Shown here piece by piece: positions 1 through 64,000 of a stretch of 64,000 bases of DNA. Each line of letters starts with the position of its first letter. Position 1 is the first letter of the stretch. The stretch comes from Paucibacter sp. B2R-40 (GTDB lineage Bacteria; Pseudomonadota; Gammaproteobacteria; Burkholderiales; Burkholderiaceae_C). The translations under genes and the position numbers were made by a program. The DNA lies in assembly GCF_025717555.1 (NCBI RefSeq), contig NZ_JAJIRP010000001.1:747400-811399 (forward strand), in the 5' to 3' direction. Below the pieces are notes generated by a model, which had not been told where the DNA came from, made no database searches, and saw nothing but the letters and a program-made list of their open reading frames with translations.

Positions 1-72
1 TCAACAACTTATGCAGCAGTTCGCCCGTTTGTTCGGGAGAGTGTGCCCGCCACGATTAAAGAAGCCGTCTGA

Positions 73-124
73 CATTCTTAGTTAATTGCATTCTTACTGA
101 TTGAAGCTGTGATTCTTAGCTAAC
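73..124. repeat. Three imperfect ATTCTTA direct repeats at the comM break
   Basis: Three related motifs start at 73 (CATTCTTAGTTAATTG), 89 (CATTCTTACTGATTG) and 111 (GATTCTTAGCTAACGATG). They are spaced 16 and 22 bp apart in the same direction and end about 12 bp before recognisable comM sequence resumes. Clustered short repeats like this are typical of transposon ends with several transposase-binding sites, but I cannot assign a family. Bases 1-72 carry short open frames on the plus strand that could be the tail of a gene of an inserted element; none is recognisable. Confidence 0.5.
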
Positions 125-994
125 GATGCTAGCTCCACCGCCGCCGACCAACGCCACGCTGGAGGCACTGTGATGGGGGCTGCGCTGGCTGCGCTGGCCC
201 CAACGCGCCGGTTCAAACTGCCCCACCAGACTCAGTACTGATGCGCTGGCCAGCGCTTCTTCATCGCTCATCGCTGGCAGCAAGCCGGCCATGCGCTGCG
301 CCAACATCGACTTACCGGTGCCCGGCGGGCCGACCATCAAGAGGCTGTGCTCGCCGGCCGCAGCGATCTCCAGCGCGCGTTTGGCGCCGGCTTGGCCCTT
401 GATGTCACTGAGATCGGGCTGGGCCGCAGCCTCGACGCGAGCCAAGGGCGAGGCAGTCCTCAGCGATGCATCGCTGCCAGGCTGCAGTGCCGCGACCAGG
501 TCCAGCAGATGGCTGACACTGAGCACCCTGACACCACTCACCAAGGCCGCCTCGGCGGCGCTGGCTTCGGGCAAGATCAGGCAGCGGGTCGATTGCTCCT
601 GGCGCAGCGCCAAACTCATGGCGAGAGCGCCGCGTACCGGCCGCAATTCACCGCCCAAGGACAACTCGCCCGCGCACTCGAAACCCTCAAGCCGGGTCGC
701 GTCGATCTGATCGCTGGCGGCCAGCAGGCCGAGCGCAATGGGCAGATCGAAACGCCCGCCCTCCTTGGGCAATTCGGCGGGTGCGAGGTTGACGATGATG
801 CGTCGATTGTGCGGGAAGCTCAGCCCACTGTTCTGCAGCGCCGCCCGCACCCGCTCGCGAGATTCCTTGACTTCGGTCTCGGCGAGGCCCACCAAAGTGA
901 AGGAAGGAAGCCCGTTCGCCAGATGTACTTCGACGCTGACGGCCGCAGCACTCAAGCCGTCCAAGGCGCGGCTGTGAACGATCGCCAATGACAT
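116..994 (-). pseudogene. comM: Truncated YifB/ComM Mg-chelatase-like AAA+ ATPase
   Basis: The ATG at 994 follows a GGGAG ribosome site and begins MSLAIVHSRAL, the standard ComM/YifB start. The frame gives 292 residues, whereas the family is about 500. The N-terminal Lon-protease-like ChlI domain is complete, and the Walker A motif GPPGTGKS is present in the ATPase domain. After the conserved HHSASSVALVGGG motif the frame reads five unrelated residues and stops, so Walker B, the sensors and the C-terminal domain are missing. ComM is known in other bacteria as a branch-migration helicase that helps integrate donor DNA during natural transformation; this copy should not be functional. The remainder may lie left of the window beyond an inserted element, or be lost. 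Confidence 0.85.
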
Positions 995-1068
995 GGGGCT
1001 CTCCCGGACCCCGTGATGCTGGGGCCAGCCTGGCAATTGTGCACGGGAGCGGACGACAAGCGGCGACA

Positions 1069-1085
1069 TGCACAGTGGTGGTGCG
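1069..1085 (+). promoter_or_regulatory. NtrC-like binding site
   Basis: The 17-bp sequence TGCACAGTGGTGGTGCG fits the enteric NtrC consensus TGCACYNNNNTGGTGCA except at the Y and the final base, with correct spacing. A further half site, TGGTGCA, lies at 1123-1129. Both are about 60-110 bp upstream of the sigma-54 promoter at 1168, the usual enhancer position for nitrogen-regulated genes. That NtrC binds here is inferred from the match and from the downstream glnK-amtB genes. Confidence 0.65.
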
Positions 1086-1167
1086 CGCACCTGCATGGGG
1101 CGTAGCGGATGTCGATCCAACTTGGTGCAATTGGCCTTCAATTGCGGGGCTGTGTGGCCTGTGTGAC

Positions 1168-1185
1168 TTGGCACGAAAGCTGCAA
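1168..1185 (+). promoter_or_regulatory. Sigma-54 promoter of the porin-glnK-amtB operon
   Basis: TTGGCACGAAAGCTGCAA carries the GG (1170-1171) and GC (1182-1183) dinucleotides separated by exactly 10 bp, as RpoN -24/-12 promoters require. The predicted start is near 1194, giving a leader of about 58 nt before the ATG at 1252. With the NtrC-like site upstream, it predicts transcription under nitrogen limitation. Confidence 0.8.
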
Positions 1186-1251
1186 AGGGGGAGTAGGTCC
1201 CGTAGAAATTTTGATCCACCCCTTTTCAATCCCAAAGCTAGGAAACCTGCC

Positions 1252-2378
<1,127 letters not shown>

Positions 2379-2403
2379 CGCAAATTCCCGTGGAGAAAAA
2401 GAT

Positions 2404-3939
2404 ATGAAAAAACTTCTCGCCTGCCTCGCTCTGGCCGCTGCGGTGCTCGCACCTGCTGCCTGGGCTCAACAAGATACGGCTGCATCGGCCGCCACGGTGA
2501 GCGCTGCGGTGCCCGCCGCTTCGGCCGTAGCTATGCCTGCGGCGCCAGCGGATGCGGCATCAGCACCTGCTGAAGCCGCTTCTGCCGCAGTGGCCCCAGC
2601 CCCTGTCCCCAACAAGGGTGACACCAGCTGGATGCTGCTGTCCACGCTCTTGGTCATCATGATGACGATTCCGGGCCTGGCCTTGTTCTACGGCGGCCTG
2701 GTGCGTAGCAAGAATATGCTGTCGGTGCTGATGCAAGTGATGGTCGCCTTCTCGATGATCGTCGTGCTGTGGGTGCTGTACGGCTATAGCTTTGCATTCA
2801 CCGAGGGCAATGCCTTCGTCGGCGGCACCGACCGCCTGTTCATGAAGGGCATTTGGGACAACGCGGCCGGCACCTTCGCCAATGCGGCGACCTTCAGCAA
2901 GGGCGTGGTTATTCCCGAGATTGTCTTCGCCGCATTCCAGGCTACGTTTGCCGGCATCACCGCTTGCTTGATCATTGGCGCCTTCGCCGAGCGCATCAAG
3001 TTCTCGGCGGCACTGATGTTCCTCGCCTTGTGGTTCACGTTCAGCTACCTGCCGGTCGCGCACATGGTCTGGTTCTGGATGGGCCCTGACGCTTACACGG
3101 CCGCCGGTGTGGTGGATGAGATGAATGCCAAGGCCGGCTTCCTCTGGCAAATGGGCGCGCTGGACTTCGCCGGCGGTACGGTGGTGCACATCAATGCGGC
3201 GGTGGCCGGCCTGGTCGGTGCCTACATGATCGGCAAGCGTGTCGGCTACGGCAAGGAGGCCTTCACGCCGCATAGCTTGACGCTGACCATGGTCGGTGCA
3301 TCCTTGCTGTGGGTCGGCTGGTTTGGTTTCAACGCCGGTTCCGCCTTGGAAGCCAACGGCTTCGCCGCGCTGGCCTTCATCAACACGCTGGTGGCTGCGG
3401 CTGCTGCCGTATTGGCCTGGTGCCTGGGTGAAGCGCTGCTCAAGGGCAAGGCCTCGATGCTGGGCGCGGCTTCTGGTGCGGTAGCGGGCTTGGTGGCTGT
3501 GACGCCGGCAGCCGGCAACGTCGGCATCGGCGGCGCGCTGGTGATCGGTTTCATTGGCGGCTTTGCCTGCCTGTGGGGCGTGACGGGCTTGAAGAAACTG
3601 CTCGGCGCGGATGACTCTTTGGATGTGTTCGGTGTTCACGGCGTGGGCGGCATCGTCGGCGCTTTGCTGACCGGTGTCTTCAACTCACCCGCCTTGGGTG
3701 GCCCGAGCCTGGTGGGTGACTGGGTCACGGTCACGATGGTGACGCAAGAGGCGTTCTCGATCGCCGGCCAAGTTTGGATTCAGGCCAAGGCCGTTGGCTT
3801 GACCGTGATCTGGTCGGCCGTGGTCTCTTTGGTGGCTTACAAGCTGGTTGATCTGGTGATCGGCCTGCGCGTGACGGAAGAAGAGGAGCGCGAAGGTCTG
3901 GACATCAGCTCGCATGGCGAGACCGCGTATCACAAGTAA
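2404..3939 (+). CDS. amtB: Ammonium transporter AmtB
   Basis: A 511-residue inner-membrane ammonium channel. After a signal peptide (cleavage near AWA-QQ, residue 21) comes an unusually long Ala/Pro-rich stretch to about residue 65, then eleven predicted membrane helices. Family motifs visible include PGLALFYGGLVRSKN, the region around FAGGTVVHINAAVAGLVGAY with the twin-His pore histidine, and FGVHGVGGIVGALLTGVF with the second histidine. The C-terminal tail after RVTEEEEREGLD is the GlnK-interacting region. It lies 25 bp after glnK and ends in a rho-independent terminator. The Ala-rich extension makes it longer than the roughly 430-residue E. coli protein; similar extensions are common in Burkholderiales. 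Confidence 0.96.
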   Translation: MKKLLACLALAAAVLAPAAWAQQDTAASAATVSAAVPAASAVAMPAAPADAASAPAEAASAAVAPAPVPNKGDTSWMLLSTLLVIMMTIPGLALFYGGLVRSKNMLSVLMQVMVAFSMIVVLWVLYGYSFAFTEGNAFVGGTDRLFMKGIWDNAAGTFANAATFSKGVVIPEIVFAAFQATFAGITACLIIGAFAERIKFSAALMFLALWFTFSYLPVAHMVWFWMGPDAYTAAGVVDEMNAKAGFLWQMGALDFAGGTVVHINAAVAGLVGAYMIGKRVGYGKEAFTPHSLTLTMVGASLLWVGWFGFNAGSALEANGFAALAFINTLVAAAAAVLAWCLGEALLKGKASMLGAASGAVAGLVAVTPAAGNVGIGGALVIGFIGGFACLWGVTGLKKLLGADDSLDVFGVHGVGGIVGALLTGVFNSPALGGPSLVGDWVTVTMVTQEAFSIAGQVWIQAKAVGLTVIWSAVVSLVAYKLVDLVIGLRVTEEEEREGLDISSHGETAYHK

Positions 3940-3987
3940 AAACTAGGAGAAGGCGGCGCGGCCTGATTGAGGTTGCGCTGCTCAAGC

Positions 3988-4017
3988 AAAAGGCTGCCCT
4001 CGGGCAGCCTTTTTTTG
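3988..4017 (+). terminator. Rho-independent terminator after amtB
   Basis: A 9-bp perfect stem (AGGCTGCCC / GGGCAGCCT, 3991-4010) with a 2-nt loop is followed by a run of T. It ends the porin-glnK-amtB transcript; the upstream A-run also makes it usable from the convergent response regulator gene. Confidence 0.93.
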
Positions 4018-4033
4018 TTGCCGCGCCCACAGG

Positions 4034-4435
4034 CTAGCTGCGTTCAGCGGGCGCCTCCGGTTTGGGCCTGGCCTTGAGCAGGACCTCGGTCAGCTCCAAC
4101 AACTTGGCCGGGCTGAAGGGCTTGGGCAAAAAGAAATTGGCGCCGGCCGCCAAGGACTTGGCTTTTGTCTGCTGCGCCGCGTCGGCGGTCAGCATCACGA
4201 TCAAGGTGTGTGCGAGGGCCGGATCTTTGCGGATCTGTGCGCACACCTCGATACCGTCCAAGCCGCCCGGCATCATCACATCCAAGTAGACCAAGTCCGG
4301 ATGGACGGTGCGCGCCAACTCCAGACCCAAGGCGCCATTGGGCGCTTCATAGAGCGTGTGCCCACTGTCCTCCAAGGCCCAGCGAACCAAACGACGGATG
4401 TCGGCGTGATCTTCAACGACGAGTATTTTTGACAT
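4034..4435 (-). CDS. Single-domain response regulator (CheY-like receiver)
   Basis: The 133-residue protein starting at MSKILVVEDH (ATG 4435) is a lone receiver domain. Visible landmarks are the acidic pocket VVEDHAD, the phospho-acceptor aspartate in YLDVMMPGG (about residue 53), the conserved Thr in VMLTADA and the lysine in LPKPFSP. There is no output domain, so it probably acts through protein contacts or as a phosphorelay intermediate. No histidine kinase lies in the window. It converges with amtB and diverges from gshA, with a 124-bp gap that must hold both promoters. A longer upstream frame exists, but homologous receivers begin at this Met. Confidence 0.9.
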   Translation of the reverse strand: MSKILVVEDHADIRRLVRWALEDSGHTLYEAPNGALGLELARTVHPDLVYLDVMMPGGLDGIEVCAQIRKDPALAHTLIVMLTADAAQQTKAKSLAAGANFFLPKPFSPAKLLELTEVLLKARPKPEAPAERS

Positions 4436-4559
4436 CAGATGGCGGACCCTAGAAGCAATGACCCTAAGCATAGACTTGTTCGGCCGGCCTTGGTTTTCAG
4501 AACAACGGCCCCATATCGACTTGTCTCTAGAATCAATCAACCCAGCTCCGAGTACACCC

Positions 4560-5834
4560 ATGGTTCCCCACCTGATTACCGCACTGACCGGCCCGATCAA
4601 TGAGTTGGAACAACGCGTGCTGGAGTCCATGCCGGCGATTGAGCGTTGGTTCAGACTCGAATGGATGGAACATACGCCGCCCTTCTACAGCTCGGTGGAT
4701 TTGCGCAATGCCGGCTATAAATTGGCGCCGGTCGACACCAATCTGTTTCCGGCGGGTTTCAATAACCTGACGCAAGACATGTTGCCTTTGTCGGTGCAAG
4801 CGGCGATGGCGGCGATCGAGAAAATCTGCCCCGAGGCCAAGAATCTGCTCTTGATTCCGGAAAGCGCCACCCGCAATAGTTTTTATTTGAGCAATATCGC
4901 GACGCTCAAACGCATCTTTACCCAGGCTGGCCTGAATGTTCGGCTGGGTTCGCTGGACCCCAACATCACCGAGTCGACCACGTTGAACCTAGCTGATGGC
5001 AGCACCTTGATGTTGGAGCCCTTGGTCCGCAATCGCGGCCGCCTGGGGCTGAAAGACTTCGATCCCTGCACCGTGCTGCTCAACAATGAGTTGACCCATG
5101 GTGTGCCGCGCGTGCTTGAGCATTTGCATGAGCAGTATCTGTTGCCGCCCTTGCATGCCGGTTGGACCGTGCGCCGCAAGAGTCAGCATTTCAAAGCCTA
5201 TGAAGAAGTGGCCAAGAAGTTCTCCAAGCTCTTGGGCATGGACCATTGGTTGATCAATCCTCTGACGGTGGCGGTGGCGGGTGAGGATCTGCGCACGGGC
5301 GTCGGCCTGGAGGCGCTGCAGACGCAGGTCGATGCGGTCTTGAGCAAGACGCGGCGCAAGTACAAGGAATACGGCATCCAAGAGAAGCCGTTTGTGGTGA
5401 TCAAACCAGACGCAGGTTCGCATGGCGCGAGCATCATCACCGTGCGCGATGCCAAAGAGCTAAGCGGCAGAATCAGCGGCTTGCAGCTCGCCGAGCAGCC
5501 GATGCAACTGTTGGTGCAAGAAGGCGTGGTTACGCACGAGCGGGTCAATGATGCAGTGGCCGAGCCGGTGGTCTACATGATGGACCGCTATGTCGTGGGG
5601 GGCTTCTACCGCGTGCATGCTGACCGGGGTGTCGATGAAAACCTCAACGCACCCGGCGCCAGCTATGTGCCTTTGGCATTTGCGCAGGCCTCTCAATTGC
5701 CACGTTTGGGTGAAAAGCCCGGCTCAAGCGGTCCGAATCGCTTTTATATGTATGGGGTGATCGCGCGCCTGGGCGCGGTGGCGGCCAGCTATGAGTTGGA
5801 AGTGACCGACCCTGAGGCTGAGGTTTACGCTTGA
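4560..5834 (+). CDS. gshA: Glutamate-cysteine ligase, proteobacterial type
   Basis: The 424-residue product starting MVPHLITALTGPINELEQ matches the GshA type first seen in Acidithiobacillus and common in Betaproteobacteria (TIGR02049), which is unrelated in length to the E. coli enzyme. It makes gamma-glutamylcysteine from Glu, Cys and ATP in the cytoplasm, the first glutathione step. Recognisable segments include LAPVDTNLFPAGFNNL and VVIKPDAGSHGASI, the ATP-grasp-like part. The frame is open 34 codons further upstream, but family members start at this Met. gshB lies 4 kb downstream; glutathione is used by the formaldehyde pathway at 15692-17649. Confidence 0.93.
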   Translation: MVPHLITALTGPINELEQRVLESMPAIERWFRLEWMEHTPPFYSSVDLRNAGYKLAPVDTNLFPAGFNNLTQDMLPLSVQAAMAAIEKICPEAKNLLLIPESATRNSFYLSNIATLKRIFTQAGLNVRLGSLDPNITESTTLNLADGSTLMLEPLVRNRGRLGLKDFDPCTVLLNNELTHGVPRVLEHLHEQYLLPPLHAGWTVRRKSQHFKAYEEVAKKFSKLLGMDHWLINPLTVAVAGEDLRTGVGLEALQTQVDAVLSKTRRKYKEYGIQEKPFVVIKPDAGSHGASIITVRDAKELSGRISGLQLAEQPMQLLVQEGVVTHERVNDAVAEPVVYMMDRYVVGGFYRVHADRGVDENLNAPGASYVPLAFAQASQLPRLGEKPGSSGPNRFYMYGVIARLGAVAASYELEVTDPEAEVYA

Positions 5835-5938
5835 GACGCTTTGCCCAGACAGCTTCAGCGTCGATTTGACGCGGTGCAGCAAAGTGAGCGCAGAATAGCG
5901 CTTTTGGCTTGGCGGCGCAGAGCGCGCGGCAACACCAC

Positions 5939-7837
5939 GTGAGTTCTTCCACTACTGCTCCTTCGGCGGGCCATTCGCCCACGGCCATGGCCGGCCTGAC
6001 CCTCGGCGCGCTGGGCGTCGTCTACGGCGACATTGGCACCAGCCCACTTTATGCACTGAAGGAAGTCTTCCATGGTGGTCATGTAGCGCCGACGCCGGAC
6101 AACATCCTCGGCGTGCTCTCGCTGCTGTTCTGGACCATGACCATCATCGTCTCGGTCAAGTATGTGCTGCTGATCCTGCGAGCCGACAACAACGGCGAGG
6201 GCGGCTTGATCGCAATGCTGGCCTTGGCCACCAATGCTGTCAACGATCAGCCCAAGCTGCGCCGAACCTTGATGCTGGTGGGCTTGTTTGGCACGGCGAT
6301 TTTCTATGGCGACGCGGTCATCACGCCGGCCATGACGGTGCTGGGCGCCGTCGAAGGCATCGATGTCTATGCGCCACAACTGCATGACCTGATCCTGCCC
6401 TTGACGCTGATCGTGTTGGTGGGCCTGTTCGCTGTGCAGCGCCTGGGTACCGGCGGCATCGGCAAGGCCTTCGGCCCTGTCATGTTGGCTTGGTTCGGCA
6501 GCTTGGTGCTGCTGGGCCTGCCTCACATTCTCGACAACCCCCATGTGCTGGTGGCCATCAACCCGGCTTATGCGCTGGCGTTTTGTCTGGAGCATCGTTG
6601 GGTCGCCTTTGTGGCTTTGGGCGCGGTTGTGCTGGTGGTGACCGGTGGCGAGGCGCTGTATGCCGACCTGGGTCACTTCGGCAAAAAGCCTATCCGCATG
6701 GCCTGGTTCAATATCGTCATGCCGGCGCTGGTGATCAACTATTTTGGCCAAGGTGCCATGCTCCTGGATCACCCGGAAGGCATTCAGAATCCCTTCTTCA
6801 TGCTGGCGCCGGCCTGGGCGGAAATCCCGCTGTTTTTACTGGCCACGGCGGCTGCCGTGGTGGCCTCGCAGGCCTTGATCACGGCCGCTTTTTCGGTCAC
6901 CAAGCAGGCGGTGCAAATGGGCATCTTGCCGCGCATGCGCATCTTGCACACCTCCGAGCGCGATACCGGCCAGATCTATGTGCCCTTCGTGAACTGGGGT
7001 CTGTTTGTCTTCATCATCCTGGCGGTGGTCTTGTTCGGTTCCAGCAGCAAGCTGGCCGGCGCTTACGGTATTGCGGTCACAATCGACATGACCATCACGA
7101 CGGTGATGACCTTCTTCGTCATTCGCTATGGCTGGAAATACCCGCTGGCCTTGTGCTTGGCCGCGACCGGCTTCTTCTTCGTCATCGACCTGACCTTCCT
7201 GGCCTCGAACATGCTCAAGCTGGTCGCGGGAGGCTGGTTCCCGCTGATGATTGGCATCGGCATGTTCACCTTGATGCTGACCTGGAAGCAGGGCCGGCGT
7301 CTGCTCAGCAGCAAGCTGCGTGAGGATGCGATCGATCTGAAGAGTTTTCTCGACGCGGTGTTCCTGAGTCCGCCGGTGCGGGTCGAGGGCACGGCCGTGT
7401 TCTTGTCGGCCGAGGCCGGCGTGACGCCCAATGCGCTGCTGCACAATTTGAAGCACAACAAGGTGCTGCATGAGCAGAACCTGTTTGTGACGGTCAAGCA
7501 CCATGAAGTGCCTTGGGTCGGCTTTGATAAGCGCGTGCAAGTGGAGGCCTTGGGCAATCAATGCTGGGCGGTGAGCCTGCATTTCGGCTTCAAGAACGAG
7601 CCCGATGTGCCCGACGCGCTGCGCCTGCTGGAGCAAAACGGCGTCGTCTTGGAAGACATGGAGACCAGCTACTTCCTGTCGCGCGACATCGTCATTCCCA
7701 CCATTGGCAATGGCGGCATGGCGATGTGGCGCGAAAAGCTCTTCGCCAGCATGCACCGCAACGCGGCTGCGGCGGCCGACTTCTTGCATCTGCCGACCAA
7801 CCGGATCGTGGAGTTGGGCTCCAAGGTCGAAATCTAG
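5939..7837 (+). CDS. kup: Kup-family low-affinity potassium transporter
   Basis: About 632 residues. The signature [23 protein letters not shown] lies at the N-terminus, followed by about twelve hydrophobic helices and a hydrophilic C-terminal domain from about residue 450 that includes a conserved TSYFLSRD segment. Kup/HAK proteins take up K+ with H+. The start is uncertain: a GTG at 5939, a TTG at 5909 and an internal ATG just before AGLTLG are all possible, and none has a strong ribosome site; GTG 5939 is chosen. It converges with the amidotransferase gene. Confidence 0.94.
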
Positions 7838-7862
7838 GCGCCGCCTGGGGCGGTCAGTTCAG

Positions 7863-8636
7863 CTACATCAGCGCCTCGCTGCTGCTGAGCCCATGGGCGG
7901 CCAAGTGGACGACGCTGCCCGGCGGTATCAAACTCCAGCCGTCTTGCTCGTCGGCCAGCGGCTCCGAGGCCACCACCAAGCCGCTGCGGTCGTCATGGCG
8001 TAAATACAGCGTCGGCGCGCGCTGGTCGCTGGAGAAGCGAAACGCGTGCACCTGCTGGCCATCGGCCAAGGCGCCGGCAAAGCGCAGCGGTTCATGAATG
8101 TTCAAGACATGCATCATCGCCAGCGTCTCGTTGAGGATTTGGCTGACCGCCTGCGTGACGGTTTGACCGGCCTCAATGCGCGCGATGATCAGCAAGAACA
8201 GGAGTTCGGAGTCGGTGGCGCCACGCCGCTCGGCATAGAGATGATCCGGCAGACGCGCCTCCATCGCGCGGCGAATTTGTCCGTAACCGCCAATCTGACC
8301 GTTGTGCATGAACAGATAGGGGCCATAGCGAAACGGGTGGCAGTTCTGCCTTGCGATGCCGGTGCCGGTGGCGGCGCGCACATGGGCGAAGAACAGATGC
8401 GAGCGCACATTGCTGCACAGCGCCAGCAGGTTCTCGTCTGACCAGGCCGGCATCACCTCGCGGTAAATCCCGGGTGAGGTCAGCTCGCCATACCAGCCCA
8501 CGCCGAAACCATCGCCATTGGTGACGGCCTTGGCCTGATCGGCCCGCAAGGATTGGCGCACCAGCGAATGTTGCGGTTTGCACACCAGCTCATCCAAGAA
8601 AATCGAAGGCCCCAGATAGGCGAGAAATCTACACAT
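7863..8636 (-). CDS. Class II glutamine amidotransferase (YafJ/EgtC-like)
   Basis: The 257-residue protein begins MCRFLAYLG, with Cys2 placed to become the N-terminal nucleophile of the Ntn-hydrolase glutaminase after Met removal. Other family landmarks are NGDGFGVGWYG, FFAHVRAATG, NCHPFRYG and FMHNGQIGG. There is no synthetase domain, so it resembles stand-alone YafJ or EgtC (gamma-glutamyl hydrolase of ergothioneine synthesis). No other ergothioneine gene is visible, so the substrate is open. Its position between gshA and gshB makes a gamma-glutamyl substrate attractive but unproven. Confidence 0.88.
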   Translation of the reverse strand: MCRFLAYLGPSIFLDELVCKPQHSLVRQSLRADQAKAVTNGDGFGVGWYGELTSPGIYREVMPAWSDENLLALCSNVRSHLFFAHVRAATGTGIARQNCHPFRYGPYLFMHNGQIGGYGQIRRAMEARLPDHLYAERRGATDSELLFLLIIARIEAGQTVTQAVSQILNETLAMMHVLNIHEPLRFAGALADGQQVHAFRFSSDQRAPTLYLRHDDRSGLVVASEPLADEQDGWSLIPPGSVVHLAAHGLSSSEALM

Positions 8637-8725
8637 CGGCGCAAGTTCCTTTCAATCTCTAGCGCTCAAACCCAGCGGTGCGGCTCTCGCCTGCGCCACA
8701 TCGTCCGTGCAGCTATGCTGTGCGC

Positions 8726-9892
8726 ATGCAGCGCTGCCTCAATGATCTCTCAGTCTCAAGCATGGTGGCCGGTTTTGTGGCGGTCTTGGTCGGTTTCACC
8801 AGTTCGGTGGCAATTATTTTTCAGGCCGCACAAGCGCTGGGCGCCACAGCGGCTCAAACCAGCAGCTGGATCTGGGCTTTGGGCCTGGGCATGGGGGTCA
8901 CGAGTCTGGGCTTGTCGTACTGGACCCGACAGCCGATTTTGACCGCGTGGTCAACCCCGGGCGCTGCCTTGATCGCCGCCACTGCGGGCGTTTCCATGCC
9001 CGAGGCCATCGGCGCATTTTTGCTGAGCTCCGGTCTGATCTTGTTGTTTGGGCTGACCGGTTGGTTCGAGCGCTTGATGGACCGCATCCCTCTGGCCGTG
9101 GCCGCCGCCTTGCTGGCCGGTGTACTGGCACGCTTCGGCCTTGACGCGGTGCTGGCGGTCAAGTCGGCGCCGACCTTGGTCTTGCTGATGGCCGGCGCCT
9201 ACCTCTTGGGCAAGCGCTGCTGGCCGCGCTATGCGGTGCCGGGCGTATTGCTCGCCGGCATGGCGCTTGCCTTTGGGCAGGGGCGGGTTCAGATGGCAGC
9301 CGTTGACTGGGCTTGGGCGCAGCCGGTCTGGACCGCTCCGAGTTTCAGCCTCGCTGCCTTGATGGGTGTGGCCATCCCCTTGTTCTTGGTCACCATGGCC
9401 TCGCAGAATTTGCCCGGCGTGGCGGTGCAGCGCGCAGCCGGCTACCGCACACCTGTTTCTGCCACCTTGGCCGTGACCGGCTTCACCGGCCTGTTGCTGG
9501 CCCCTTTTGGCGGCTTTGCCTTCAACCTCGCGGCCATCACGGCGGCGATCTGCAACGGCCCCGAGGCGCACGCTGACCCCGCGCGGCGCTACACCGCAGC
9601 CATGTCGGCCGGTCTTGTGTACATTGCCGTGGGTCTGGCCGGCGGCGCGGTCGTCGGGCTGCTGGTCGCCTTTCCGCGCGAGTTGGTGGCGGCGGTGGCG
9701 GGCTTGGCTTTGATCTCCACCATCGCCGGCGGCTTGGCCACCGCCTTGAAGGAAGAAAAACACCGCGACGCGGCCTGCCTGACTTTTTTGGTGACCTTGT
9801 CCGGCCTCCAGGTAGCCGGCATCGGTTCGGCCTTTTGGGGCGCCGCTGCGGGTGGCCTGGCCTTGTCCGTGCATCAATTGCGTTCGAAATAA
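8726..9892 (+). CDS. BenE-family benzoate/H+ symporter-like transporter
   Basis: The 388-residue hydrophobic protein has about twelve membrane helices and BenE features: TAWSTPGAALIAAT, IPLFLVTMASQNLPG and PFGGFAFNLAAITAAICNGPEAH. BenE proteins are proton-coupled carriers; benzoate is the type substrate, but many members have none assigned and no aromatic-degradation gene is nearby. The ATG at 8726 is taken because the first helix follows soon after; the frame is open 16 codons further. It is followed by gshB 14 bp later and may be co-transcribed with it. Confidence 0.87.
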   Translation: MQRCLNDLSVSSMVAGFVAVLVGFTSSVAIIFQAAQALGATAAQTSSWIWALGLGMGVTSLGLSYWTRQPILTAWSTPGAALIAATAGVSMPEAIGAFLLSSGLILLFGLTGWFERLMDRIPLAVAAALLAGVLARFGLDAVLAVKSAPTLVLLMAGAYLLGKRCWPRYAVPGVLLAGMALAFGQGRVQMAAVDWAWAQPVWTAPSFSLAALMGVAIPLFLVTMASQNLPGVAVQRAAGYRTPVSATLAVTGFTGLLLAPFGGFAFNLAAITAAICNGPEAHADPARRYTAAMSAGLVYIAVGLAGGAVVGLLVAFPRELVAAVAGLALISTIAGGLATALKEEKHRDAACLTFLVTLSGLQVAGIGSAFWGAAAGGLALSVHQLRSK

Positions 9893-9906
9893 GAGGAATG
9901 ATTGTT

Positions 9907-10860
9907 ATGAAACTGCTCTTCGTTGCCGACCCCTTGGCTTCCTTCAAAACCTATAAGGACAGCACTTTTGCCATGATGCGCGAGGCGGCCAAGCGCGGGT
10001 ATCAGCTCTGGACCTGCGAGGTGCAGGACTTGATCTGGCGCTCGGGCGGGCGCGTGATGGCACAGCAGGCCCGCGCGATCACCTTGACCGGAGATGCGCA
10101 CAACTGGTTCACCGAAACCGAGCGTGCGGATCTGGTCGTGGCCGAGGTCGATGCGGTCTTGATGCGCAAAGACCCGCCCTTTGACAGCGAGTTTTTCTAC
10201 GCCACCCATCTGCTGGAACAGGCTGAACGGGAAGGCGCGCGCGTCTTCAACAAGCCGCAGGCGCTGCGCGACCATCCCGAGAAGCTGGCCCTGATGCAGT
10301 TTCCGCAATACTGCCCGCCGACCTTGGTGACGCGCAGCGAGGCGGCGATCCGCGCTTTCCACGCCGAGCATGGCGACATCATCCTCAAGCCGCTGGACGG
10401 CATGGGCGGCACCGGCATCTTCCGTGTCGGGGCCGATGGCATGAACCTTGGCGCCATCATCGAGACCCTCAACAAGGGCGGCGCCGAGACCGTCATGGTG
10501 CAGCGTTACTTACCCGCCATCAAAGACGGCGACAAGCGCGTGCTGGTGATCGGCGGCGTGCCGGTGCCCTTTTGCCTTGCGCGCATTCCGCAGGGCGGCG
10601 AGGTGCGTGGCAACTTGGCGGCCGGCGGCAAGGGCGTGGCCCGGCCCATCAGTGAGCGCGACCGCGAGATCGCCGAAAGCGTTGGCCCCATGCTGGCCGC
10701 GCGCGGCCTCTTGCTGGTCGGCCTGGATGTGATCGGTGACAGCCTCACCGAGGTCAACGTCACCAGCCCGACCTGCTTCCAGGAAATCACCGACCAGACC
10801 GGCTTTGATGTGGCGAAGATGTTTGTCGGCGCCTTGGAGAAAGCGCTGCAACATGCATGA
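9907..10860 (+). CDS. gshB: Glutathione synthetase
   Basis: The 317-residue ATP-grasp enzyme joins gamma-glutamylcysteine and glycine. It starts MKLLFVADPL (ATG 9907, with GAGG 11 bp upstream; an alternative ATG at 9898 lies too close to that site). Visible motifs are RKDPPFDSEFFYAT, ILKPLDGMGGTGIF in the ATP-grasp loop, VPFCLARIPQGGEVRGNLAAGG, and the metal-binding DSLTEVNVTSPT. It completes glutathione synthesis begun by gshA. Confidence 0.96.
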   Translation: MKLLFVADPLASFKTYKDSTFAMMREAAKRGYQLWTCEVQDLIWRSGGRVMAQQARAITLTGDAHNWFTETERADLVVAEVDAVLMRKDPPFDSEFFYATHLLEQAEREGARVFNKPQALRDHPEKLALMQFPQYCPPTLVTRSEAAIRAFHAEHGDIILKPLDGMGGTGIFRVGADGMNLGAIIETLNKGGAETVMVQRYLPAIKDGDKRVLVIGGVPVPFCLARIPQGGEVRGNLAAGGKGVARPISERDREIAESVGPMLAARGLLLVGLDVIGDSLTEVNVTSPTCFQEITDQTGFDVAKMFVGALEKALQHA

Positions 10861-11210
10861 CTGTGTGCTGATCTGCCTCGCGCAAAAGGACTAGGTCGGG
10901 GACACCCTGTCTCGCTTTGGGGTTTGGGCTTTGGGCTTTGCGCGTTGAGGGGTCGCAGCGTGGAGTCGATGGATGACTGGGTACCAAAATATTCGCACGA
11001 CGATTTGAGCTAGCTGGTGTCGGCCCATAGCCGATGTAGATCCAGACAAACCCTAATTTGGTATTAGGGGGGTGATCAGCTATCCCCCCCTAAACAAGGG
11101 GGGATTAAATCGGATTTGATTGACGTGTCAGCTTGTGTGAGCTTGGCCAAAGTGGAAAGATCAGTGCAAGCACAAAGGTCTTGTGTGACACACCGCTCAG
11201 GAGTCCAGCC
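10861..11210. promoter_or_regulatory. Intergenic region with G/C-run inverted repeats
   Basis: No credible gene lies in this 350-bp gap. It holds a perfect inverted repeat CCCTAAT-TTGGT-ATTAGGG (11051-11069) and then alternating homopolymer runs of six G (11067-11072), seven C (11084-11090) and six G (11098-11103), which can pair in more than one way. These lie about 110-160 bp before the first gene of the exported-protein block and look like an operator or a folded leader. An AGGAG ribosome site lies at 11199-11203. Confidence 0.45.
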
Positions 11211-11585
11211 ATGACAAGTTCCGCGAAGAAGTCCCTAGCCAAGCATGCATTCAAGTCGTTTGCAATCGGTTTGACTTTGTTTCCTTTGTTGGCTGCAGCG
11301 CAAGCTCAGAAAGCTGCGGCACCGACACCAAGTCTGGCTGGACCGTCCTTGGTCGAATCCTCCAGAGGTGCTTTGTTCACTGGTAACGGCTACAAGCCGA
11401 ATAGTGCTGTGTCGGTTTCTCTGCGCAGTCCCTCGGGTGTTGAATCGCATGTGTCGACCGTGGTGGCGGCTGATGGTTCGATCAGCTATCGGGTTGATTC
11501 ACCGCTACCTGGTACTTATGGCCTGAAGGTTCTCGACTCGGGTGGCAAGGCGCTGTCGAGCACCGAATTTCATGTCGTGCGGTAA
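11211..11585 (+). CDS. Small exported protein, function unknown
   Basis: 124 residues with a signal peptide (KSFAIGLTLFPLLAAAQAQ, cleavage near residue 33). The mature part of about 90 residues has the short beta-strand pattern of an immunoglobulin-like or filamin-like domain: LFTGNGYKPNSAVSVSL, then GSISYRVDSPLPGTYGLKVLDSGGK. I do not recognise a family. It opens a run of four exported proteins; a 287-bp gap before the next gene suggests that gene may have its own promoter. The base composition of this block looks less GC-rich than its neighbours. Confidence 0.7.
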   Translation: MTSSAKKSLAKHAFKSFAIGLTLFPLLAAAQAQKAAAPTPSLAGPSLVESSRGALFTGNGYKPNSAVSVSLRSPSGVESHVSTVVAADGSISYRVDSPLPGTYGLKVLDSGGKALSSTEFHVVR

Positions 11586-11872
11586 ATACAGGGCTGAGTT
11601 GCAATAGGCCCAAAGGGCACACAGCGGGTCCCAAATTGAAAGCTTGGTAGCTGCGTAATTAGCCTGCATGTGCTTGGGTTCATTGCCATCTTTACTCATG
11701 CATTTGGTCTCTTGCTTTCGGCTGGATTGAAACTCAAATGAGACTTTTCAGCCCAGTTTGCGGTTTGTTGAACCCGTTGTTGCGCTCGCCAAGCAGCCCA
11801 TACGGGATTGCCTTTGTTCAACAAGCGCATCGGTCAACAACTGAAAGCTGGCTTAAAAAATGGAGCGAATTC

Positions 11873-13021
11873 ATGTCATTGAAGTCTAAATTGAGCGCCG
11901 CCGTTGCTGTCACCTCCTCGCGCTCGACCCTTTGCAGTGGTTTCGAGCCCAATCGACCGGGTGCAGGGGTTTTGCTCGTCATTGGGGGACTGGCTCGGCG
12001 CCTGCTGTGGTGCCTTTTGCCATTGGCGGCGGCAGCGACGGCGCAGGCGTCTGACATCGTGTTCACGTCAAACCGCGAAGGCGGCATCTTTCAGTTGTAC
12101 CGAATGGCCGAAGACGGCAGTAGCGTCAAACGCGCAACCGCTGAGGCGATGGAGGCCCAGCAATTTGACCTGTCACCTGACCGCAAAAAGGCTGTGTTCG
12201 TCTCTGTGCGTGCAGGGCAACCGGATTTGTATATTGCCGATCTGCGCACCGGGCAAGTGACCCAGTTGACAAACGATGCGGCAATGGAGGCCACACCGAT
12301 CTGGTCCCCAGACGGCAAGAGCGTCGCCTACCAGTCGTATCTCAGTAGACGCCCAGCGCTCTACATCATCAATGTAGATGGCACAGGACATCGCAAGCTT
12401 ACTGATGAGAAGGGCGAGGAGTCGATGCCGGCGTTCTCTCCAGACGGACGCAAGCTTGCGTATGTCGTCACGATGGGTCGGCGTCAGGCGCAAATTCGCA
12501 CGGTCGATCTGGAGAGCGGCAAATCCACAGTCATTGGCGCGGAGCCGTCGGTAGGCCTTGAGAGTGGGCCGCGCTGGTCCCCGGATGGCAGTCACTTGGT
12601 TTACGTCATGCTGAAAGACGATGTGACCCATATCTACACGATGCGGGCTGATGGGTCCGAGCGCCGTGCGCTCACCACCGGCGAGGATAAAAACAACGAA
12701 CCAAACTGGTCGGTTGATGGCCGACAAATAGTTTTCTTGTCCATACGCAAACCATCGAATCGACAGGCTATTTACGCAATGAGCGAGGACGGCTCTCGGC
12801 AGCGTGAGTTGGTGGGTGGCCCCGAAGAGCATATGTTGGCTCGATGGACACCGGATCACAGAAGCTTGTACTTCATGCGATTCCACCGTGGGGCCGGGCA
12901 GATTTTTGTTGCATCTGCCGATGGTTCTGACATCCGCAAAGTGTCGAGCGGCTCGGGCTATGACGCCGAATTCGCCTTTGTGAGTGACGCAAACAAGGCG
13001 CCAACATTTGCGGCGCGTTGA
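11873..13021 (+). CDS. TolB-like exported beta-propeller protein (PD40 repeats)
   Basis: 382 residues from ATG 11873 (GGAGCG upstream). An N-terminal hydrophobic helix with an Ala-rich end (about residues 35-58) acts as a signal peptide or anchor. The rest is a chain of WD40-like PD40 repeats with the hallmark SPDG turns: FDLSPDRKK, IWSPDGKSVAYQS, AFSPDGRKLAYV, RWSPDGSHLVYV and NWSVDGRQIVFLS. Six or so blades resemble the propeller of TolB, but the TolB N-terminal domain and the tol-pal context are absent. It is probably a periplasmic or surface binding protein serving the neighbouring dockerin and cohesin proteins. The frame is open 45 codons upstream, but a ribosome site favours 11873. Confidence 0.8.
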   Translation: MSLKSKLSAAVAVTSSRSTLCSGFEPNRPGAGVLLVIGGLARRLLWCLLPLAAAATAQASDIVFTSNREGGIFQLYRMAEDGSSVKRATAEAMEAQQFDLSPDRKKAVFVSVRAGQPDLYIADLRTGQVTQLTNDAAMEATPIWSPDGKSVAYQSYLSRRPALYIINVDGTGHRKLTDEKGEESMPAFSPDGRKLAYVVTMGRRQAQIRTVDLESGKSTVIGAEPSVGLESGPRWSPDGSHLVYVMLKDDVTHIYTMRADGSERRALTTGEDKNNEPNWSVDGRQIVFLSIRKPSNRQAIYAMSEDGSRQRELVGGPEEHMLARWTPDHRSLYFMRFHRGAGQIFVASADGSDIRKVSSGSGYDAEFAFVSDANKAPTFAAR

Positions 13022-13079
13022 TCCCGGCGGTACGCCGTTGGTCTTTATATTGGCTCACTTACTCTAAGGAATAGGCATC

Positions 13080-14825
13080 ATGAAGAACGAACGCCAAACC
13101 CAGTCGAGATCCGGTAGGAAAGAGAAGTTGATTGTGATGGCTTGTGTTGCCTTGTGCTCCGGCACAGCATTGGCCGCAAGCAAGACCTATACATTGGATG
13201 CCGATTTTTCATTGGGCATTCTGGAAAACCTGAACTACACGGCGGTCAGCAATCAACTCCAGGTCAATCTGGTTGGCGCTGGATCAAAATACATTTTTGT
13301 CGCCAACCACAATGAAGACACGGTGTCTAAGTTCGACACCGAGCTGAACAAGGAAGTTGCGCGCTACCGCACCTTTGCCGGCACCGGCAATGGCGGCGGC
13401 AACCCCTCGCGGATCGCCATCGACGTGGATGGCAACGCCTATGTCCTGAACCGCGAACCCGGCCACAATAATCCGCCTCAGCTGCTGAAGATACTGGTCG
13501 ACACAGCCGTTGACCGCAATAGCAATGGCATCATCGAGACATCAACCGATCTGAATAACGACGGCATTATTTCGGGCGCCGAAATTTTGCCCTTCACGGC
13601 CAATAACGATGCCGGCGATGCGGTTTTCGCCGATGAACGCATCGCATGGGCCAAGCGCTTGCCCGCAGGCACGAGCTTTGGACGTTCGCTCTGTATTGCG
13701 CCTGACGGCAAGATCTGGGCCGGTGTTTGGAATCAGGCGCGGTATTACCGGATTGATCCCAGCAACGGCAATGTGATTCCGCTTGCGAATGGCAGTCCTT
13801 TTGTGCAGATGACAGCTTGGAATCCCTACGGTTGCACCGTAGACAAGAACGGCATTCTTTGGAGCGCAACACTTTCGCAGCGATTGGGTAGGGTAGACAC
13901 CGCAACCGGAGCCGTCAGTCATTTCGATGGGCCTGGCAGTACCTACGGTATTTCTCAGGGTGGTGGAAAGGTGTTTCAGGCCAACACGAGTGGAAGCACG
14001 TTTCACGTATTCGACCCCTCCACCAATACATTTGCTAGCCCTGCGGCCTTGAGCTTCGGCAGCTACGGCATCGCCGTGGATGGCGCCGGCAATGTCTTGT
14101 CCAGTAACCCGAATGGTGGTGTTGCCAAGCATTCTCCGACCGGGACCTTGCTGTGGCAGCGCGGAGCGCAAGCGGGTACATCTTTCCCATTCGGGGTCAT
14201 GATCGATGGCAACAATGACGTCTGGGTGATGAACCTGAATACCAACAATATGTCCAAGTACAAGGGTACCGACGGCACGCCATTGGGCTTGTTTCCGACC
14301 GGAGCTTATCCCTATGTATACACCGATGGTTCCGGTTTGACGACCAAGAACACCACCAACAACAAACAGGGGACTTGGACGGTCGTTTACGACAGTGCCG
14401 CTGCTGGCACACAGTGGGGCAAGGTCAACTGGAGCGACTTTGTGCCCGGCGGTGCGAGTGTGGAGGTGTCTACGCGTGCGGCCGATACGCAAGCCGCGCT
14501 TGATCTGCAGGCCTACATGCCTGTGACGAAAAACACCAGCTTCGCTGCTGCGGGCCGTTTTATTCAGGTGCGCACTCGTATGGTCAATAACACCAACAAT
14601 GAGTCGCCGATTCTGTTTGATCTGACCATCAACAGCAAAGTTCTGGTCTGCGATGTCGACGGTGACGGCGACATCGATACGGCCGACCTCGGTTTGATCC
14701 GAGCCGGCGTCGGGCTAGTGCCGGTCGCAAATGACCCGCGCGATGCAAACGGCGACGGCAAGATCACCATCAACGATGTGCGTGCCTGCACCCTCAAATG
14801 CACCAAGGCCGCTTGTGCGCCTTGA
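13080..14825 (+). CDS. Exported NHL/Vgb-like beta-propeller with C-terminal dockerin
   Basis: 581 residues. A signal peptide ends near ALAA-SK (residue about 34). Residues about 65-420 are NHL/virginiamycin-lyase-like propeller repeats (KYIFVANHNEDTVSKFD, RIAIDVDGNAYVLNR, GIAVDGAGNVLSSN). Within them an insertion near 145-170 carries EF-hand-like loops (DRNSNGIIE, DLNNDGIISGAE). The C-terminus has a two-repeat type I dockerin: DVDGDGDIDTAD (about 525-536) and DANGDGKITIND (about 555-566), with cysteines flanking the pair. Dockerins bind cohesins through two Ca2+-loaded F-hands. The next gene, 44 bp downstream, encodes a cohesin-like protein, suggesting that the two products bind each other on the cell surface. 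Confidence 0.85.
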   Translation: MKNERQTQSRSGRKEKLIVMACVALCSGTALAASKTYTLDADFSLGILENLNYTAVSNQLQVNLVGAGSKYIFVANHNEDTVSKFDTELNKEVARYRTFAGTGNGGGNPSRIAIDVDGNAYVLNREPGHNNPPQLLKILVDTAVDRNSNGIIETSTDLNNDGIISGAEILPFTANNDAGDAVFADERIAWAKRLPAGTSFGRSLCIAPDGKIWAGVWNQARYYRIDPSNGNVIPLANGSPFVQMTAWNPYGCTVDKNGILWSATLSQRLGRVDTATGAVSHFDGPGSTYGISQGGGKVFQANTSGSTFHVFDPSTNTFASPAALSFGSYGIAVDGAGNVLSSNPNGGVAKHSPTGTLLWQRGAQAGTSFPFGVMIDGNNDVWVMNLNTNNMSKYKGTDGTPLGLFPTGAYPYVYTDGSGLTTKNTTNNKQGTWTVVYDSAAAGTQWGKVNWSDFVPGGASVEVSTRAADTQAALDLQAYMPVTKNTSFAAAGRFIQVRTRMVNNTNNESPILFDLTINSKVLVCDVDGDGDIDTADLGLIRAGVGLVPVANDPRDANGDGKITINDVRACTLKCTKAACAP

Positions 14826-14869
14826 GTGAAGCTGACTTTCGAGCGCTCAACTTTTACTTAGGATTCAAG

Positions 14870-15493
14870 ATGAAGAAATTTATTGCAAATTCCCTTGTCG
14901 CCGTCAGCGCGGTGTTGGGTGCGGGTTCGGCCATTGCCTCGCCCATAGTTGTCAGCTTCGCAAGCTCGGCTCTCAATCAACATATCAATGTTGGTGAGAC
15001 GGTCACCATTGATGTCAACATCAGCGGCCTTGGAGCCGAAGTGCTGTCTGGCTACGATCTGAATTTTCTCTACAACGGATCTATCTTGAACTGGCTTTCA
15101 ACGGACGAAAGCTCGGTACTTTCTCAGTTGGGCGCGTCGCCATTCGTTTTGAATGATCCATTCGCCGCAGGCAATCTGGGCATGTTCGCTTCTGCAACGG
15201 TCGGCGATGCAACGCTTTTAAACGATCAGGCCGATGACTTCTTGCTCTTCCGTTTCAAGTTGACCGGCAGTGCCGATGGGGTAACGTCATTCGGCCTGGG
15301 TGGAAATTTGGACAATGAGCGCAACTTTACGGGACTGCAATTTGGTACGCTGAACGTCGATGTTGGCGGCCTTTGCGTTGCGGTTGGTACTGGCCAATGC
15401 GAAGTGCCTGAACCTAGGTCCTACGCACTTGTTGGCTTGGCCATGTTTGCTGCATTTGCCCCCACTGCAATGCGCCGCCGCAAGGCCAAGTAG
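14870..15493 (+). CDS. Cohesin-like domain protein with PEP-CTERM sorting signal
   Basis: 207 residues. A signal peptide (MKKFIANSLVAVSAVLGAG, cleavage near residue 24) is followed by one domain with cohesin-type traits: a strand-rich start with VGETVTIDVNISGL, then GYDLNFLYNGSILNWLS and FLLFRFKLTGSADGVTSFGLGG. The end is a classic PEP-CTERM signal: VPEP at about residue 179, a hydrophobic helix, and RRRK. Such proteins are processed by exosortase and tied to exopolysaccharide export; no exosortase gene is in the window. Two cysteines lie just before VPEP. It directly follows the dockerin gene and ends in a terminator. The cohesin assignment rests on pattern and context. Confidence 0.8.
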   Translation: MKKFIANSLVAVSAVLGAGSAIASPIVVSFASSALNQHINVGETVTIDVNISGLGAEVLSGYDLNFLYNGSILNWLSTDESSVLSQLGASPFVLNDPFAAGNLGMFASATVGDATLLNDQADDFLLFRFKLTGSADGVTSFGLGGNLDNERNFTGLQFGTLNVDVGGLCVAVGTGQCEVPEPRSYALVGLAMFAAFAPTAMRRRKAK

Positions 15494-15511
15494 ATTTGCA
15501 GGTTTGATGTG

Positions 15512-15543
15512 AAAAAGGCCGCGCCCTACAGCGCGGCCTTTTT
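15512..15543 (+). terminator. Rho-independent terminator after the cohesin gene
   Basis: A GC-rich stem AAGGCCGCGC / GCGCGGCCTT with a short loop is flanked by A and T runs, 19 bp after the cohesin gene's stop. The symmetrical A/T flanks would let it work in both directions. Confidence 0.92.
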
Positions 15544-15691
15544 GCTGTGCAAGCGCAGGATATTTTTAAGTGGGGAGGGCGGCAAATTCTCGCTCAGCTT
15601 CTGTGCATCGCCGGACCGATGCCTTGGCCTGTTTGGGCTGGCTATTCCGGATATGCTGCGCAACGAAATCACCGTCAAGAAAAGGACATCC

Positions 15692-16801
15692 ATGATCAAG
15701 ACTCGTGCCGCCGTTGCCTGGAAAGCTGGCGCCCCATTGACGATTGAAGAGGTGCAACTCGACGGCCCGCGAGCCGGCGAGGTCTTGGTCGAGGTCAAGG
15801 CGACCGGCATCTGTCACACCGACTATTACACGCTGTCCGGCGCCGACCCGGAAGGCATCTTCCCGGCCATTCTCGGGCACGAGGGTGCCGGCATCGTGCT
15901 CGAAGTCGGCGAGGGCGTCACTTGGCTCAAGCCCGGTGACCATGTGATCCCGCTCTACACGCCGGAATGCCGGCAGTGCAAGTTTTGCCTCTCGCGCAAG
16001 ACCAATCTTTGCCAGGCGATCCGCTCGACGCAAGGGCGCGGCTTGATGCCTGACGCGACCTCGCGCTTCTCCATCGACGGTCAGCCGATCTTTCATTACA
16101 TGGGAACCTCGACCTTCTCGAACCACATCGTTGTGCCCGGCATTGCGCTGGCCAAGATCCGCGAGGATGCGCCTTTTGACAAGGTTTGCTATATCGGCTG
16201 TGGCGTTACCACCGGGGTCGGCGCGGTGCTGTTCACGGCCAAGGTCGAGGCCGGCGCCAATGTGGTGGTGTTTGGCCTCGGCGGTATCGGCCTGAACGTG
16301 ATCCAGGGCGCAAAAATGGTGGGCGCTGACAAGATCATCGGCGTCGATCTGAACCCGGCTCGCGAGGCAATGGCGCGCAAATTCGGCATGACGCACTTCA
16401 TCAACCCGAAGAACGTCGCCAACGTGGTGGACGAGATCGTGCAGTTGACCGATGGCGGCGCCGACTACAGCTTCGAGTGCATCGGCAATACCAAGGTCAT
16501 GCGTGACGCATTGGAATGCACGCACAAGGGCTGGGGCCGCTCCATCATCATCGGCGTGGCCGAGGCGGGGGCCGAGATCAGCACCCGGCCGTTCCAACTG
16601 GTGACCGGGCGCAAATGGGAGGGCTCGGCCTTCGGCGGCGCGCGTGGCCGCACCGATGTGCCGCGCATCGTCGATTGGTATATGGACGGCAAGCTCAATA
16701 TCGACGACCTGATCACCCACAAGCTGCCGCTTGAGCGCATCAATGAAGGCTTCGAGTTGATGAAGCGCGGAGAGTCGATCCGCGCGGTGGTGGAGTTCTG
16801 A
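15692..16801 (+). CDS. frmA: S-(hydroxymethyl)glutathione dehydrogenase (class III ADH)
   Basis: The 369-residue zinc enzyme oxidises S-hydroxymethylglutathione, formed spontaneously from formaldehyde and glutathione, to S-formylglutathione with NAD+. Catalytic zinc ligands are in GICHTDYYTLSG and GHEGAG. The structural zinc cysteines are in CRQCKFCLSRKTNLC. The nucleotide fold shows VFGLGGIGLNV, and SFECIG precedes the C-terminal domain. ATG 15692 is the family start; an upstream open frame runs into the preceding terminator. The hydrolase gene follows 2 bp later, forming the standard detoxification pair. Confidence 0.95.
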   Translation: MIKTRAAVAWKAGAPLTIEEVQLDGPRAGEVLVEVKATGICHTDYYTLSGADPEGIFPAILGHEGAGIVLEVGEGVTWLKPGDHVIPLYTPECRQCKFCLSRKTNLCQAIRSTQGRGLMPDATSRFSIDGQPIFHYMGTSTFSNHIVVPGIALAKIREDAPFDKVCYIGCGVTTGVGAVLFTAKVEAGANVVVFGLGGIGLNVIQGAKMVGADKIIGVDLNPAREAMARKFGMTHFINPKNVANVVDEIVQLTDGGADYSFECIGNTKVMRDALECTHKGWGRSIIIGVAEAGAEISTRPFQLVTGRKWEGSAFGGARGRTDVPRIVDWYMDGKLNIDDLITHKLPLERINEGFELMKRGESIRAVVEF

Positions 16802-16803
16802 GC

Positions 16804-17649
16804 ATGTTGGACGGGCTTGAGTTGCTGTCGGAACATGGCTGCTTTGGCGGCCGGCAGCGTTTTTACCGCCATGCTTCGGCCCAGATTTGTTCGCCCATGC
16901 GCTTTGGCTTGTTTGTGCCGCCTCAGCCGCGCGCCTTGCTGGTCTACCTTGCTGGCCTGACTTGCAACGAGGAAACCTTTGCGATCAAGGCCGGTGCGCA
17001 GCGGCTGGCTGCCGAGTTGGGCCTGGCCTTGTTGACACCCGACACCAGCCCGCGCGGCCTTGGTGTGGCGGGTGAGGCGGACAGCTGGGACTTTGGCGTC
17101 GGTGCTGGCTTTTACCTCGACGCCAGCGAGCAACCCTGGGCCAGTCATTGGCGCATGGAAAGCTATCTGTTGCATGAACTGCTGCCCGGTGTGCAACAGG
17201 AACTTGGGTTGACAGCGCAAAGCACCGGCCTGTTCGGGCACTCCATGGGCGGCCACGGCGCCTTGACGCTGGCGCTGCGCCATCCCGGTGCGTTCCGCTC
17301 GGTGTCGGCCTTTGCGCCTGTCTGTGCGCCGCTGCAATGCCCCTGGGGGCAAAAAGCCTTCGCCGGCTATCTGGGTGCGAATCATGCGGCCCATGCCGCT
17401 CATGATGCCAGTGCCCTTATGCTGACCCAGACCCGCCCACCATTCGAGGCCGCCATTTTGATTGACCAAGGGCTGGACGACCCCTTTTTGGCGACCCAGC
17501 TGCTGCCCGAGGCCTTCGAGGCGGCTTGCCTGGTCGCCGGGCAAAACCTGACCCTGCGGCGGCACGCAGGTTTCGATCATGGCTATTACTTCATCACCAG
17601 CTTTGTGAACGATCATCTTCGCCACCACGCGGCGCAATTGCTTGCCTGA
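16804..17649 (+). CDS. fghA: S-formylglutathione hydrolase
   Basis: 281 residues, an esterase-D type alpha/beta hydrolase that splits S-formylglutathione into formate and glutathione. The nucleophile serine is in GHSMGGHGAL, the oxyanion region is YLAGLTCNEETF, the acid aspartate is in LIDQGLDDPF, and the histidine is in HAGFDHGYYF. It starts 2 bp after the dehydrogenase stop, so the two are translated together. Confidence 0.95.
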   Translation: MLDGLELLSEHGCFGGRQRFYRHASAQICSPMRFGLFVPPQPRALLVYLAGLTCNEETFAIKAGAQRLAAELGLALLTPDTSPRGLGVAGEADSWDFGVGAGFYLDASEQPWASHWRMESYLLHELLPGVQQELGLTAQSTGLFGHSMGGHGALTLALRHPGAFRSVSAFAPVCAPLQCPWGQKAFAGYLGANHAAHAAHDASALMLTQTRPPFEAAILIDQGLDDPFLATQLLPEAFEAACLVAGQNLTLRRHAGFDHGYYFITSFVNDHLRHHAAQLLA

Positions 17650-17860
17650 GCTGGCGCTCGACTTCGGCGCTGGCCAGGAATTTGGTCATGCATTCATCGC
17701 GCAGCGCGGGGTAGCTGAACGCTTGACCGTTTCCGTGATGCAGCTGCATTAGCAGAATTAGCTGGTCATCGACTGCCAGTTTCCCGCCTTTCACGGCGCC
17801 CTCAGCGGTGCACTCTTGGGCAAGTACATCTCGCCCAAGCCTTCCACACTCAAGAGTCAC
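17594..17860 (-). CDS. Uncertain small ORF convergent with fghA
   Basis: An 88-codon frame with a GTG start at 17860 overlaps the 3' end of fghA by 56 bp. Codon choice in its middle (residues about 18-70) looks more coding-like than a random shadow, and the predicted peptide is soluble and mixed-charge (AVDDQLILLMQLHHGNG, DECMTKFLASAEVERQL). I recognise no family and see no good ribosome site. It could be a genuine small protein or a decayed gene. Confidence 0.25.
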   Translation of the reverse strand: MTLECGRLGRDVLAQECTAEGAVKGGKLAVDDQLILLMQLHHGNGQAFSYPALRDECMTKFLASAEVERQLRQAIAPRGGEDDRSQSW

Positions 17861-18174
17861 GTGTCACTCTTGGCTTGCCTGGACGCAGCGTGGTGGTGCT
17901 GCTGAAGAGCCTGCGCAGAATCACGTCCAGGGTCAAGCGGGTATTCATGCGCACCCGGCAAGCTCTCGCGGAAGCCGAAGAAGCCGCAGGGCGGGCCCGG
18001 TGGAAGGGCGATGTGAGTCGAGTGTTCCTTGCTTGCAATTGCTAACAATTGCGCCGTCAACAGGCTGAACCTAACACCCGTTGTGCATGGGCCAGGCGAC
18101 TGAGAGCAGCAAAGTACAAAGAAGTCGTGAGCTGCTTCAGCGCTGGATGGCAAGACCTTGATTGGAGTTCTGAG
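17861..18174. other. Non-coding or degraded stretch before the Ala-rich gene
   Basis: No complete gene is supported here. On the plus strand a frame running to the TAA near 18048 gives a plausible basic helical segment (VVVLLKSLRRITSRVKRVF, then an Ala/Glu-rich run), but it has no convincing start. This may be a gene remnant. The 3' part should hold the promoter of the gene at 18175, which has GGAG at 18164-18167. Confidence 0.3.
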
Positions 18175-18507
18175 ATGACCAAGTTTTCTGTGGCTGCTAC
18201 GACTGTCGTTGGTGCTGTGATTGCTGTTTTCGCCGCTCAAGCGAGCATGGCTCAGGACAAGGCTGCTGTGGCCACACATGCCGCTGCTCCTGCTGCTGTG
18301 AGTGCGGCAACTCCTGCTGCGACGCCAGCGACAGCGGCGGCTGTGACGGGTGCTGCAACTGCGAACAAAGCCACACATGCCAAGCCAGAAGTCAATAAAT
18401 CTGTAGTCAAGGCAGAAGCCGCTGCCAGCGCGCCGGTGACGCCGGCGCAGCCTGCCGCAACCGCTGTTGCCGCCGTGGCCAAGCCCACAGGAGCGCCGAA
18501 GAAGTAA
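18175..18507 (+). CDS. Ala-rich low-complexity exported protein
   Basis: 110 residues. A signal peptide (TTVVGAVIAVFAAQASMAQ, cleavage near residue 27) is followed by a mature chain made largely of Ala, Thr, Pro, Val and Lys with no recognisable fold, including repeated PAA, ATPA and PAQPAA units and a basic end (GAPKK). It resembles a periplasmic low-complexity or spacer protein of unknown role. It has its own ribosome site and ends at a strong terminator shared with the convergent PEP-CTERM gene. The start is taken at ATG 18175 because the signal peptide begins there. Confidence 0.65.
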   Translation: MTKFSVAATTVVGAVIAVFAAQASMAQDKAAVATHAAAPAAVSAATPAATPATAAAVTGAATANKATHAKPEVNKSVVKAEAAASAPVTPAQPAATAVAAVAKPTGAPKK

Positions 18508-18532
18508 TCGTTTAGGCAGACGGGCCTGCAAT

Positions 18533-18566
18533 CAAAAAAAGGGGTGATGCCAGGCATCACCCCTTT
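18533..18566. terminator. Bidirectional rho-independent terminator
   Basis: A stem AAAAGGGGTGATGCC / GGCATCACCCCTTTT with a short loop lies between the convergent genes ending at 18507 and 18584. A-rich and T-rich flanks let it stop transcripts from both sides. Confidence 0.93.
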
Positions 18567-18583
18567 TGCCGTTCAAGCGAGCG

Positions 18584-19303
18584 TCAAGCTTGCTTTTGCT
18601 TGCGGCGCAAGGCCAAGGCGCCCAGGCCCAGGGCCATCAGCGCGTAGCTTGTTGGCTCGGGCACGGCGGCGGTGATGTTCAACGTATCGATGCCCATATA
18701 GTCCGAGTTATCGCCAGCAGGGCCACCGTTGTCAACGAAGTAACGGAAGGCCAGTGCGCCATTGGTGGTGCCGGCCAGGCCGCTCAGTGTGACGCTGTAT
18801 TTGGTCCACTCTTCAGGGTAGGTGCTGAGATCCAGATCAGGGTTGACGCTGACCAGCAAGGTGGTGAAGCTGCCCACATCGGAGGCAGAGCTGCCGACGT
18901 TGGTGCCGCCGGCAGCGCTGAAGCGCAGCTCCAGGCGGTCAGGGTAGATCGAATCGGTGATAGTGCGAGTGTAGAAGCTGATCTGGTCGCCGTTGTGAAA
19001 GCTCATTGTTGGCAGGATCAGCCAATTGCTGATGGTGCCTGCGCCGGCGGTGCTGTTGTAGTTGGCGGCCGCATAGGAATTGGCGGCACCGGCTTGGGCG
19101 GCAAAAGTAGTGGGCGTTGGATTGCCTTGAAACCAAGTCGTCGAGCCAACCGGATCGCTATTGTTCTGAATGGTCCAGGCTCCGGGGATGCCGGCGTCAA
19201 AGCCCTGGCTGTAGTCGGCATGAGCGCTACCGGCAAAGGCCAGCGCCAAAGCCGAAACGATTGCTGGCACGCTGGCCTTGGCAAACAAAGAAGTTGAAGT
19301 CAT
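18584..19303 (-). CDS. PEP-CTERM protein with choice-of-anchor-type beta domain
   Basis: 239 residues from ATG 19303 (AAGGAA ribosome site). A signal peptide ends at SAHA-DY (about residue 30). The body has the pattern of a jelly-roll 'choice-of-anchor J'-like domain: SQGFDAGIPGAWTIQNNSD, WLILPTMSFHNGDQISFYTRT, and LAFRYFVDNGGPAGDNSDYMGID. The C-terminus is AAVPEPTSYALMALGLGALALRRKQK, a full PEP-CTERM tripartite signal for exosortase. Probably an exported matrix or surface protein. No exosortase is encoded nearby, as is usual for scattered PEP-CTERM genes. Confidence 0.9.
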   Translation of the reverse strand: MTSTSLFAKASVPAIVSALALAFAGSAHADYSQGFDAGIPGAWTIQNNSDPVGSTTWFQGNPTPTTFAAQAGAANSYAAANYNSTAGAGTISNWLILPTMSFHNGDQISFYTRTITDSIYPDRLELRFSAAGGTNVGSSASDVGSFTTLLVSVNPDLDLSTYPEEWTKYSVTLSGLAGTTNGALAFRYFVDNGGPAGDNSDYMGIDTLNITAAVPEPTSYALMALGLGALALRRKQKQA

Positions 19304-19471
19304 TTTTGCATTCCTTCTGAAGCAGATCCGCAAGGATCAAGTTTGGCTTGCGCCGGTTAAGTGAAGCGGGCCGGGCTGATCGGCCGGATCGGGCATTTTG
19401 TTGTGCACCCCATCTTGCTCACCGCATAGCTGGTTTGTACCGGCGGTGGCTATGTGACGAATCCGTGAAAC

Positions 19472-19515
19472 CCCGCACACCCCCCTCATATGCGGGCCCC
19501 GGATATTCCCGGGGG
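19472..19515. promoter_or_regulatory. Paired GC-rich inverted repeats between divergent genes
   Basis: In the 294-bp gap between a PEP-CTERM gene and uup there are two adjacent inverted repeats: CCCGCA...TGCGGG (19472-19496, with a six-C run inside) and CCCCGG-ATATTC-CCGGGG (19497-19514). They could be operators for one or both divergent genes. Otherwise nothing gene-like is seen in the gap. Confidence 0.35.
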
Positions 19516-19597
19516 TCATGTCTTGCGGAGCTTGCCAAAGCCCGGGGTTAAACCCGCATTTCCGCGACTTCTCGCCAGTCAACGACAATGGCGGGCT

Positions 19598-21478
19598 ATG
19601 GCAGTCCTATCTATTTCCAACGCCCATCTCGCTTACGGCCATGTTGCCTTGCTCGATGGTGCTTCGTTCTCGCTCGAAATGGGTGAGCGTGTCGGCCTGA
19701 TTGGCCGCAACGGCACCGGCAAATCGTCGCTGCTGAAAGTCCTCGCTCAGATGGAGAAGCTCGATGACGGCCTGCTGCAGTTGCAGCAAGGCCTGACCAG
19801 CGTCTATGTGCCCCAAGAGCCCATCATGGACCCCGAGGCAACGATTTTCGACGCCGTGGCTGAGGGCGTGGCCGAGGCCAAGGCCTTGCGCGCACGCTAC
19901 GAGATCCATGATCCCGAGGATGACCTCGAGTGGGTGGCCGAGCGTATCGAGCATATCGGTGCCTGGAACTGGGAGCAGCGGGTCGAGGAGTCGCTGCAGC
20001 GCCTGGGTCTGGACGGCTCGCGTCTGATCGGCTCGCTCTCGGGTGGTTTGAAGAAGCGCGTGGCGCTGGGCCGCGCGCTGGTCGCTCAGCCCGATGTCTT
20101 GCTGCTTGACGAGCCGACCAACCATCTGGACTTGGACGCGATCACCTGGCTGGAGGAGTTGCTGAACAACTTCAAGGGCTCCTTGCTCCTGATCACCCAT
20201 GACCGCAGTTTCTTGGACAACGTGGCCAACCGCATCGTCGAGTTGGACCGCGGCCAGCTGCGCAACTATCCCGGCAACTTCGCCGCCTTCACCGCCGCCA
20301 AGCTCTATGAGCTGGAGAACGAGGCGCTTTACAACGCCCGCTTCGACAAGATTCTGGCGCAAGAAGAGGTCTGGATCCGCAAGGGTGTCGAGGCCCGCCG
20401 CACCCGCAGCGTGGCGCGGATTCAGCGTCTGGAGACGATGCGCTTGGCGCATGCTTCGCGCCGCGATGTGCAGGGCAAGGTCAAGTTAGACATCGACACC
20501 GGCGGCGCCAGTGGCAAGATCGTGGCCGAGCTGGAAGACGTTTGCAAGAGCTATGGCGACCGCATGATCGTGCGCGACTTCACCGCCACGATCCTGCGCG
20601 GCGACAAGGTCGGCCTGGTCGGTGCCAACGGCGCTGGCAAGACGACGCTGCTGAAAATGATTCTGGGCCAGCTGGCGCCGGACAGCGGCACGGTCAATAT
20701 GGGTTCCAAGATCAACGTCGCTTACTTTGACCAGATGCGCGATGTGCTGGATCTGGAGGCGACGCTGGCCGACACCATCAGCCCCGGCAGCGAATGGATC
20801 GAGATCGGCAACCAGCGCAAGCATGTGAAGAGTTACCTCGGCGACTTCTTGTTCTCGCCGGCGCGTGCCAATTCGCCGGTCAAGAGCCTGTCCGGTGGCG
20901 AGCGCAACCGCCTGCTGCTGGCGCGTTTGTTCGCAAGGCCCGCCAATGTGCTGGTGCTGGACGAGCCAACCAATGACCTCGATATCGAAACCCTGGAGCT
21001 GCTCGAAGAGCTGCTGGCCGACTATGACGGCACGGTCTTCCTGGTCAGCCATGACAGGCGCTTCCTGGACAACGTCGTCACGTCGACGATCGTCAACGAG
21101 GGCGATGGCCGCTGGCGCGAGTACGAAGGTGGCGTGCAGGACTGGCTGGTGCAAAGCAAGCGGGCCGCCGCCATCAACGAGCAAAAGGCCAAGCAAGCAC
21201 CTGCGCCCGCAGCTGCTCCGGCGCCGGCCGCAGCGCCGGCACCCGTGGTGGCCAGCAAGAAGAAGCTCAGCTACAAAGAGCAGCGTGAGCTCGATGAGTT
21301 GCCGGCCAAGGTGGCCGCACTCGAAGCCGAGCAAGTGCAGATCAATGCGCTGCTGAATGGCGCCGAGCTGTACTCGCAAGGCGCGGCGCGGATTGCGGAA
21401 GTGACCGAGCGCGGCGGCCAGATCGACACCGAATTGCTGGCGCTGATGGAACGCTGGGAAGCTCTGGACGCGAAGTGA
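19598..21478 (+). CDS. uup: ABC-F family ATPase Uup
   Basis: 626 residues with two ABC nucleotide-binding domains and no membrane part. The first has Walker A GRNGTGKS and signature LSGGLKKRVALGRAL; the second has GANGAGKTT and LSGGERNRLLLARL. Each is followed by a Walker B-type LLDEPTNHLD or VLDEPTNDLD. An Ala/Pro linker (about 540-570) leads to a C-terminal coiled coil (KKLSYKEQRELDELPAKVA), as in Uup. ABC-F proteins act on ribosomes or, for Uup, in replication-linked genome stability. The chosen ATG (19598) is at the family start. The next gene's GTG overlaps its TGA. Confidence 0.94.
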   Translation: MAVLSISNAHLAYGHVALLDGASFSLEMGERVGLIGRNGTGKSSLLKVLAQMEKLDDGLLQLQQGLTSVYVPQEPIMDPEATIFDAVAEGVAEAKALRARYEIHDPEDDLEWVAERIEHIGAWNWEQRVEESLQRLGLDGSRLIGSLSGGLKKRVALGRALVAQPDVLLLDEPTNHLDLDAITWLEELLNNFKGSLLLITHDRSFLDNVANRIVELDRGQLRNYPGNFAAFTAAKLYELENEALYNARFDKILAQEEVWIRKGVEARRTRSVARIQRLETMRLAHASRRDVQGKVKLDIDTGGASGKIVAELEDVCKSYGDRMIVRDFTATILRGDKVGLVGANGAGKTTLLKMILGQLAPDSGTVNMGSKINVAYFDQMRDVLDLEATLADTISPGSEWIEIGNQRKHVKSYLGDFLFSPARANSPVKSLSGGERNRLLLARLFARPANVLVLDEPTNDLDIETLELLEELLADYDGTVFLVSHDRRFLDNVVTSTIVNEGDGRWREYEGGVQDWLVQSKRAAAINEQKAKQAPAPAAAPAPAAAPAPVVASKKKLSYKEQRELDELPAKVAALEAEQVQINALLNGAELYSQGAARIAEVTERGGQIDTELLALMERWEALDAK

Positions 21479-21879
21479 GCACAGCAGACGCGGCCGGAAT
21501 GCTGCAGGCCGAGTGGCTGGCGCTGCAAGCCAACTACGAGCAATACGAGCGCGCTGCCTTGGGCGTCAAGTTGTTGGCGGTGCTGCTTTGCGCCCTGGCT
21601 TTCGGTATGCCTTGGCTCTGGGTCTTGATGCTGGTTCTGTGGTTGCAAGAAGCGATCTTCAAGACCTTTCAGGCGCGCTTGGGCGAGCGCTTGTTGCGGG
21701 TCGAGGCGCTGCTGCGTGATGCTGCCGCCCAGCCCGCGCAAGCGATGCAGTTGCACAGCGAGTGGTTGGGCTCCCGGCCACGCGGCAAGGCCTTGCTGGG
21801 CGAATATGCGCGCAGTGCTTTGCGGCCGACCGTGGCCTTGCCCTATCCGGTCTTGGCGGTGCTGAGCGCGCTCTCTTAG
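21475..21879 (+). CDS. Small conserved-type membrane protein, unknown function
   Basis: 134 residues starting at a GTG that overlaps the uup stop (GTGA), indicating translational coupling. An N-terminal amphipathic segment (LQAEWLALQANYEQYERAAL) precedes two closely spaced hydrophobic helices (about 30-65), then a cytoplasmic helical tail. No motif identifies a function. Its stop codon overlaps that of the convergent hydratase gene. Confidence 0.75.
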   Translation: MSTADAAGMLQAEWLALQANYEQYERAALGVKLLAVLLCALAFGMPWLWVLMLVLWLQEAIFKTFQARLGERLLRVEALLRDAAAQPAQAMQLHSEWLGSRPRGKALLGEYARSALRPTVALPYPVLAVLSALS

Positions 21880-22637
21880 AGCTGCACCGTCACGCTACTC
21901 AGCCCGGCAAAGCTGACCGTAACGCGGTCGCCGGGATGCAGGCCTTGCTGAACCAGCCAGGCCCCGGTCGTCACCACGCTGCCTGCCGGCAGGCTCGCAC
22001 CATGCCTTGTCGCATGTTTGAACCATGCCGATAAACCCCAGGCGGGGTCGCCCAAGCTATGGCCGCCGACGCAGTGCAGCGCGGGTCCGTCGTTGACACG
22101 CAACTCGCAAGCCTGCTGCGACCAATCGCGCACTTGATAAGGCAGCCACTCGCCCAGTGCCAGGGCGCCATGCGAGAGAAAGTCGGCTTGGCGCAGCAAG
22201 GCGGGCGCTTCACCCGCTTCCTGCCAGCGCGAGGCCACCAGCTCCACCGACACAGCCATGCCGTCGATGCAGTCGCGGGCATCCGCGAGGCTCAAGCCCG
22301 CCGCCAAGGCGGGTGTGACTTCGCGGCCCAGGCGCAAGGCGATCTCGGCTTCGACGCCGGGCTTGTATAACTGCAGGTCACTGAAATTGGCCGGGCTGGG
22401 GCGCACGCCGGCCGGATCCAGTGGCGCGTGCGTCAGCGTCACTTGTCGCGAGGCGCCGCCGCTCTTCCAAAATTGTGGGCGGCCCGGTTCTAACCAGCCC
22501 AAGACCTGCGCAACCGCTTGTTGAGCCGCGTAGGCAGCGGCCTCATCGGGCACGGTGCCCAGCCAGTCGGCGGCGGTGATGCGCTGTTTTTGCTGCCAAG
22601 CTGTGCTGAGGGCCTGACTCAAATCGCGCTTCAGCAT
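21876..22637 (-). CDS. 2-keto-4-pentenoate hydratase-family protein (FAH fold)
   Basis: 253 residues of the hydratase/decarboxylase branch (MhpD-like) of the fumarylacetoacetate hydrolase superfamily. Helical N-terminus with AAYAAQQAV, then WKSGGASR, the metal-site segment GVEAEIALRLGREV, and a late GSVVTTGAWLV. MhpD-type enzymes hydrate 2-hydroxy-penta-2,4-dienoates in aromatic meta-cleavage; no other pathway gene is present, so the substrate is open. The start is 7 bp after the stop of the upstream response regulator gene, with which it is probably co-transcribed. Confidence 0.83.
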   Translation of the reverse strand: MLKRDLSQALSTAWQQKQRITAADWLGTVPDEAAAYAAQQAVAQVLGWLEPGRPQFWKSGGASRQVTLTHAPLDPAGVRPSPANFSDLQLYKPGVEAEIALRLGREVTPALAAGLSLADARDCIDGMAVSVELVASRWQEAGEAPALLRQADFLSHGALALGEWLPYQVRDWSQQACELRVNDGPALHCVGGHSLGDPAWGLSAWFKHATRHGASLPAGSVVTTGAWLVQQGLHPGDRVTVSFAGLSSVTVQL

Positions 22638-22644
22638 GATGTCT

Positions 22645-23268
22645 TCAAATCCTGGTCAATTTGGATGCGGGGATCAGCGCCTGATTGCCAGACAGTTGCA
22701 CCACCAATTCCCCGTGGCTGACGACCACCACCTTGACGGTTTCGGTCTTGTCCAAGTATTTGACCTTGTCACCCACCTTCAGACTCGGGATCACCGGCAA
22801 GACAATCTTCGGCGGCACGCGGCCGGCAGGCTGCCCGGCTTTCATCGCGGTGCTCAGGCGCGCGTGCAACTCGGGGCGCTCCTTGGCCAGTGCTTCGAGA
22901 GCTTGCAGCATGGTGGACTTCAGTTCCGCCGCGGTAAAGGGCTTGCGCAGCAGAAAGTTGGAACCTGCTTCTATGGCATCGGCCTCATGTTGCGGCGTGA
23001 CCTCAAAGCTCAGCAGCGCCAAGCGGCAACCGGGCTTGACCTCATTCAAGCGCTCATGCAGGGCAATGCCTGTCATCGCGGCCTTCGGGAACCAGTCGGT
23101 GATCAGGAAATCGGGCTTGAAATCCAGTCCTATGGCCAAGCCTGCCTCGGGGTCGCCGGCGCAGCGAATGCTATCGGCCGGTAAACCAAAGCCTTCCAGC
23201 AATTGGCGTGCAAAGGTTTGAACGCCGGCAAGGCCATCTACCACTAGAAATCGAAGTTCGGCGGACAT
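22645..23268 (-). CDS. Response regulator with C-terminal small beta domain
   Basis: 207 residues from ATG 23268. Residues 1-125 form a CheY-like receiver (FLVVDGLAG, phospho-Asp in FLITDWFP, Lys in LLRKPFT). One of the usual paired N-terminal acidic residues appears replaced (VVDG), which may weaken Mg2+ binding. The last 45 residues (VGDKVKYLDKTETVKVVVV, QALIPASKLTRI) look like a small SH3-like barrel. There is no HTH, so it is not an obvious transcription factor. It lies between a MocR regulator gene and a hydratase gene on the same strand. Confidence 0.82.
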   Translation of the reverse strand: MSAELRFLVVDGLAGVQTFARQLLEGFGLPADSIRCAGDPEAGLAIGLDFKPDFLITDWFPKAAMTGIALHERLNEVKPGCRLALLSFEVTPQHEADAIEAGSNFLLRKPFTAAELKSTMLQALEALAKERPELHARLSTAMKAGQPAGRVPPKIVLPVIPSLKVGDKVKYLDKTETVKVVVVSHGELVVQLSGNQALIPASKLTRI

Positions 23269-23321
23269 GGGCAAGGCAACGGAGGCTGGCTGGTGAAGAG
23301 GGTCTGATGGTAACGGCTTGT

Positions 23322-24752
23322 TCAGACCGCTGCTGAGCGTAGCGTCTGCAAACGTCGCCAAAACTGTGCATCTTGCGCGGTGGCGAAGTTGATGCGCATC
23401 AGCGTGCTGCTTTGGCGGCTGGCGCTGAACAGCATGCCGGGCGCGGTCAGCCAGCCCTCATCCATCATGATTTGCGCCAGCTTTTCGGTGTCCATGCCCA
23501 CATCCACCCAGCCAAACAGACCTTGTGGCGGCGCCACGAAGCGGCAGCCCGCTGCCTCGGCCAGCTTCATGCTGCGCTGGCGGGCGGCGTCCAGCAGGGT
23601 CAAGACCCGTTCGGCATGACGGCGCAATTGCCCTTGTTCCAGGCAGTGGGCGACGGCCCTCTCAAGCAAGGGGCTGGTGGTCAGGCTGCTCAGCAGTTTC
23701 AAATTGGTGAGCTTGTCGACCCAGGCCGGGCTGGCAGCCAGGTAGCCGACCCGCCAGGCCGGCGTCAGAATTTTAGAAAACCCGGACACGTAGATGGTGC
23801 GGCGCAGACCGTCCAGCGCCGACAAGCGCGGCGCATGGTTGGGCGCCAAGAAGGCGTAAGTGTCGTCTTCGACGATCTGGAAGTCGCCTTGTTCGGCCAG
23901 CTTGAGAATTTGGTGTGCATTGGCCAGCGACAAGCTGTTGCCGGTCGGGTTGTGCAGCACCGACACCGTCACATACATGCGCGGGCGATGCTGCTCGATC
24001 AGGCGCTCCATCACGGCCAGGTCTGGCCCGTTCGCGCCGCGTGGCACCGGCAGCAAGCGCATGCCGGCGTGTGTCAGGCGGGCAAACTCGATCGCCCAGC
24101 CAGGGTCATCCACCAAGACCGCATCGCCGGGTTGCAGCACGGTGCGGGTGATCAAGTCCAGCGCATGAGTGGCGCCCACGGTGGTGACGATCTGCTCGGG
24201 TGGGCAGGGGATGCCCAGATCGGCAAGGCGCAGGCCCAAGGCCTTGCGCAGCCGGGCATCGCCGGCCGGCTCGCCATAGTGCAGGGCCAGTTCCTCGCTG
24301 CCGCTGCCGGCTTTCAGCACTTGGCGCATCGCGCCTTGCAGCATGGGCAGATCCAGCCACTCGGCGGGCAGGGTGCCGAGGCCCGGCGCGCGCTTGGCGT
24401 CGGCCTGAAACATGCCGCGTATCAGCGCGGTGGCGTCAACCGGCACGGGCTGCTGGGGCTGCGCCTTGGCTTGCCATGTGCTCGTGCTGACGTGCTTGTC
24501 GCGCACAAAAAAGCCGCGCTGCTTGCGTGCTTCCAGCAGACCGCCGGCCAGCAGTTGGTCATAGGCGGCCACCACTGTATAGGGGCTGACGCCATGGTGG
24601 CGCGCGCATTCACGCACCGAGGGCAGGCGAGCGCCGGGCAAGAGCAGGCGCTGCTGGATGCGCTCGGCAAAGCGTTGCGCTAATTGCTGCGCCAAGGGTT
24701 GGCTGGCCTTGCGCGTGAGAGGGCTGGCGGGGCTGCCTTCTGTGTTGGTCAT
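23322..24752 (-). CDS. MocR-type GntR/aminotransferase transcriptional regulator
   Basis: 476 residues. An N-terminal GntR winged helix-turn-helix (LAQQLAQRFAERIQQRLL, LPSVRECARHHGVSPYTVVAAYDQLLAGGLLEAR) is fused to a fold-type I aminotransferase domain with HNPTGN and the PLP-lysine segment SGFSKILTPAWRVGY. MocR proteins use PLP or PLP-amino acid adducts as signals. It is divergent from the LysE-racemase-aminotransferase cluster at 24858, the usual arrangement for a dedicated regulator. The ATG at 24752 is preferred over one 11 codons upstream. Confidence 0.93.
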   Translation of the reverse strand: MTNTEGSPASPLTRKASQPLAQQLAQRFAERIQQRLLLPGARLPSVRECARHHGVSPYTVVAAYDQLLAGGLLEARKQRGFFVRDKHVSTSTWQAKAQPQQPVPVDATALIRGMFQADAKRAPGLGTLPAEWLDLPMLQGAMRQVLKAGSGSEELALHYGEPAGDARLRKALGLRLADLGIPCPPEQIVTTVGATHALDLITRTVLQPGDAVLVDDPGWAIEFARLTHAGMRLLPVPRGANGPDLAVMERLIEQHRPRMYVTVSVLHNPTGNSLSLANAHQILKLAEQGDFQIVEDDTYAFLAPNHAPRLSALDGLRRTIYVSGFSKILTPAWRVGYLAASPAWVDKLTNLKLLSSLTTSPLLERAVAHCLEQGQLRRHAERVLTLLDAARQRSMKLAEAAGCRFVAPPQGLFGWVDVGMDTEKLAQIMMDEGWLTAPGMLFSASRQSSTLMRINFATAQDAQFWRRLQTLRSAAV

Positions 24753-24774
24753 TTTGCCGATACAGATTGATGAA

Positions 24775-24804
24775 TTGACTGTCAAAGTGTACTGCAGCTG
24801 TATT
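24775..24804 (+). promoter_or_regulatory. Putative promoter/operator of the LysE cluster
   Basis: A -35-like TTGACT (24775-24780) and a -10-like TGTATT (24799-24804) are 18 bp apart, upstream of the LysE gene. The -35 lies in a perfect 11-bp palindrome TTGAC-T-GTCAA (24775-24785). This is a plausible operator for the divergent MocR regulator, whose coding region begins at 24752. Confidence 0.45.
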
Positions 24805-24857
24805 GGTTTGCGGCTGCATACTGAAACCCTGATTTGAGAGTTTTGGAGCCCCCTGCC

Positions 24858-25484
24858 ATGTTGATCTTGCCGACCTTGCCGACCTTGTTGGGCGTGATGA
24901 GCTTTGCCATGGTCACCTCAATCACGCCCGGCCCCAACAATATGATGTTGCTGGCCTCGGGCGTTAACTACGGTTTCAAAAAGACGCTGCCGCATATTGC
25001 CGGCATCAGCATCGGCTTGATGGTCTTGTTGCTGGCGGCCGGCTTGGGGCTGGGGGCCTTGTTGCAGCAGTGGCCGCAGCTCTATCTGGGGCTCAAGCTG
25101 GTCGGCGTCAGCTATATGGTGTGGCTGGCCTGGAAGCTCTGGCATGCCGAGGCGCCATCCGAGCCCGGCCTCGATCAAACCAGCCCAGCAGCGGCGGGTT
25201 TGATGGGCTTTTGGGGTGCGGCGGCGTTTCAGTGGGTCAACCCCAAGGCTTGGATGATTGCGATCGGCGCGGTGGCGGGCTTCACGGCGCCGGATGGCGG
25301 TTTTTCGGCGATGCTGAGCCTGGCCCTGGTCTGTGCGCTGGTCAATGCGCCTTGCGTGGGCCTGTGGGCCTTGGCCGGCGCCAAGCTGAGCCGCTTCCTG
25401 GCTGAGCCCTCGCGCCGGCGGGCCTTCAATGCGCTGATGGCCTTGTTATTGCTGGCCAGTATCTGGCCGATGTTGGGAGCTTGA
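24858..25484 (+). CDS. LysE/RhtB-family amino acid exporter
   Basis: 208 residues with about six membrane helices. The family signature SITPGPNNMMLLASGVNYGF is near the N-terminus, followed by VSYMVWLAWKLW and the mid-protein FQWVNPKAWMIAIGAVAGF. LysE/RhtB proteins export amino acids or derivatives by proton exchange. GGAG lies at 24845-24848. It is the first gene of a six-gene run controlled by the divergent MocR gene and probably exports a substrate or product of the racemase and aminotransferase that follow. Confidence 0.92.
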   Translation: MLILPTLPTLLGVMSFAMVTSITPGPNNMMLLASGVNYGFKKTLPHIAGISIGLMVLLLAAGLGLGALLQQWPQLYLGLKLVGVSYMVWLAWKLWHAEAPSEPGLDQTSPAAAGLMGFWGAAAFQWVNPKAWMIAIGAVAGFTAPDGGFSAMLSLALVCALVNAPCVGLWALAGAKLSRFLAEPSRRRAFNALMALLLLASIWPMLGA

Positions 25485-25487
25485 GAG

Positions 25488-26198
25488 ATGAGGACCTTGG
25501 GGATTCTGGGCGGCATGAGTTGGGAATCGACCGCACATCTATACAAGCTGCTGAACCGGGACGTGGCCGCCAGGCTCGGCGGCCTGCACAGCGCCGATCT
25601 GCTCTTGCGCAGCGTTGACTTTGCCGAAATCGAGGCGCTGCAGCGCGCCGGCGACTGGGCCGCAGCCGGCCAAATGCTGGGCGAGGCCGGGCGCGGGCTG
25701 AAGGCGGCCGGTGCCCAGGGCCTGTTGATCGCCACCAACACCATGCACAAGGTGGCCGACGAGGTGGAGCGCCTGAGTGGCCTGCCCTTGATTCACATCG
25801 TTGATGCGACGGCCGCTGCCTTGAAGGCCGCCGGCGTCAAACGGGCCGGTTTGTTGGCTACCCGCTACACGATGGAGCAAGATTTTTACCGGGGCCGCAT
25901 GCAGGATAGGCATGGGATAGAACTCCTCGTGCCCGAACAAGCGGACCGCGACGAGGTTCACCGCGTGATCTTTGAGGAACTGTGCCGAGGTCAAGTTCTG
26001 GAAGGCTCTCGCGCTCGCTACCAGCGTATCGTCGGCGAGATGGGAGTCGCCGGCGCTGAAGGCGTGATCCTCGGCTGCACCGAAATCTGCTTGTTGCTGG
26101 ACCCCTGCGCCGGCAGCCAAACGCCTTTGTTCGACGGCACCGCCTTGCATGCCAAGGCGGCGGTCGATTGGATGTTGGGTGGTACAACGTCGGCTTAG
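25488..26198 (+). CDS. Aspartate/glutamate racemase family protein (YgeA-like)
   Basis: 236 residues, starting 3 bp after the exporter stop. It begins LGILGGMSWEST, typical of the family. The first catalytic position is Thr in ATNTMHK (about residue 84) and the second is Cys in LGCTEI (about 195). This Thr/Cys pair, rather than Cys/Cys, is what I recall for the E. coli YgeA/L-DER racemases, which prefer L-Asp/L-Glu-type substrates. PLP-independent racemisation in the cytoplasm is expected; the substrate is unproven. Confidence 0.9.
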   Translation: MRTLGILGGMSWESTAHLYKLLNRDVAARLGGLHSADLLLRSVDFAEIEALQRAGDWAAAGQMLGEAGRGLKAAGAQGLLIATNTMHKVADEVERLSGLPLIHIVDATAAALKAAGVKRAGLLATRYTMEQDFYRGRMQDRHGIELLVPEQADRDEVHRVIFEELCRGQVLEGSRARYQRIVGEMGVAGAEGVILGCTEICLLLDPCAGSQTPLFDGTALHAKAAVDWMLGGTTSA

Positions 26199-26236
26199 CC
26201 GGCAATTTTCAGCCGCAAACATCAAGCGAGACACCC

Positions 26237-27448
26237 ATGAGCTCAGTCTGGACCCAAGCGCGGCGCGCCGCGCGCATGAACCCCTCGATCATTCGAGAAA
26301 TCCTCAAGGTCACCGAAAAGCCCGGCATCTTGTCGATGGCCGGTGGCCTGCCCTCGGCGGACACTTTCCCGGTTGCCGAATTGAAGGCCGCCTGCGACAA
26401 GGTCTTGAGCGAGAACCCCAAAGAAGCGCTGCAATATGCGGCCAGCGAAGGCTTTGCGCCGCTGCGCGAATGGGTGGCGCAGCGGGTCACAAGCTTGGGC
26501 ATGCAGGTCGCGCCCGACCAAGTGCTGATCACCAGCGGCTCGCAGCAAGGCCTGGATTTGGTCGGCAAGATTCTGTGCGATGCAGGCGCACCGGTGGCCG
26601 TCGAGACCCCCACCTATCTGGGTGCGCTGCAGGCCTTCACGCCTTACGAGCCCATCTTCACCAGCCTGGACAGCGACGAGCAGGGCGTCGACCCGGCCGC
26701 CATTGCCCGGCTGCCGCACGATGCCCCCGGCACGCGCTTCGCCTATTTACTGCCCAATTATCAAAATCCGACCGGCCGGGTGATGAGCTTGGAGCGGCGC
26801 CAAGAAGCGGTTGCTGCGGCCAAGGCTGCTGGTGTGCCCATCGTTGAAGACAACCCCTACGGCGACCTTTGGTTTGACGAGCCGCCGCTGCCATCGCTGG
26901 CCTCGATGTGGCCCGAAGGTGTGATCTATCTGGGCTCCTTCAGCAAGGTCTTGACGCCGGGCTTTCGCCTGGGCTTCATGATCGCGCCGCCCGAGTTGTA
27001 TCCCAAGCTCTTGCAGGCCAAGCAAGCGGCCGACTTGCACACACCGGGCTTCAATCAGCGCGTTGTTTACGAGGTGGTGCGCAACGGTTTCCTGGACGAG
27101 CATGTGCCCAAGATCCGCGCCCGTTACAAGGCCAACCGCGACGCGATGGCCGAGGGGCTCAAACAACATCTGCCGCCGGGCTGCGAATGGCAAACGCCAA
27201 AGGGCGGCATGTTCTTCTGGATCCGCCTGCCCGAGGGCTTGAACGCGATGGACTTGCTGCCCAAGGCGGTTGACGCGGGCATCGCCTTTGTGCCCGGCGC
27301 GGCCTTCTATGCCCATACGCCGGACCCGCGCGCGATGCGTTTGTCCTTCGTGACCTTGACGCCGCCGCAGATCGAAGAGGGCGTTGCCATACTCGGTCGG
27401 GTCTTGCGGGCTGCACTGGATGATATCGGTGCCGAATCAGCGCCATGA
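26237..27448 (+). CDS. PLP-dependent aminotransferase (2-aminoadipate/LysN-like)
   Basis: 403 residues, fold type I. It shows GILSMAGGLPSADTFP, the helix GSQQGLDLVGK, NYQNPTGRVMS, DNPYGDLWFDE and the PLP lysine in GSFSKVLTPGFRLG. This subgroup includes LysN-type 2-aminoadipate and other broad-specificity transaminases, and is also the relative of the MocR C-terminal domain. ATG 26237 is the family start. The gene overlaps the following phzF-like gene by 4 bp (ATGA). Confidence 0.92.
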   Translation: MSSVWTQARRAARMNPSIIREILKVTEKPGILSMAGGLPSADTFPVAELKAACDKVLSENPKEALQYAASEGFAPLREWVAQRVTSLGMQVAPDQVLITSGSQQGLDLVGKILCDAGAPVAVETPTYLGALQAFTPYEPIFTSLDSDEQGVDPAAIARLPHDAPGTRFAYLLPNYQNPTGRVMSLERRQEAVAAAKAAGVPIVEDNPYGDLWFDEPPLPSLASMWPEGVIYLGSFSKVLTPGFRLGFMIAPPELYPKLLQAKQAADLHTPGFNQRVVYEVVRNGFLDEHVPKIRARYKANRDAMAEGLKQHLPPGCEWQTPKGGMFFWIRLPEGLNAMDLLPKAVDAGIAFVPGAAFYAHTPDPRAMRLSFVTLTPPQIEEGVAILGRVLRAALDDIGAESAP

Positions 27449-28302
27449 GTTTGCAGACCAGACGATTCGCGCAGGTTGATGTTTTTACCGCCATGCCCTT
27501 GTTGGGCAATCCCTTGGCGGTGGTGATAGACGCCGAGGGACTGAGTGACGCGGCGATGGCCAGCTTTGCCCGTTGGACCAATTTGTCGGAAACGACGTTT
27601 TTGTTGCCGCCGACCGACCCTCAAGCCGATTACCGCGTGCGTATCTTCACGCCCGGAGGCGAACTGCCCTTTGCCGGTCATCCGACGCTGGGTTCGGCGC
27701 ACTGCTGGCTGGCGGCTGGCGGTGTGCCACGCAACAAGGGCGAGTTGCTGCAGCAATGCGGTATCGGCCTGGTGCGCATCAAGCGCGTGGTTGAACGCAG
27801 CGGCAAGGAGCGACTCGCCTTTGCTGCACCGCCGCTGCGCCGAGGTGGCCCGGTGTCGGCCGCGCTGCATGAGCAGGTCTTGCGCTCGCTGCGTTTGGCC
27901 GCCGAAGAGGTGCTCGATGTGGTGTGGGTGGACAACGGCCCACCCTGGATCGCGGCCCGGCTGAAGAGCGCCGAGGCGGTCTTGGCCTTAACGCCAGACT
28001 TCAACGCCATGGCCGGCATCGAACTCGGCGTCATCGGCGCCTACCCGAGTGGCTCTAAACAGCAGTTCGAGGTGCGCGCCTTTGTGCCTGGCATGGGTGT
28101 GCCCGAGGATCCGGTCACAGGCAGCTTGAATGCCGGCCTGGCGCTGTGGATGCTGGAAGCCGGCTTGTGCAGCGACAACTATGTGGTGGCGCAGGGCAAG
28201 ATGCTGGGCCGCGCGGGCCGCATCCATGTTCAGCGCAGTGGTGCCGACGTCTGGATAGGCGGTGACGTAACGCCGATGGTCAACGGAGAAGTACGACTGT
28301 GA
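27445..28302 (+). CDS. PhzF family isomerase/epimerase-like protein
   Basis: 285 residues. It begins RFAQVDVFTAMPLLGNPLAVV and has the catalytic glutamate in NLSETTFLLPP, then VRIFTPGGELPFAGHPTLGSAH and the second-half VPEDPVTGSLNAGLA. PhzF proteins have a diaminopimelate-epimerase fold and catalyse proton transfers on small amino-acid-like compounds; most members have no known substrate. Four-base overlaps with both neighbours show tight coupling within the amino-acid cluster. Confidence 0.93.
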   Translation: MSLQTRRFAQVDVFTAMPLLGNPLAVVIDAEGLSDAAMASFARWTNLSETTFLLPPTDPQADYRVRIFTPGGELPFAGHPTLGSAHCWLAAGGVPRNKGELLQQCGIGLVRIKRVVERSGKERLAFAAPPLRRGGPVSAALHEQVLRSLRLAAEEVLDVVWVDNGPPWIAARLKSAEAVLALTPDFNAMAGIELGVIGAYPSGSKQQFEVRAFVPGMGVPEDPVTGSLNAGLALWMLEAGLCSDNYVVAQGKMLGRAGRIHVQRSGADVWIGGDVTPMVNGEVRL

Positions 28303-28949
28303 ATTTGGCGTTCGACCATCTGGTGATTGGCGCTGCCAGCTTGGCCGAGGGCGAAGCCTGGTGCGAGGCGACCTTGGGGGTGAGGCCTGTTGGCGGCGGC
28401 AAGCATGGCTTGATGGGGACGCATAACCGTTTGCTGAATATGAGTGGGCCGGCCTTCCCGCGCTGTTATCTGGAGATCATCGCCATCGATCCGGATGCCC
28501 CGCCGCCTGGGCGGGCGCGCTGGTTCGATCTCGATTCGCCGGCTTTGCAAGAGCGTTTGCGGGTCGAGGGGCCAGGGCTGATTCATTGGGTGGCCAGGGT
28601 TGACGGCGATCTGGACGCGCAACTGAATCATTGGCGTGAGCAGGGCGTTGATGCGGGCGAGGCGGTCGCGGCCTCGCGCATGACGCCGGCCGGCGAGCTG
28701 CGCTGGCGTATCGCTTTGCGGCGTGACGGCAAGCGGCTCTCGAAAGGTGCTTTGCCTTTGCTGATCGAGTGGGGCGAGGTGCATCCGGCAGATGGGCTAG
28801 CCGGCGCGACCGTGAACCTGTGCAAATTCGAGCTGAGCTTGCCGCAGCCGGCGCTGCTGGCGGGTTTGCTTGTCGAGACCGGAGAGGCGCATGTGCACGC
28901 TCAGCTGCAGACGCCATTGGGGCTTGTTTCGCTGCAATTGATGACTTAA
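28299..28949 (+). CDS. VOC superfamily glyoxalase-like domain protein
   Basis: 216 residues starting at GTG 28299, which overlaps the previous stop (GTGA). The N-terminal part FDHLVIGAASLAEGEAWCEATLG, then HGLMGTHNRLLNM and YLEIIAIDPDA match the glyoxalase-like (PF13468-type) vicinal oxygen chelate group. His in FDHL and Glu in YLEII are the expected metal ligands. No substrate is known; its place in the operon suggests a step in the same amino-acid-derived pathway. Confidence 0.88.
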   Translation: MNLAFDHLVIGAASLAEGEAWCEATLGVRPVGGGKHGLMGTHNRLLNMSGPAFPRCYLEIIAIDPDAPPPGRARWFDLDSPALQERLRVEGPGLIHWVARVDGDLDAQLNHWREQGVDAGEAVAASRMTPAGELRWRIALRRDGKRLSKGALPLLIEWGEVHPADGLAGATVNLCKFELSLPQPALLAGLLVETGEAHVHAQLQTPLGLVSLQLMT

Positions 28950-28962
28950 AGGTTGAACAACG

Positions 28963-29709
28963 ATGGCGCAAACCGAAGAGCTGTTTCGAGAGGACTCCAC
29001 CTTGCGCGAATGTGCAGCCAGACTGCTGCGCATCGATGAGCGCGGCCTGCTGCTGGATCGGACGGTGTTTTATCCCTTGGGTGGCGGGCAGGCTGGCGAT
29101 GCGGGCGAGCTGCTCTTGGCCGATGGCCGAGTGATCGCCATTGCCGACACCCGCAAGGGCAAGGGAGAGGGCGCTGAGGGCGAAATCTTGCACCTGCCGG
29201 CACCCGGTCAGGAAGCCTTGCTGGCCGGCCTGCAGGCGGTGCTTGCTGTGACGGCCCGCCTGGACTGGCAGCGCCGCCATGCCTTGATGCGCTTTCATTC
29301 GGCCACCCATCTGCTGTGCGCGCTGGTGCCGCATCCGGTTGATGGTTGCTCAATTACGCCGAGTTATGCGCGGCTGGACTTCCATATGACCGAGGCTTTG
29401 GGCAAGGAAGAGTTGACGGCGGGGCTGGCCCGCTTGGTCGCCGGTGCGCACACTGTCAGCCATAGCTGGATCAGCGAAGCCGAGCTGGATGCCAACCCGG
29501 GTCTGGTTCGCAGCATGAGTGTGCAGCCGCCGCGTGGCATGGGGCGGGTGCGGGTCTTGAACATCGAGGGCGTGGACCTGCAGCCTTGTGGCGGCACCCA
29601 TGTTGGCAATACCGCCGAAATCGGACCTGTCATTGTCACCAAGATTGAGAAGAAATCGGCCTCGACCCGCAGGGTCGTGCTGGGCTTTGCCCAGCCATGC
29701 GAAGCATGA
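28963..29709 (+). CDS. Alanyl-tRNA editing protein (AlaX-type)
   Basis: 248 residues of the free-standing AlaRS editing family that removes Ser or Gly from mischarged tRNA-Ala. The N-terminal barrel shows LLLDRTVFYPLGGGQAGD. The zinc ligands are HSATH (HxxxH, about residue 111) and CGGTH (CxxxH, about 207). In an amino-acid cluster it could also act on misacylation caused by the cluster's product. The last 16 codons lie inside the first unit of the 123-bp tandem array; the TGA is at 29707-29709, so the C-terminus may have been altered by that duplication. Confidence 0.93.
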   Translation: MAQTEELFREDSTLRECAARLLRIDERGLLLDRTVFYPLGGGQAGDAGELLLADGRVIAIADTRKGKGEGAEGEILHLPAPGQEALLAGLQAVLAVTARLDWQRRHALMRFHSATHLLCALVPHPVDGCSITPSYARLDFHMTEALGKEELTAGLARLVAGAHTVSHSWISEAELDANPGLVRSMSVQPPRGMGRVRVLNIEGVDLQPCGGTHVGNTAEIGPVIVTKIEKKSASTRRVVLGFAQPCEA

Positions 29710-30040
29710 AGGCCGGCTTCGTCGGGGAACACTCATTTCGGCTGAGCCGAAGTGGGTGGTCACCAGAATAGTCAAAAGGTTACCTCGACCCGCAGGGTCG
29801 TGCTGGGCTTTGCCCAGCCATGCGAAGCATGAAGGCCGGCTTCGTCGGGGAACACTCATTTCGGCTGAGCCGAAGTGGGTGGTCACCAGAATAGTCAAAA
29901 GGTTACCTCGACCCGCAGGGTCGTGCTGGGCTTTGCCCAGCCATGCGAAGCATGAAGGCCGGCTTCGTCGGGGAACACTCATTTCGGCTGAGCCGAAGTG
30001 GGTGGTCACCAGAGTAGTCAAAAGGTTACCTCGACCCGCG
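29661..30040. repeat. 123-bp tandem repeat, three copies plus a partial fourth
   Basis: Units start at 29661, 29784 and 29907, each exactly 123 bp, and a fourth begins at 30030 but diverges after about 10 bp. Copies are identical except one A/G change in the third. Each unit holds three small hairpins: GCTGGGC-TTT-GCCCAGC, CATGC-GAA-GCATG and TTCGGC-TGA-GCCGAA. The first unit starts inside the alaX coding end, and the unit's tail (GTCACCAGAATAGTC...) resembles the gene sequence just before the array. It looks like a recent tandem duplication. Confidence 0.97.
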
Positions 30041-30143
30041 TGGGCTGAGGCCGCGCACGTGGCGCCGGAAGGCGGCGCGTGGCTGCGGAGGGCTCAGTCG
30101 CAGGCTGAAGGCGTTTCGTTATTTACTAGCCACTCCTAACATC

Positions 30144-30773
30144 ATGAAAATTCTTGGTAAAGCCACGTCCATCAACGTCCGCAAGGTGCTCTGGACTTGC
30201 ACCGAACTTGGCCTCGACTTTGAGCGTGAGGATTGGGGCTCTGGCTTCCAGGCGACCGACGCGCCCGAGTTCCTGGCCTTGAACCCGAATGCGATGGTGC
30301 CGGTCTTGATCGACGGCGACTTTGTGTTGTGGGAGTCCAACAGCATTTGCCGTTACTTGGCGGCGCGCGAGCAGCGCCTTGATTTGCTGCCGTCGGCGCC
30401 GCGCGAGCGCGCCATCGTCGAGCAATGGATGGACTGGCAGGCCGGCGAATTCAATAACGCTTGGCGCTATGCCTTCATGAGCTTGGTGCGGCAAAGTCCG
30501 GCGCATCAGGATGCAGGGCTTTTGGCAGCCGGCGTCGCGAATTGGAATCGCCATGTCGAAATCCTGGCGCAGCGCCTGAGCCAGACCGGCGCCTACGTGG
30601 CGGGCGACAAATTCAGCCTGGCCGATGTGGTCTTGGGCCTGTCGGCGCAGCGCTGGTTGATGGCGCCCTTGGATGGGCATGGTCGCCCCGAGTTGCCGGC
30701 CATTGCCGACTACTGCGCTCGTTTGGCAGAGCGACCGGGTTTCTTGCAGCATGGCCGCAACGGCATGCCCTGA
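30144..30773 (+). CDS. Glutathione S-transferase family protein
   Basis: 209 residues. The N-terminal thioredoxin-like domain begins MKILGKATSINVRKVLW with the cis-proline and glutathione-binding segments AMVPVLIDGDFVLWESNSICRYLA. An all-helical C-terminal domain follows (AIVEQWMDWQAGEF, FSLADVVLGLSAQRW with the conserved N-capping Asp). The putative active serine is in TSINVRK. The cytoplasmic role is glutathione conjugation or peroxidase activity; the substrate is unknown. It begins just after the 123-bp repeat array. Confidence 0.93.
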   Translation: MKILGKATSINVRKVLWTCTELGLDFEREDWGSGFQATDAPEFLALNPNAMVPVLIDGDFVLWESNSICRYLAAREQRLDLLPSAPRERAIVEQWMDWQAGEFNNAWRYAFMSLVRQSPAHQDAGLLAAGVANWNRHVEILAQRLSQTGAYVAGDKFSLADVVLGLSAQRWLMAPLDGHGRPELPAIADYCARLAERPGFLQHGRNGMP

Positions 30774-30799
30774 ACCCGGCCGGACGATAGGCGCCTAAA

Positions 30800-31258
30800 T
30801 CACTCGTTACGGAAGTTGTCGTGGCAGGCCTTGCAGGTCTTGCCGGTATTGCCGACTGCTGCCTTCAGGGTGTCCAGATTGTTCGCCTTGGCGGCGGCCA
30901 CGAGCTTGACGGTCTCGGCCTGCAGCGCCTTGGCGCCTTCATCAAACTTGGCGCGCTCGGTCCAGACGCTGGCCTTGGGCGTGCCCTTGTCCGTGCCATG
31001 CGTGCCTTCCGGAAAGGCAGAGAAAGGCAGCGCAGCCAGAGCCGCCACGACCTCAGCGTTGGCTGTGGCTGCAGCGCCATCAAACGGGACCTTGCCCTGC
31101 GCCATCGCGGCAATGCGACCGAAATGGGTGCCCATCACCGTGAAGGCGGCCTTGCGATATTTGACGGCGTCTTCAGGTTTGGCGAACTGCGCGTGAGCGG
31201 GCAGGGCGGCGCAAAGGCCTGTCAGGCAGGTCACGGCGATCAGGATTGTTCTCTTCAT
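30800..31258 (-). CDS. Cytochrome c'
   Basis: 152 residues with a signal peptide (MKRTILIAVTCLTGL, ending AHA-QF near residue 24) and a four-helix-bundle pattern. The single haem-binding motif CKACH lies at the C-terminus (TGKTCKACHDNFR), the defining arrangement of class II cytochromes c. AFTVMGTHFGRIAAMAQGK is the conserved first helix. It is periplasmic and binds NO or O2-related ligands; its role is in electron transfer or NO protection. It is divergent from a cytochrome b561 gene, a frequent partner. Confidence 0.95.
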   Translation of the reverse strand: MKRTILIAVTCLTGLCAALPAHAQFAKPEDAVKYRKAAFTVMGTHFGRIAAMAQGKVPFDGAAATANAEVVAALAALPFSAFPEGTHGTDKGTPKASVWTERAKFDEGAKALQAETVKLVAAAKANNLDTLKAAVGNTGKTCKACHDNFRNE

Positions 31259-31400
31259 GCTGGCTTCCTTGGGTTGCTGTTTGGCGATGGGGTCTGGCCG
31301 GCAGGCTTGTGCCTATGGCCCGCTGCAGTGTAGACAGCATCCCTGATCTTTGCAGCCCGTGTTTCATGCGTTATCGTTGTCGGCAACAAACGGAGTGACT

Positions 31401-32087
31401 ATGCGCAATGAATTGCTCAGGCCGGTGCGAATCTGGGATTTGCCGACGCGTTTGTTTCATTGGGCTTTGGTGCTCTGTGTGCTGGGCTCGGTGATCAGTG
31501 CCAAGGTTGGCGGCAATGCCATGGTCTGGCATATGCGGCTGGGCTACGCGGTGCTGGCGCTGGTGGCTTTCCGGATTCTGTGGGGCGTGGTCGGCGGGCG
31601 CTGGTCGCGTTTCAGCAGCTTTGTCTATTCACCTGCGGCGCTGCTGCGCTACTTGCGCGGGCGCCCCAAGGATGATGATCATTTCGAGGTGGGCCACAAC
31701 CCGCTGGGCGCCTTTTCGGTGCTGGCCATGCTGGCTTGGCTGCTGGTGCAGGTGGGCTCCGGCCTCATCGCCGACGACGAAATTGCCAGCACCGGCCCGC
31801 TGATTCGCTTTGTATCGGGCGAGCTCAGTCTGGCCTGGACCTCGTATCACAAGAGCTACGGTCAGTGGGGTTTGTTCGTTTTGGTCGGCCTGCATGTGGC
31901 GGCGATCGCCTTTTACCGCTTGCGCCATCGCAACGATCTGATCGGGCCGATGTTCAGTGGCGACAAGCAATTGCCCACAGCCGTGCCGGCGGCGACCGAC
32001 AGTTTGGCGACGCGACTGTTCGCCCTGACTCTGCTGGGAGCCTGCATTGCGGCGGTCTATTTGCTGGTCAGCCTGGAAACGGTTTGA
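31401..32087 (+). CDS. Cytochrome b561-type diheme membrane protein
   Basis: 228 residues with four main membrane helices plus a C-terminal one. Haem-ligand histidines are in PTRLFHWALV, MRLGYAV (HMRLGY), and LVGLHVAAIAFYRL. The VRIWDLPTRLFHW start is typical of the prokaryotic b561/Ni-Fe hydrogenase b-type group. It probably passes electrons between quinol and the periplasmic cytochrome c' encoded divergently. The ATG at 31401 is preferred because the hydrophilic leader before helix 1 matches homologues. Confidence 0.92.
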   Translation: MRNELLRPVRIWDLPTRLFHWALVLCVLGSVISAKVGGNAMVWHMRLGYAVLALVAFRILWGVVGGRWSRFSSFVYSPAALLRYLRGRPKDDDHFEVGHNPLGAFSVLAMLAWLLVQVGSGLIADDEIASTGPLIRFVSGELSLAWTSYHKSYGQWGLFVLVGLHVAAIAFYRLRHRNDLIGPMFSGDKQLPTAVPAATDSLATRLFALTLLGACIAAVYLLVSLETV

Positions 32088-32132
32088 TGGAATTGGCATG
32101 AGTACACTGCAGCCTGCTGTCAACCTTGTTTC

Positions 32133-32624
32133 ATGAATAGCCCTGATATTTCACTCATCACGCCCGCTTCGGCCGACGATTGGGAATCGACCCGTCAGAT
32201 CCTGCGCGACTATGCCGCCAGCCTTGACATTGATTTGTGCTTTCAGGACTTCGAGGCCGAACTGCAATGTCTGCCGGGTCAATATGAAGCGCCCGGGGGC
32301 ATCATGCTCTTGGCGTTGGTGGACGGTCAGGTCGCAGGCTGCGGTGGCTTTCGGCCGCTGCTCGATGTGGATTACGCCAATGCCTGTGAAATGAAGCGCC
32401 TGTTTGTGCGGCCGGCATTTCGGCGCTTCGGTTTGGGGCGTTTGCTGGCGCAAGGCTTGATCGACGCGGCCACCCAGGCCGGCTACTCGGCCATGCTGTT
32501 GGATACGCTGGACGATATGGAATCGGCCCGCGGCTTGTACGAGAGTCTGGGTTTCGAGTCGGTGCCGCCCTACTACTTCAACCCAATTCCGGGCGCACAT
32601 TATTTGAAGGTCGATTTGGATTGA
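32133..32624 (+). CDS. GNAT family N-acetyltransferase
   Basis: 163 residues with the GNAT fold: a central GGFRPL strand, MKRLFVRPAFRRFGLGRLLAQGLI (the RxxGxG acetyl-CoA loop) and the late LYESLGFESVPPYYFNPI. The substrate (a small molecule or a protein N-terminus) cannot be told. It stands alone between b561 and the SMP-30 gene. Confidence 0.9.
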   Translation: MNSPDISLITPASADDWESTRQILRDYAASLDIDLCFQDFEAELQCLPGQYEAPGGIMLLALVDGQVAGCGGFRPLLDVDYANACEMKRLFVRPAFRRFGLGRLLAQGLIDAATQAGYSAMLLDTLDDMESARGLYESLGFESVPPYYFNPIPGAHYLKVDLD

Positions 32625-32710
32625 TTGCGGTTTGAGTTGAGTTACGTCGAGTTACGGCCTTAGCATCGCGGTTTGCGCACCTCATCGCGCCGCCAGATCA
32701 ATTTGCCAAG

Positions 32711-33625
32711 ATGAATGCTTCAGACTCAGCGCTCTACCAGATCGGGGCCGCCGGCCCGGCCGTTGCCGCCTTGGGCGAATCGCCGCTTTGGAGCGTCGCT
32801 GAGCAATGCCTTTTTTACGTCGATATTCCAAGGCGCCAGGTTTTGCGGCTGGATCCGGCCAGCGGCGAGTTGCGCCATTGGCAATTGGACAGCGAGCCTG
32901 GCTGCATTGCCTTGCTTGAGGGCGGCGGCTTGGCGGTGGCGCAGCGCAATGGCCTGTGGCGTCTGGACACGCAGACCGGCGAACACCATCAACTGGCGGC
33001 AGCTCCGTTTGACAGTGCAAAGCAGCGCTTCAATGACGGCAAGCCGGATGCGCAGGGCCGTTTCTGGATTGGCACCATTGATGACGCGCGCGCCCCTAAC
33101 GCTGGTCTGTATCGTTATGCCAACGGTGGCTTTGAATCCGTGGCCGGTGGCATCGTGACTTCCAACGGTGTGGCCTGGAGTCCGGATCAGCGCCGTATGT
33201 ATTGGTCCGACACCAAGGCGCATGAAATCTATGTCCTGGACTTTGACGCCGCAGCCGGCACGATTGCTGAGCGCCAGCTGTTCGCCAAGTTCGCCCCGCG
33301 TGCGGCCGGTGAGACCTTGGATCAATATGGTGGCCGCCCGGACGGCGCCGCCGTGGATGTCGAGGGTTGCTACTGGGTGGCGATGTTTGAAGGCCAGCGC
33401 CTGCTGAGGCTGTCGCCCGAGGGCCAGGTCTTGCGTGAGCTGCGCCTCCCGGTGCGCTGCCCGACCATGCCCACTTTTGGAGGTGCTAACCTGCGCACGC
33501 TCTACATCACCACCGCCAGCGAGGGCCGCTCAGTCGAGGAATTGGCGGCCCAGCCTCTGGCCGGCTGTGTGCTGGAAGTGCGCGTTGAGGTGGCCGGCTT
33601 GCCGGCCAATTCACTCAAACTCTGA
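32711..33625 (+). CDS. SMP-30/gluconolactonase/LRE family protein
   Basis: 304 residues predicted as a six-bladed propeller lactonase. The metal site glutamate is in ALGESPLWS, Asn/Asp ligands in RFNDGKPDAQGRFWIGT and SNGVAWSPDQRRMYWSDT, and Asp in GRPDGAAVDVEG. There is no signal peptide, so it is cytoplasmic. It probably hydrolyses a sugar lactone such as gluconolactone or a related aldonolactone. A weak hairpin (33669-33686) follows the stop. Confidence 0.92.
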   Translation: MNASDSALYQIGAAGPAVAALGESPLWSVAEQCLFYVDIPRRQVLRLDPASGELRHWQLDSEPGCIALLEGGGLAVAQRNGLWRLDTQTGEHHQLAAAPFDSAKQRFNDGKPDAQGRFWIGTIDDARAPNAGLYRYANGGFESVAGGIVTSNGVAWSPDQRRMYWSDTKAHEIYVLDFDAAAGTIAERQLFAKFAPRAAGETLDQYGGRPDGAAVDVEGCYWVAMFEGQRLLRLSPEGQVLRELRLPVRCPTMPTFGGANLRTLYITTASEGRSVEELAAQPLAGCVLEVRVEVAGLPANSLKL

Positions 33626-33691
33626 GCTCGGCCCGCCTTTCCCATGCCGGAAGTCACGGCGCCATCCTGAGCCTTTGCTGAGGCTCTTGTC

Positions 33692-33718
33692 GGAAACCTA
33701 CGGGTTTCCACATATAAT
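33692..33718 (+). promoter_or_regulatory. atp operon promoter with an inverted repeat upstream of -10
   Basis: A perfect -10 hexamer TATAAT lies at 33713-33718, 32 bp before atpI. A convincing -35 at 17 bp is not seen; TTGTCG lies 20 bp away. Just upstream is an inverted repeat GGAAACC-TACG-GGTTTCC (33692-33709), placed over the -35/spacer region, which may be an operator. Confidence 0.6.
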
Positions 33719-33750
33719 CATTGGGTTTTGCCGACATTCATCAGACGTTT

Positions 33751-34287
33751 ATGACCAGACCAGTGCGAGCGGAAAGATCCAAAGTCTCTCCGGCCGGCGC
33801 TGATTGGGATGAGCAAAAAGATGCGTGGGGCGATGTCAAAGAGGATGAGGCCGAGGAGTTGCCTTTCAAGACCCTGACGCAGGAACAAGCGCAGGCCTTG
33901 AGGCTGAAGCACCCGCCGATTTCGGTTTGGCGAATTGTCGGGATTCAGGTCTTGGTGGGTTTGGCGATTGCCTTGCTTGCTTATCTGTTGACTGGTGAAG
34001 GCAAAACAGCGTGGTCCGCTCTTTGGGGTGTGGCTGCGGTGGTTTTTCCCAATGCCTTGATGGCGTGGGGGATGACCGGGCTCTTCAGGGGAATGCCAGC
34101 TGCTGCAGTGCTGGGGTTTATGTTCTGGGAGCTGATCAAGATCATGACGGCTGTTGCCATTTTGGCGGTGGCAGCGGTTTGGGTGTCGGATTTGAATTGG
34201 CTGGCGATGCTGGCGGGTTTGGTCGGATGCTTGAAAGTTAATTGGATGGCTCTGCTTTGGCAGGGTCGGACGAGTCAAGTTAAGTAA
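33751..34287 (+). CDS. atpI: ATP synthase subunit I
   Basis: 178 residues. The acidic N-terminal cytoplasmic tail (DWDEQKDAWGDVKEDEAEE) is followed by four hydrophobic helices (RIVGIQVLVGLAIALLAYLL, ALWGVAAVVFPNALMAW, AAAVLGFMFWELIKI, LAMLAGLVGCL). It is the first gene of the atp operon, 22 bp before atpB. AtpI assists c-ring assembly and possibly Mg2+ uptake but is not part of the finished enzyme. ATG 33751 is chosen over a TTG ten codons upstream. Confidence 0.9.
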   Translation: MTRPVRAERSKVSPAGADWDEQKDAWGDVKEDEAEELPFKTLTQEQAQALRLKHPPISVWRIVGIQVLVGLAIALLAYLLTGEGKTAWSALWGVAAVVFPNALMAWGMTGLFRGMPAAAVLGFMFWELIKIMTAVAILAVAAVWVSDLNWLAMLAGLVGCLKVNWMALLWQGRTSQVK

Positions 34288-34309
34288 ATACGCAGGACGG
34301 AAACTAACG

Positions 34310-35212
34310 ATGGCAGCCGAAGAACATGGCCTAGCGCAAGGGCCCAACGCTGGGGAATACATCCAGCATCACCTGCAGCATATGCAGATGAATTTCAAGG
34401 GTGAACTGGTCAAGCAGACCAGCATCGTTGATTTCAGCTTGTTCAATCTGGATTCGCTGATTTACGCCTTGGTTCTGGGCGTTTTGGGTTGCTTTGTCTT
34501 GTGGCGCGCTGCGCGCAAGGCGACTTCCGGCGTTCCCGGCCGCTTCCAGGCTGCGGTCGAAATCCTGTCCGAAATGGTCGAAAACCAGGCCAAGGGCGTG
34601 ATCCACAATGCCGCCAGCCGCAAGGTGATCGGCCCCTTGGCGCTGACCGTGTTTGTCTGGATTTTCCTGATGAACTTCATGGATATGTTGCCGGTCGATC
34701 TGCTGCCGACCCTGTGGGCCAAGATCTTCGGCTCCATGGGTCACGACCCACATCACGCCTATCTGCGTGTGGTGCCAACGGCTGACTTGTCGACCACCTT
34801 GGGCTTGTCGACCAGCGTGCTGATCATGTGCTTTTTCTACAGCATCAAGATCAAGGGCATTGGCGGCTGGACGCATGAGCTGCTGGCCGCGCCCTTTGGC
34901 GACAAATGGTTCTTGTATCCGATCAACTTCCTGATGCAGCTGATCGAGTTCGCTGCCAAGACCGTCTCGCACGGCATGCGGTTGTTCGGCAATATGTTTG
35001 CGGGTGAGCTGGTGTTCATGCTGATCGCGCTGATGGGTGGCGTCTGGGCCTGGGAGTTGAACCCGCTGTCGGGTGGCTTCTGGCTGGGTCTGGGCCATTT
35101 GGTGGCTGGTACGGTGTGGACGCTGTTCCACATCCTGATCATCACCTTGCAGGCCTTCATCTTCATGATGCTGACCTTGATCTACACGGGCCAGGCGCAC
35201 GATCAGCATTGA
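34310..35212 (+). CDS. atpB: ATP synthase Fo subunit a
   Basis: 300 residues, inner membrane. The essential proton-channel arginine lies in SHGMRLFGNMFAGE, and the last helix region shows LQAFIFMMLTLIYTGQA. The extended soluble N-terminus (EYIQHHLQHMQMNFKG) is as in other Betaproteobacteria. With the c-ring it forms the two proton half-channels. Confidence 0.97.
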   Translation: MAAEEHGLAQGPNAGEYIQHHLQHMQMNFKGELVKQTSIVDFSLFNLDSLIYALVLGVLGCFVLWRAARKATSGVPGRFQAAVEILSEMVENQAKGVIHNAASRKVIGPLALTVFVWIFLMNFMDMLPVDLLPTLWAKIFGSMGHDPHHAYLRVVPTADLSTTLGLSTSVLIMCFFYSIKIKGIGGWTHELLAAPFGDKWFLYPINFLMQLIEFAAKTVSHGMRLFGNMFAGELVFMLIALMGGVWAWELNPLSGGFWLGLGHLVAGTVWTLFHILIITLQAFIFMMLTLIYTGQAHDQH

Positions 35213-35234
35213 TCGGCGACCGAACGTCGGATAG

Positions 35235-35534
<300 letters not shown>

Positions 35535-35576
35535 TTAATTGATGCGCCAACCGTTCACGGTTGAAAGGATAGCTCT

Positions 35577-36047
35577 GTGAATATCAACGCAACACTGTTC
35601 CTGCAAGCGATCGTTTTTGCGATCCTTGTATGGTTCACCATGCGCTTCATCTGGCCTCCAATGATGAAGGCCTTGGATGAGCGCGCCGCAAAAATCGCCG
35701 AAGGTCTGGCTGCGGCCGACAAGGCCAAGTCTGAGTTGGCCAACGCCAACAAGAAGGTCGACGAGCAACTGGCGCTGACCCGCGGCGAAACCACCAAGCT
35801 GCTGGCTGACGCTGAAAAGCGTGCCGCAGCGATCGTGGCGGCTGCGGCCGGCCAAGCCGAAGAGAAGGCCGCCAAGATCGTGGCCGACGCTCAGGTGGAA
35901 GCTGAAGCCCTGTCCACGCGTGCCCGCGAGGTCTTGCGCGAGCAAGTCGCCGCGCTGGCCGTCAAGGGCGCCGAGCAAATTCTGCAGCGCGAGGTCAACG
36001 CCTCTGTGCACGCCGAGTTGCTGGGTCGCTTGAAGACGGAGCTGTAA
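35577..36047 (+). CDS. atpF: ATP synthase Fo subunit b
   Basis: 156 residues from a GTG start (GAAAGGAT ribosome region upstream). One N-terminal membrane helix ([21 protein letters not shown]) is followed by a long charged coiled coil ([17 protein letters not shown] ... [17 protein letters not shown]), which forms the peripheral stalk dimer joining a to delta/alpha. Confidence 0.96.
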
Positions 36048-36049
36048 GC

Positions 36050-36583
36050 ATGGCCGAGCTCGCAACCATTGCACGACCTTACGCTGAAGCGCTCTACCAA
36101 GTAGCGGCCAAGCATGACGTCAAGGCTTGGGGCTTGCAGCTCGATGCCTTGGCCCAAGTGGCCGGAGCGCCCGAGCTGCTTGCGTTTGCTGATCATCCCA
36201 AGGCCACGGCCGAGCAGGTTTACGCGGTCACCGCGCAAACCGCCAAGCTCGATCTGGCCGAAGGCGTGCAGAACTTTCTGCGCACGGTCATCGCGAACGG
36301 TCGCTTGAGCGCTTTGCCCGCCGTGGTCCAGCAATTCCATGTCTTGGCCAATGCCGCAGCGGGTGTCGCGGACGCTTTGATCTACAGCGCTTATCCCCTT
36401 GATGCAGCCCAATTGGCCGACGTCATGGTGTCGCTGGAGAAGCGTTTCGCACGCAAGCTCGATGCACAAGTCGTCGTGGAGCCGTCACTGATTGGCGGCA
36501 TTCGGGTGGTGGTTGGCGATGAGGTGCTGGACACCTCGGTCAAATACCGTCTGGAACGCATGAAAGTAGCGCTCACGGCCTGA
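36050..36583 (+). CDS. atpH: ATP synthase F1 subunit delta
   Basis: 177 residues, 2 bp after atpF. It starts MAELATIARPYAEALYQVA, the OSCP/delta N-terminal bundle, and ends with VVEPSLIGGIRVVVGDEVLDTSVKYRLERM, the conserved C-terminal segment. It links the b stalk to the top of the alpha/beta hexamer. Confidence 0.97.
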   Translation: MAELATIARPYAEALYQVAAKHDVKAWGLQLDALAQVAGAPELLAFADHPKATAEQVYAVTAQTAKLDLAEGVQNFLRTVIANGRLSALPAVVQQFHVLANAAAGVADALIYSAYPLDAAQLADVMVSLEKRFARKLDAQVVVEPSLIGGIRVVVGDEVLDTSVKYRLERMKVALTA

Positions 36584-36670
36584 TAAGGCCTTGAGCGCAA
36601 TTTCACCCTTCATTCATCCCTGTGCCGACCGCTCTGGAAACCGAGCGCAGGCCAGCTGGGAGCTATAGCA

Positions 36671-38224
<1,554 letters not shown>

Positions 38225-38234
38225 TGCCCATGAC

Positions 38235-38261
38235 GGGGCGGATCAGTCACTGAACCGCCCC
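38235..38261 (+). other. Intercistronic hairpin between atpA and atpG
   Basis: GGGGCGG (38235-38241) pairs with CCGCCCC (38255-38261) over a 13-nt loop, with no T-run, so it is not a terminator. It lies 10 bp after atpA and before the atpG ribosome site AGGAG. It may affect mRNA stability or processing. Confidence 0.6.
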
Positions 38262-38279
38262 ATCTGAACAGGAGAAATC

Positions 38280-39164
38280 ATGGCATCAAGCAAAGAAATT
38301 CGCGGCAAGATCAAGTCGGTCGAAGGCACCAAGAAGATCACCAAGGCCATGGAAATGGTCTCGGTCTCGAAGATGCGCAAGGCCCAGGAACGTATGCGTG
38401 CGGGTCGCCCTTACAGCGAGAAGATCGGCAACATCGCCGCCAATCTCGCCCAGGCTAACCCCGAGTACAAGCATGCTTTCTTGACCGCCAACCCGGGCGC
38501 CAAAGTGGCCGGCTTTGTGGTGGTGACGACGGACAAAGGCCTTTGCGGCGGTTTGAACACCAACTTGTTGCGTGCGACCACGACCAAGCTGAAAGATCTT
38601 GAAGCTGCCGGTCAAAAAGCCGAAGTCGTTGCCATCGGCAACAAGGGCTTGGGCTTCATGAACCGTATTGGCGCCAAGGTCGTCGCTCACGTGACGCATC
38701 TGGGTGACAAGCCGCATATCGAGAAGCTGGTCGGCCCGGTCAAGGTTTTGCTCGACGCATATGCCGAAGGTCGTCTCAGCGCCGTTTACCTCTGCTACAC
38801 CCAATTCATCAACACGATGAAGCAGGAAACCGTCATCAAGCAGTTGCTGCCTTTGACGACCGATAGCATGAAGACGGCCAATGCCGATGGCTCCCCAGCT
38901 CACGCTTGGGACTATCTGTACGAGCCCGACGCGGCAGCGGTGATTGACGAGCTGTTGGTGCGTTATGCCGAAGCGCTGGTCTATCAAGCCGTGGCAGAAA
39001 ATATGGCGTCCGAGCAATCGGCACGCATGGTGGCGATGAAGGCCGCAACCGACAACGCCGGCACCTTGATTGGTGAGCTGAAGCTGGTCTATAACAAGAC
39101 TCGCCAGGCAGCCATCACCAAGGAGTTGAGTGAAATCGTCAGCGGCGCAGCAGCCGTAGGCTGA
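38280..39164 (+). CDS. atpG: ATP synthase F1 subunit gamma
   Basis: 294 residues forming the central rotor shaft. The N-terminal helix [22 protein letters not shown] and the C-terminal helix [40 protein letters not shown] are the conserved coiled-coil pair, with [14 protein letters not shown] in the Rossmann-like part. Confidence 0.98.
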
Positions 39165-39190
39165 TGAGTCGGTGGCGATTCAGAGAAGGC

Positions 39191-39212
39191 TAACTTTCGC
39201 TCGCGAAAGTTA
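39191..39212 (+). other. Perfect inverted repeat between atpG and atpD
   Basis: TAACTTTCGC and GCGAAAGTTA form a perfect 10-bp inverted repeat with a 2-nt centre, in the 138-bp gap before atpD. No T-run follows. The same GCGAA sequence recurs 15 bp later (39223). It could be an RNA processing or stabilising hairpin that tunes beta subunit output. Confidence 0.65.
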
Positions 39213-39293
39213 AGTGAGCGGAAGCGAACGGCCGAAACTAAATTGTCAGCGGCCAGTCGCCAAACCATACGCAACGAATACTGATTGTTTTAA

Positions 39294-40721
<1,428 letters not shown>

Positions 40722-40727
40722 TCAAAG

Positions 40728-40749
40728 CGGGGAGATCAAGACCTCCCCG
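40728..40749 (+). other. Intercistronic hairpin between atpD and atpC
   Basis: CGGGGAG (40728-40734) pairs with CTCCCCG (40743-40749) over an 8-nt loop, 7 bp after the atpD stop and without a T-run. It is the third hairpin in the F1 part of the operon. Confidence 0.6.
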
Positions 40750-40791
40750 ATTCAGCACAGTTCTCCACCTCAACGCTAAGGAAGATTCAAG

Positions 40792-41208
40792 ATGGCAACC
40801 ATCCATGTCGATGTGGTCTCCGCCGAAGAGCAGATCTTCTCCGGCGAAGCCAAGTTTGTTGCACTGCCGGGTGAAAGCGGTGAGTTGGGCATCTTGCCTA
40901 ACCACGCGCCGCTGATCACCCGCATCAAGCCGGGTGCCGTGCGCATCCAGCGCGCCGACAATGGCCAGGAAGAGTTTGTCTTCGTGGCTGGCGGCTTGCT
41001 GGAAGTGCAACCGGGCCGCGTCACCGTTCTGGCCGACACCGCGATTCGCGGCAAGGACCTGGACGAAGCCAAGGCCGTTGAAGCCAAGGCTCTGGCCGAA
41101 GAAGCGATGAAGAATGCCAAGAGCGATATCGACTTTGCCAAGGCGCAAGGCGAGTTCGCTGCGATGGCCGCTCAAATCGCTGCGCTGCGCAAGTTCCGCA
41201 AAAACTGA
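40792..41208 (+). CDS. atpC: ATP synthase F1 subunit epsilon
   Basis: 138 residues. The N-terminal beta sandwich ([39 protein letters not shown]) and C-terminal helical hairpin ([16 protein letters not shown]) match epsilon. It couples rotor rotation and inhibits ATP hydrolysis. It is the last gene of the operon, followed by a terminator. Confidence 0.97.
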
Positions 41209-41237
41209 TAGTTCCGAGCTTCGCTGCTCGAGCTTTC

Positions 41238-41271
41238 AACGCCCGCCGACGCAAGTTGGGCGGGCGTTTTT
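41238..41271 (+). terminator. Rho-independent terminator of the atp operon
   Basis: A 10-bp stem AACGCCCGCC / GGCGGGCGTT with an 11-nt loop is followed by TTTTT, 30 bp after atpC. Confidence 0.93.
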
Positions 41272-41296
41272 CATAGACAACACTAAGTTGAACGCC

Positions 41297-42154
41297 ATGT
41301 CCAAGCCCCTTGCCCTTTCCCGTGTTCATGGCATGGACGCCATCGAACTTGTCGCCCCCGATGGCGCTCGCGCCACCGTCTTGTTGCATGGCGGCCACTT
41401 GGTGTCTTGGCAGCCGACCGGCGCCGAAGAGCAGCTTTATATGTCGCCCAAGTCCGAATTCGCCTCGGGCCAGGCGATTCGCGGCGGGGTGCCGGTGATA
41501 TTTCCGCAGTTCGCAGCGCGTGGCCCCTTGCAGCGCCACGGTTTTGCACGCACCAAGCCTTGGGCGCTGGTGATGGCCGAGCAGGGCAAGGATGATGCGC
41601 TGGCCGTGCTGCGCCTCAGCGATGATGCGGCGACACGTATGTTCTGGCCGCACGCTTTCGAGCTGGAGCTGAGCGTGCGCATCAGCGGGCGCGAAATCCA
41701 GATTGAGCTGGCTTGCGAGAACAAGGGCGAAGAGGCGTTCGAGTTCACCGCTGCGCTGCACAGTTACTTGCGTGTCGCCGATATCGACTCGACCAGCTTG
41801 CAAGGCCTGACCGCGATGCGCTACTGGGATTCAGTTGACGAGATGGAGAAGGTCCAGCGGGTGGACCTGTTGCTGCCTGGCGGCCAAATTGATCGCATCT
41901 ACCACCGCGTGCGTGAGAACCTGACGCTCAGGGAGAGCTTGGCGACGACTGAGCGGCGCCTGCAGATTGCGCAACAAGGCTTTGAAGATGCGGTGGTCTG
42001 GAACCCGGGCGCCGAGAAATGCGCCGCCCTGGCCGATATGCCGGCCGATGGTTATAAGCAGATGTTGTGTGTCGAGGCGGCGGCGATCGAGACGCCTTTG
42101 CGCTTGGGCGCAGGCGAAAGCTGGGCCGGAATGCAAACACTGACCTTGCTCTGA
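41297..42154 (+). CDS. D-hexose-6-phosphate mutarotase
   Basis: 285 residues, YeaD-like aldose-1-epimerase fold. It includes LLHGGHLVSWQPTGAEEQLYMSP, IRGGVPVIFPQF, the catalytic His in ALHSYLRVADI, and Glu in the C-terminal CVEAAAI. It interconverts alpha and beta anomers of glucose-6-phosphate in the cytoplasm. The frame is open into atpC, but ATG 41297, after the terminator, fits the family start; it must have its own weak promoter or depend on read-through. Confidence 0.9.
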   Translation: MSKPLALSRVHGMDAIELVAPDGARATVLLHGGHLVSWQPTGAEEQLYMSPKSEFASGQAIRGGVPVIFPQFAARGPLQRHGFARTKPWALVMAEQGKDDALAVLRLSDDAATRMFWPHAFELELSVRISGREIQIELACENKGEEAFEFTAALHSYLRVADIDSTSLQGLTAMRYWDSVDEMEKVQRVDLLLPGGQIDRIYHRVRENLTLRESLATTERRLQIAQQGFEDAVVWNPGAEKCAALADMPADGYKQMLCVEAAAIETPLRLGAGESWAGMQTLTLL

Positions 42155-42222
42155 CAGACTCGGCTTGGCCTGCAGGCCTTGCAGGGCTTAAGCTGCTGTC
42201 TTGCAAAGCGGGAGCGACCAAG

Positions 42223-43032
42223 ATGGCAAGCAAGACGAAAGAGACAAAGACCAACAGCGGCAAGTCCGACAAGCTCAGCAAGAGCGACTACCTCGAGCAA
42301 CTGGCGCCCTTGCACCTGGAACTCAACGCGATGGCGAGGTGGGTGCTGCAAAAGGGACAGCGCGTGGTGGTGCTGGTCGAGGGGCGAGACACTGCCGGCA
42401 AAGGCGGGGTGATCTCGGCCATTTCCGAGACCCTCAACCCGCGCCAATGCCGCACCGTGGCCTTGGGCAAGCCGAGCGACCGTGAACGCGGCGAATGGTA
42501 CTTTCAGCGCTATGTGCCCTATCTGCCGGCGGCCGGCGAAATCGCGCTGTTTGACCGGAGCTGGTACAACCGCGCCGGTGTAGAGACGGTGATGGGTTTT
42601 TGCACGCCGGCCCAAACGGCCGCGTTCCTGAAGCAAGCGCCGGTGTTCGAAAAGATGCTGGTGGATGATGGCGTGTTGCTGTTCAAGTATTGGCTGACGG
42701 TCGACCAGGAACAGCAGGAGCTGCGCTTCACTGAACGCTTGGCCGACCCGCTGAAACGCTGGAAGTTGTCGGCCATCGATCTGGAGGCGCGGCGCCTGTA
42801 CAAGCAATACGGCGCGGCGCGCGATGTGATGCTGAATGCCACTCACACGCGTCAGGCGCCTTGGGCGCTGGTGGACTTCAATGACCAGCGGCGCGGTCGG
42901 CTGGCCTTGATCCGTCACCTCTTGAAGCATTTGCCGGATGTCACCGTGCCACAGCCCAAGCTGAAATTCGGGCCCTTAGGCCATAAGCCGTTGCTCGAGC
43001 AATTCGGCAGCAAGCACAGGCCGATCAATTAG
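42223..43032 (+). CDS. ppk2: Polyphosphate kinase 2
   Basis: 269 residues from ATG 42223. PPK2 landmarks: the P-loop EGRDTAGKGGVI, FQRYVPYLPAAGEIALFDRSWYNRAGVE (Walker B Asp and lid arginines), FLKQAPVFEKMLVDDG, and DFNDQRRGRLALIRHLL. It moves phosphate between polyphosphate and nucleotides; whether it makes GTP/ATP or polyP cannot be told. The Lys-rich first 20 residues are typical. A longer open frame upstream overlaps the mutarotase gene and is ignored. Confidence 0.94.
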   Translation: MASKTKETKTNSGKSDKLSKSDYLEQLAPLHLELNAMARWVLQKGQRVVVLVEGRDTAGKGGVISAISETLNPRQCRTVALGKPSDRERGEWYFQRYVPYLPAAGEIALFDRSWYNRAGVETVMGFCTPAQTAAFLKQAPVFEKMLVDDGVLLFKYWLTVDQEQQELRFTERLADPLKRWKLSAIDLEARRLYKQYGAARDVMLNATHTRQAPWALVDFNDQRRGRLALIRHLLKHLPDVTVPQPKLKFGPLGHKPLLEQFGSKHRPIN

Positions 43033-43048
43033 GGCCTGAGTAAGCTGG

Positions 43049-43579
43049 CTAGAGAATCACCACCGCATCTGCCAATTCATTTGGATTGCTTTGCCCGGGC
43101 GCCAGGGAAAACTCGGCCTGCAGCAAGGCATCCACGGCATCGACGGCCGCCCTCAATCCTTGCTCGAATTGGCCCAGGCGCAGATGGCCGCGTAGGCTCT
43201 CAACAATGGCAGCCCATTGAGCCTCGCCGACCCGCGCATTGAGTCCGCGGTCGGCGACGATCTCAATTGCCTGATCGGCCAGCAGCAAGTAAATCAGCAC
43301 GCCGTTGTTCGCTTCGGTGTCCCAGACGCGCAGCTTGCCGAACAGCGTCACCGCGCGTTGCCGGGCGCTCAGCCTTTTGCTCAGATAGGAGAGCGGCAGG
43401 CCAGCCTCCACGCAGATGCAAATTTCACCGCTATGCCTCGCCTCGCTGGCGCGCACCGCCGCTTCCAGGCCGGCGATTGCCATGGCCGGTAGTGCTCGGG
43501 CCAAGTCGGCTTGATCAGTCCAACGGTGCTTGAGCAAACGACTCAAAAGGGGTTTCGGCTGTTTTTGCTGCTGAGGCAT
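43049..43579 (-). CDS. TPM-domain protein (CgcB-type small member)
   Basis: 176 residues beginning MPQQQKQPKPLLSRLLKH. The TPM phosphatase-like domain is visible in AAVRASEARHSGEICICVEAGLPLSYL, VWDTEANNGVLIYLLLADQAIEIVADRGLNARV and LRAAVDAVDALLQ. No membrane helix or signal peptide is evident, so it faces the cytoplasm. Its ATG overlaps the stop of the larger TPM gene by one base (TAATG), indicating coupling. The function is not established. Confidence 0.85.
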   Translation of the reverse strand: MPQQQKQPKPLLSRLLKHRWTDQADLARALPAMAIAGLEAAVRASEARHSGEICICVEAGLPLSYLSKRLSARQRAVTLFGKLRVWDTEANNGVLIYLLLADQAIEIVADRGLNARVGEAQWAAIVESLRGHLRLGQFEQGLRAAVDAVDALLQAEFSLAPGQSNPNELADAVVIL

Positions 43580-44481
43580 TACCAATCTCCCGAGGCGCCG
43601 CCGCCACCAAAATCGCCGCCGCCACCGGAAGAGAAACCACCCCCCCCGCCACCGCCGCCGCCAAAGCCGCCTCCACCACCGCCGCCCCAGATCACCGGGC
43701 CACTTGAGCCACCACCGCGCCGTCCAATACCGCGACCTGAACCGACGCCCATCACGCCGACGAGAATCATCGACGCGATACCGGCCAGGCCGGCCACCAG
43801 CAAGCTGGACATCAAAAACCAACCCAGCGCGCCGGCTGCGCCGCCGGTCAGCAGGCTGCCCAGCTTGCGGCCGAAGATGCCGATCAGAATGCCGCCCAGT
43901 ACCGGCACACCGATGAAGAACAGCGCGCCCAGCTCTTCGAAGCTGAAGCCATTGCTCCGCTGACCCTGGCCGCCCTGTTTTTTCGGCGCCGGCAATTCTT
44001 CGCCGCGTATGCGCATCGCCAACTGGTCAACGGCCAAATTCAGGCCACCCGCATAGTCATTCTTCTTGAAGGCCGGCGTGATGGCGTTTTGAATGATCTG
44101 CCGCGCCGCCAGGTCGGGCACCGCGCCCTCCAGCGTCTTGGCCACCTCAATGCGTACCTTGCGGTCGTTCTTGGCGACCAGCAGCAGCAGGCCGTCGCCG
44201 ACGTCCTTGCGTCCGATCTTCCAGGTGTCGCCGACTCGCTGCGCATAGGACGTGATGTCCTCCGGCGCCACCGTCGGCACGATCAGAATCACCAACTGCG
44301 AACCAGCCTCGGCCTCAAAAGCGGCCAGCTTGGCACTCAGCGCCGCTTGCTGCTCCGCGCTGAGCGTGCCGGTCTGGTCGATCACGCGCGCCGTCAGTGG
44401 CGGCACTTTCACTTCTTCTTGCGCCCATGCCGGCAAGCACAGGCACAAGAAACCAAGGACCAGCAGCAGGCGACGCAACAT
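43579..44481 (-). CDS. TPM-domain membrane protein with poly-Gly tail
   Basis: 300 residues. Signal peptide (LLLVLGFLCLCLPAWA-QE, about residue 20), then an extracytoplasmic TPM domain: ARVIDQTGTLSAEQQAALSAKLAAFEAEAGSQLVILIV, SYAQRVGDTWKIGRKDVGDGLLLLVAKNDRKVRIEVAKTLEG-type motifs. Then two hydrophobic segments (about 185-245) and a very glycine-rich tail ending GGASGDW. This YgcG-like layout is usual next to LemA, as here. Proposed roles range from phosphatase to photosystem/membrane maintenance; none is proven in this group. Confidence 0.9.
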   Translation of the reverse strand: MLRRLLLVLGFLCLCLPAWAQEEVKVPPLTARVIDQTGTLSAEQQAALSAKLAAFEAEAGSQLVILIVPTVAPEDITSYAQRVGDTWKIGRKDVGDGLLLLVAKNDRKVRIEVAKTLEGAVPDLAARQIIQNAITPAFKKNDYAGGLNLAVDQLAMRIRGEELPAPKKQGGQGQRSNGFSFEELGALFFIGVPVLGGILIGIFGRKLGSLLTGGAAGALGWFLMSSLLVAGLAGIASMILVGVMGVGSGRGIGRRGGGSSGPVIWGGGGGGGFGGGGGGGGGFSSGGGGDFGGGGASGDW

Positions 44482-44492
44482 CTCAGTCGGCC

Positions 44493-45113
44493 TTATTTGG
44501 CGGCCGGCTTGTCAAAGCTGACTGTCGGTGCCACCTTGATCGCGGCTTCGTTCTCAACCGTGAAGTTGGGCTTGACCTTGTAGCCCATCACCATCGCGGT
44601 CAGGTTGTTGGGGAAGCTGCGGGCGTGGGTGTTGTACTCGGTCACTGTCTTGATGTAGCGATTGCGCGCCACGGTGATGCGGTTTTCCGTGCCTTCCAGT
44701 TGCACGCGCAGGTCTTGGAAGCCCTGATTGGCTTTCAAGTTAGGGTAGTTCTCGGTGATCATCATCAAGCGGCTCAAGGCGCTGGACACCTCGCCCTGCG
44801 CGGCCTGGAACTTCTTCATCGCCTCGGGGTCATTGGCCAGCTCGGGCGTGACCTGGATGCTGGTCGCCTTGGCGCGCGCTTCGACCACCTTGGTCAGCGT
44901 CTCTTGCTCGAAATTGGCCTCACCCTTGACGGTGTTGACGATATTCGGGATCAGGTCGGCGCGGCGCTGGTACTGATTCAAGACCTCGGACCAGCCTGCG
45001 TTCACCTGCTCGTCCAGGCTCTGGAACTGGTTATAGCCGCAGCCGGACAGCGTTAGCGCGCTTGCCAACAGGGTGGCGGCAATGGCGCCACGTTTGAGCA
45101 ATGATGAAAACAT
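44493..45113 (-). CDS. lemA: LemA family lipoprotein
   Basis: 206 residues. The N-terminus ends in a lipobox LTLSGC (Cys about 25). The LemA core follows: VNAGWSEVLNQYQRRADLIPNIVNTVKG, FQDLRVQLEGTENRITVARNRYIKTVTEYN and FPNNLTAMVMGY. It is 11 bp upstream of the TPM membrane protein gene, a conserved trio with the two TPM genes. The cellular role is poorly known. Confidence 0.94.
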   Translation of the reverse strand: MFSSLLKRGAIAATLLASALTLSGCGYNQFQSLDEQVNAGWSEVLNQYQRRADLIPNIVNTVKGEANFEQETLTKVVEARAKATSIQVTPELANDPEAMKKFQAAQGEVSSALSRLMMITENYPNLKANQGFQDLRVQLEGTENRITVARNRYIKTVTEYNTHARSFPNNLTAMVMGYKVKPNFTVENEAAIKVAPTVSFDKPAAK

Positions 45114-45252
45114 TTTGGAATCCTCCGGTCGGTGATTGGAACCACCCCTCAGGTGGTGTCGCCCTGATCAGAATCAAGATCGGGCGCAGTATCGCAGCGT
45201 CTTTACGGTGCTGCAAAGAAACTCGTTACTTCCCCATCAGCCGCGCACCGAC

Positions 45253-46113
45253 TCAGAAGTTTTCCCGCACCCGCAGATAGCTTGCAAACTTTGGCAGGCC
45301 GGTCGAAGTCAGATCACGGTAACGATAAGTCACCACAGTACCAATCGGTGGAGGATTGGCACGCTCCGCGTCGGAAAAGCCCGTGCCGAGACGAAAGCGC
45401 CGACCCTCGGGCGTCTCCAGCAGCAAGGCCCCCATCCTGCCCGCATGGCGTCCCTTGCCGGGAAGGTGGCCGACGACGGTCGCCTCGGTATCCAGCATCG
45501 GTTTGAGTTTCAGCAGCACGTCGCTGCGACCGGTCACGTAAGCTGCGTCGGCCCGGTGCAGCACCAGCCCTTCGGCACCGAGCTTGACGAGCTCTTTGAG
45601 TTTGGCCGCAAGCGCCTGACGGTCGGCGACGCGAAATTGGGCTATCGGCTGCAGCCAGGGGACGCCACCATTGATATTGGCCTTGCTGATAGGCGCTTGC
45701 ATCAGTGCGAGGCGCTCGCTAAAGCTGCCGGGCGCATCCGGCATTTCAAAAATCATGTACTTCACCTGTCGCCATTCCTCATCGATGGGCACATCCTTGC
45801 GCACGATGGCCGAGAGCTTGTCGAAGCTCTGTCGCGCAATCCACAGCTCGCCATCCAGTGGTACCGGCGGCAGCGCATCGGTGAACCATTTCGGCGCGTG
45901 CACTGGGTTGCCGCTGCGATGACGCAAGGTCTTGCCATCCCATACCCCGCGCACGCCATCCAGCTTTTCGCTGATCCAATAGTCGGCGGGGTCTATGCCT
46001 GCGTGAAAAACATTGGCGAGAAGGATGTTGCTGTCGGCGGCCAGCGCTGGCCGGCCATGGTGCAGCAGCAAAAGACCGAATACCGAGGCGGCGAGCAAGC
46101 GGCGTCTGTGCAT
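45253..46113 (-). CDS. Exported ATP-dependent DNA ligase (LigE-like)
   Basis: 286 residues. A signal peptide (RRRLLAASVFGLLLLHHGRPALA-AD, about residue 26) precedes a minimal nucleotidyltransferase: adenylation motif I ISEKLDGVRGVW with the catalytic lysine, motif III LDGELWIAR, motif IV EGLVLHR and motif V LLKLKP. An OB domain follows (VVGHLPGKGRHAGRMGALLLE) and the end RLGTGFSDAERANPPPIGTVVTYRY. Periplasmic LigE proteins in Haemophilus and Neisseria have been linked to DNA uptake or extracellular DNA repair. ATG 46113 matches the start of the signal peptide. Confidence 0.92.
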   Translation of the reverse strand: MHRRRLLAASVFGLLLLHHGRPALAADSNILLANVFHAGIDPADYWISEKLDGVRGVWDGKTLRHRSGNPVHAPKWFTDALPPVPLDGELWIARQSFDKLSAIVRKDVPIDEEWRQVKYMIFEMPDAPGSFSERLALMQAPISKANINGGVPWLQPIAQFRVADRQALAAKLKELVKLGAEGLVLHRADAAYVTGRSDVLLKLKPMLDTEATVVGHLPGKGRHAGRMGALLLETPEGRRFRLGTGFSDAERANPPPIGTVVTYRYRDLTSTGLPKFASYLRVRENF

Positions 46114-46236
46114 AACAAACCTCCAATGGGCCACCGGCTAGCGTACTGCTGTATTGATTGACCGCAAAGGCTTTAGCGTCAGATCAAGGGCTGCAGATCC
46201 AAAAGTAGGCGCGCCGCATCGGATAATCCTCGCACT

Positions 46237-47322
46237 ATGCATGCACCTCTTCAGAACGACACCTTTTTGCGCGCTTGTCTGCGCCAGCCCACCGACTACA
46301 CCCCCGTCTGGCTGATGCGTCAGGCCGGGCGCTACTTGCCCGAGTACCGCGCTACCCGCGCCAAGGCCGGCAGCTTTATGGGCCTGGCCACCAACCGCGA
46401 CTACGCCACCGAAGTGACGCTGCAGCCGCTGGAGCGCTACGACCTCGACGCCGCCATCCTGTTCAGCGACATCCTGACCGTGCCCGATGCGATGGGTTTA
46501 GGACTTTCCTTCCAGCTCGGCGAAGGCCCCAAGTTCGCAAAAGTCGTGCGTGACGAGGCCGCCGTCAATGAGCTGGCGGTGCCGGACATGGAGAAGCTGC
46601 GCTATGTGTTTGATGCGGTCACATCGATCCGCAAGGCGCTCAATGGCCGTGTGCCCTTGATCGGCTTTTCGGGCAGTCCCTGGACGCTGGCCTGCTATAT
46701 GGTGGAAGGCGGCGGCTCGGACGATTACCGCCAGGTCAAGAGCCTGATGTATGCGCGCCCCGACCTGATGCACCGCATCCTTACTATCAACGCCGATGCA
46801 GTAGCCGCTTACCTGAACGCACAGATCGAAGCCGGCGCTCAGGCCGTGATGCTGTTCGACAGCTGGGGTGGCGTGCTGGCCGACGGCATGTTCCAGCGCT
46901 TCAGTCTCGACTATTCGCGCCGTGTGCTGGCGCAAGTGAAGACTGAACATGAGGGCGTGCGCATCCCGCGCATCTTGTTCACCAAGGGCGGCGCGCTCTG
47001 GTTGGATGAGATCGCCGATGCCGGCGCCGACGCGGTGGGTCTGGACTGGACGGCCAATCTTGGCAAAGCGCGCGCCCAAGTTGGCGGTCGGGTCGCCCTG
47101 CAAGGCAATCTGGACCCGAACGTCTTGTTTGCCCCGCCCGACGCGGTGCGCGAGCAGGTGCGTGCGGTGCTGGACAGCTTTGGTAACCCACGTCGCGCCG
47201 ACGGCACTTGGGACGGTCATGTGTTCAATTTGGGACATGGCATCAGCCAATTCACTCCGCCCGAAATAGTTTCGGTGCTGGTGGATGAGGTGCATGCGCA
47301 CTCACGCCGCATACGGGCTTGA
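46237..47322 (+). CDS. hemE: Uroporphyrinogen decarboxylase
   Basis: 361 residues, cytoplasmic haem synthesis enzyme converting uroporphyrinogen III to coproporphyrinogen III. Visible signatures: [48 protein letters not shown], and FNLGHGI near the C-terminus. Full length. It has a separate promoter region after the divergent ligase gene. Confidence 0.98.
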
Positions 47323-47686
47323 TTCGGCCCCGGGCTGGCGCAACCCGAGGCCAGTTATTTGGCTGATTGAATGTGAAGTGAGCACTCAGGCTAGAGACTT
47401 ATCCCCAGTTTGGGGCGAGCGAGCCGGCAAGAGTTTTTATATTGCGCTGCAGCTAAGTGTTTTCCCGATTGCGGTCTAAGTGCTTGATTTATAAGAAACT
47501 GTCCCGGTCCTTTATTGAGCAGGCGTCGATCGGGCTTGGCAGTAACAGCTTGGGTAAAAACCTACTCTTAGAACTTTCCCCACAAAGTTATCCACAGAAT
47601 TTGTGGATTCGCCCGTGAGCCCTTTGGAATCATGCACTTAAGCGCAAATCTTCAATTAAAGCCTGAATCGGTGCGAGCCAGGCCAT
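47323..47686. promoter_or_regulatory. hemE-priA intergenic region with DnaA boxes
   Basis: No gene is supported in this 364-bp gap. It is less GC-rich than its surroundings and contains a perfect DnaA box TTATCCACA (47588-47596). With the opposite-facing TGTGGAT at 47602-47608 it forms a perfect inverted repeat ATCCACA-GAATT-TGTGGAT (47590-47608). A near-match TTATCCCCA lies at 47399. It should hold the priA promoter. Confidence 0.6.
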
Positions 47687-49840
<2,154 letters not shown>

Positions 49841-49968
49841 CCGGCAGTTTGTCTGGAAGCTATGCGGGTAAAGCCGGGCTTATGAGGCGCCAGAGCTCGG
49901 TCATACTCGGGCAGACGCAATGAACTTGAGTGCGAGCAGCTCAAGAGTTATGGCTGGACCTATACCGC

Positions 49969-51003
49969 ATGAATTTCCCGGATTCCGCCAATTCCAAACC
50001 ACCCATACGCCGCACGGCGAGTCGATCGGTTGATTTTGAGTCGCGCGCTGCCATAGAGAGTTACATCGACGGACTCAATCAGCGCGCCCCGGTGGCCCAC
50101 CGCGATATCAAATCCTGGGGGCCGGCCAGCACGCCTAGCTTGCAGCTGACGGTGCTGCCTATGGCTGCCGCCGGACAGGTGAGCGAGCAGATCTTTCTGA
50201 CCGAGCCTCAGAACAGCTTCGTCTTGGACGTGCGCTCACAGCCCAAGGCGGCGGCAGGCTCGCCCTATTTGGTGGGCTTGGTGCTGTCCGGTTCCGTCAG
50301 CCTGACGCAGGCCGGCGGTGAATTTGTCGCGCACGCGGGTGAAGGCCTCATCATCAGTCCTGCCGAGGTGGAGCGCGCTCAATTTTCGGCGAATTCGCAT
50401 TTCATCGAGTTCGCCGTGCCCCGGGACAATTTGCTGCGCCTGGGGTCCGAATTGGCGCCCGGCGAGGTGTCCGGCGCGCCGGAGTTCACGACCATGCTGG
50501 CACCGACGCTGGCGCAAAGGATGCTCTTCATGGCCCGACAGGCGGCCCGCCTGCTGCAAAGCAGCGAGTCGACGCCTGCGACCCTGCCGATGTTCGAGCG
50601 CTGGAAGGAGATGATCGCGCTGACCTTGCTGCATGAACAGCAAGCCGGGCGATCTCAGCCGCTGCCCGCGGCCGCCATGAAACCGCGCAGCCTGAGCCGC
50701 GCCCTCGACTACATCGACGCCAACGCACAGTGCGACATCCTGCTGTCCGACATTGCAGCGGCGGCCTGCGTCAGCGTCAGCAGCTTGTTGCGTCACTTCA
50801 ATGAGCATATGGGCCAGTCGCCGATGGCGTTCTTGCGTCAGGTGAGGCTGGACCGCGCGCGCGCCGAACTGCGCCGGGGCGACGCAGGCTTGATCCGCGA
50901 TCTGGCGCTGCGCTGGGGTTTTCAAAGCGCCGGCAAGTTCAGCCAGGCTTATCAGCGCCGCTTTGGTGAGCGGCCTAGCGAAGGCCGCAAAGCCGGTCGT
51001 TGA
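49969..51003 (+). CDS. AraC family transcriptional regulator
   Basis: 344 residues. The N-terminal half is a cupin-like sensor domain of the AraC-binding type (LVGLVLSGSVSLTQAGGEF, GEGLIISPAEVERAQF). The C-terminus has the two HTH motifs: ILLSDIAAAACVSVSSLLRHFNEHMGQSPMAFLRQVRLDRARAELRRG and DLALRWGFQSAGKFSQAYQRRFGERPSE. It stands next to an HAF-repeat PEP-CTERM gene that it may control. The ATG at 49969 is chosen; the frame is open 13 codons further upstream. Confidence 0.9.
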   Translation: MNFPDSANSKPPIRRTASRSVDFESRAAIESYIDGLNQRAPVAHRDIKSWGPASTPSLQLTVLPMAAAGQVSEQIFLTEPQNSFVLDVRSQPKAAAGSPYLVGLVLSGSVSLTQAGGEFVAHAGEGLIISPAEVERAQFSANSHFIEFAVPRDNLLRLGSELAPGEVSGAPEFTTMLAPTLAQRMLFMARQAARLLQSSESTPATLPMFERWKEMIALTLLHEQQAGRSQPLPAAAMKPRSLSRALDYIDANAQCDILLSDIAAAACVSVSSLLRHFNEHMGQSPMAFLRQVRLDRARAELRRGDAGLIRDLALRWGFQSAGKFSQAYQRRFGERPSEGRKAGR

Positions 51004-51191
51004 AGCGACGGGCATAGCCCGAAATCGTCAGGCGCTTCCCGCAATCTCCGATCTGCGGCGGCCTGCTCCAAAACCCTCTGTCGGCTGCTTTTGCCTGCCG
51101 GTAAGGTTTGCTGCGTACCGCGTCCCTAAGGTCGTTCGGACCCGGCACGAGCTGCAAATCAAACTATCCAACATCGAGCGAGCAAGCAAGC

Positions 51192-52337
51192 ATGAAAACA
51201 TTCAGTCTGACAATTCTGGGCCTGAGCGCCCTGGCCTTGGTGCCGGCCGCGCAGGCCGCCGCGCCCAGTTACGCCATCGTTGATCTCGGCGTGATCGGCA
51301 GTGGGGAGTTCTCCCAGGCCTTCGGCGCGTCCCGCAATGGCAGCATTGTGGTCGGGCGCTCATCCGATAGCCATGACCAAGCTTTCAGCTGGACATCACA
51401 GGGCGGCATGGTCGCCCTGCCCAATCTGGCAGGGCGCAATTTCGCCTCAGCCAATGCCGTCAATAACGCCGGCATCGCCGTCGGTGTTTCTTCGACCACC
51501 TGGTTTGGCAGCGACCCATTGCCGGTCATTTGGAAGCAGGGCGCGGTCGCAACGCTGGCCATGCCTCAAGGCTACAGTTCCGGCTGGGCCTACAGCGTCA
51601 ACGCCTCAGGCGTCGCTGTCGGCGCCGTCGGATCTGGCAACTTTGAGCGTGCCGCCCTGTTTGGCCCGAATGGCAGTTCTTTGATCACCGCGACCGCAGC
51701 CAATGGCGCCTGGATGAGCACCGCCTTCGGAATCAATGATGCCGGCCTGGTCGTTGGCATCGGCGTTGACCCGGACAATCTGGCCCTGAATGTTGGCCTG
51801 GTCTACAACTCGGTGACCGGTGTCATGAGCACGGTCGGGGCTTTGCCGGGCAATACCTCCGCGATCAACTTCGGCCTCAGCAATAGTGGCTATGTCGTGG
51901 GCGGCAGCGGCCTGTACCAAGCCTCGGGCAGCCCCTTCAGGTGGTCGGCGTCGGAAGGCATGGTGGAGATCGGCCTGCCACCTGACACCAGCTCAGGTTC
52001 TGCCAGTGCGGTCAATACCCAGGGCTGGGTCGTGGGAAATGCCGGCGGGCTGTATTCGGTGCCCTTCTTGTACGCCGACGGTGTGACCTATTCTTTGCAG
52101 AGCCTCTTGCCAGTTGGCAACGACTGGGACTTCAGCACCAACACCAGCGCATCGGCAATGTCCATTGCCGATGACGGCAGCATCGTGGGCACCGCCGTGC
52201 ACGCGGGGCTCACGCATGCCTATCAAATGACGCTGATTTCCAGCGTGCCCGAGCCCGAGAGCTGGGCGCTGATGTCAGGCGGACTGGGCCTGTTGGGCGC
52301 CCTGGCACGTCGTCGCCGGCGAGCTCGGGGCGCCTGA
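51192..52337 (+). CDS. HAF-repeat PEP-CTERM exported protein
   Basis: 381 residues. Signal peptide (LTILGLSALALVPAAQA-AA, about residue 22). The body is a run of HAF-type repeats with the pattern A-x-x-x-N-x-x-G-x-x-V-G: AFGASRNGSIVVGRS, ANAVNNAGIAVGVS, AYSVNASGVAVGAVG, AFGINDAGLVVGIG, FGLSNSGYVVGG and SAVNTQGWVVGNA. The end VPEPESWALMSGGLGLLGALARRRRRARG is a PEP-CTERM signal. It is probably exported and released or surface-held after exosortase cleavage. The long upstream open frame is discounted because the signal peptide starts at ATG 51192. Confidence 0.9.
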   Translation: MKTFSLTILGLSALALVPAAQAAAPSYAIVDLGVIGSGEFSQAFGASRNGSIVVGRSSDSHDQAFSWTSQGGMVALPNLAGRNFASANAVNNAGIAVGVSSTTWFGSDPLPVIWKQGAVATLAMPQGYSSGWAYSVNASGVAVGAVGSGNFERAALFGPNGSSLITATAANGAWMSTAFGINDAGLVVGIGVDPDNLALNVGLVYNSVTGVMSTVGALPGNTSAINFGLSNSGYVVGGSGLYQASGSPFRWSASEGMVEIGLPPDTSSGSASAVNTQGWVVGNAGGLYSVPFLYADGVTYSLQSLLPVGNDWDFSTNTSASAMSIADDGSIVGTAVHAGLTHAYQMTLISSVPEPESWALMSGGLGLLGALARRRRRARGA

Positions 52338-52356
52338 TCGTCTGCTGAGTGCCGAC

Positions 52357-53076
52357 CTAGACTTTGCGCCGACGGGCGGCAGCGCCTACCAACCCCAAGC
52401 CGCTCAGCAGCAAGGCGTAGCTGCTTGGTTCCGGCACGGCGGCGATGCTGCCCAGGGTCAGGTCATTCGCCGCCACCCAGCTGGCGCCGCCAATGGGCTG
52501 CACGGTGCTGACCTGGAAAGCCTCCAGTCGGCTGCTCGAGACAAAGCCGAAGAAGCTGCCCGGCGCGGTGTTGTCCACCAAGATCAGCTCCTCAACGCCG
52601 TCGGCGTCCAGCACATTCAAGCGGATGGTCTGGCCGGGCAGATAGGCGCCGTTCGCATCGGTGCCGAAGAAGAAGCCTCCGACCGCATTGACCTTGTCGG
52701 AGAAATAGCCAAAAGTCAGGTAGTCGCTGGCCTTGTCGGTAGACAGCCAGGCGTCGCTGCCGCTGCCGGCGCTGTAGAGCAGCGAATCTTCGCCCTCCTC
52801 GGCCACCGACCAGGCTACATAGCGGTGCTCGCCAGCCGTGCGCTCCACATAGCCCGGCCCCTGGGCCCAAAAGGGCAAGTCATCGAAGCGGTCGACCGCC
52901 TGGGCCGAGATGGCGGCCAGGTAGGCTGCCTGCGAGTTGTAGAAAGTGATCTCGGCTTGCGCGCTGCCAACGCTGCAGCTGAGCAGGGCGGCCAGGGCCA
53001 AAGCGGGAGCCAAAGCGGGTGCCAAAGCTGGAGCCAGAGCGGAGCCGGTGAAGTAGTTGTGTAGTTTGTTTGTCAT
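52357..53076 (-). CDS. PEP-CTERM protein with repeat-expanded signal peptide
   Basis: 239 residues from ATG 53076 (GGAGAAC upstream). The signal peptide carries an in-frame APAL repeat (APALAPALAPALAL) encoded by imperfect 12-bp DNA units (about 52992-53046), ending QA-EI near residue 42. The body resembles PEP-CTERM 'choice-of-anchor' beta domains: RFDDLPFWAQGPGYVE, SDYLTFGYFSDKVNAVGGFFFGTDANG and ELILVDNTAPGSFFGFVSS. The C-terminus is VPEPSSYALLLSGLGLVGAAARRRK. It is 23 bp downstream of the metalloprotease gene on the same strand and probably in its operon. Confidence 0.88.
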   Translation of the reverse strand: MTNKLHNYFTGSALAPALAPALAPALALAALLSCSVGSAQAEITFYNSQAAYLAAISAQAVDRFDDLPFWAQGPGYVERTAGEHRYVAWSVAEEGEDSLLYSAGSGSDAWLSTDKASDYLTFGYFSDKVNAVGGFFFGTDANGAYLPGQTIRLNVLDADGVEELILVDNTAPGSFFGFVSSSRLEAFQVSTVQPIGGASWVAANDLTLGSIAAVPEPSSYALLLSGLGLVGAAARRRKV

Positions 53077-53099
53077 GGTGTAGTTCTCCGGATTGGGTT

Positions 53100-55676
53100 T
53101 CAATTGATCTCGCAGCGGCCCAAGCGCGCGCCGCCCTTGACCTTGGCGGCAGCTTGCGCCGGGAAGGCCACCAAGTTGTTGGCGCCGCCTTCGCAGACAT
53201 AGACCTGCTTCATGTCGACATGCCAAGTCATCTGCAGGCCGGTCACGCCGCCGACCAGGGTGTTGCCGGGGCCGTTGATGGCGATCGGGTTTTCCATGCC
53301 GTACTTCTCGGCCTCGACCACGCCCTGCTTGCGGAAGAAGTCATTCAGGCTGATCCAGCCCAGGTCCTCTGCCCACATAAAGCCGGCGATGCTGGTGAAG
53401 AAGCTGCCGACGCGGGCGATGATGACGCGGCCGTCATCGCTGATGCCATTGAGCTGCTGTTCCGGCACGCCGTAATTGGCCTCGACCCAGGCCGCACCTT
53501 CGACCTTGCAGTGGTCGATGCCGTCCCAACTCGGGAAGGGGAAGTCGATGCAGTACTTGGGCGCGTTGATGCTGCGGAAAGCGCTCGGACCCGTACCCTG
53601 TGTCGGGTTCCACAGCAGCACGCCGCGCTCGGTCGCCAGCGGCACGCGCAAGCCATCGTTGCTGACCAGATCGGCCACATAAGCGCCGGTCAAGGCGGTC
53701 AGGTCGATAGGCGCGCCTTCCTTGATCCAGGCATAGGCGTTCTCGCCATTGCCCTGGCCGACCACCACGCCGCCATCGGCGGATACGCCGGCCGCGCGTA
53801 TCCAGGGCATCCAATCCATATTCAAGCCGTCCAGCCGCAGCGCTCGGCCGCCTTTGTCGGCCGTCCACAGATAAGGCACCACGCCCAGGGTGCCGAGCTG
53901 CGAATTGAATTCACCGCAACTGCCGTCCGCGTTTTCATAGGTGCTGAAGCCGACAGCGGCGCTGCCCTTGCGGTTCATGCCCCAACCTACGCTGCTGATA
54001 TGCCCGCCCCAGCTGTCGCAGTGATTGCTCAAGGCGCCCAGTGGCGTCAGCGCGTGGGTCTGGTAGTTCCACAAAGCCATCTGCTTGAGGGTGAAGGGGT
54101 TGCCGTCCGGGTCCCACTGAGTCTCGCCGTCAAAATTGGCCTCCACCAGCATCTGGCGGCCATCGCCGGTGATGGTGCTCAGTGCCGAGGCCAGCAGGTC
54201 CAATTCCTGCGGCAGCAGGCGCGGGCCGGTCTGGGCGTCCCAGACGAAGGGCGTGTCTTGGCCGACCACGCCGCCGGCGCGTTGGCCGTCGTCCGACAGG
54301 CTGGTCAGGTAGCCGGCGGTCAGAAAGCTGTATTGCACGCCGTCGGTGTGGCCATTGAAGATCAAGTTGGCGGTCTTGGTGACGCCGGCCTCGGCCTTGA
54401 TGGCACCGGCCAAGCAGGGCGTATCGGCGTGTGGGTCATTCGACTCGCCTTCGTTCCAATATTCTGGCTGCGACATCATCATGGTCGGCTGGGTCGGGTA
54501 GCCGCCGCGGCTGATCTCCTCGGTATAAATCTTGTAAATCTCGCCGGCCTTCAGGTTGTTGATGCGAAAGCGCCCATCCGGGCCGATCTGGCCTTGGGTC
54601 TGGTCGCCCGACATCACCGAGATCGCGTCGCCCAGTGGATCCTTGACGTTGCGCGCAATGATGTTGATGCCGCTGTAGCCGGTGCGCCCGTCCTTCAGCG
54701 TCAGCGTGCCGGCGATGGAGCCGGTCTTGCTGAAATAGTCGGCCGAAGGGTAGAGGTTGGAGATGCCGGCGATATCGTCCGCGCGGTCCACCGTGCTCAT
54801 CTCGTAGCCGGCCGAGCGACCCTTGGCGACATTGTGCGAGTCGATGAAGGGGAACATCGTCTCGATATGCTTGGGGTCGATGTGGCTGGCGTTCGGGCCC
54901 TTGAGCCAATGGTGAACCGGCGCCACACAGCCGGCCACGCCGGGGTAGAGGTCGCCGCCATAGCCGGGCATGCTCATATAGGCGAGCTGACCATTGGTCT
55001 GCGAATGCGACAGATTGATGGCATGGCCGAACTCATGCGTGAAGATGCCGGCATAACGCGCACCATCGACGTCGGCCGGCGGTTGGCTGCGCTGGCCCGC
55101 TGGTGGCGCCTCGTGGTCGACCATCCAACCATTCATCACGGCGGTGGCTTTGACGATGGTATCGGGGTAGCCGTCGCCGTCGCGGTCTTCGGCAATCTCG
55201 GGCATCGCGATACCCAAGACTTGGTCGCGCGGCACGCCGAAAAACTCCTCCAACACGCGGCCGTCCACGTCATAGATCACATAGAAGCCGCCCTCGTTGT
55301 AGTGGCCGTAGACCAGGCTGGCGGTCGCGCCATCGTTGACGTCAACGCCGATGCTCGGCACTTGACTGAAGGGCGTGAACTTGGCCGGGTCGGTCTCGGC
55401 GCGCCAGGTCGAGCTGGCCACCGAACTCCATTGCTTCAGGCCAAAGGCGGTGATCTTGTTGGCCTGCGCTTCGCTCAGGAAGACCGTGCCATCGTTCTTG
55501 CGGCTGAAGGCGCCAATGTCGGTGTAGACCTTGATCGCGCCTTGGGAGGTGTCCCAGCGCAGCGGCTGCAGATTGGCCGGGTTGTTGTTGAGCAAGAGCG
55601 GGCCGGCGGCTTGGGCGCCGGTGACAAGCGCCAAGGCGCAGGCGGCCAGGGCGGAGAGTTTGAAATGGGTTTTCAT
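53100..55676 (-). CDS. Exported metzincin-type metalloprotease with HAF-like C-terminus
   Basis: 858 residues. Signal peptide (LSALAACALALVTGAQA-AG, about residue 24). The catalytic zinc motif HEFGHAINLSH (HExxHxxxxxH) lies at residues 214-224, and a following Met turn (YMSMPGYGG) fits metzincins. A carboxypeptidase-regulatory-like beta domain follows (GSIAGTLTLKDG ... NIIARNV, about 325-400). Residues about 470-820 contain HAF-like units (VSADGGVVVGQG, ISDDGRVIIARVG, AFxW-type strands) like those of the gene at 51192. Its ATG overlaps the stop of the upstream partner (ATGA). It is probably a secreted protease acting on surface or matrix proteins. Confidence 0.88.
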   Translation of the reverse strand: MKTHFKLSALAACALALVTGAQAAGPLLLNNNPANLQPLRWDTSQGAIKVYTDIGAFSRKNDGTVFLSEAQANKITAFGLKQWSSVASSTWRAETDPAKFTPFSQVPSIGVDVNDGATASLVYGHYNEGGFYVIYDVDGRVLEEFFGVPRDQVLGIAMPEIAEDRDGDGYPDTIVKATAVMNGWMVDHEAPPAGQRSQPPADVDGARYAGIFTHEFGHAINLSHSQTNGQLAYMSMPGYGGDLYPGVAGCVAPVHHWLKGPNASHIDPKHIETMFPFIDSHNVAKGRSAGYEMSTVDRADDIAGISNLYPSADYFSKTGSIAGTLTLKDGRTGYSGINIIARNVKDPLGDAISVMSGDQTQGQIGPDGRFRINNLKAGEIYKIYTEEISRGGYPTQPTMMMSQPEYWNEGESNDPHADTPCLAGAIKAEAGVTKTANLIFNGHTDGVQYSFLTAGYLTSLSDDGQRAGGVVGQDTPFVWDAQTGPRLLPQELDLLASALSTITGDGRQMLVEANFDGETQWDPDGNPFTLKQMALWNYQTHALTPLGALSNHCDSWGGHISSVGWGMNRKGSAAVGFSTYENADGSCGEFNSQLGTLGVVPYLWTADKGGRALRLDGLNMDWMPWIRAAGVSADGGVVVGQGNGENAYAWIKEGAPIDLTALTGAYVADLVSNDGLRVPLATERGVLLWNPTQGTGPSAFRSINAPKYCIDFPFPSWDGIDHCKVEGAAWVEANYGVPEQQLNGISDDGRVIIARVGSFFTSIAGFMWAEDLGWISLNDFFRKQGVVEAEKYGMENPIAINGPGNTLVGGVTGLQMTWHVDMKQVYVCEGGANNLVAFPAQAAAKVKGGARLGRCEIN

Positions 55677-56329
55677 CAGCGCATCACTCCGGTGGCGATC
55701 CAGTTGTTCTTGACCGCGCGGCTGACCAAGCCTTGCAGCACATTGATGTCGACAGCGCCCGAGTTCTTGCTCAGCATGCTGGCTTCGGACGCGCGCAAGG
55801 CACCACGCGTGAGTACCTGCACACCGTCGAACAGGCCGGCGTTGTTGAAGCTGTTGGCGGCCTTGCTGCCATTGATGCTCAGCTTGCCTTGGGTCAGGCC
55901 GACCGGCGTGCTGAGGCCGGTCTTGGCGGCGGGCTTGTTCATGAAAGTCATCACGCGCTCACCCACGACCCAGGTCGGCATGCCCTCGATCTTGGCCGGC
56001 AGCAGGTAGCGGCCGTCGGCCATTTTGCGGGCCTTCAGGAGGCCGAACTGGCGGAAGGTGTAGCTGCTCTTGGGGGCCAGGTCTTGCTTCGCGCTGCCGG
56101 CGACCTTGAGCGTTACTTCGGTATAGGGCACGCCATCCTGGATGCCGTCTTTGACAGCCGTTACTTCGCCGCTGACGATCAGCTCGGCCTTGGCAATCAT
56201 CTGGCTGAGGTTTTGAGGTGGTAGCTGGGTTGCTTGGGCCTGCGGCAGCAGGTTCGCCGCACTCAAGGCCAGCGCGCTGGCGAGCAGGCGCCGTCTGGGT
56301 GAACTGAAGAGGGGCTTGGACAGTTTCAT
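55676..56329 (-). CDS. Exported protein coupled to the metalloprotease, unknown function
   Basis: 217 residues. The N-terminus (SSPRRRLLASALALSAANLLPQAQA) is a signal peptide with an arginine cluster, though not a clear Tat motif; cleavage is near residue 33. The mature part begins QLPPQNLSQMIAKAELIVSGEVTAV and is beta-rich (TEVTLKVAGSAKQDLAPKSSYTFRQFG). I recognise no named family. It overlaps the protease start by 4 bp, which suggests a dedicated chaperone, inhibitor or substrate of the protease. Confidence 0.8.
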   Translation of the reverse strand: MKLSKPLFSSPRRRLLASALALSAANLLPQAQATQLPPQNLSQMIAKAELIVSGEVTAVKDGIQDGVPYTEVTLKVAGSAKQDLAPKSSYTFRQFGLLKARKMADGRYLLPAKIEGMPTWVVGERVMTFMNKPAAKTGLSTPVGLTQGKLSINGSKAANSFNNAGLFDGVQVLTRGALRASEASMLSKNSGAVDINVLQGLVSRAVKNNWIATGVMR

Positions 56330-56442
56330 CGTGGGTGACTCCGGTAGAAAAAAGACTTGTTGGCAACGGGCTTGACCTTATCGAGTCGGCCCAGCCGGAT
56401 CACCCCCCGCCGCGGGTGGAAAGCAGCGCTCACGCCTCAGGA

Positions 56443-56500
56443 AAACCCTGCGCGCTTGTTTCACCATGCTTCCCCCCTGCATGGAGGTAACGCAGGGTTT
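56443..56500. promoter_or_regulatory. Nested inverted repeat between divergent genes
   Basis: AAACCCTGCG (56443-56452) is repeated inverted as CGCAGGGTTT (56491-56500), and between them CATGC (56465-56469) pairs with GCATG (56479-56483) across a C-run. The structure lies in the 223-bp gap between the exported-protease partner and the LuxR-type regulator gene, about 50 bp before the latter, and could be an operator or a structured leader. Confidence 0.5.
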
Positions 56501-56552
56501 GTACGCAGTCTTGCGGCCCGGATCTGCCAGCAAGTCACCCTAGACTCGGGTC

Positions 56553-58334
56553 ATGAAGTACCTGGTGAGTGAGCAAGAACTGAGAGGCTTGGAGCTGGCG
56601 TTGGATGCAGCTGTTGGTGCGGCGCGCCTGCCGGCTTTGCTGGCCTTGGCCTGGCAGCTGCGCCAACGCGACAGCCAGCGCGCACTCGGGCTGCTGGCTG
56701 AAATGAAGCGGCGCTTGCCGCGCTACCCGCTGCCGGCCGAGGCGCTGAGCCGCTTGATGCTGTGGGCGGCCTTGGTCGAATGCGAAGTGGCCGCGCTGCG
56801 CTGCCAACTGGACGAGTCGCAAGCTTGGCTGGATGCGGCCAGGGCCGCTCTTGATCCGGCTGCTGACGGCCAGGCCGCCGGTGATGCTTGCATGGCCGAG
56901 GCCTGCCTGGCCAAGGCGCTGGGCCAGCGCGACCGCGAATTGCTGGCGCTGGAGCGGGCGCAGGCCTTTTACGCCGGCTGCAGCGACCCCCAGCGTATTG
57001 GACTGGCGCAAGGGCTATTGCGCTGCGAACGCGGGGTCACACAGATTCGGCCCGCCAAAGCCGGCGAGACCGTCGCCGATGCCTTGGCTGACGGCGGGCC
57101 TCTGGCGAGCATGGCGCCAGCCGATGCTTGTACCGATGCCGCCACGGAGGCCGTCAATGCTGCCGCGCAGGCCTATGCCTTGTGCATGCGTGCACCTGCC
57201 GAAGCCGCCGCCCTGTTCACGCGCGCCGCGCAGTTGTGCCTCGACTTGGGGCTGGTCAGGTTCTCTTGCATCCTCAGCATGAACGCCAGCAACTGCAAGC
57301 TGGAGTTGGGGGATCTTGAGCAAGCCTCGCAGTGCTTTGAGGCGGCGGCGGAGCGGGCGCGCAATACGGGCTGGCCGCAGTTGATGGGCATGACCCAAAC
57401 CCAGGTGGGCCGCGTCTTGCGTTTGCTGGGCCGGGGTCAGGAGAGTTTGCAGGTGCTCAATCAAGCCTTGGTGCAACTGCGGGTCGCCCCCGCTGGCCTG
57501 GCGACCGCTTTTGCTTGCAGTGAGCTGGCATTCACACTGACGGAAGTGGAGCGGCCCTTGGACTCGATCGAGGTGATGAAAGAAGCGATCCGCCTGTACC
57601 GGCTGTGGGGGTCTCACGTCAACTTGGCGCTGGCCTCGGCCCGCCAGGCGCGTGCCTTGGCTTCTGTCGGGCGTATCAGCGAGGCCTTGGTCGAACTAGA
57701 GGAGGCGCAGACTTTGGTGGCGCAGCATGGTTATGCGGCGCTCACGGTCGACATCAACGAAGCCCTGGCCGAAGTGCATCGCCGCAGCAAGCAGCCGCCG
57801 CCGCCGGGCATGACGGCGCCGACCGCCACCATTCATTACGCCCAATGTGCCTTGAATCAGGGTATGGACATCCAGGGCTGGAAGCCGCCGCCGGCCTTGC
57901 TGGACTATCTGGCCGACGCTTGGGCCGATGCCGACCATATGGCGCAAGCCTATTCCTACTCGCGCATGGCGCGACTGGCCGACCAGCAAGACCGCGCGCT
58001 GAAACTGAACGATCCCCGTGCAATGCTGCAGTTATTGGGCTACCACCGCTTGAGTGCCGCTACTGGCATGCAGGAGTCAGGGGAGTCGACCTTGCTTGCG
58101 GCAAGCGAGCCCGTGGCGCAGCAGAGCGCCGAGCTGCTGTCGGCCAAGGAACAGGCCGTGCTCCAATTGCTGGCGCGCAACTATTCGAACAAGGAAATCG
58201 CCCAGTCCTTGGGCGTCAGCGCCGAGACCATCAAATGGCGCTTGAAGGGCGTGTTCTCCAAACTGGAAGCCGGCTCACGCAAGCATGCGGTCATCCGCGC
58301 GCGCACCTTGGGGCTGTTGGCAGCAAACGTTTGA
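56553..58334 (+). CDS. LuxR-type regulator with TPR-like N-terminal domain
   Basis: 593 residues, almost entirely helical. From residue 1 to about 500 there are TPR-like helix pairs (ALGLLAEMKRRLPRYPLPAEALSRL, ASQCFEAAAERARNTGWPQLMGM, QSLQVLNQALVQLRV). The C-terminus has a canonical LuxR/GerE HTH: LLSAKEQAVLQLLARNYSNKEIAQSLGVSAETIKWRLKGVFSKLEAGSRKHAVIRAR. This is like the C-terminal half of MalT/LAL regulators but without the ATPase domain. It is divergent from the exported protease operon, which it may control. Confidence 0.9.
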   Translation: MKYLVSEQELRGLELALDAAVGAARLPALLALAWQLRQRDSQRALGLLAEMKRRLPRYPLPAEALSRLMLWAALVECEVAALRCQLDESQAWLDAARAALDPAADGQAAGDACMAEACLAKALGQRDRELLALERAQAFYAGCSDPQRIGLAQGLLRCERGVTQIRPAKAGETVADALADGGPLASMAPADACTDAATEAVNAAAQAYALCMRAPAEAAALFTRAAQLCLDLGLVRFSCILSMNASNCKLELGDLEQASQCFEAAAERARNTGWPQLMGMTQTQVGRVLRLLGRGQESLQVLNQALVQLRVAPAGLATAFACSELAFTLTEVERPLDSIEVMKEAIRLYRLWGSHVNLALASARQARALASVGRISEALVELEEAQTLVAQHGYAALTVDINEALAEVHRRSKQPPPPGMTAPTATIHYAQCALNQGMDIQGWKPPPALLDYLADAWADADHMAQAYSYSRMARLADQQDRALKLNDPRAMLQLLGYHRLSAATGMQESGESTLLAASEPVAQQSAELLSAKEQAVLQLLARNYSNKEIAQSLGVSAETIKWRLKGVFSKLEAGSRKHAVIRARTLGLLAANV

Positions 58335-58344
58335 AATCAAAGTC

Positions 58345-58806
58345 ATGAATCTTTTGCACGCGGCACTCTTGTGTCTTCATTTGCTGGCTGCCGCCTTGTG
58401 GGTCGGCGGCATGGCGACGATGGTGTTGGCGGTGCGGCCGGCCGCAATACAGGTGCTGGAGGCGCCGCCGCTGCGTTTGCAGCTACTCGGCGCGACGCTG
58501 GCGCGTTTCTTCACTTTGGTGCAGATTGCCATCGTCGTGCTGTTGGCGACCGGCCTGCTGATGTTGGCATTGCTGGGCGGGCGGGCGCATTGGAGCGTGC
58601 ACGCAATGGCTGCTCTCGGTCTGTTGATGATGGCCTTGTTCGCGCACATCCGCTGGGCGCTTTACCCGCGCCTGCAACGCGCGCTGGCTGAGCAGGCCTG
58701 GCCCTTGGCTGCTGCTGCACTCAACCGCATTCGTCAGTTTGTGAACATCAATCTGGCCTTGGGCGGCCTGGTGTTTGCGCTTGCCGTTTTGGGACGCGCC
58801 TGGTGA
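58345..58806 (+). CDS. CopD-like membrane protein
   Basis: 153 residues with four membrane helices (LLHAALLCLHLLAAALWVGGMATMVLAV, LARFFTLVQIAIVVLLATGLLML, HAMAALGLLMMALFAHI, VNINLALGGLVFALAVLG). The pattern HLLAAALWVGGM and the Arg/Trp spacing are like the CopD/DUF family of copper or haem-linked membrane proteins. No operon partner; it starts 10 bp after the LuxR stop. Confidence 0.75.
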   Translation: MNLLHAALLCLHLLAAALWVGGMATMVLAVRPAAIQVLEAPPLRLQLLGATLARFFTLVQIAIVVLLATGLLMLALLGGRAHWSVHAMAALGLLMMALFAHIRWALYPRLQRALAEQAWPLAAAALNRIRQFVNINLALGGLVFALAVLGRAW

Positions 58807-58822
58807 CCGAGGCCGGCACAGC

Positions 58823-59983
58823 TCAAGCCTGTTTGCGCCGACTCTTGCGGTATTCCGCCGGGGCAAGCCCGGTCTTGTCTTTGAAGACCTTGTAAAAGCT
58901 GTTGCGGTTGTTGAAGCCGGCGCGGTAGGCGATGTCGGCCACGGTCAGCGTGGGCGTGCCTGGGCTGTCCAGCATCTGCAACGCTTCTTGGTAGCGCAGC
59001 TCATTGAGGTAGTCGTAAAAGCTGCTGCCCAGATGCAGATTGAGCAGCTCTGACAATTGATGCGAGCTCACGCCCAGCAAGGCGGCCAGTTTGGCCAGCG
59101 ACATCGCCTCGTCTTGATGGGGCTTGTGTAGCAGGACGATTTGTTGCAATTGCGCGCTCAGTTCGCGTGCGGCCGTTGGGGACAGCTCCACCGCGCGGAC
59201 GGCGGGCATAGCTGCATCGAGCGGGGCTTGGGTAACGATGTTGTTTTCGGCCGGCCTGCTGAGCGGCGTTGCCAGCCCCTCCTCGTTCTGCCCTTCGGTC
59301 TGCCGAATGAAGATCTCGGGCTGGTAGACCGCAAACAAGGCGATCAGATTGACATACAGCGCCAACACCATGGCCGAACCCTGCAGCAGCGCTTGGGGCG
59401 GCAGCCTGCCCAGGATGATCAAGGCGTAAATCATCAAATCGAAGCAAGTGGCGGCGAACAAGCCCAGGGCCAGATACAGCAACCAGTAGTAACTGCTGTT
59501 GCGATGGTCTTGCAGCAAATGCTGCAGCTTGCTTTTGTGACGACGCAGCAGCCAAAGGCAATAGCCGCAATAACTCAGCACCTGCAGAAGCAAGAGCCAC
59601 ACCAAGCTCGGCTCGCCCAGCCAGTTGGCGCCGTTCAATGCGCCGGTGAAGCTCAGCCCCAGGGGCAAGAAGTGCAGCGCGGTGCGCCGCGCCGAAGCCG
59701 GCGCCAGCAGCAAGGCCTGGCGCAGACTGATCAGCATCAAGGGACCCCAGGCCCAAGTCAATTGATAGCGCAAGGCTTCCAGCCAAGGCAAGGGCGCGCC
59801 GCCGCGCGCCAGGCTCAAATAGGCGTGCAGCGGCGGCAGCATCAAGAGCGCCACGAAGGCGGCCATGGTGAGCCGGCCGCGCCGCTCGCCGCGTCGGCTC
59901 AACAACAAGGTCAGCAGCGTCCAGCAGCCCAGGCTGAAGGAAAACAAGCACCAGGCTTTCTGGATTTCGACGTAATCACTCAT
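58823..59983 (-). CDS. AraC family regulator with membrane sensor domain
   Basis: 386 residues. The first 225 form about six to seven hydrophobic helices (WCLFSFSLGCWTLLTLLL ... YVNLIALFAVYQPEIFI), followed by a cytoplasmic linker and an AraC-type HTH: MSLAKLAALLGVSSHQLSELLNLHLGSSFYDYLNELR and VADIAYRAGFNNRNSFYKVFKDKTGLAPAEYRK. It probably senses a membrane or periplasmic signal. It is the only coding frame here with family motifs; a 493-codon antisense frame is a shadow. Confidence 0.9.
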   Translation of the reverse strand: MSDYVEIQKAWCLFSFSLGCWTLLTLLLSRRGERRGRLTMAAFVALLMLPPLHAYLSLARGGAPLPWLEALRYQLTWAWGPLMLISLRQALLLAPASARRTALHFLPLGLSFTGALNGANWLGEPSLVWLLLLQVLSYCGYCLWLLRRHKSKLQHLLQDHRNSSYYWLLYLALGLFAATCFDLMIYALIILGRLPPQALLQGSAMVLALYVNLIALFAVYQPEIFIRQTEGQNEEGLATPLSRPAENNIVTQAPLDAAMPAVRAVELSPTAARELSAQLQQIVLLHKPHQDEAMSLAKLAALLGVSSHQLSELLNLHLGSSFYDYLNELRYQEALQMLDSPGTPTLTVADIAYRAGFNNRNSFYKVFKDKTGLAPAEYRKSRRKQA

Positions 59984-60022
59984 GGACGGGCGGCGGCGTT
60001 TGACCTCTTGTTTGCTGTGATT

Positions 60023-60886
60023 TCAGCGCGGGAATGTATCGAAGGTACCCGAGAACTGGATCAGGCCGTTGTAGAAATTCTGGTACCAGCTTCCCGAGTT
60101 GGGTGTCTTGAAGGTGTAGACCATGGTGTAGGGCAGCGTGAAGGAGTCGCTGGTCTGGATGGTTTCTTCCACCGCCGTGTTGGCCGACAAGCGCTTGTAG
60201 CTGTATGTACCTTTGGAATTGATATTGCCCGGCCCGAAACCCTGGAAGGTCAAAGTGCCGTCTTGCGCATAGGTCTGCAGCACCAGGCCAGCGGATGGGT
60301 AGACGCCCGGCGGCAATTGCGGGGCGACGGCCGACTTGATGATCAGCGCCACATGCAAGCCGGCATTGCTGGCTGGCGCCAGCAGTTGAGATGCGCTTGG
60401 CTGGCTGGGTGTGGCCGTGAAGTGGCCGCTGAGCACCTGATTGCCGTTGCTCAGTGTCTGTACCCAAGTGCCACTGAGCGCCGAGTCAAAGCTGTAGCTG
60501 GTGGTGGAGTGCAACTGGCCGCCGGCCTCGACCGAGCGATCCTCCAAGGTGTTGGGGCCCCGGTGGCTCAGCTGATAGCTACCGCTGGCCACCCGGTGAC
60601 CGGTGCCGCCGGCGCCTTGTGAGGTCCACTGGCCGCGCGGCAGGTAGCGCTTGACGATCGCACCTTGGTTGGGCACACCGCTGGCGCCTGCGGGCAGCAC
60701 TTTTTCGATCTGCAGGTTCAGATCCATGCCGCTCAGGCCAGCTCGGGACAAGGCTTCATGGGCGGACATGGCCTCATCGGCCCGCGCCGAAGTGGCGGGC
60801 AAAGCTGTGCCGAGCAGGAGCAGGCCGAGGGACAGAATGGCGGGCAGCGCCCGTCGCGGCATCGAAAACAGGGTTTGAACTGACAT
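60023..60886 (-). CDS. Exported protein of unknown function
   Basis: 287 residues from ATG 60886. Signal peptide (ALPAILSLGLLLLGTALPATSARA-DE, about residue 36). The mature chain is beta-rich with repeated strands: VASGSYQLSHRGPNTLEDRSV, YSFDSALSGTWVQTLSNGNQVLSGHF, TLTFQGFGPGNINSKGTYSYKRL and VYTFKTPNSGSWYQNFYNGLIQFSGTF. The strand repeats with GTW/GSW suggest a small barrel or sandwich; no family is recognised. It could be a lipocalin-like or matrix protein. The intergenic region upstream holds a small hairpin, CGGTATCACTACCG. Confidence 0.75.
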   Translation of the reverse strand: MSVQTLFSMPRRALPAILSLGLLLLGTALPATSARADEAMSAHEALSRAGLSGMDLNLQIEKVLPAGASGVPNQGAIVKRYLPRGQWTSQGAGGTGHRVASGSYQLSHRGPNTLEDRSVEAGGQLHSTTSYSFDSALSGTWVQTLSNGNQVLSGHFTATPSQPSASQLLAPASNAGLHVALIIKSAVAPQLPPGVYPSAGLVLQTYAQDGTLTFQGFGPGNINSKGTYSYKRLSANTAVEETIQTSDSFTLPYTMVYTFKTPNSGSWYQNFYNGLIQFSGTFDTFPR

Positions 60887-61124
60887 GATGGTTTGAGCTT
60901 GAAGTAGATGGAAGGGCGGTATCACTACCGATCTTGCTCCGCCGCCTGCGGGGTTAAAGCCCGGCCGGGGAGAAGACGCTGCCATCTTGCTGGGCGCCAT
61001 TGGCGCGGCTGTGTGTCTCGACCGAAGATGACAAATTCAGCCGCAAATTCGGCAGCCAATAGCCCAAGCCGGTGGGCTGGCGGGCGGACGAAACTGGCGG
61101 CCGGGGCATTGGCCGGCCCGTAAC

Positions 61125-62636
61125 TCAGTGGCAATAGGTGTCGCTATTGAGGCGCTCGACCGCCCACCAAAGGCCTTCGCCGATGTCGTGGCGCTCGGCG
61201 TTAAAAGGCGGCTCACTGCCTTTCAGACCTACCCACAAGATGCCGCACTCATGATCCAAATCCGCTGGCACCCAGGGGCTGAGCGTGTATTGGCCGTCGA
61301 TCAGCACCAGCGGCCGCTCGGGCAAGCGCAAGGCCAGCACGCTGGCCAATCGTTGCGGGCCGGCAATGATATGGATGTCGCCACCCAAAAGTTTGCGCGC
61401 TGCGGGGCCGATCTGATCGGCCACGTATTGCGAGGCGAAGGTGCGCGAACGATCTTGATTGAGCACATGATCGCTGTGCTTTGAGGAGATCAGCAGGCAA
61501 GCGATGCCCAGCATTTGCACCAGCACAAATCCCAGCAGCGCATCGCGCAGGCGAATCGCCTGCCAGCGTCGGCCACTCAGCTGCGCCATCAAGGCCGCGC
61601 AGGTCAAGGGCATGAAGGCGCTGCCCCAGTTTAGATGCATGCTGCCTCGCAAACTCATGGCGATCAGCGGCATCAGGACCAGCGGCAGCAGCCCCCAGTT
61701 GGTCAAAAACCAGCGCGCCGATGCTTCGCGCGCGACCGCTTGTGGGGAGTCTTCCGCCGCAGATGGGGCGCCGGCGCCTTTGTGGCTGCGCCAAAGCAGG
61801 CCGGCGCCCAGAATCAAGGCACCCGCCATCTGTGTGAATTGATTGCCAATCCAGCGCAGCGCGCCGACCGCGCATTGAGGCAAGGACAAGGCCGAAGCCA
61901 TGCCGTTTTGCCGCAAATAGGTCAGTGGCTGCAGATCGTGGGTGATCAACCAATAGACATGTGGGCTGAATACCAGCAGCGCCACCGCAATGGCGGCGAT
62001 CAGGCCACGGCGGTGCAAGCGGTCGCGCCATCCCTGGTGCTGCGCCCAGACCGCCAGCACGGAAGCGCCGGCCAAAGCAACTTCGTACTTGGCCAGGGCG
62101 CCCAGCCCGAGCAGCAGGCCCAAGGCGATCCAGGCCCGCCAACTCCGGTGGGCAAAGGCTCGCCAGCAACAGGCCGCAGCCGCCGCGACGCACAAAAGCA
62201 AAGCGACGTCATGGTTGAAATAGGACAGGCGCTGCGTGTAGAAGCCTATGCACAACGTGCCCAGCAGTGCCAGATTGGCGCGCTGCTTGCCCAGCAGTTC
62301 TTGCACTAGGCGGTGGCTGCACAACAGGGCCAAGCCGGTCACCGCGCCGGCGGCAAGATAGCTGACCCATTCATGCAGGCCGAGCAGTTGCACCAGCGGC
62401 CACAGCAGGGCTGTAGGCAGCGGCGGATGTTTGTAATAGCCCCACTCGAGCGAGCGCACCCAGCTCAGTTGCTCGGCGTTGTCCACCGGGGGCGAGCTGC
62501 TGCTGAGCCACAAGAGTGTCAGCCAGGTCAAGGCCCAGAGCGCCAGCCAGGCCGCCACTGGGACGGCCCGCAAGCGCTGCGCCAAGGCTGTGCTGGAGCG
62601 CGTGAATGGGTCGAGAAGGCTGTAGGTTTTGCTCAA
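61125..62636 (-). CDS. Glycosyltransferase family 39-type membrane protein
   Basis: 503 residues with about eleven to twelve membrane helices. The first large loop has DNAEQLSWVRSLEWGYYKHPPLP, the acidic-residue/HPPL pattern of GT39 (ArnT/PMT-like) enzymes. LGALAKYEVAL follows in the helix/loop typical of the family, and a soluble C-terminal part contains QRLASVLALRLPERPLVLIDGQY. It transfers sugars from polyprenyl phosphate to lipid or protein acceptors on the periplasmic side. It is divergent from a second GT39 gene. Confidence 0.88.
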   Translation of the reverse strand: MSKTYSLLDPFTRSSTALAQRLRAVPVAAWLALWALTWLTLLWLSSSSPPVDNAEQLSWVRSLEWGYYKHPPLPTALLWPLVQLLGLHEWVSYLAAGAVTGLALLCSHRLVQELLGKQRANLALLGTLCIGFYTQRLSYFNHDVALLLCVAAAAACCWRAFAHRSWRAWIALGLLLGLGALAKYEVALAGASVLAVWAQHQGWRDRLHRRGLIAAIAVALLVFSPHVYWLITHDLQPLTYLRQNGMASALSLPQCAVGALRWIGNQFTQMAGALILGAGLLWRSHKGAGAPSAAEDSPQAVAREASARWFLTNWGLLPLVLMPLIAMSLRGSMHLNWGSAFMPLTCAALMAQLSGRRWQAIRLRDALLGFVLVQMLGIACLLISSKHSDHVLNQDRSRTFASQYVADQIGPAARKLLGGDIHIIAGPQRLASVLALRLPERPLVLIDGQYTLSPWVPADLDHECGILWVGLKGSEPPFNAERHDIGEGLWWAVERLNSDTYCH

Positions 62637-63058
62637 GATGGGGCAATCCGGCCGGGCGCGCAGGATGTTTGGCTGGTCACTAAGGGGACTGAGAGACGAA
62701 GGGCGTGGTCAACGCTTGCTTGACAGTCACCCGTCACGGCGATCGAAATTCAATCTGCCCTTGACCAAACCTGAGTAAAGCTGGCTAGAAAGCTATCCAC
62801 CTATGCAAGGCCTGGACCTTCCTGAGCGTGGATGGGTGATTTTACGAGGCGCACCAGCAAGGTGCCGCAGTGAATACCCAGCCTCGAATGGCCAAGTGGC
62901 GCAGTCTTACCGAAATGCGGACATTGTTGCGTCCGGTCTTGGCCTGTCTTGCCTTGCCTCCATGACAGTCGATTGATCCATCTCAACGCACCTGGACTTG
63001 CCACACCTGTGTCGCAGTTGCGATGGCATGATGCCGCCATCCCTAGAGGTTTTCCCTT
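62637..63058. other. Divergent intergenic region between two GT39 genes
   Basis: 422 bp with no supported gene; a 79-codon minus-strand frame has no family features. The region should hold the promoters of both divergent glycosyltransferase genes. It contains a 20-bp stretch (62770-62789) nearly identical to sequence after ppk2 (43035-43053). Confidence 0.4.
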
Positions 63059-64000
63059 ATGTCATCTGAACACAAGCGCTCAAGGCCCGATCGAATTCCT
63101 TTAGAAGGCAGCCATCGACCTTGGCTTTACTTGCTGGGCTTGATCTTGCTGCTGCGCCTGCTGACCTTGGCCAGCCTCCCGCTGACCGATCACACCGAGG
63201 CCCGTTACGCCGAGATCGCGCGCCTGATGCTGCAGTTGCAAGATTGGATCAGCCCCCACATCACGCCCTCGGAAGTGTTCTGGGCCAAGCCACCCTTGTC
63301 GACTTGGTCGCAGGCGCTGTCCATGACTGTATTCGGCGTCAGTCCCTGGGCGGCCCGCCTTCCCGCCGTACTTTGGAGTTCCGTTGCCTTGGGCGCTGCG
63401 GGCTGGATGCTCAAGGGCAGCTTGAGCCGGCTGCAGACGCTGGTCGTTTTGGTGGCGCTGGCGCTGAGCCCCTTGTTCTTCATTGCGGCGGGGGCGGTGA
63501 TGACCGATGCCACGCTGGCCGCCACGACGCTATTCGTGCAGGCAGCCTGGTGGCGGGTCTTGCGCTCGCACAGCGCGCCCGAGCGTTTGCGCGTGGCGCG
63601 CTGGCTGGGTTTCGGGGTGGGCTTGGCGCTGTTGACCAAGGGGCCGGCCGCCGTAGTCTTGACCTTGTTGCCGATCTTTATGCACGCTGCCTGGCGGCGG
63701 CATTGGCCGTCCATTCGGGCGGTGGCGAGTGATCCTTGGGTGTGGTTGATCTGTCTGGGCGTGGCGCTGCCCTGGTATGTGGTGGCCGAACTCAAGACGC
63801 CCGGCTTTATCGAGTATTTCGTCTTGGGCGAGCATGTGATGCGCTTCTTGCAGCCCGGCTGGAGCGGTGACCTCTATGGCTTCGCGCATGCGCAGCCGCT
63901 GGGCATCATCTGGCCCTATACCTTTGTCGCTGCCTTGCCGGCGGCCTTGATCTTGTTGCTGCGCCTGCCCTATTTGCGCATCCGCCAAGGCGCCGGCGCT
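63059..64000 (+). CDS. ArnT-like glycosyltransferase family 39 protein (partial)
   Basis: The frame from ATG 63059 runs 314 codons to the window edge without a stop; the C-terminus is missing. It shows the GT39 first loop LPLTDHTEARYAEIARLML and FWAKPPLSTW, then GVSPWAARLPAVLW and LALLTKGPAAVVL, as in ArnT (4-amino-4-deoxy-L-arabinose transferase) and related enzymes. Multiple membrane helices. The donor and acceptor are unknown; no arn operon genes are in the window. Confidence 0.9.
   Translation, partial: MSSEHKRSRPDRIPLEGSHRPWLYLLGLILLLRLLTLASLPLTDHTEARYAEIARLMLQLQDWISPHITPSEVFWAKPPLSTWSQALSMTVFGVSPWAARLPAVLWSSVALGAAGWMLKGSLSRLQTLVVLVALALSPLFFIAAGAVMTDATLAATTLFVQAAWWRVLRSHSAPERLRVARWLGFGVGLALLTKGPAAVVLTLLPIFMHAAWRRHWPSIRAVASDPWVWLICLGVALPWYVVAELKTPGFIEYFVLGEHVMRFLQPGWSGDLYGFAHAQPLGIIWPYTFVAALPAALILLLRLPYLRIRQGAGA

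Follow-up and report, generated by a model that had tools for sequence, protein, structure and literature searches.

The genes at 13080-14825 and 14870-15493 of the window (the whole stretch of 64,000 nucleotides from Paucibacter sp. B2R-40 that was analysed) encode, respectively, a propeller-like protein that carries a dockerin and a cohesin protein that bears a PEP-CTERM sorting tail. We consider it probable, at roughly 0.77, that the two form a dedicated pair of anchor and cargo, predicted to work as a one-to-one, Ca2+-dependent clip at the cell surface and not as a multi-cohesin scaffold. The anchors studied contain one cohesin each, mostly with a sorting tail, while the cargo differs, and this combination of a constant anchor with exchanged cargo across relatives argues for a function of the pair in surface display. 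After export, the cohesin protein would be retained by the PEP-CTERM tail, and an exosortase would process it for delivery to the outer surface or the matrix, as suggested by the tail and by the exosortases of the genome. The propeller protein would also be exported, and its dockerin may plug into the cohesin with Ca2+, which is consistent with intact Ca2+ loops and with a single-chain model of a paralogous pair. Cargo carrying such a dockerin would need no sorting signal of its own.

Organisation of the cassette

The features of the cassette are, in order:

11211-11585, plus strand: first gene of the cassette, small exported Ig-like protein of 124 aa (open reading frame; top Pfam match E 0.27, below cut-off)
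11873-13021, plus strand: exported TolB-like (PD40) beta-propeller (PD40 E 4.5e-42)
13080-14825, plus strand: exported propeller-like protein of 581 aa with C-terminal dockerin (SGL E 9.5e-6, below cut-off; homologues in relatives)
14649-14825 (stop included), plus strand: dockerin domain with two Ca2+ loops and a C-terminal C-x(4)-C tail (PF00404, below cut-off)
14870-15493, plus strand: cohesin PEP-CTERM protein of 207 aa, consisting of signal peptide, one cohesin and sorting tail (PF00963 and PF07589, both below cut-off)
14939-15376, plus strand: cohesin domain of the PEP-CTERM protein
15404-15490, plus strand: PEP-CTERM tail with VPEP, hydrophobic stretch and RRRKAK (sequence; PF07589 at residues 179-204; aligned tails)
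15512-15543, plus strand: terminator-like hairpin 3' of the cassette (RNA fold)

Open reading frames, Pfam searches and RNA folding reproduced the four genes, their coordinates and the 3' terminator as given by the first-pass annotation, the hairpin being terminator-like with a 13-pair stem and a z-score of -2.64 (3 of 200 shuffled sequences folded equally well). The signal peptides of all four plus-strand products were judged by eye. For the TolB-like gene, which scored 217.8 bits against TIGR02800 and thereby stayed under the cut-off of 343.15, the start was taken at 11873, with an alternative ORF start at 11738. The resulting gap of 287 bases after the Ig-like gene makes a single transcript uncertain in the window; in several relatives the cassette genes are tightly spaced. 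The position of the TolB-like gene 5' of the propeller-dockerin gene is kept in relatives, and an Ig-like homologue precedes it for example in L043, L044, L046, L047 and L049. A scan of 10800-15800 found no sigma-70-type promoter. Promoters of the sigma-54 (-24/-12) type were considered and rejected, because the window contains 47 matches with up to two mismatches versus 55 expected, none of them between the upstream gene and 11211. Three more proteins of the window have PEP-CTERM-like tails by profile match (18584-19333, minus strand; 51108-52337, plus strand; 52357-53226, minus strand), the first of them with a choice-of-anchor J domain.

Domain assignment and structure model

The dockerin contains two 12-residue Ca2+ loops, DVDGDGDIDTAD and DANGDGKITIND, and its PF00404 match (E 0.0038, 17.8 bits) misses the curated cut-off of 22.9. 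All 50 aligned dockerins have Asp as the first and twelfth residue of both loops, and each loop is followed by a helix; in the model of L041, the paralogous pair described below, these helices span residues 17-25 and 47-55. In the earlier description of an NHL-like propeller ending in a two-repeat dockerin, the dockerin is borne out by its two loops and the propeller is matched weakly, by SGL with 25.8 bits (cut-off 26.3) and by NHL with E 0.84.

The cohesin-like domain with a PEP-CTERM signal, also proposed at that stage, was recovered by Pfam below cut-off in both parts: PF00963 matched with E 3.2e-4 and 21.3 bits (cut-off 24.1), and PF07589 matched the tail with E 0.016 and 15.7 bits (cut-off 20.7). 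Among 14 aligned proteins (alignment A1, E <= 0.1), PF00963 was found in 10 and PF07589 in 12. A sequence search against solved structures up to E 10 returned only 5nrm and 5nrk (E about 0.1), which according to their entry titles are cohesins of Acetivibrio cellulolyticus scaffoldin B. The tail combines a PEP motif, a hydrophobic stretch and a basic end, as in exosortase substrates, and the genome encodes two PF09721 proteins (exosortases), in agreement with the exosortase setting assumed before.

Structure prediction was performed on L041, a second pair of the same genome whose dockerin and cohesin genes lie in one frame and whose domains are 78% (dockerin) and 42% (cohesin) identical to those of the window. 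AF2 received this pair as a single chain of 256 residues with 39 aligned rows, including the two window domains (alignment A7), and returned a model with pLDDT 89.3 and pTM 0.82. The Foldseek comparison with the PDB gave 109 matches at E <= 0.001, and the best 50 of these 109 are cohesin entries by title, except for six scaffoldin or cellulosome rows (4fl4, 3kcp). The top match is a C. acetobutylicum cohesin with a TM-score of 0.73 by target length. The cohesin fold, on which the original proposal depended, is thus predicted for the paralogue L041 as the modelled chain rather than for the window protein, which was a row of the alignment. Dockerin and cohesin make up the ordered fraction of the L041 chain, about 208 of 256 residues, and since the pTM of 0.82 is close to this fraction, the model probably has the dockerin packed against the cohesin; we would expect a free dockerin to give a pTM nearer 0.6. 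As a sign of docking in the L041 chain, this single-chain pTM is only suggestive.

Dockerins and cohesins of the same genome

A search for further dockerins and cohesins, recommended by the first-pass annotation, yielded three of each, co-located. The dockerin profile detected three dockerins at E <= 1, and cohesin profile A1, which spans domain and tail, gave 89 matches, three of which cover the cohesin domain. The tail-free cohesin profile A4 found the same three cohesins at E <= 1e-5, and the Pfam models ranked the same three dockerins first and recovered two of the three cohesins. None of the three cohesin genes is farther than about 1 kb from a dockerin gene. In the third pair, L078, a reprolysin-like protease carries the dockerin (PF00404 E 2.3e-12), and the cohesin-PEP-CTERM gene is encoded on the opposite strand, separated from it by about 0.9 kb that include one small ORF; its PF00963 match (E 2.4e-11, 44.4 bits) clears the cut-off. 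No frame with two cohesins occurred among the matches listed in these profile searches. The other 86 A1 matches (E <= 1) cover mostly tail positions only, indicating a genome rich in PEP-CTERM proteins.

Conservation of the pair in relatives

Across the 150 family genomes searched, 8 encode a protein related to the cohesin protein and 24 one related to the propeller-dockerin protein, many through the propeller only; matches confined to the propeller were left out of the follow-up. The family and own-genome set comprises 17 dockerin loci (the window, L041-L055 and L078), of which 16 have a cohesin nearby and 13 have the cohesin gene directly downstream of the dockerin gene. The cohesin gene lies about 1.6 kb upstream of the dockerin in L053, cohesin, PEP-CTERM tail and dockerin share one frame in L054, the two genes are on opposite strands in L078, and L050 has another PEP-CTERM protein instead of the cohesin.

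The named genomes contributed 36 loci: a cohesin gene adjoins the dockerin in 18, an alternative PEP-CTERM partner takes this place in 12, and 6 show neither (L101, L103, L113, L109 and L110 with the dockerin close to where the contig ends, and L114, for which the profile detected no dockerin); in L112, no partner was found for a second dockerin gene. Two of the 18, L087 and L094, repeat the family loci L044 and L048 and were excluded from profile A4 and from the tree tests; L054, L078 and L098 were excluded from A4 as well. Organisms given in the record titles of these loci include Roseateles, Aquabacterium, Paucibacter, Methylibium, Rubrivivax, Accumulibacter and Thauera, and further Hahella, Thioalkalivibrio, Paraglaciecola, Nitrospirae and Desulfobulbaceae, with many MAGs among them.

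A survey of 369 genomes of the class (E <= 1e-5) found dockerins in 17, cohesins in 15 and both in 13, versus 0.7 expected if the two were independent (Fisher p 8e-19). All 13 genomes with both domains have a dockerin no more than about 2.5 kb from a cohesin, measured from domain to domain, and dockerins and cohesins are equal in number in 11 of the 13; G389 and G485 have two dockerins and one cohesin. Four genomes have dockerins only: no cohesin was found in the stretches examined of G237, G286 and G456, and G495 has a weak cohesin-like neighbour (E 4.5e-4). The two cohesin-only genomes are G274, with no dockerin in the stretch examined around the cohesin, and G225, with weak cohesin-like and dockerin-like stretches within the same proteins. 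Both the class survey and the named-genome scan are biased towards pairs, because A4 was made from dockerin-adjacent cohesins and the named genomes were scanned with a single type of dockerin. Adjacency of dockerin and cohesin is recurrent across the class and therefore beyond chance; the proposal that the two genes stay together in relatives holds in all 13 class genomes with both domains and in 16 of 17 family and own-genome loci.

Distance trees of dockerins and cohesins agreed with r 0.69 over 40 pairs (a value reached by none of 5000 shuffles) and r 0.82 over 20 closer pairs, both uncorrected for shared ancestry, and within 13 propeller loci with r 0.22, compared to -0.10 for a propeller-cohesin control. 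Being strong over 40 pairs and weak within the propeller loci, this mirror-tree signal was set aside as proof of binding.

Diversity of cargo and anchors

Beside cohesins, dockerins are attached to propellers, IgGFc-binding proteins (L041, L079), a metallo-beta-lactamase fold (L051), a reprolysin-like protease (L078), EGF domains (L105), TSP3 repeats (L098) and PKD, Ig or cadherin-like repeats (L054, L089, L102, L106, L108, L111), and the dockerin is located at either end of the cargo, depending on the locus. IgGFc-binding (L093) and TSP3 (L097, L107) cargo also occurs beside the alternative partner. That no carbohydrase accompanies the pair had been noted for the window, and it extends to its relatives: among the Pfam matches listed at E <= 0.1 for 27 dockerin proteins (26 from relatives and that of the window), there was no catalytic glycoside-hydrolase family. 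PF21027, named for a cellulose-binding protein, was above cut-off in L089, L102, L103 and L108, where it overlaps PKD repeats, and polysaccharide-lyase accessory domains were seen below cut-off in L089, L102 and L103.

By eye, 24 of 33 distinct cohesin partners end in a tail with a literal PEP and 5 in a tail with a variant (AEP, DEP, SEP, PAP); the tail is internal to a longer frame in L053 and L054 and absent from L104 and L108. The frame of L054 (8000-11437, minus strand, 1145 aa) contains the cohesin, the PEP-CTERM tail, a second signal-like stretch and a C-terminal dockerin, and is perhaps a polyprotein bringing anchor and cargo together. In L053 (11314-12282, minus strand), the reading frame continues beyond the cohesin-PEP-CTERM part with another signal-like stretch and one more domain. 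L108 (2778-6764) encodes a 1328-aa Ig/cadherin-type protein that starts with two tandem dockerins and adjoins the cohesin gene without PEP tail, and L083 (1088-5855) contains two tandem dockerin-cohesin pairs; within each pair, one stop is all that separates the two in-frame genes.

An alternative PEP-CTERM partner

In 13 loci (L050 and 12 named loci, representing G062 and 12 named genomes), the gene 3' of the dockerin gene belongs to another PEP-CTERM family, whose members resemble each other and share the consensus DLLxGGSITAGDKLFD. Seven of these loci (L050, L085, L086, L088, L090, L095, L099) retain the TolB-like gene and the propeller, so that the TolB-propeller cassette occurs with either anchor. 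Cohesin searches at E <= 0.01 were negative in 11 of the 13 genomes (completeness is known for one only), and in G062 and Hahella (G521) the best cohesin match adjoins a different, weaker dockerin. Apart from L100, the dockerins of these loci (12 of 13) form a clade of their own. The idea that the alternative family is a hidden cohesin was not supported: in the members scanned, the cohesin profile gave no match at E < 0.1, and for the model of a fused dockerin and alternative partner (pLDDT 82.2, pTM 0.73, the dockerin part only moderately confident), none of the 50 PDB matches listed is a cohesin.

It is conceivable, if rather doubtful, that this family represents a second, non-cohesin receptor of dockerins, in which case the plug would have gained a socket of a different fold. 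Such a role is weakened by the class survey, in which the family was present in 2 of 369 genomes, both times on short contigs and with no dockerin in the stretch examined.

Scaffold, co-location or clip

The first-pass annotation saw in the pair a possible surface scaffold or matrix assembly. PEP-CTERM cohesins that accept several dockerin proteins or cross-pair could indeed generate a network at the surface or in the matrix, and the presence of three dockerins and three cohesins within one genome would permit this, as would the arrangement in G389, where a cohesin gene sits between two dockerin genes (L120, L131, L144). In G225 (L166, 2769-5232), two neighbouring proteins, both with a weak resemblance to cohesin in one stretch and to dockerin in another, could even form chains. 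However, each anchor studied has a single cohesin, the pairs are co-located, no own-genome match listed has two cohesins in a frame, and dockerins and cohesins are matched in number, three to three in the Paucibacter genome and with equal counts in 11 of the 13 class genomes with both domains. The scaffold reading is therefore unsupported, and we regard it as unlikely.

Even less probable, in our estimation, is that the genes stay together for another reason, for example shared control of a cassette for exported proteins, and that the dockerin is not bound to the cohesin in the cell. The 13 loci in which a similar dockerin protein is found beside an unrelated PEP-CTERM protein would fit this explanation, and so would the weak tree agreement inside the propeller group. 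Against it, adjacency outlasts the exchange of the whole cargo and extends to MAGs labelled Nitrospirae, Deferrisomatales and Desulfobulbaceae, genomes with a single domain are few (6 versus 13 with both), and the two folds are those of a known binding pair. We accordingly favour the dedicated clip of one anchor and one cargo. If it exists, exosortase-bearing Gram-negatives would gain a general, non-covalent means to display diverse proteins on their surface or in flocs, based on a kind of pair that ranks among the tightest known in bacteria, the role of cohesins and dockerins outside cellulosomes would become directly testable, and small natural pairs with differing cargo could serve as parts for surface display.

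Comparison with known systems

With the type I pairs of cellulosomes (CaCohA2-CaDoc0917 of C. acetobutylicum, 6kgf; C. thermocellum, 1ohz), the pair has the cohesin fold and the two-loop dockerin in common, and the L041 model aligns to 6kgf_C with a Foldseek E of 1.7e-10, its identity to the listed PDB matches being 8-17%. Unlike in these pairs, no cellulase cargo was seen, each anchor has one cohesin, and a PEP-CTERM tail is present; a cellulosome with a multi-cohesin scaffoldin and dockerin-bearing cellulases is apparent neither from the own-genome matches listed nor from the 27 dockerin proteins.

Cohesins and dockerins outside cellulose degradation were surveyed in all domains of life, a setting like the one described here (Peer 2009, as cited in PMC5244752 and PMC9012536). 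In PMC9012536, PMC10553843 and PMC5244752, non-cellulosomal cohesin and dockerin proteins of ANME archaea and their sulfate-reducing partners are proposed to act in adhesion and surface attachment, and PMC10553843 speaks of 'adjacent cohesin/dockerin domains'. As far as these sources describe it, the ANME system differs from the window pair by proteins with up to five cohesins, by S-layer/dockerin proteins and by transporter-type cargo. The same kind of sorting tail is found in PepA of Aquincola, which acts in floc formation and for which the abstract mentions no cohesin protein (PMC9850573), and in the PEP-CTERM/EpsH system as outlined in PMC1569441, the text of which contains neither the word 'cohesin' nor 'dockerin'.

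Dockerin and PEP-CTERM appear together nowhere in the literature searched, which lies mostly outside subscription journals, while 39 of its papers combine PEP-CTERM with exosortase; dockerin and exosortase co-occur there in a single review, on methane-oxidising archaea. Of the initial statement that such an assembly was not described, the part on the PEP-CTERM combination stands for the literature searched, whereas non-cellulosomal cohesin and dockerin modules, even 'adjacent' ones, had been published. As the search lay mostly outside subscription journals and did not include Peer 2009, our claim of novelty is a limited one: new is the combination with PEP-CTERM, while non-cellulosomal cohesins and dockerins as such were already known.
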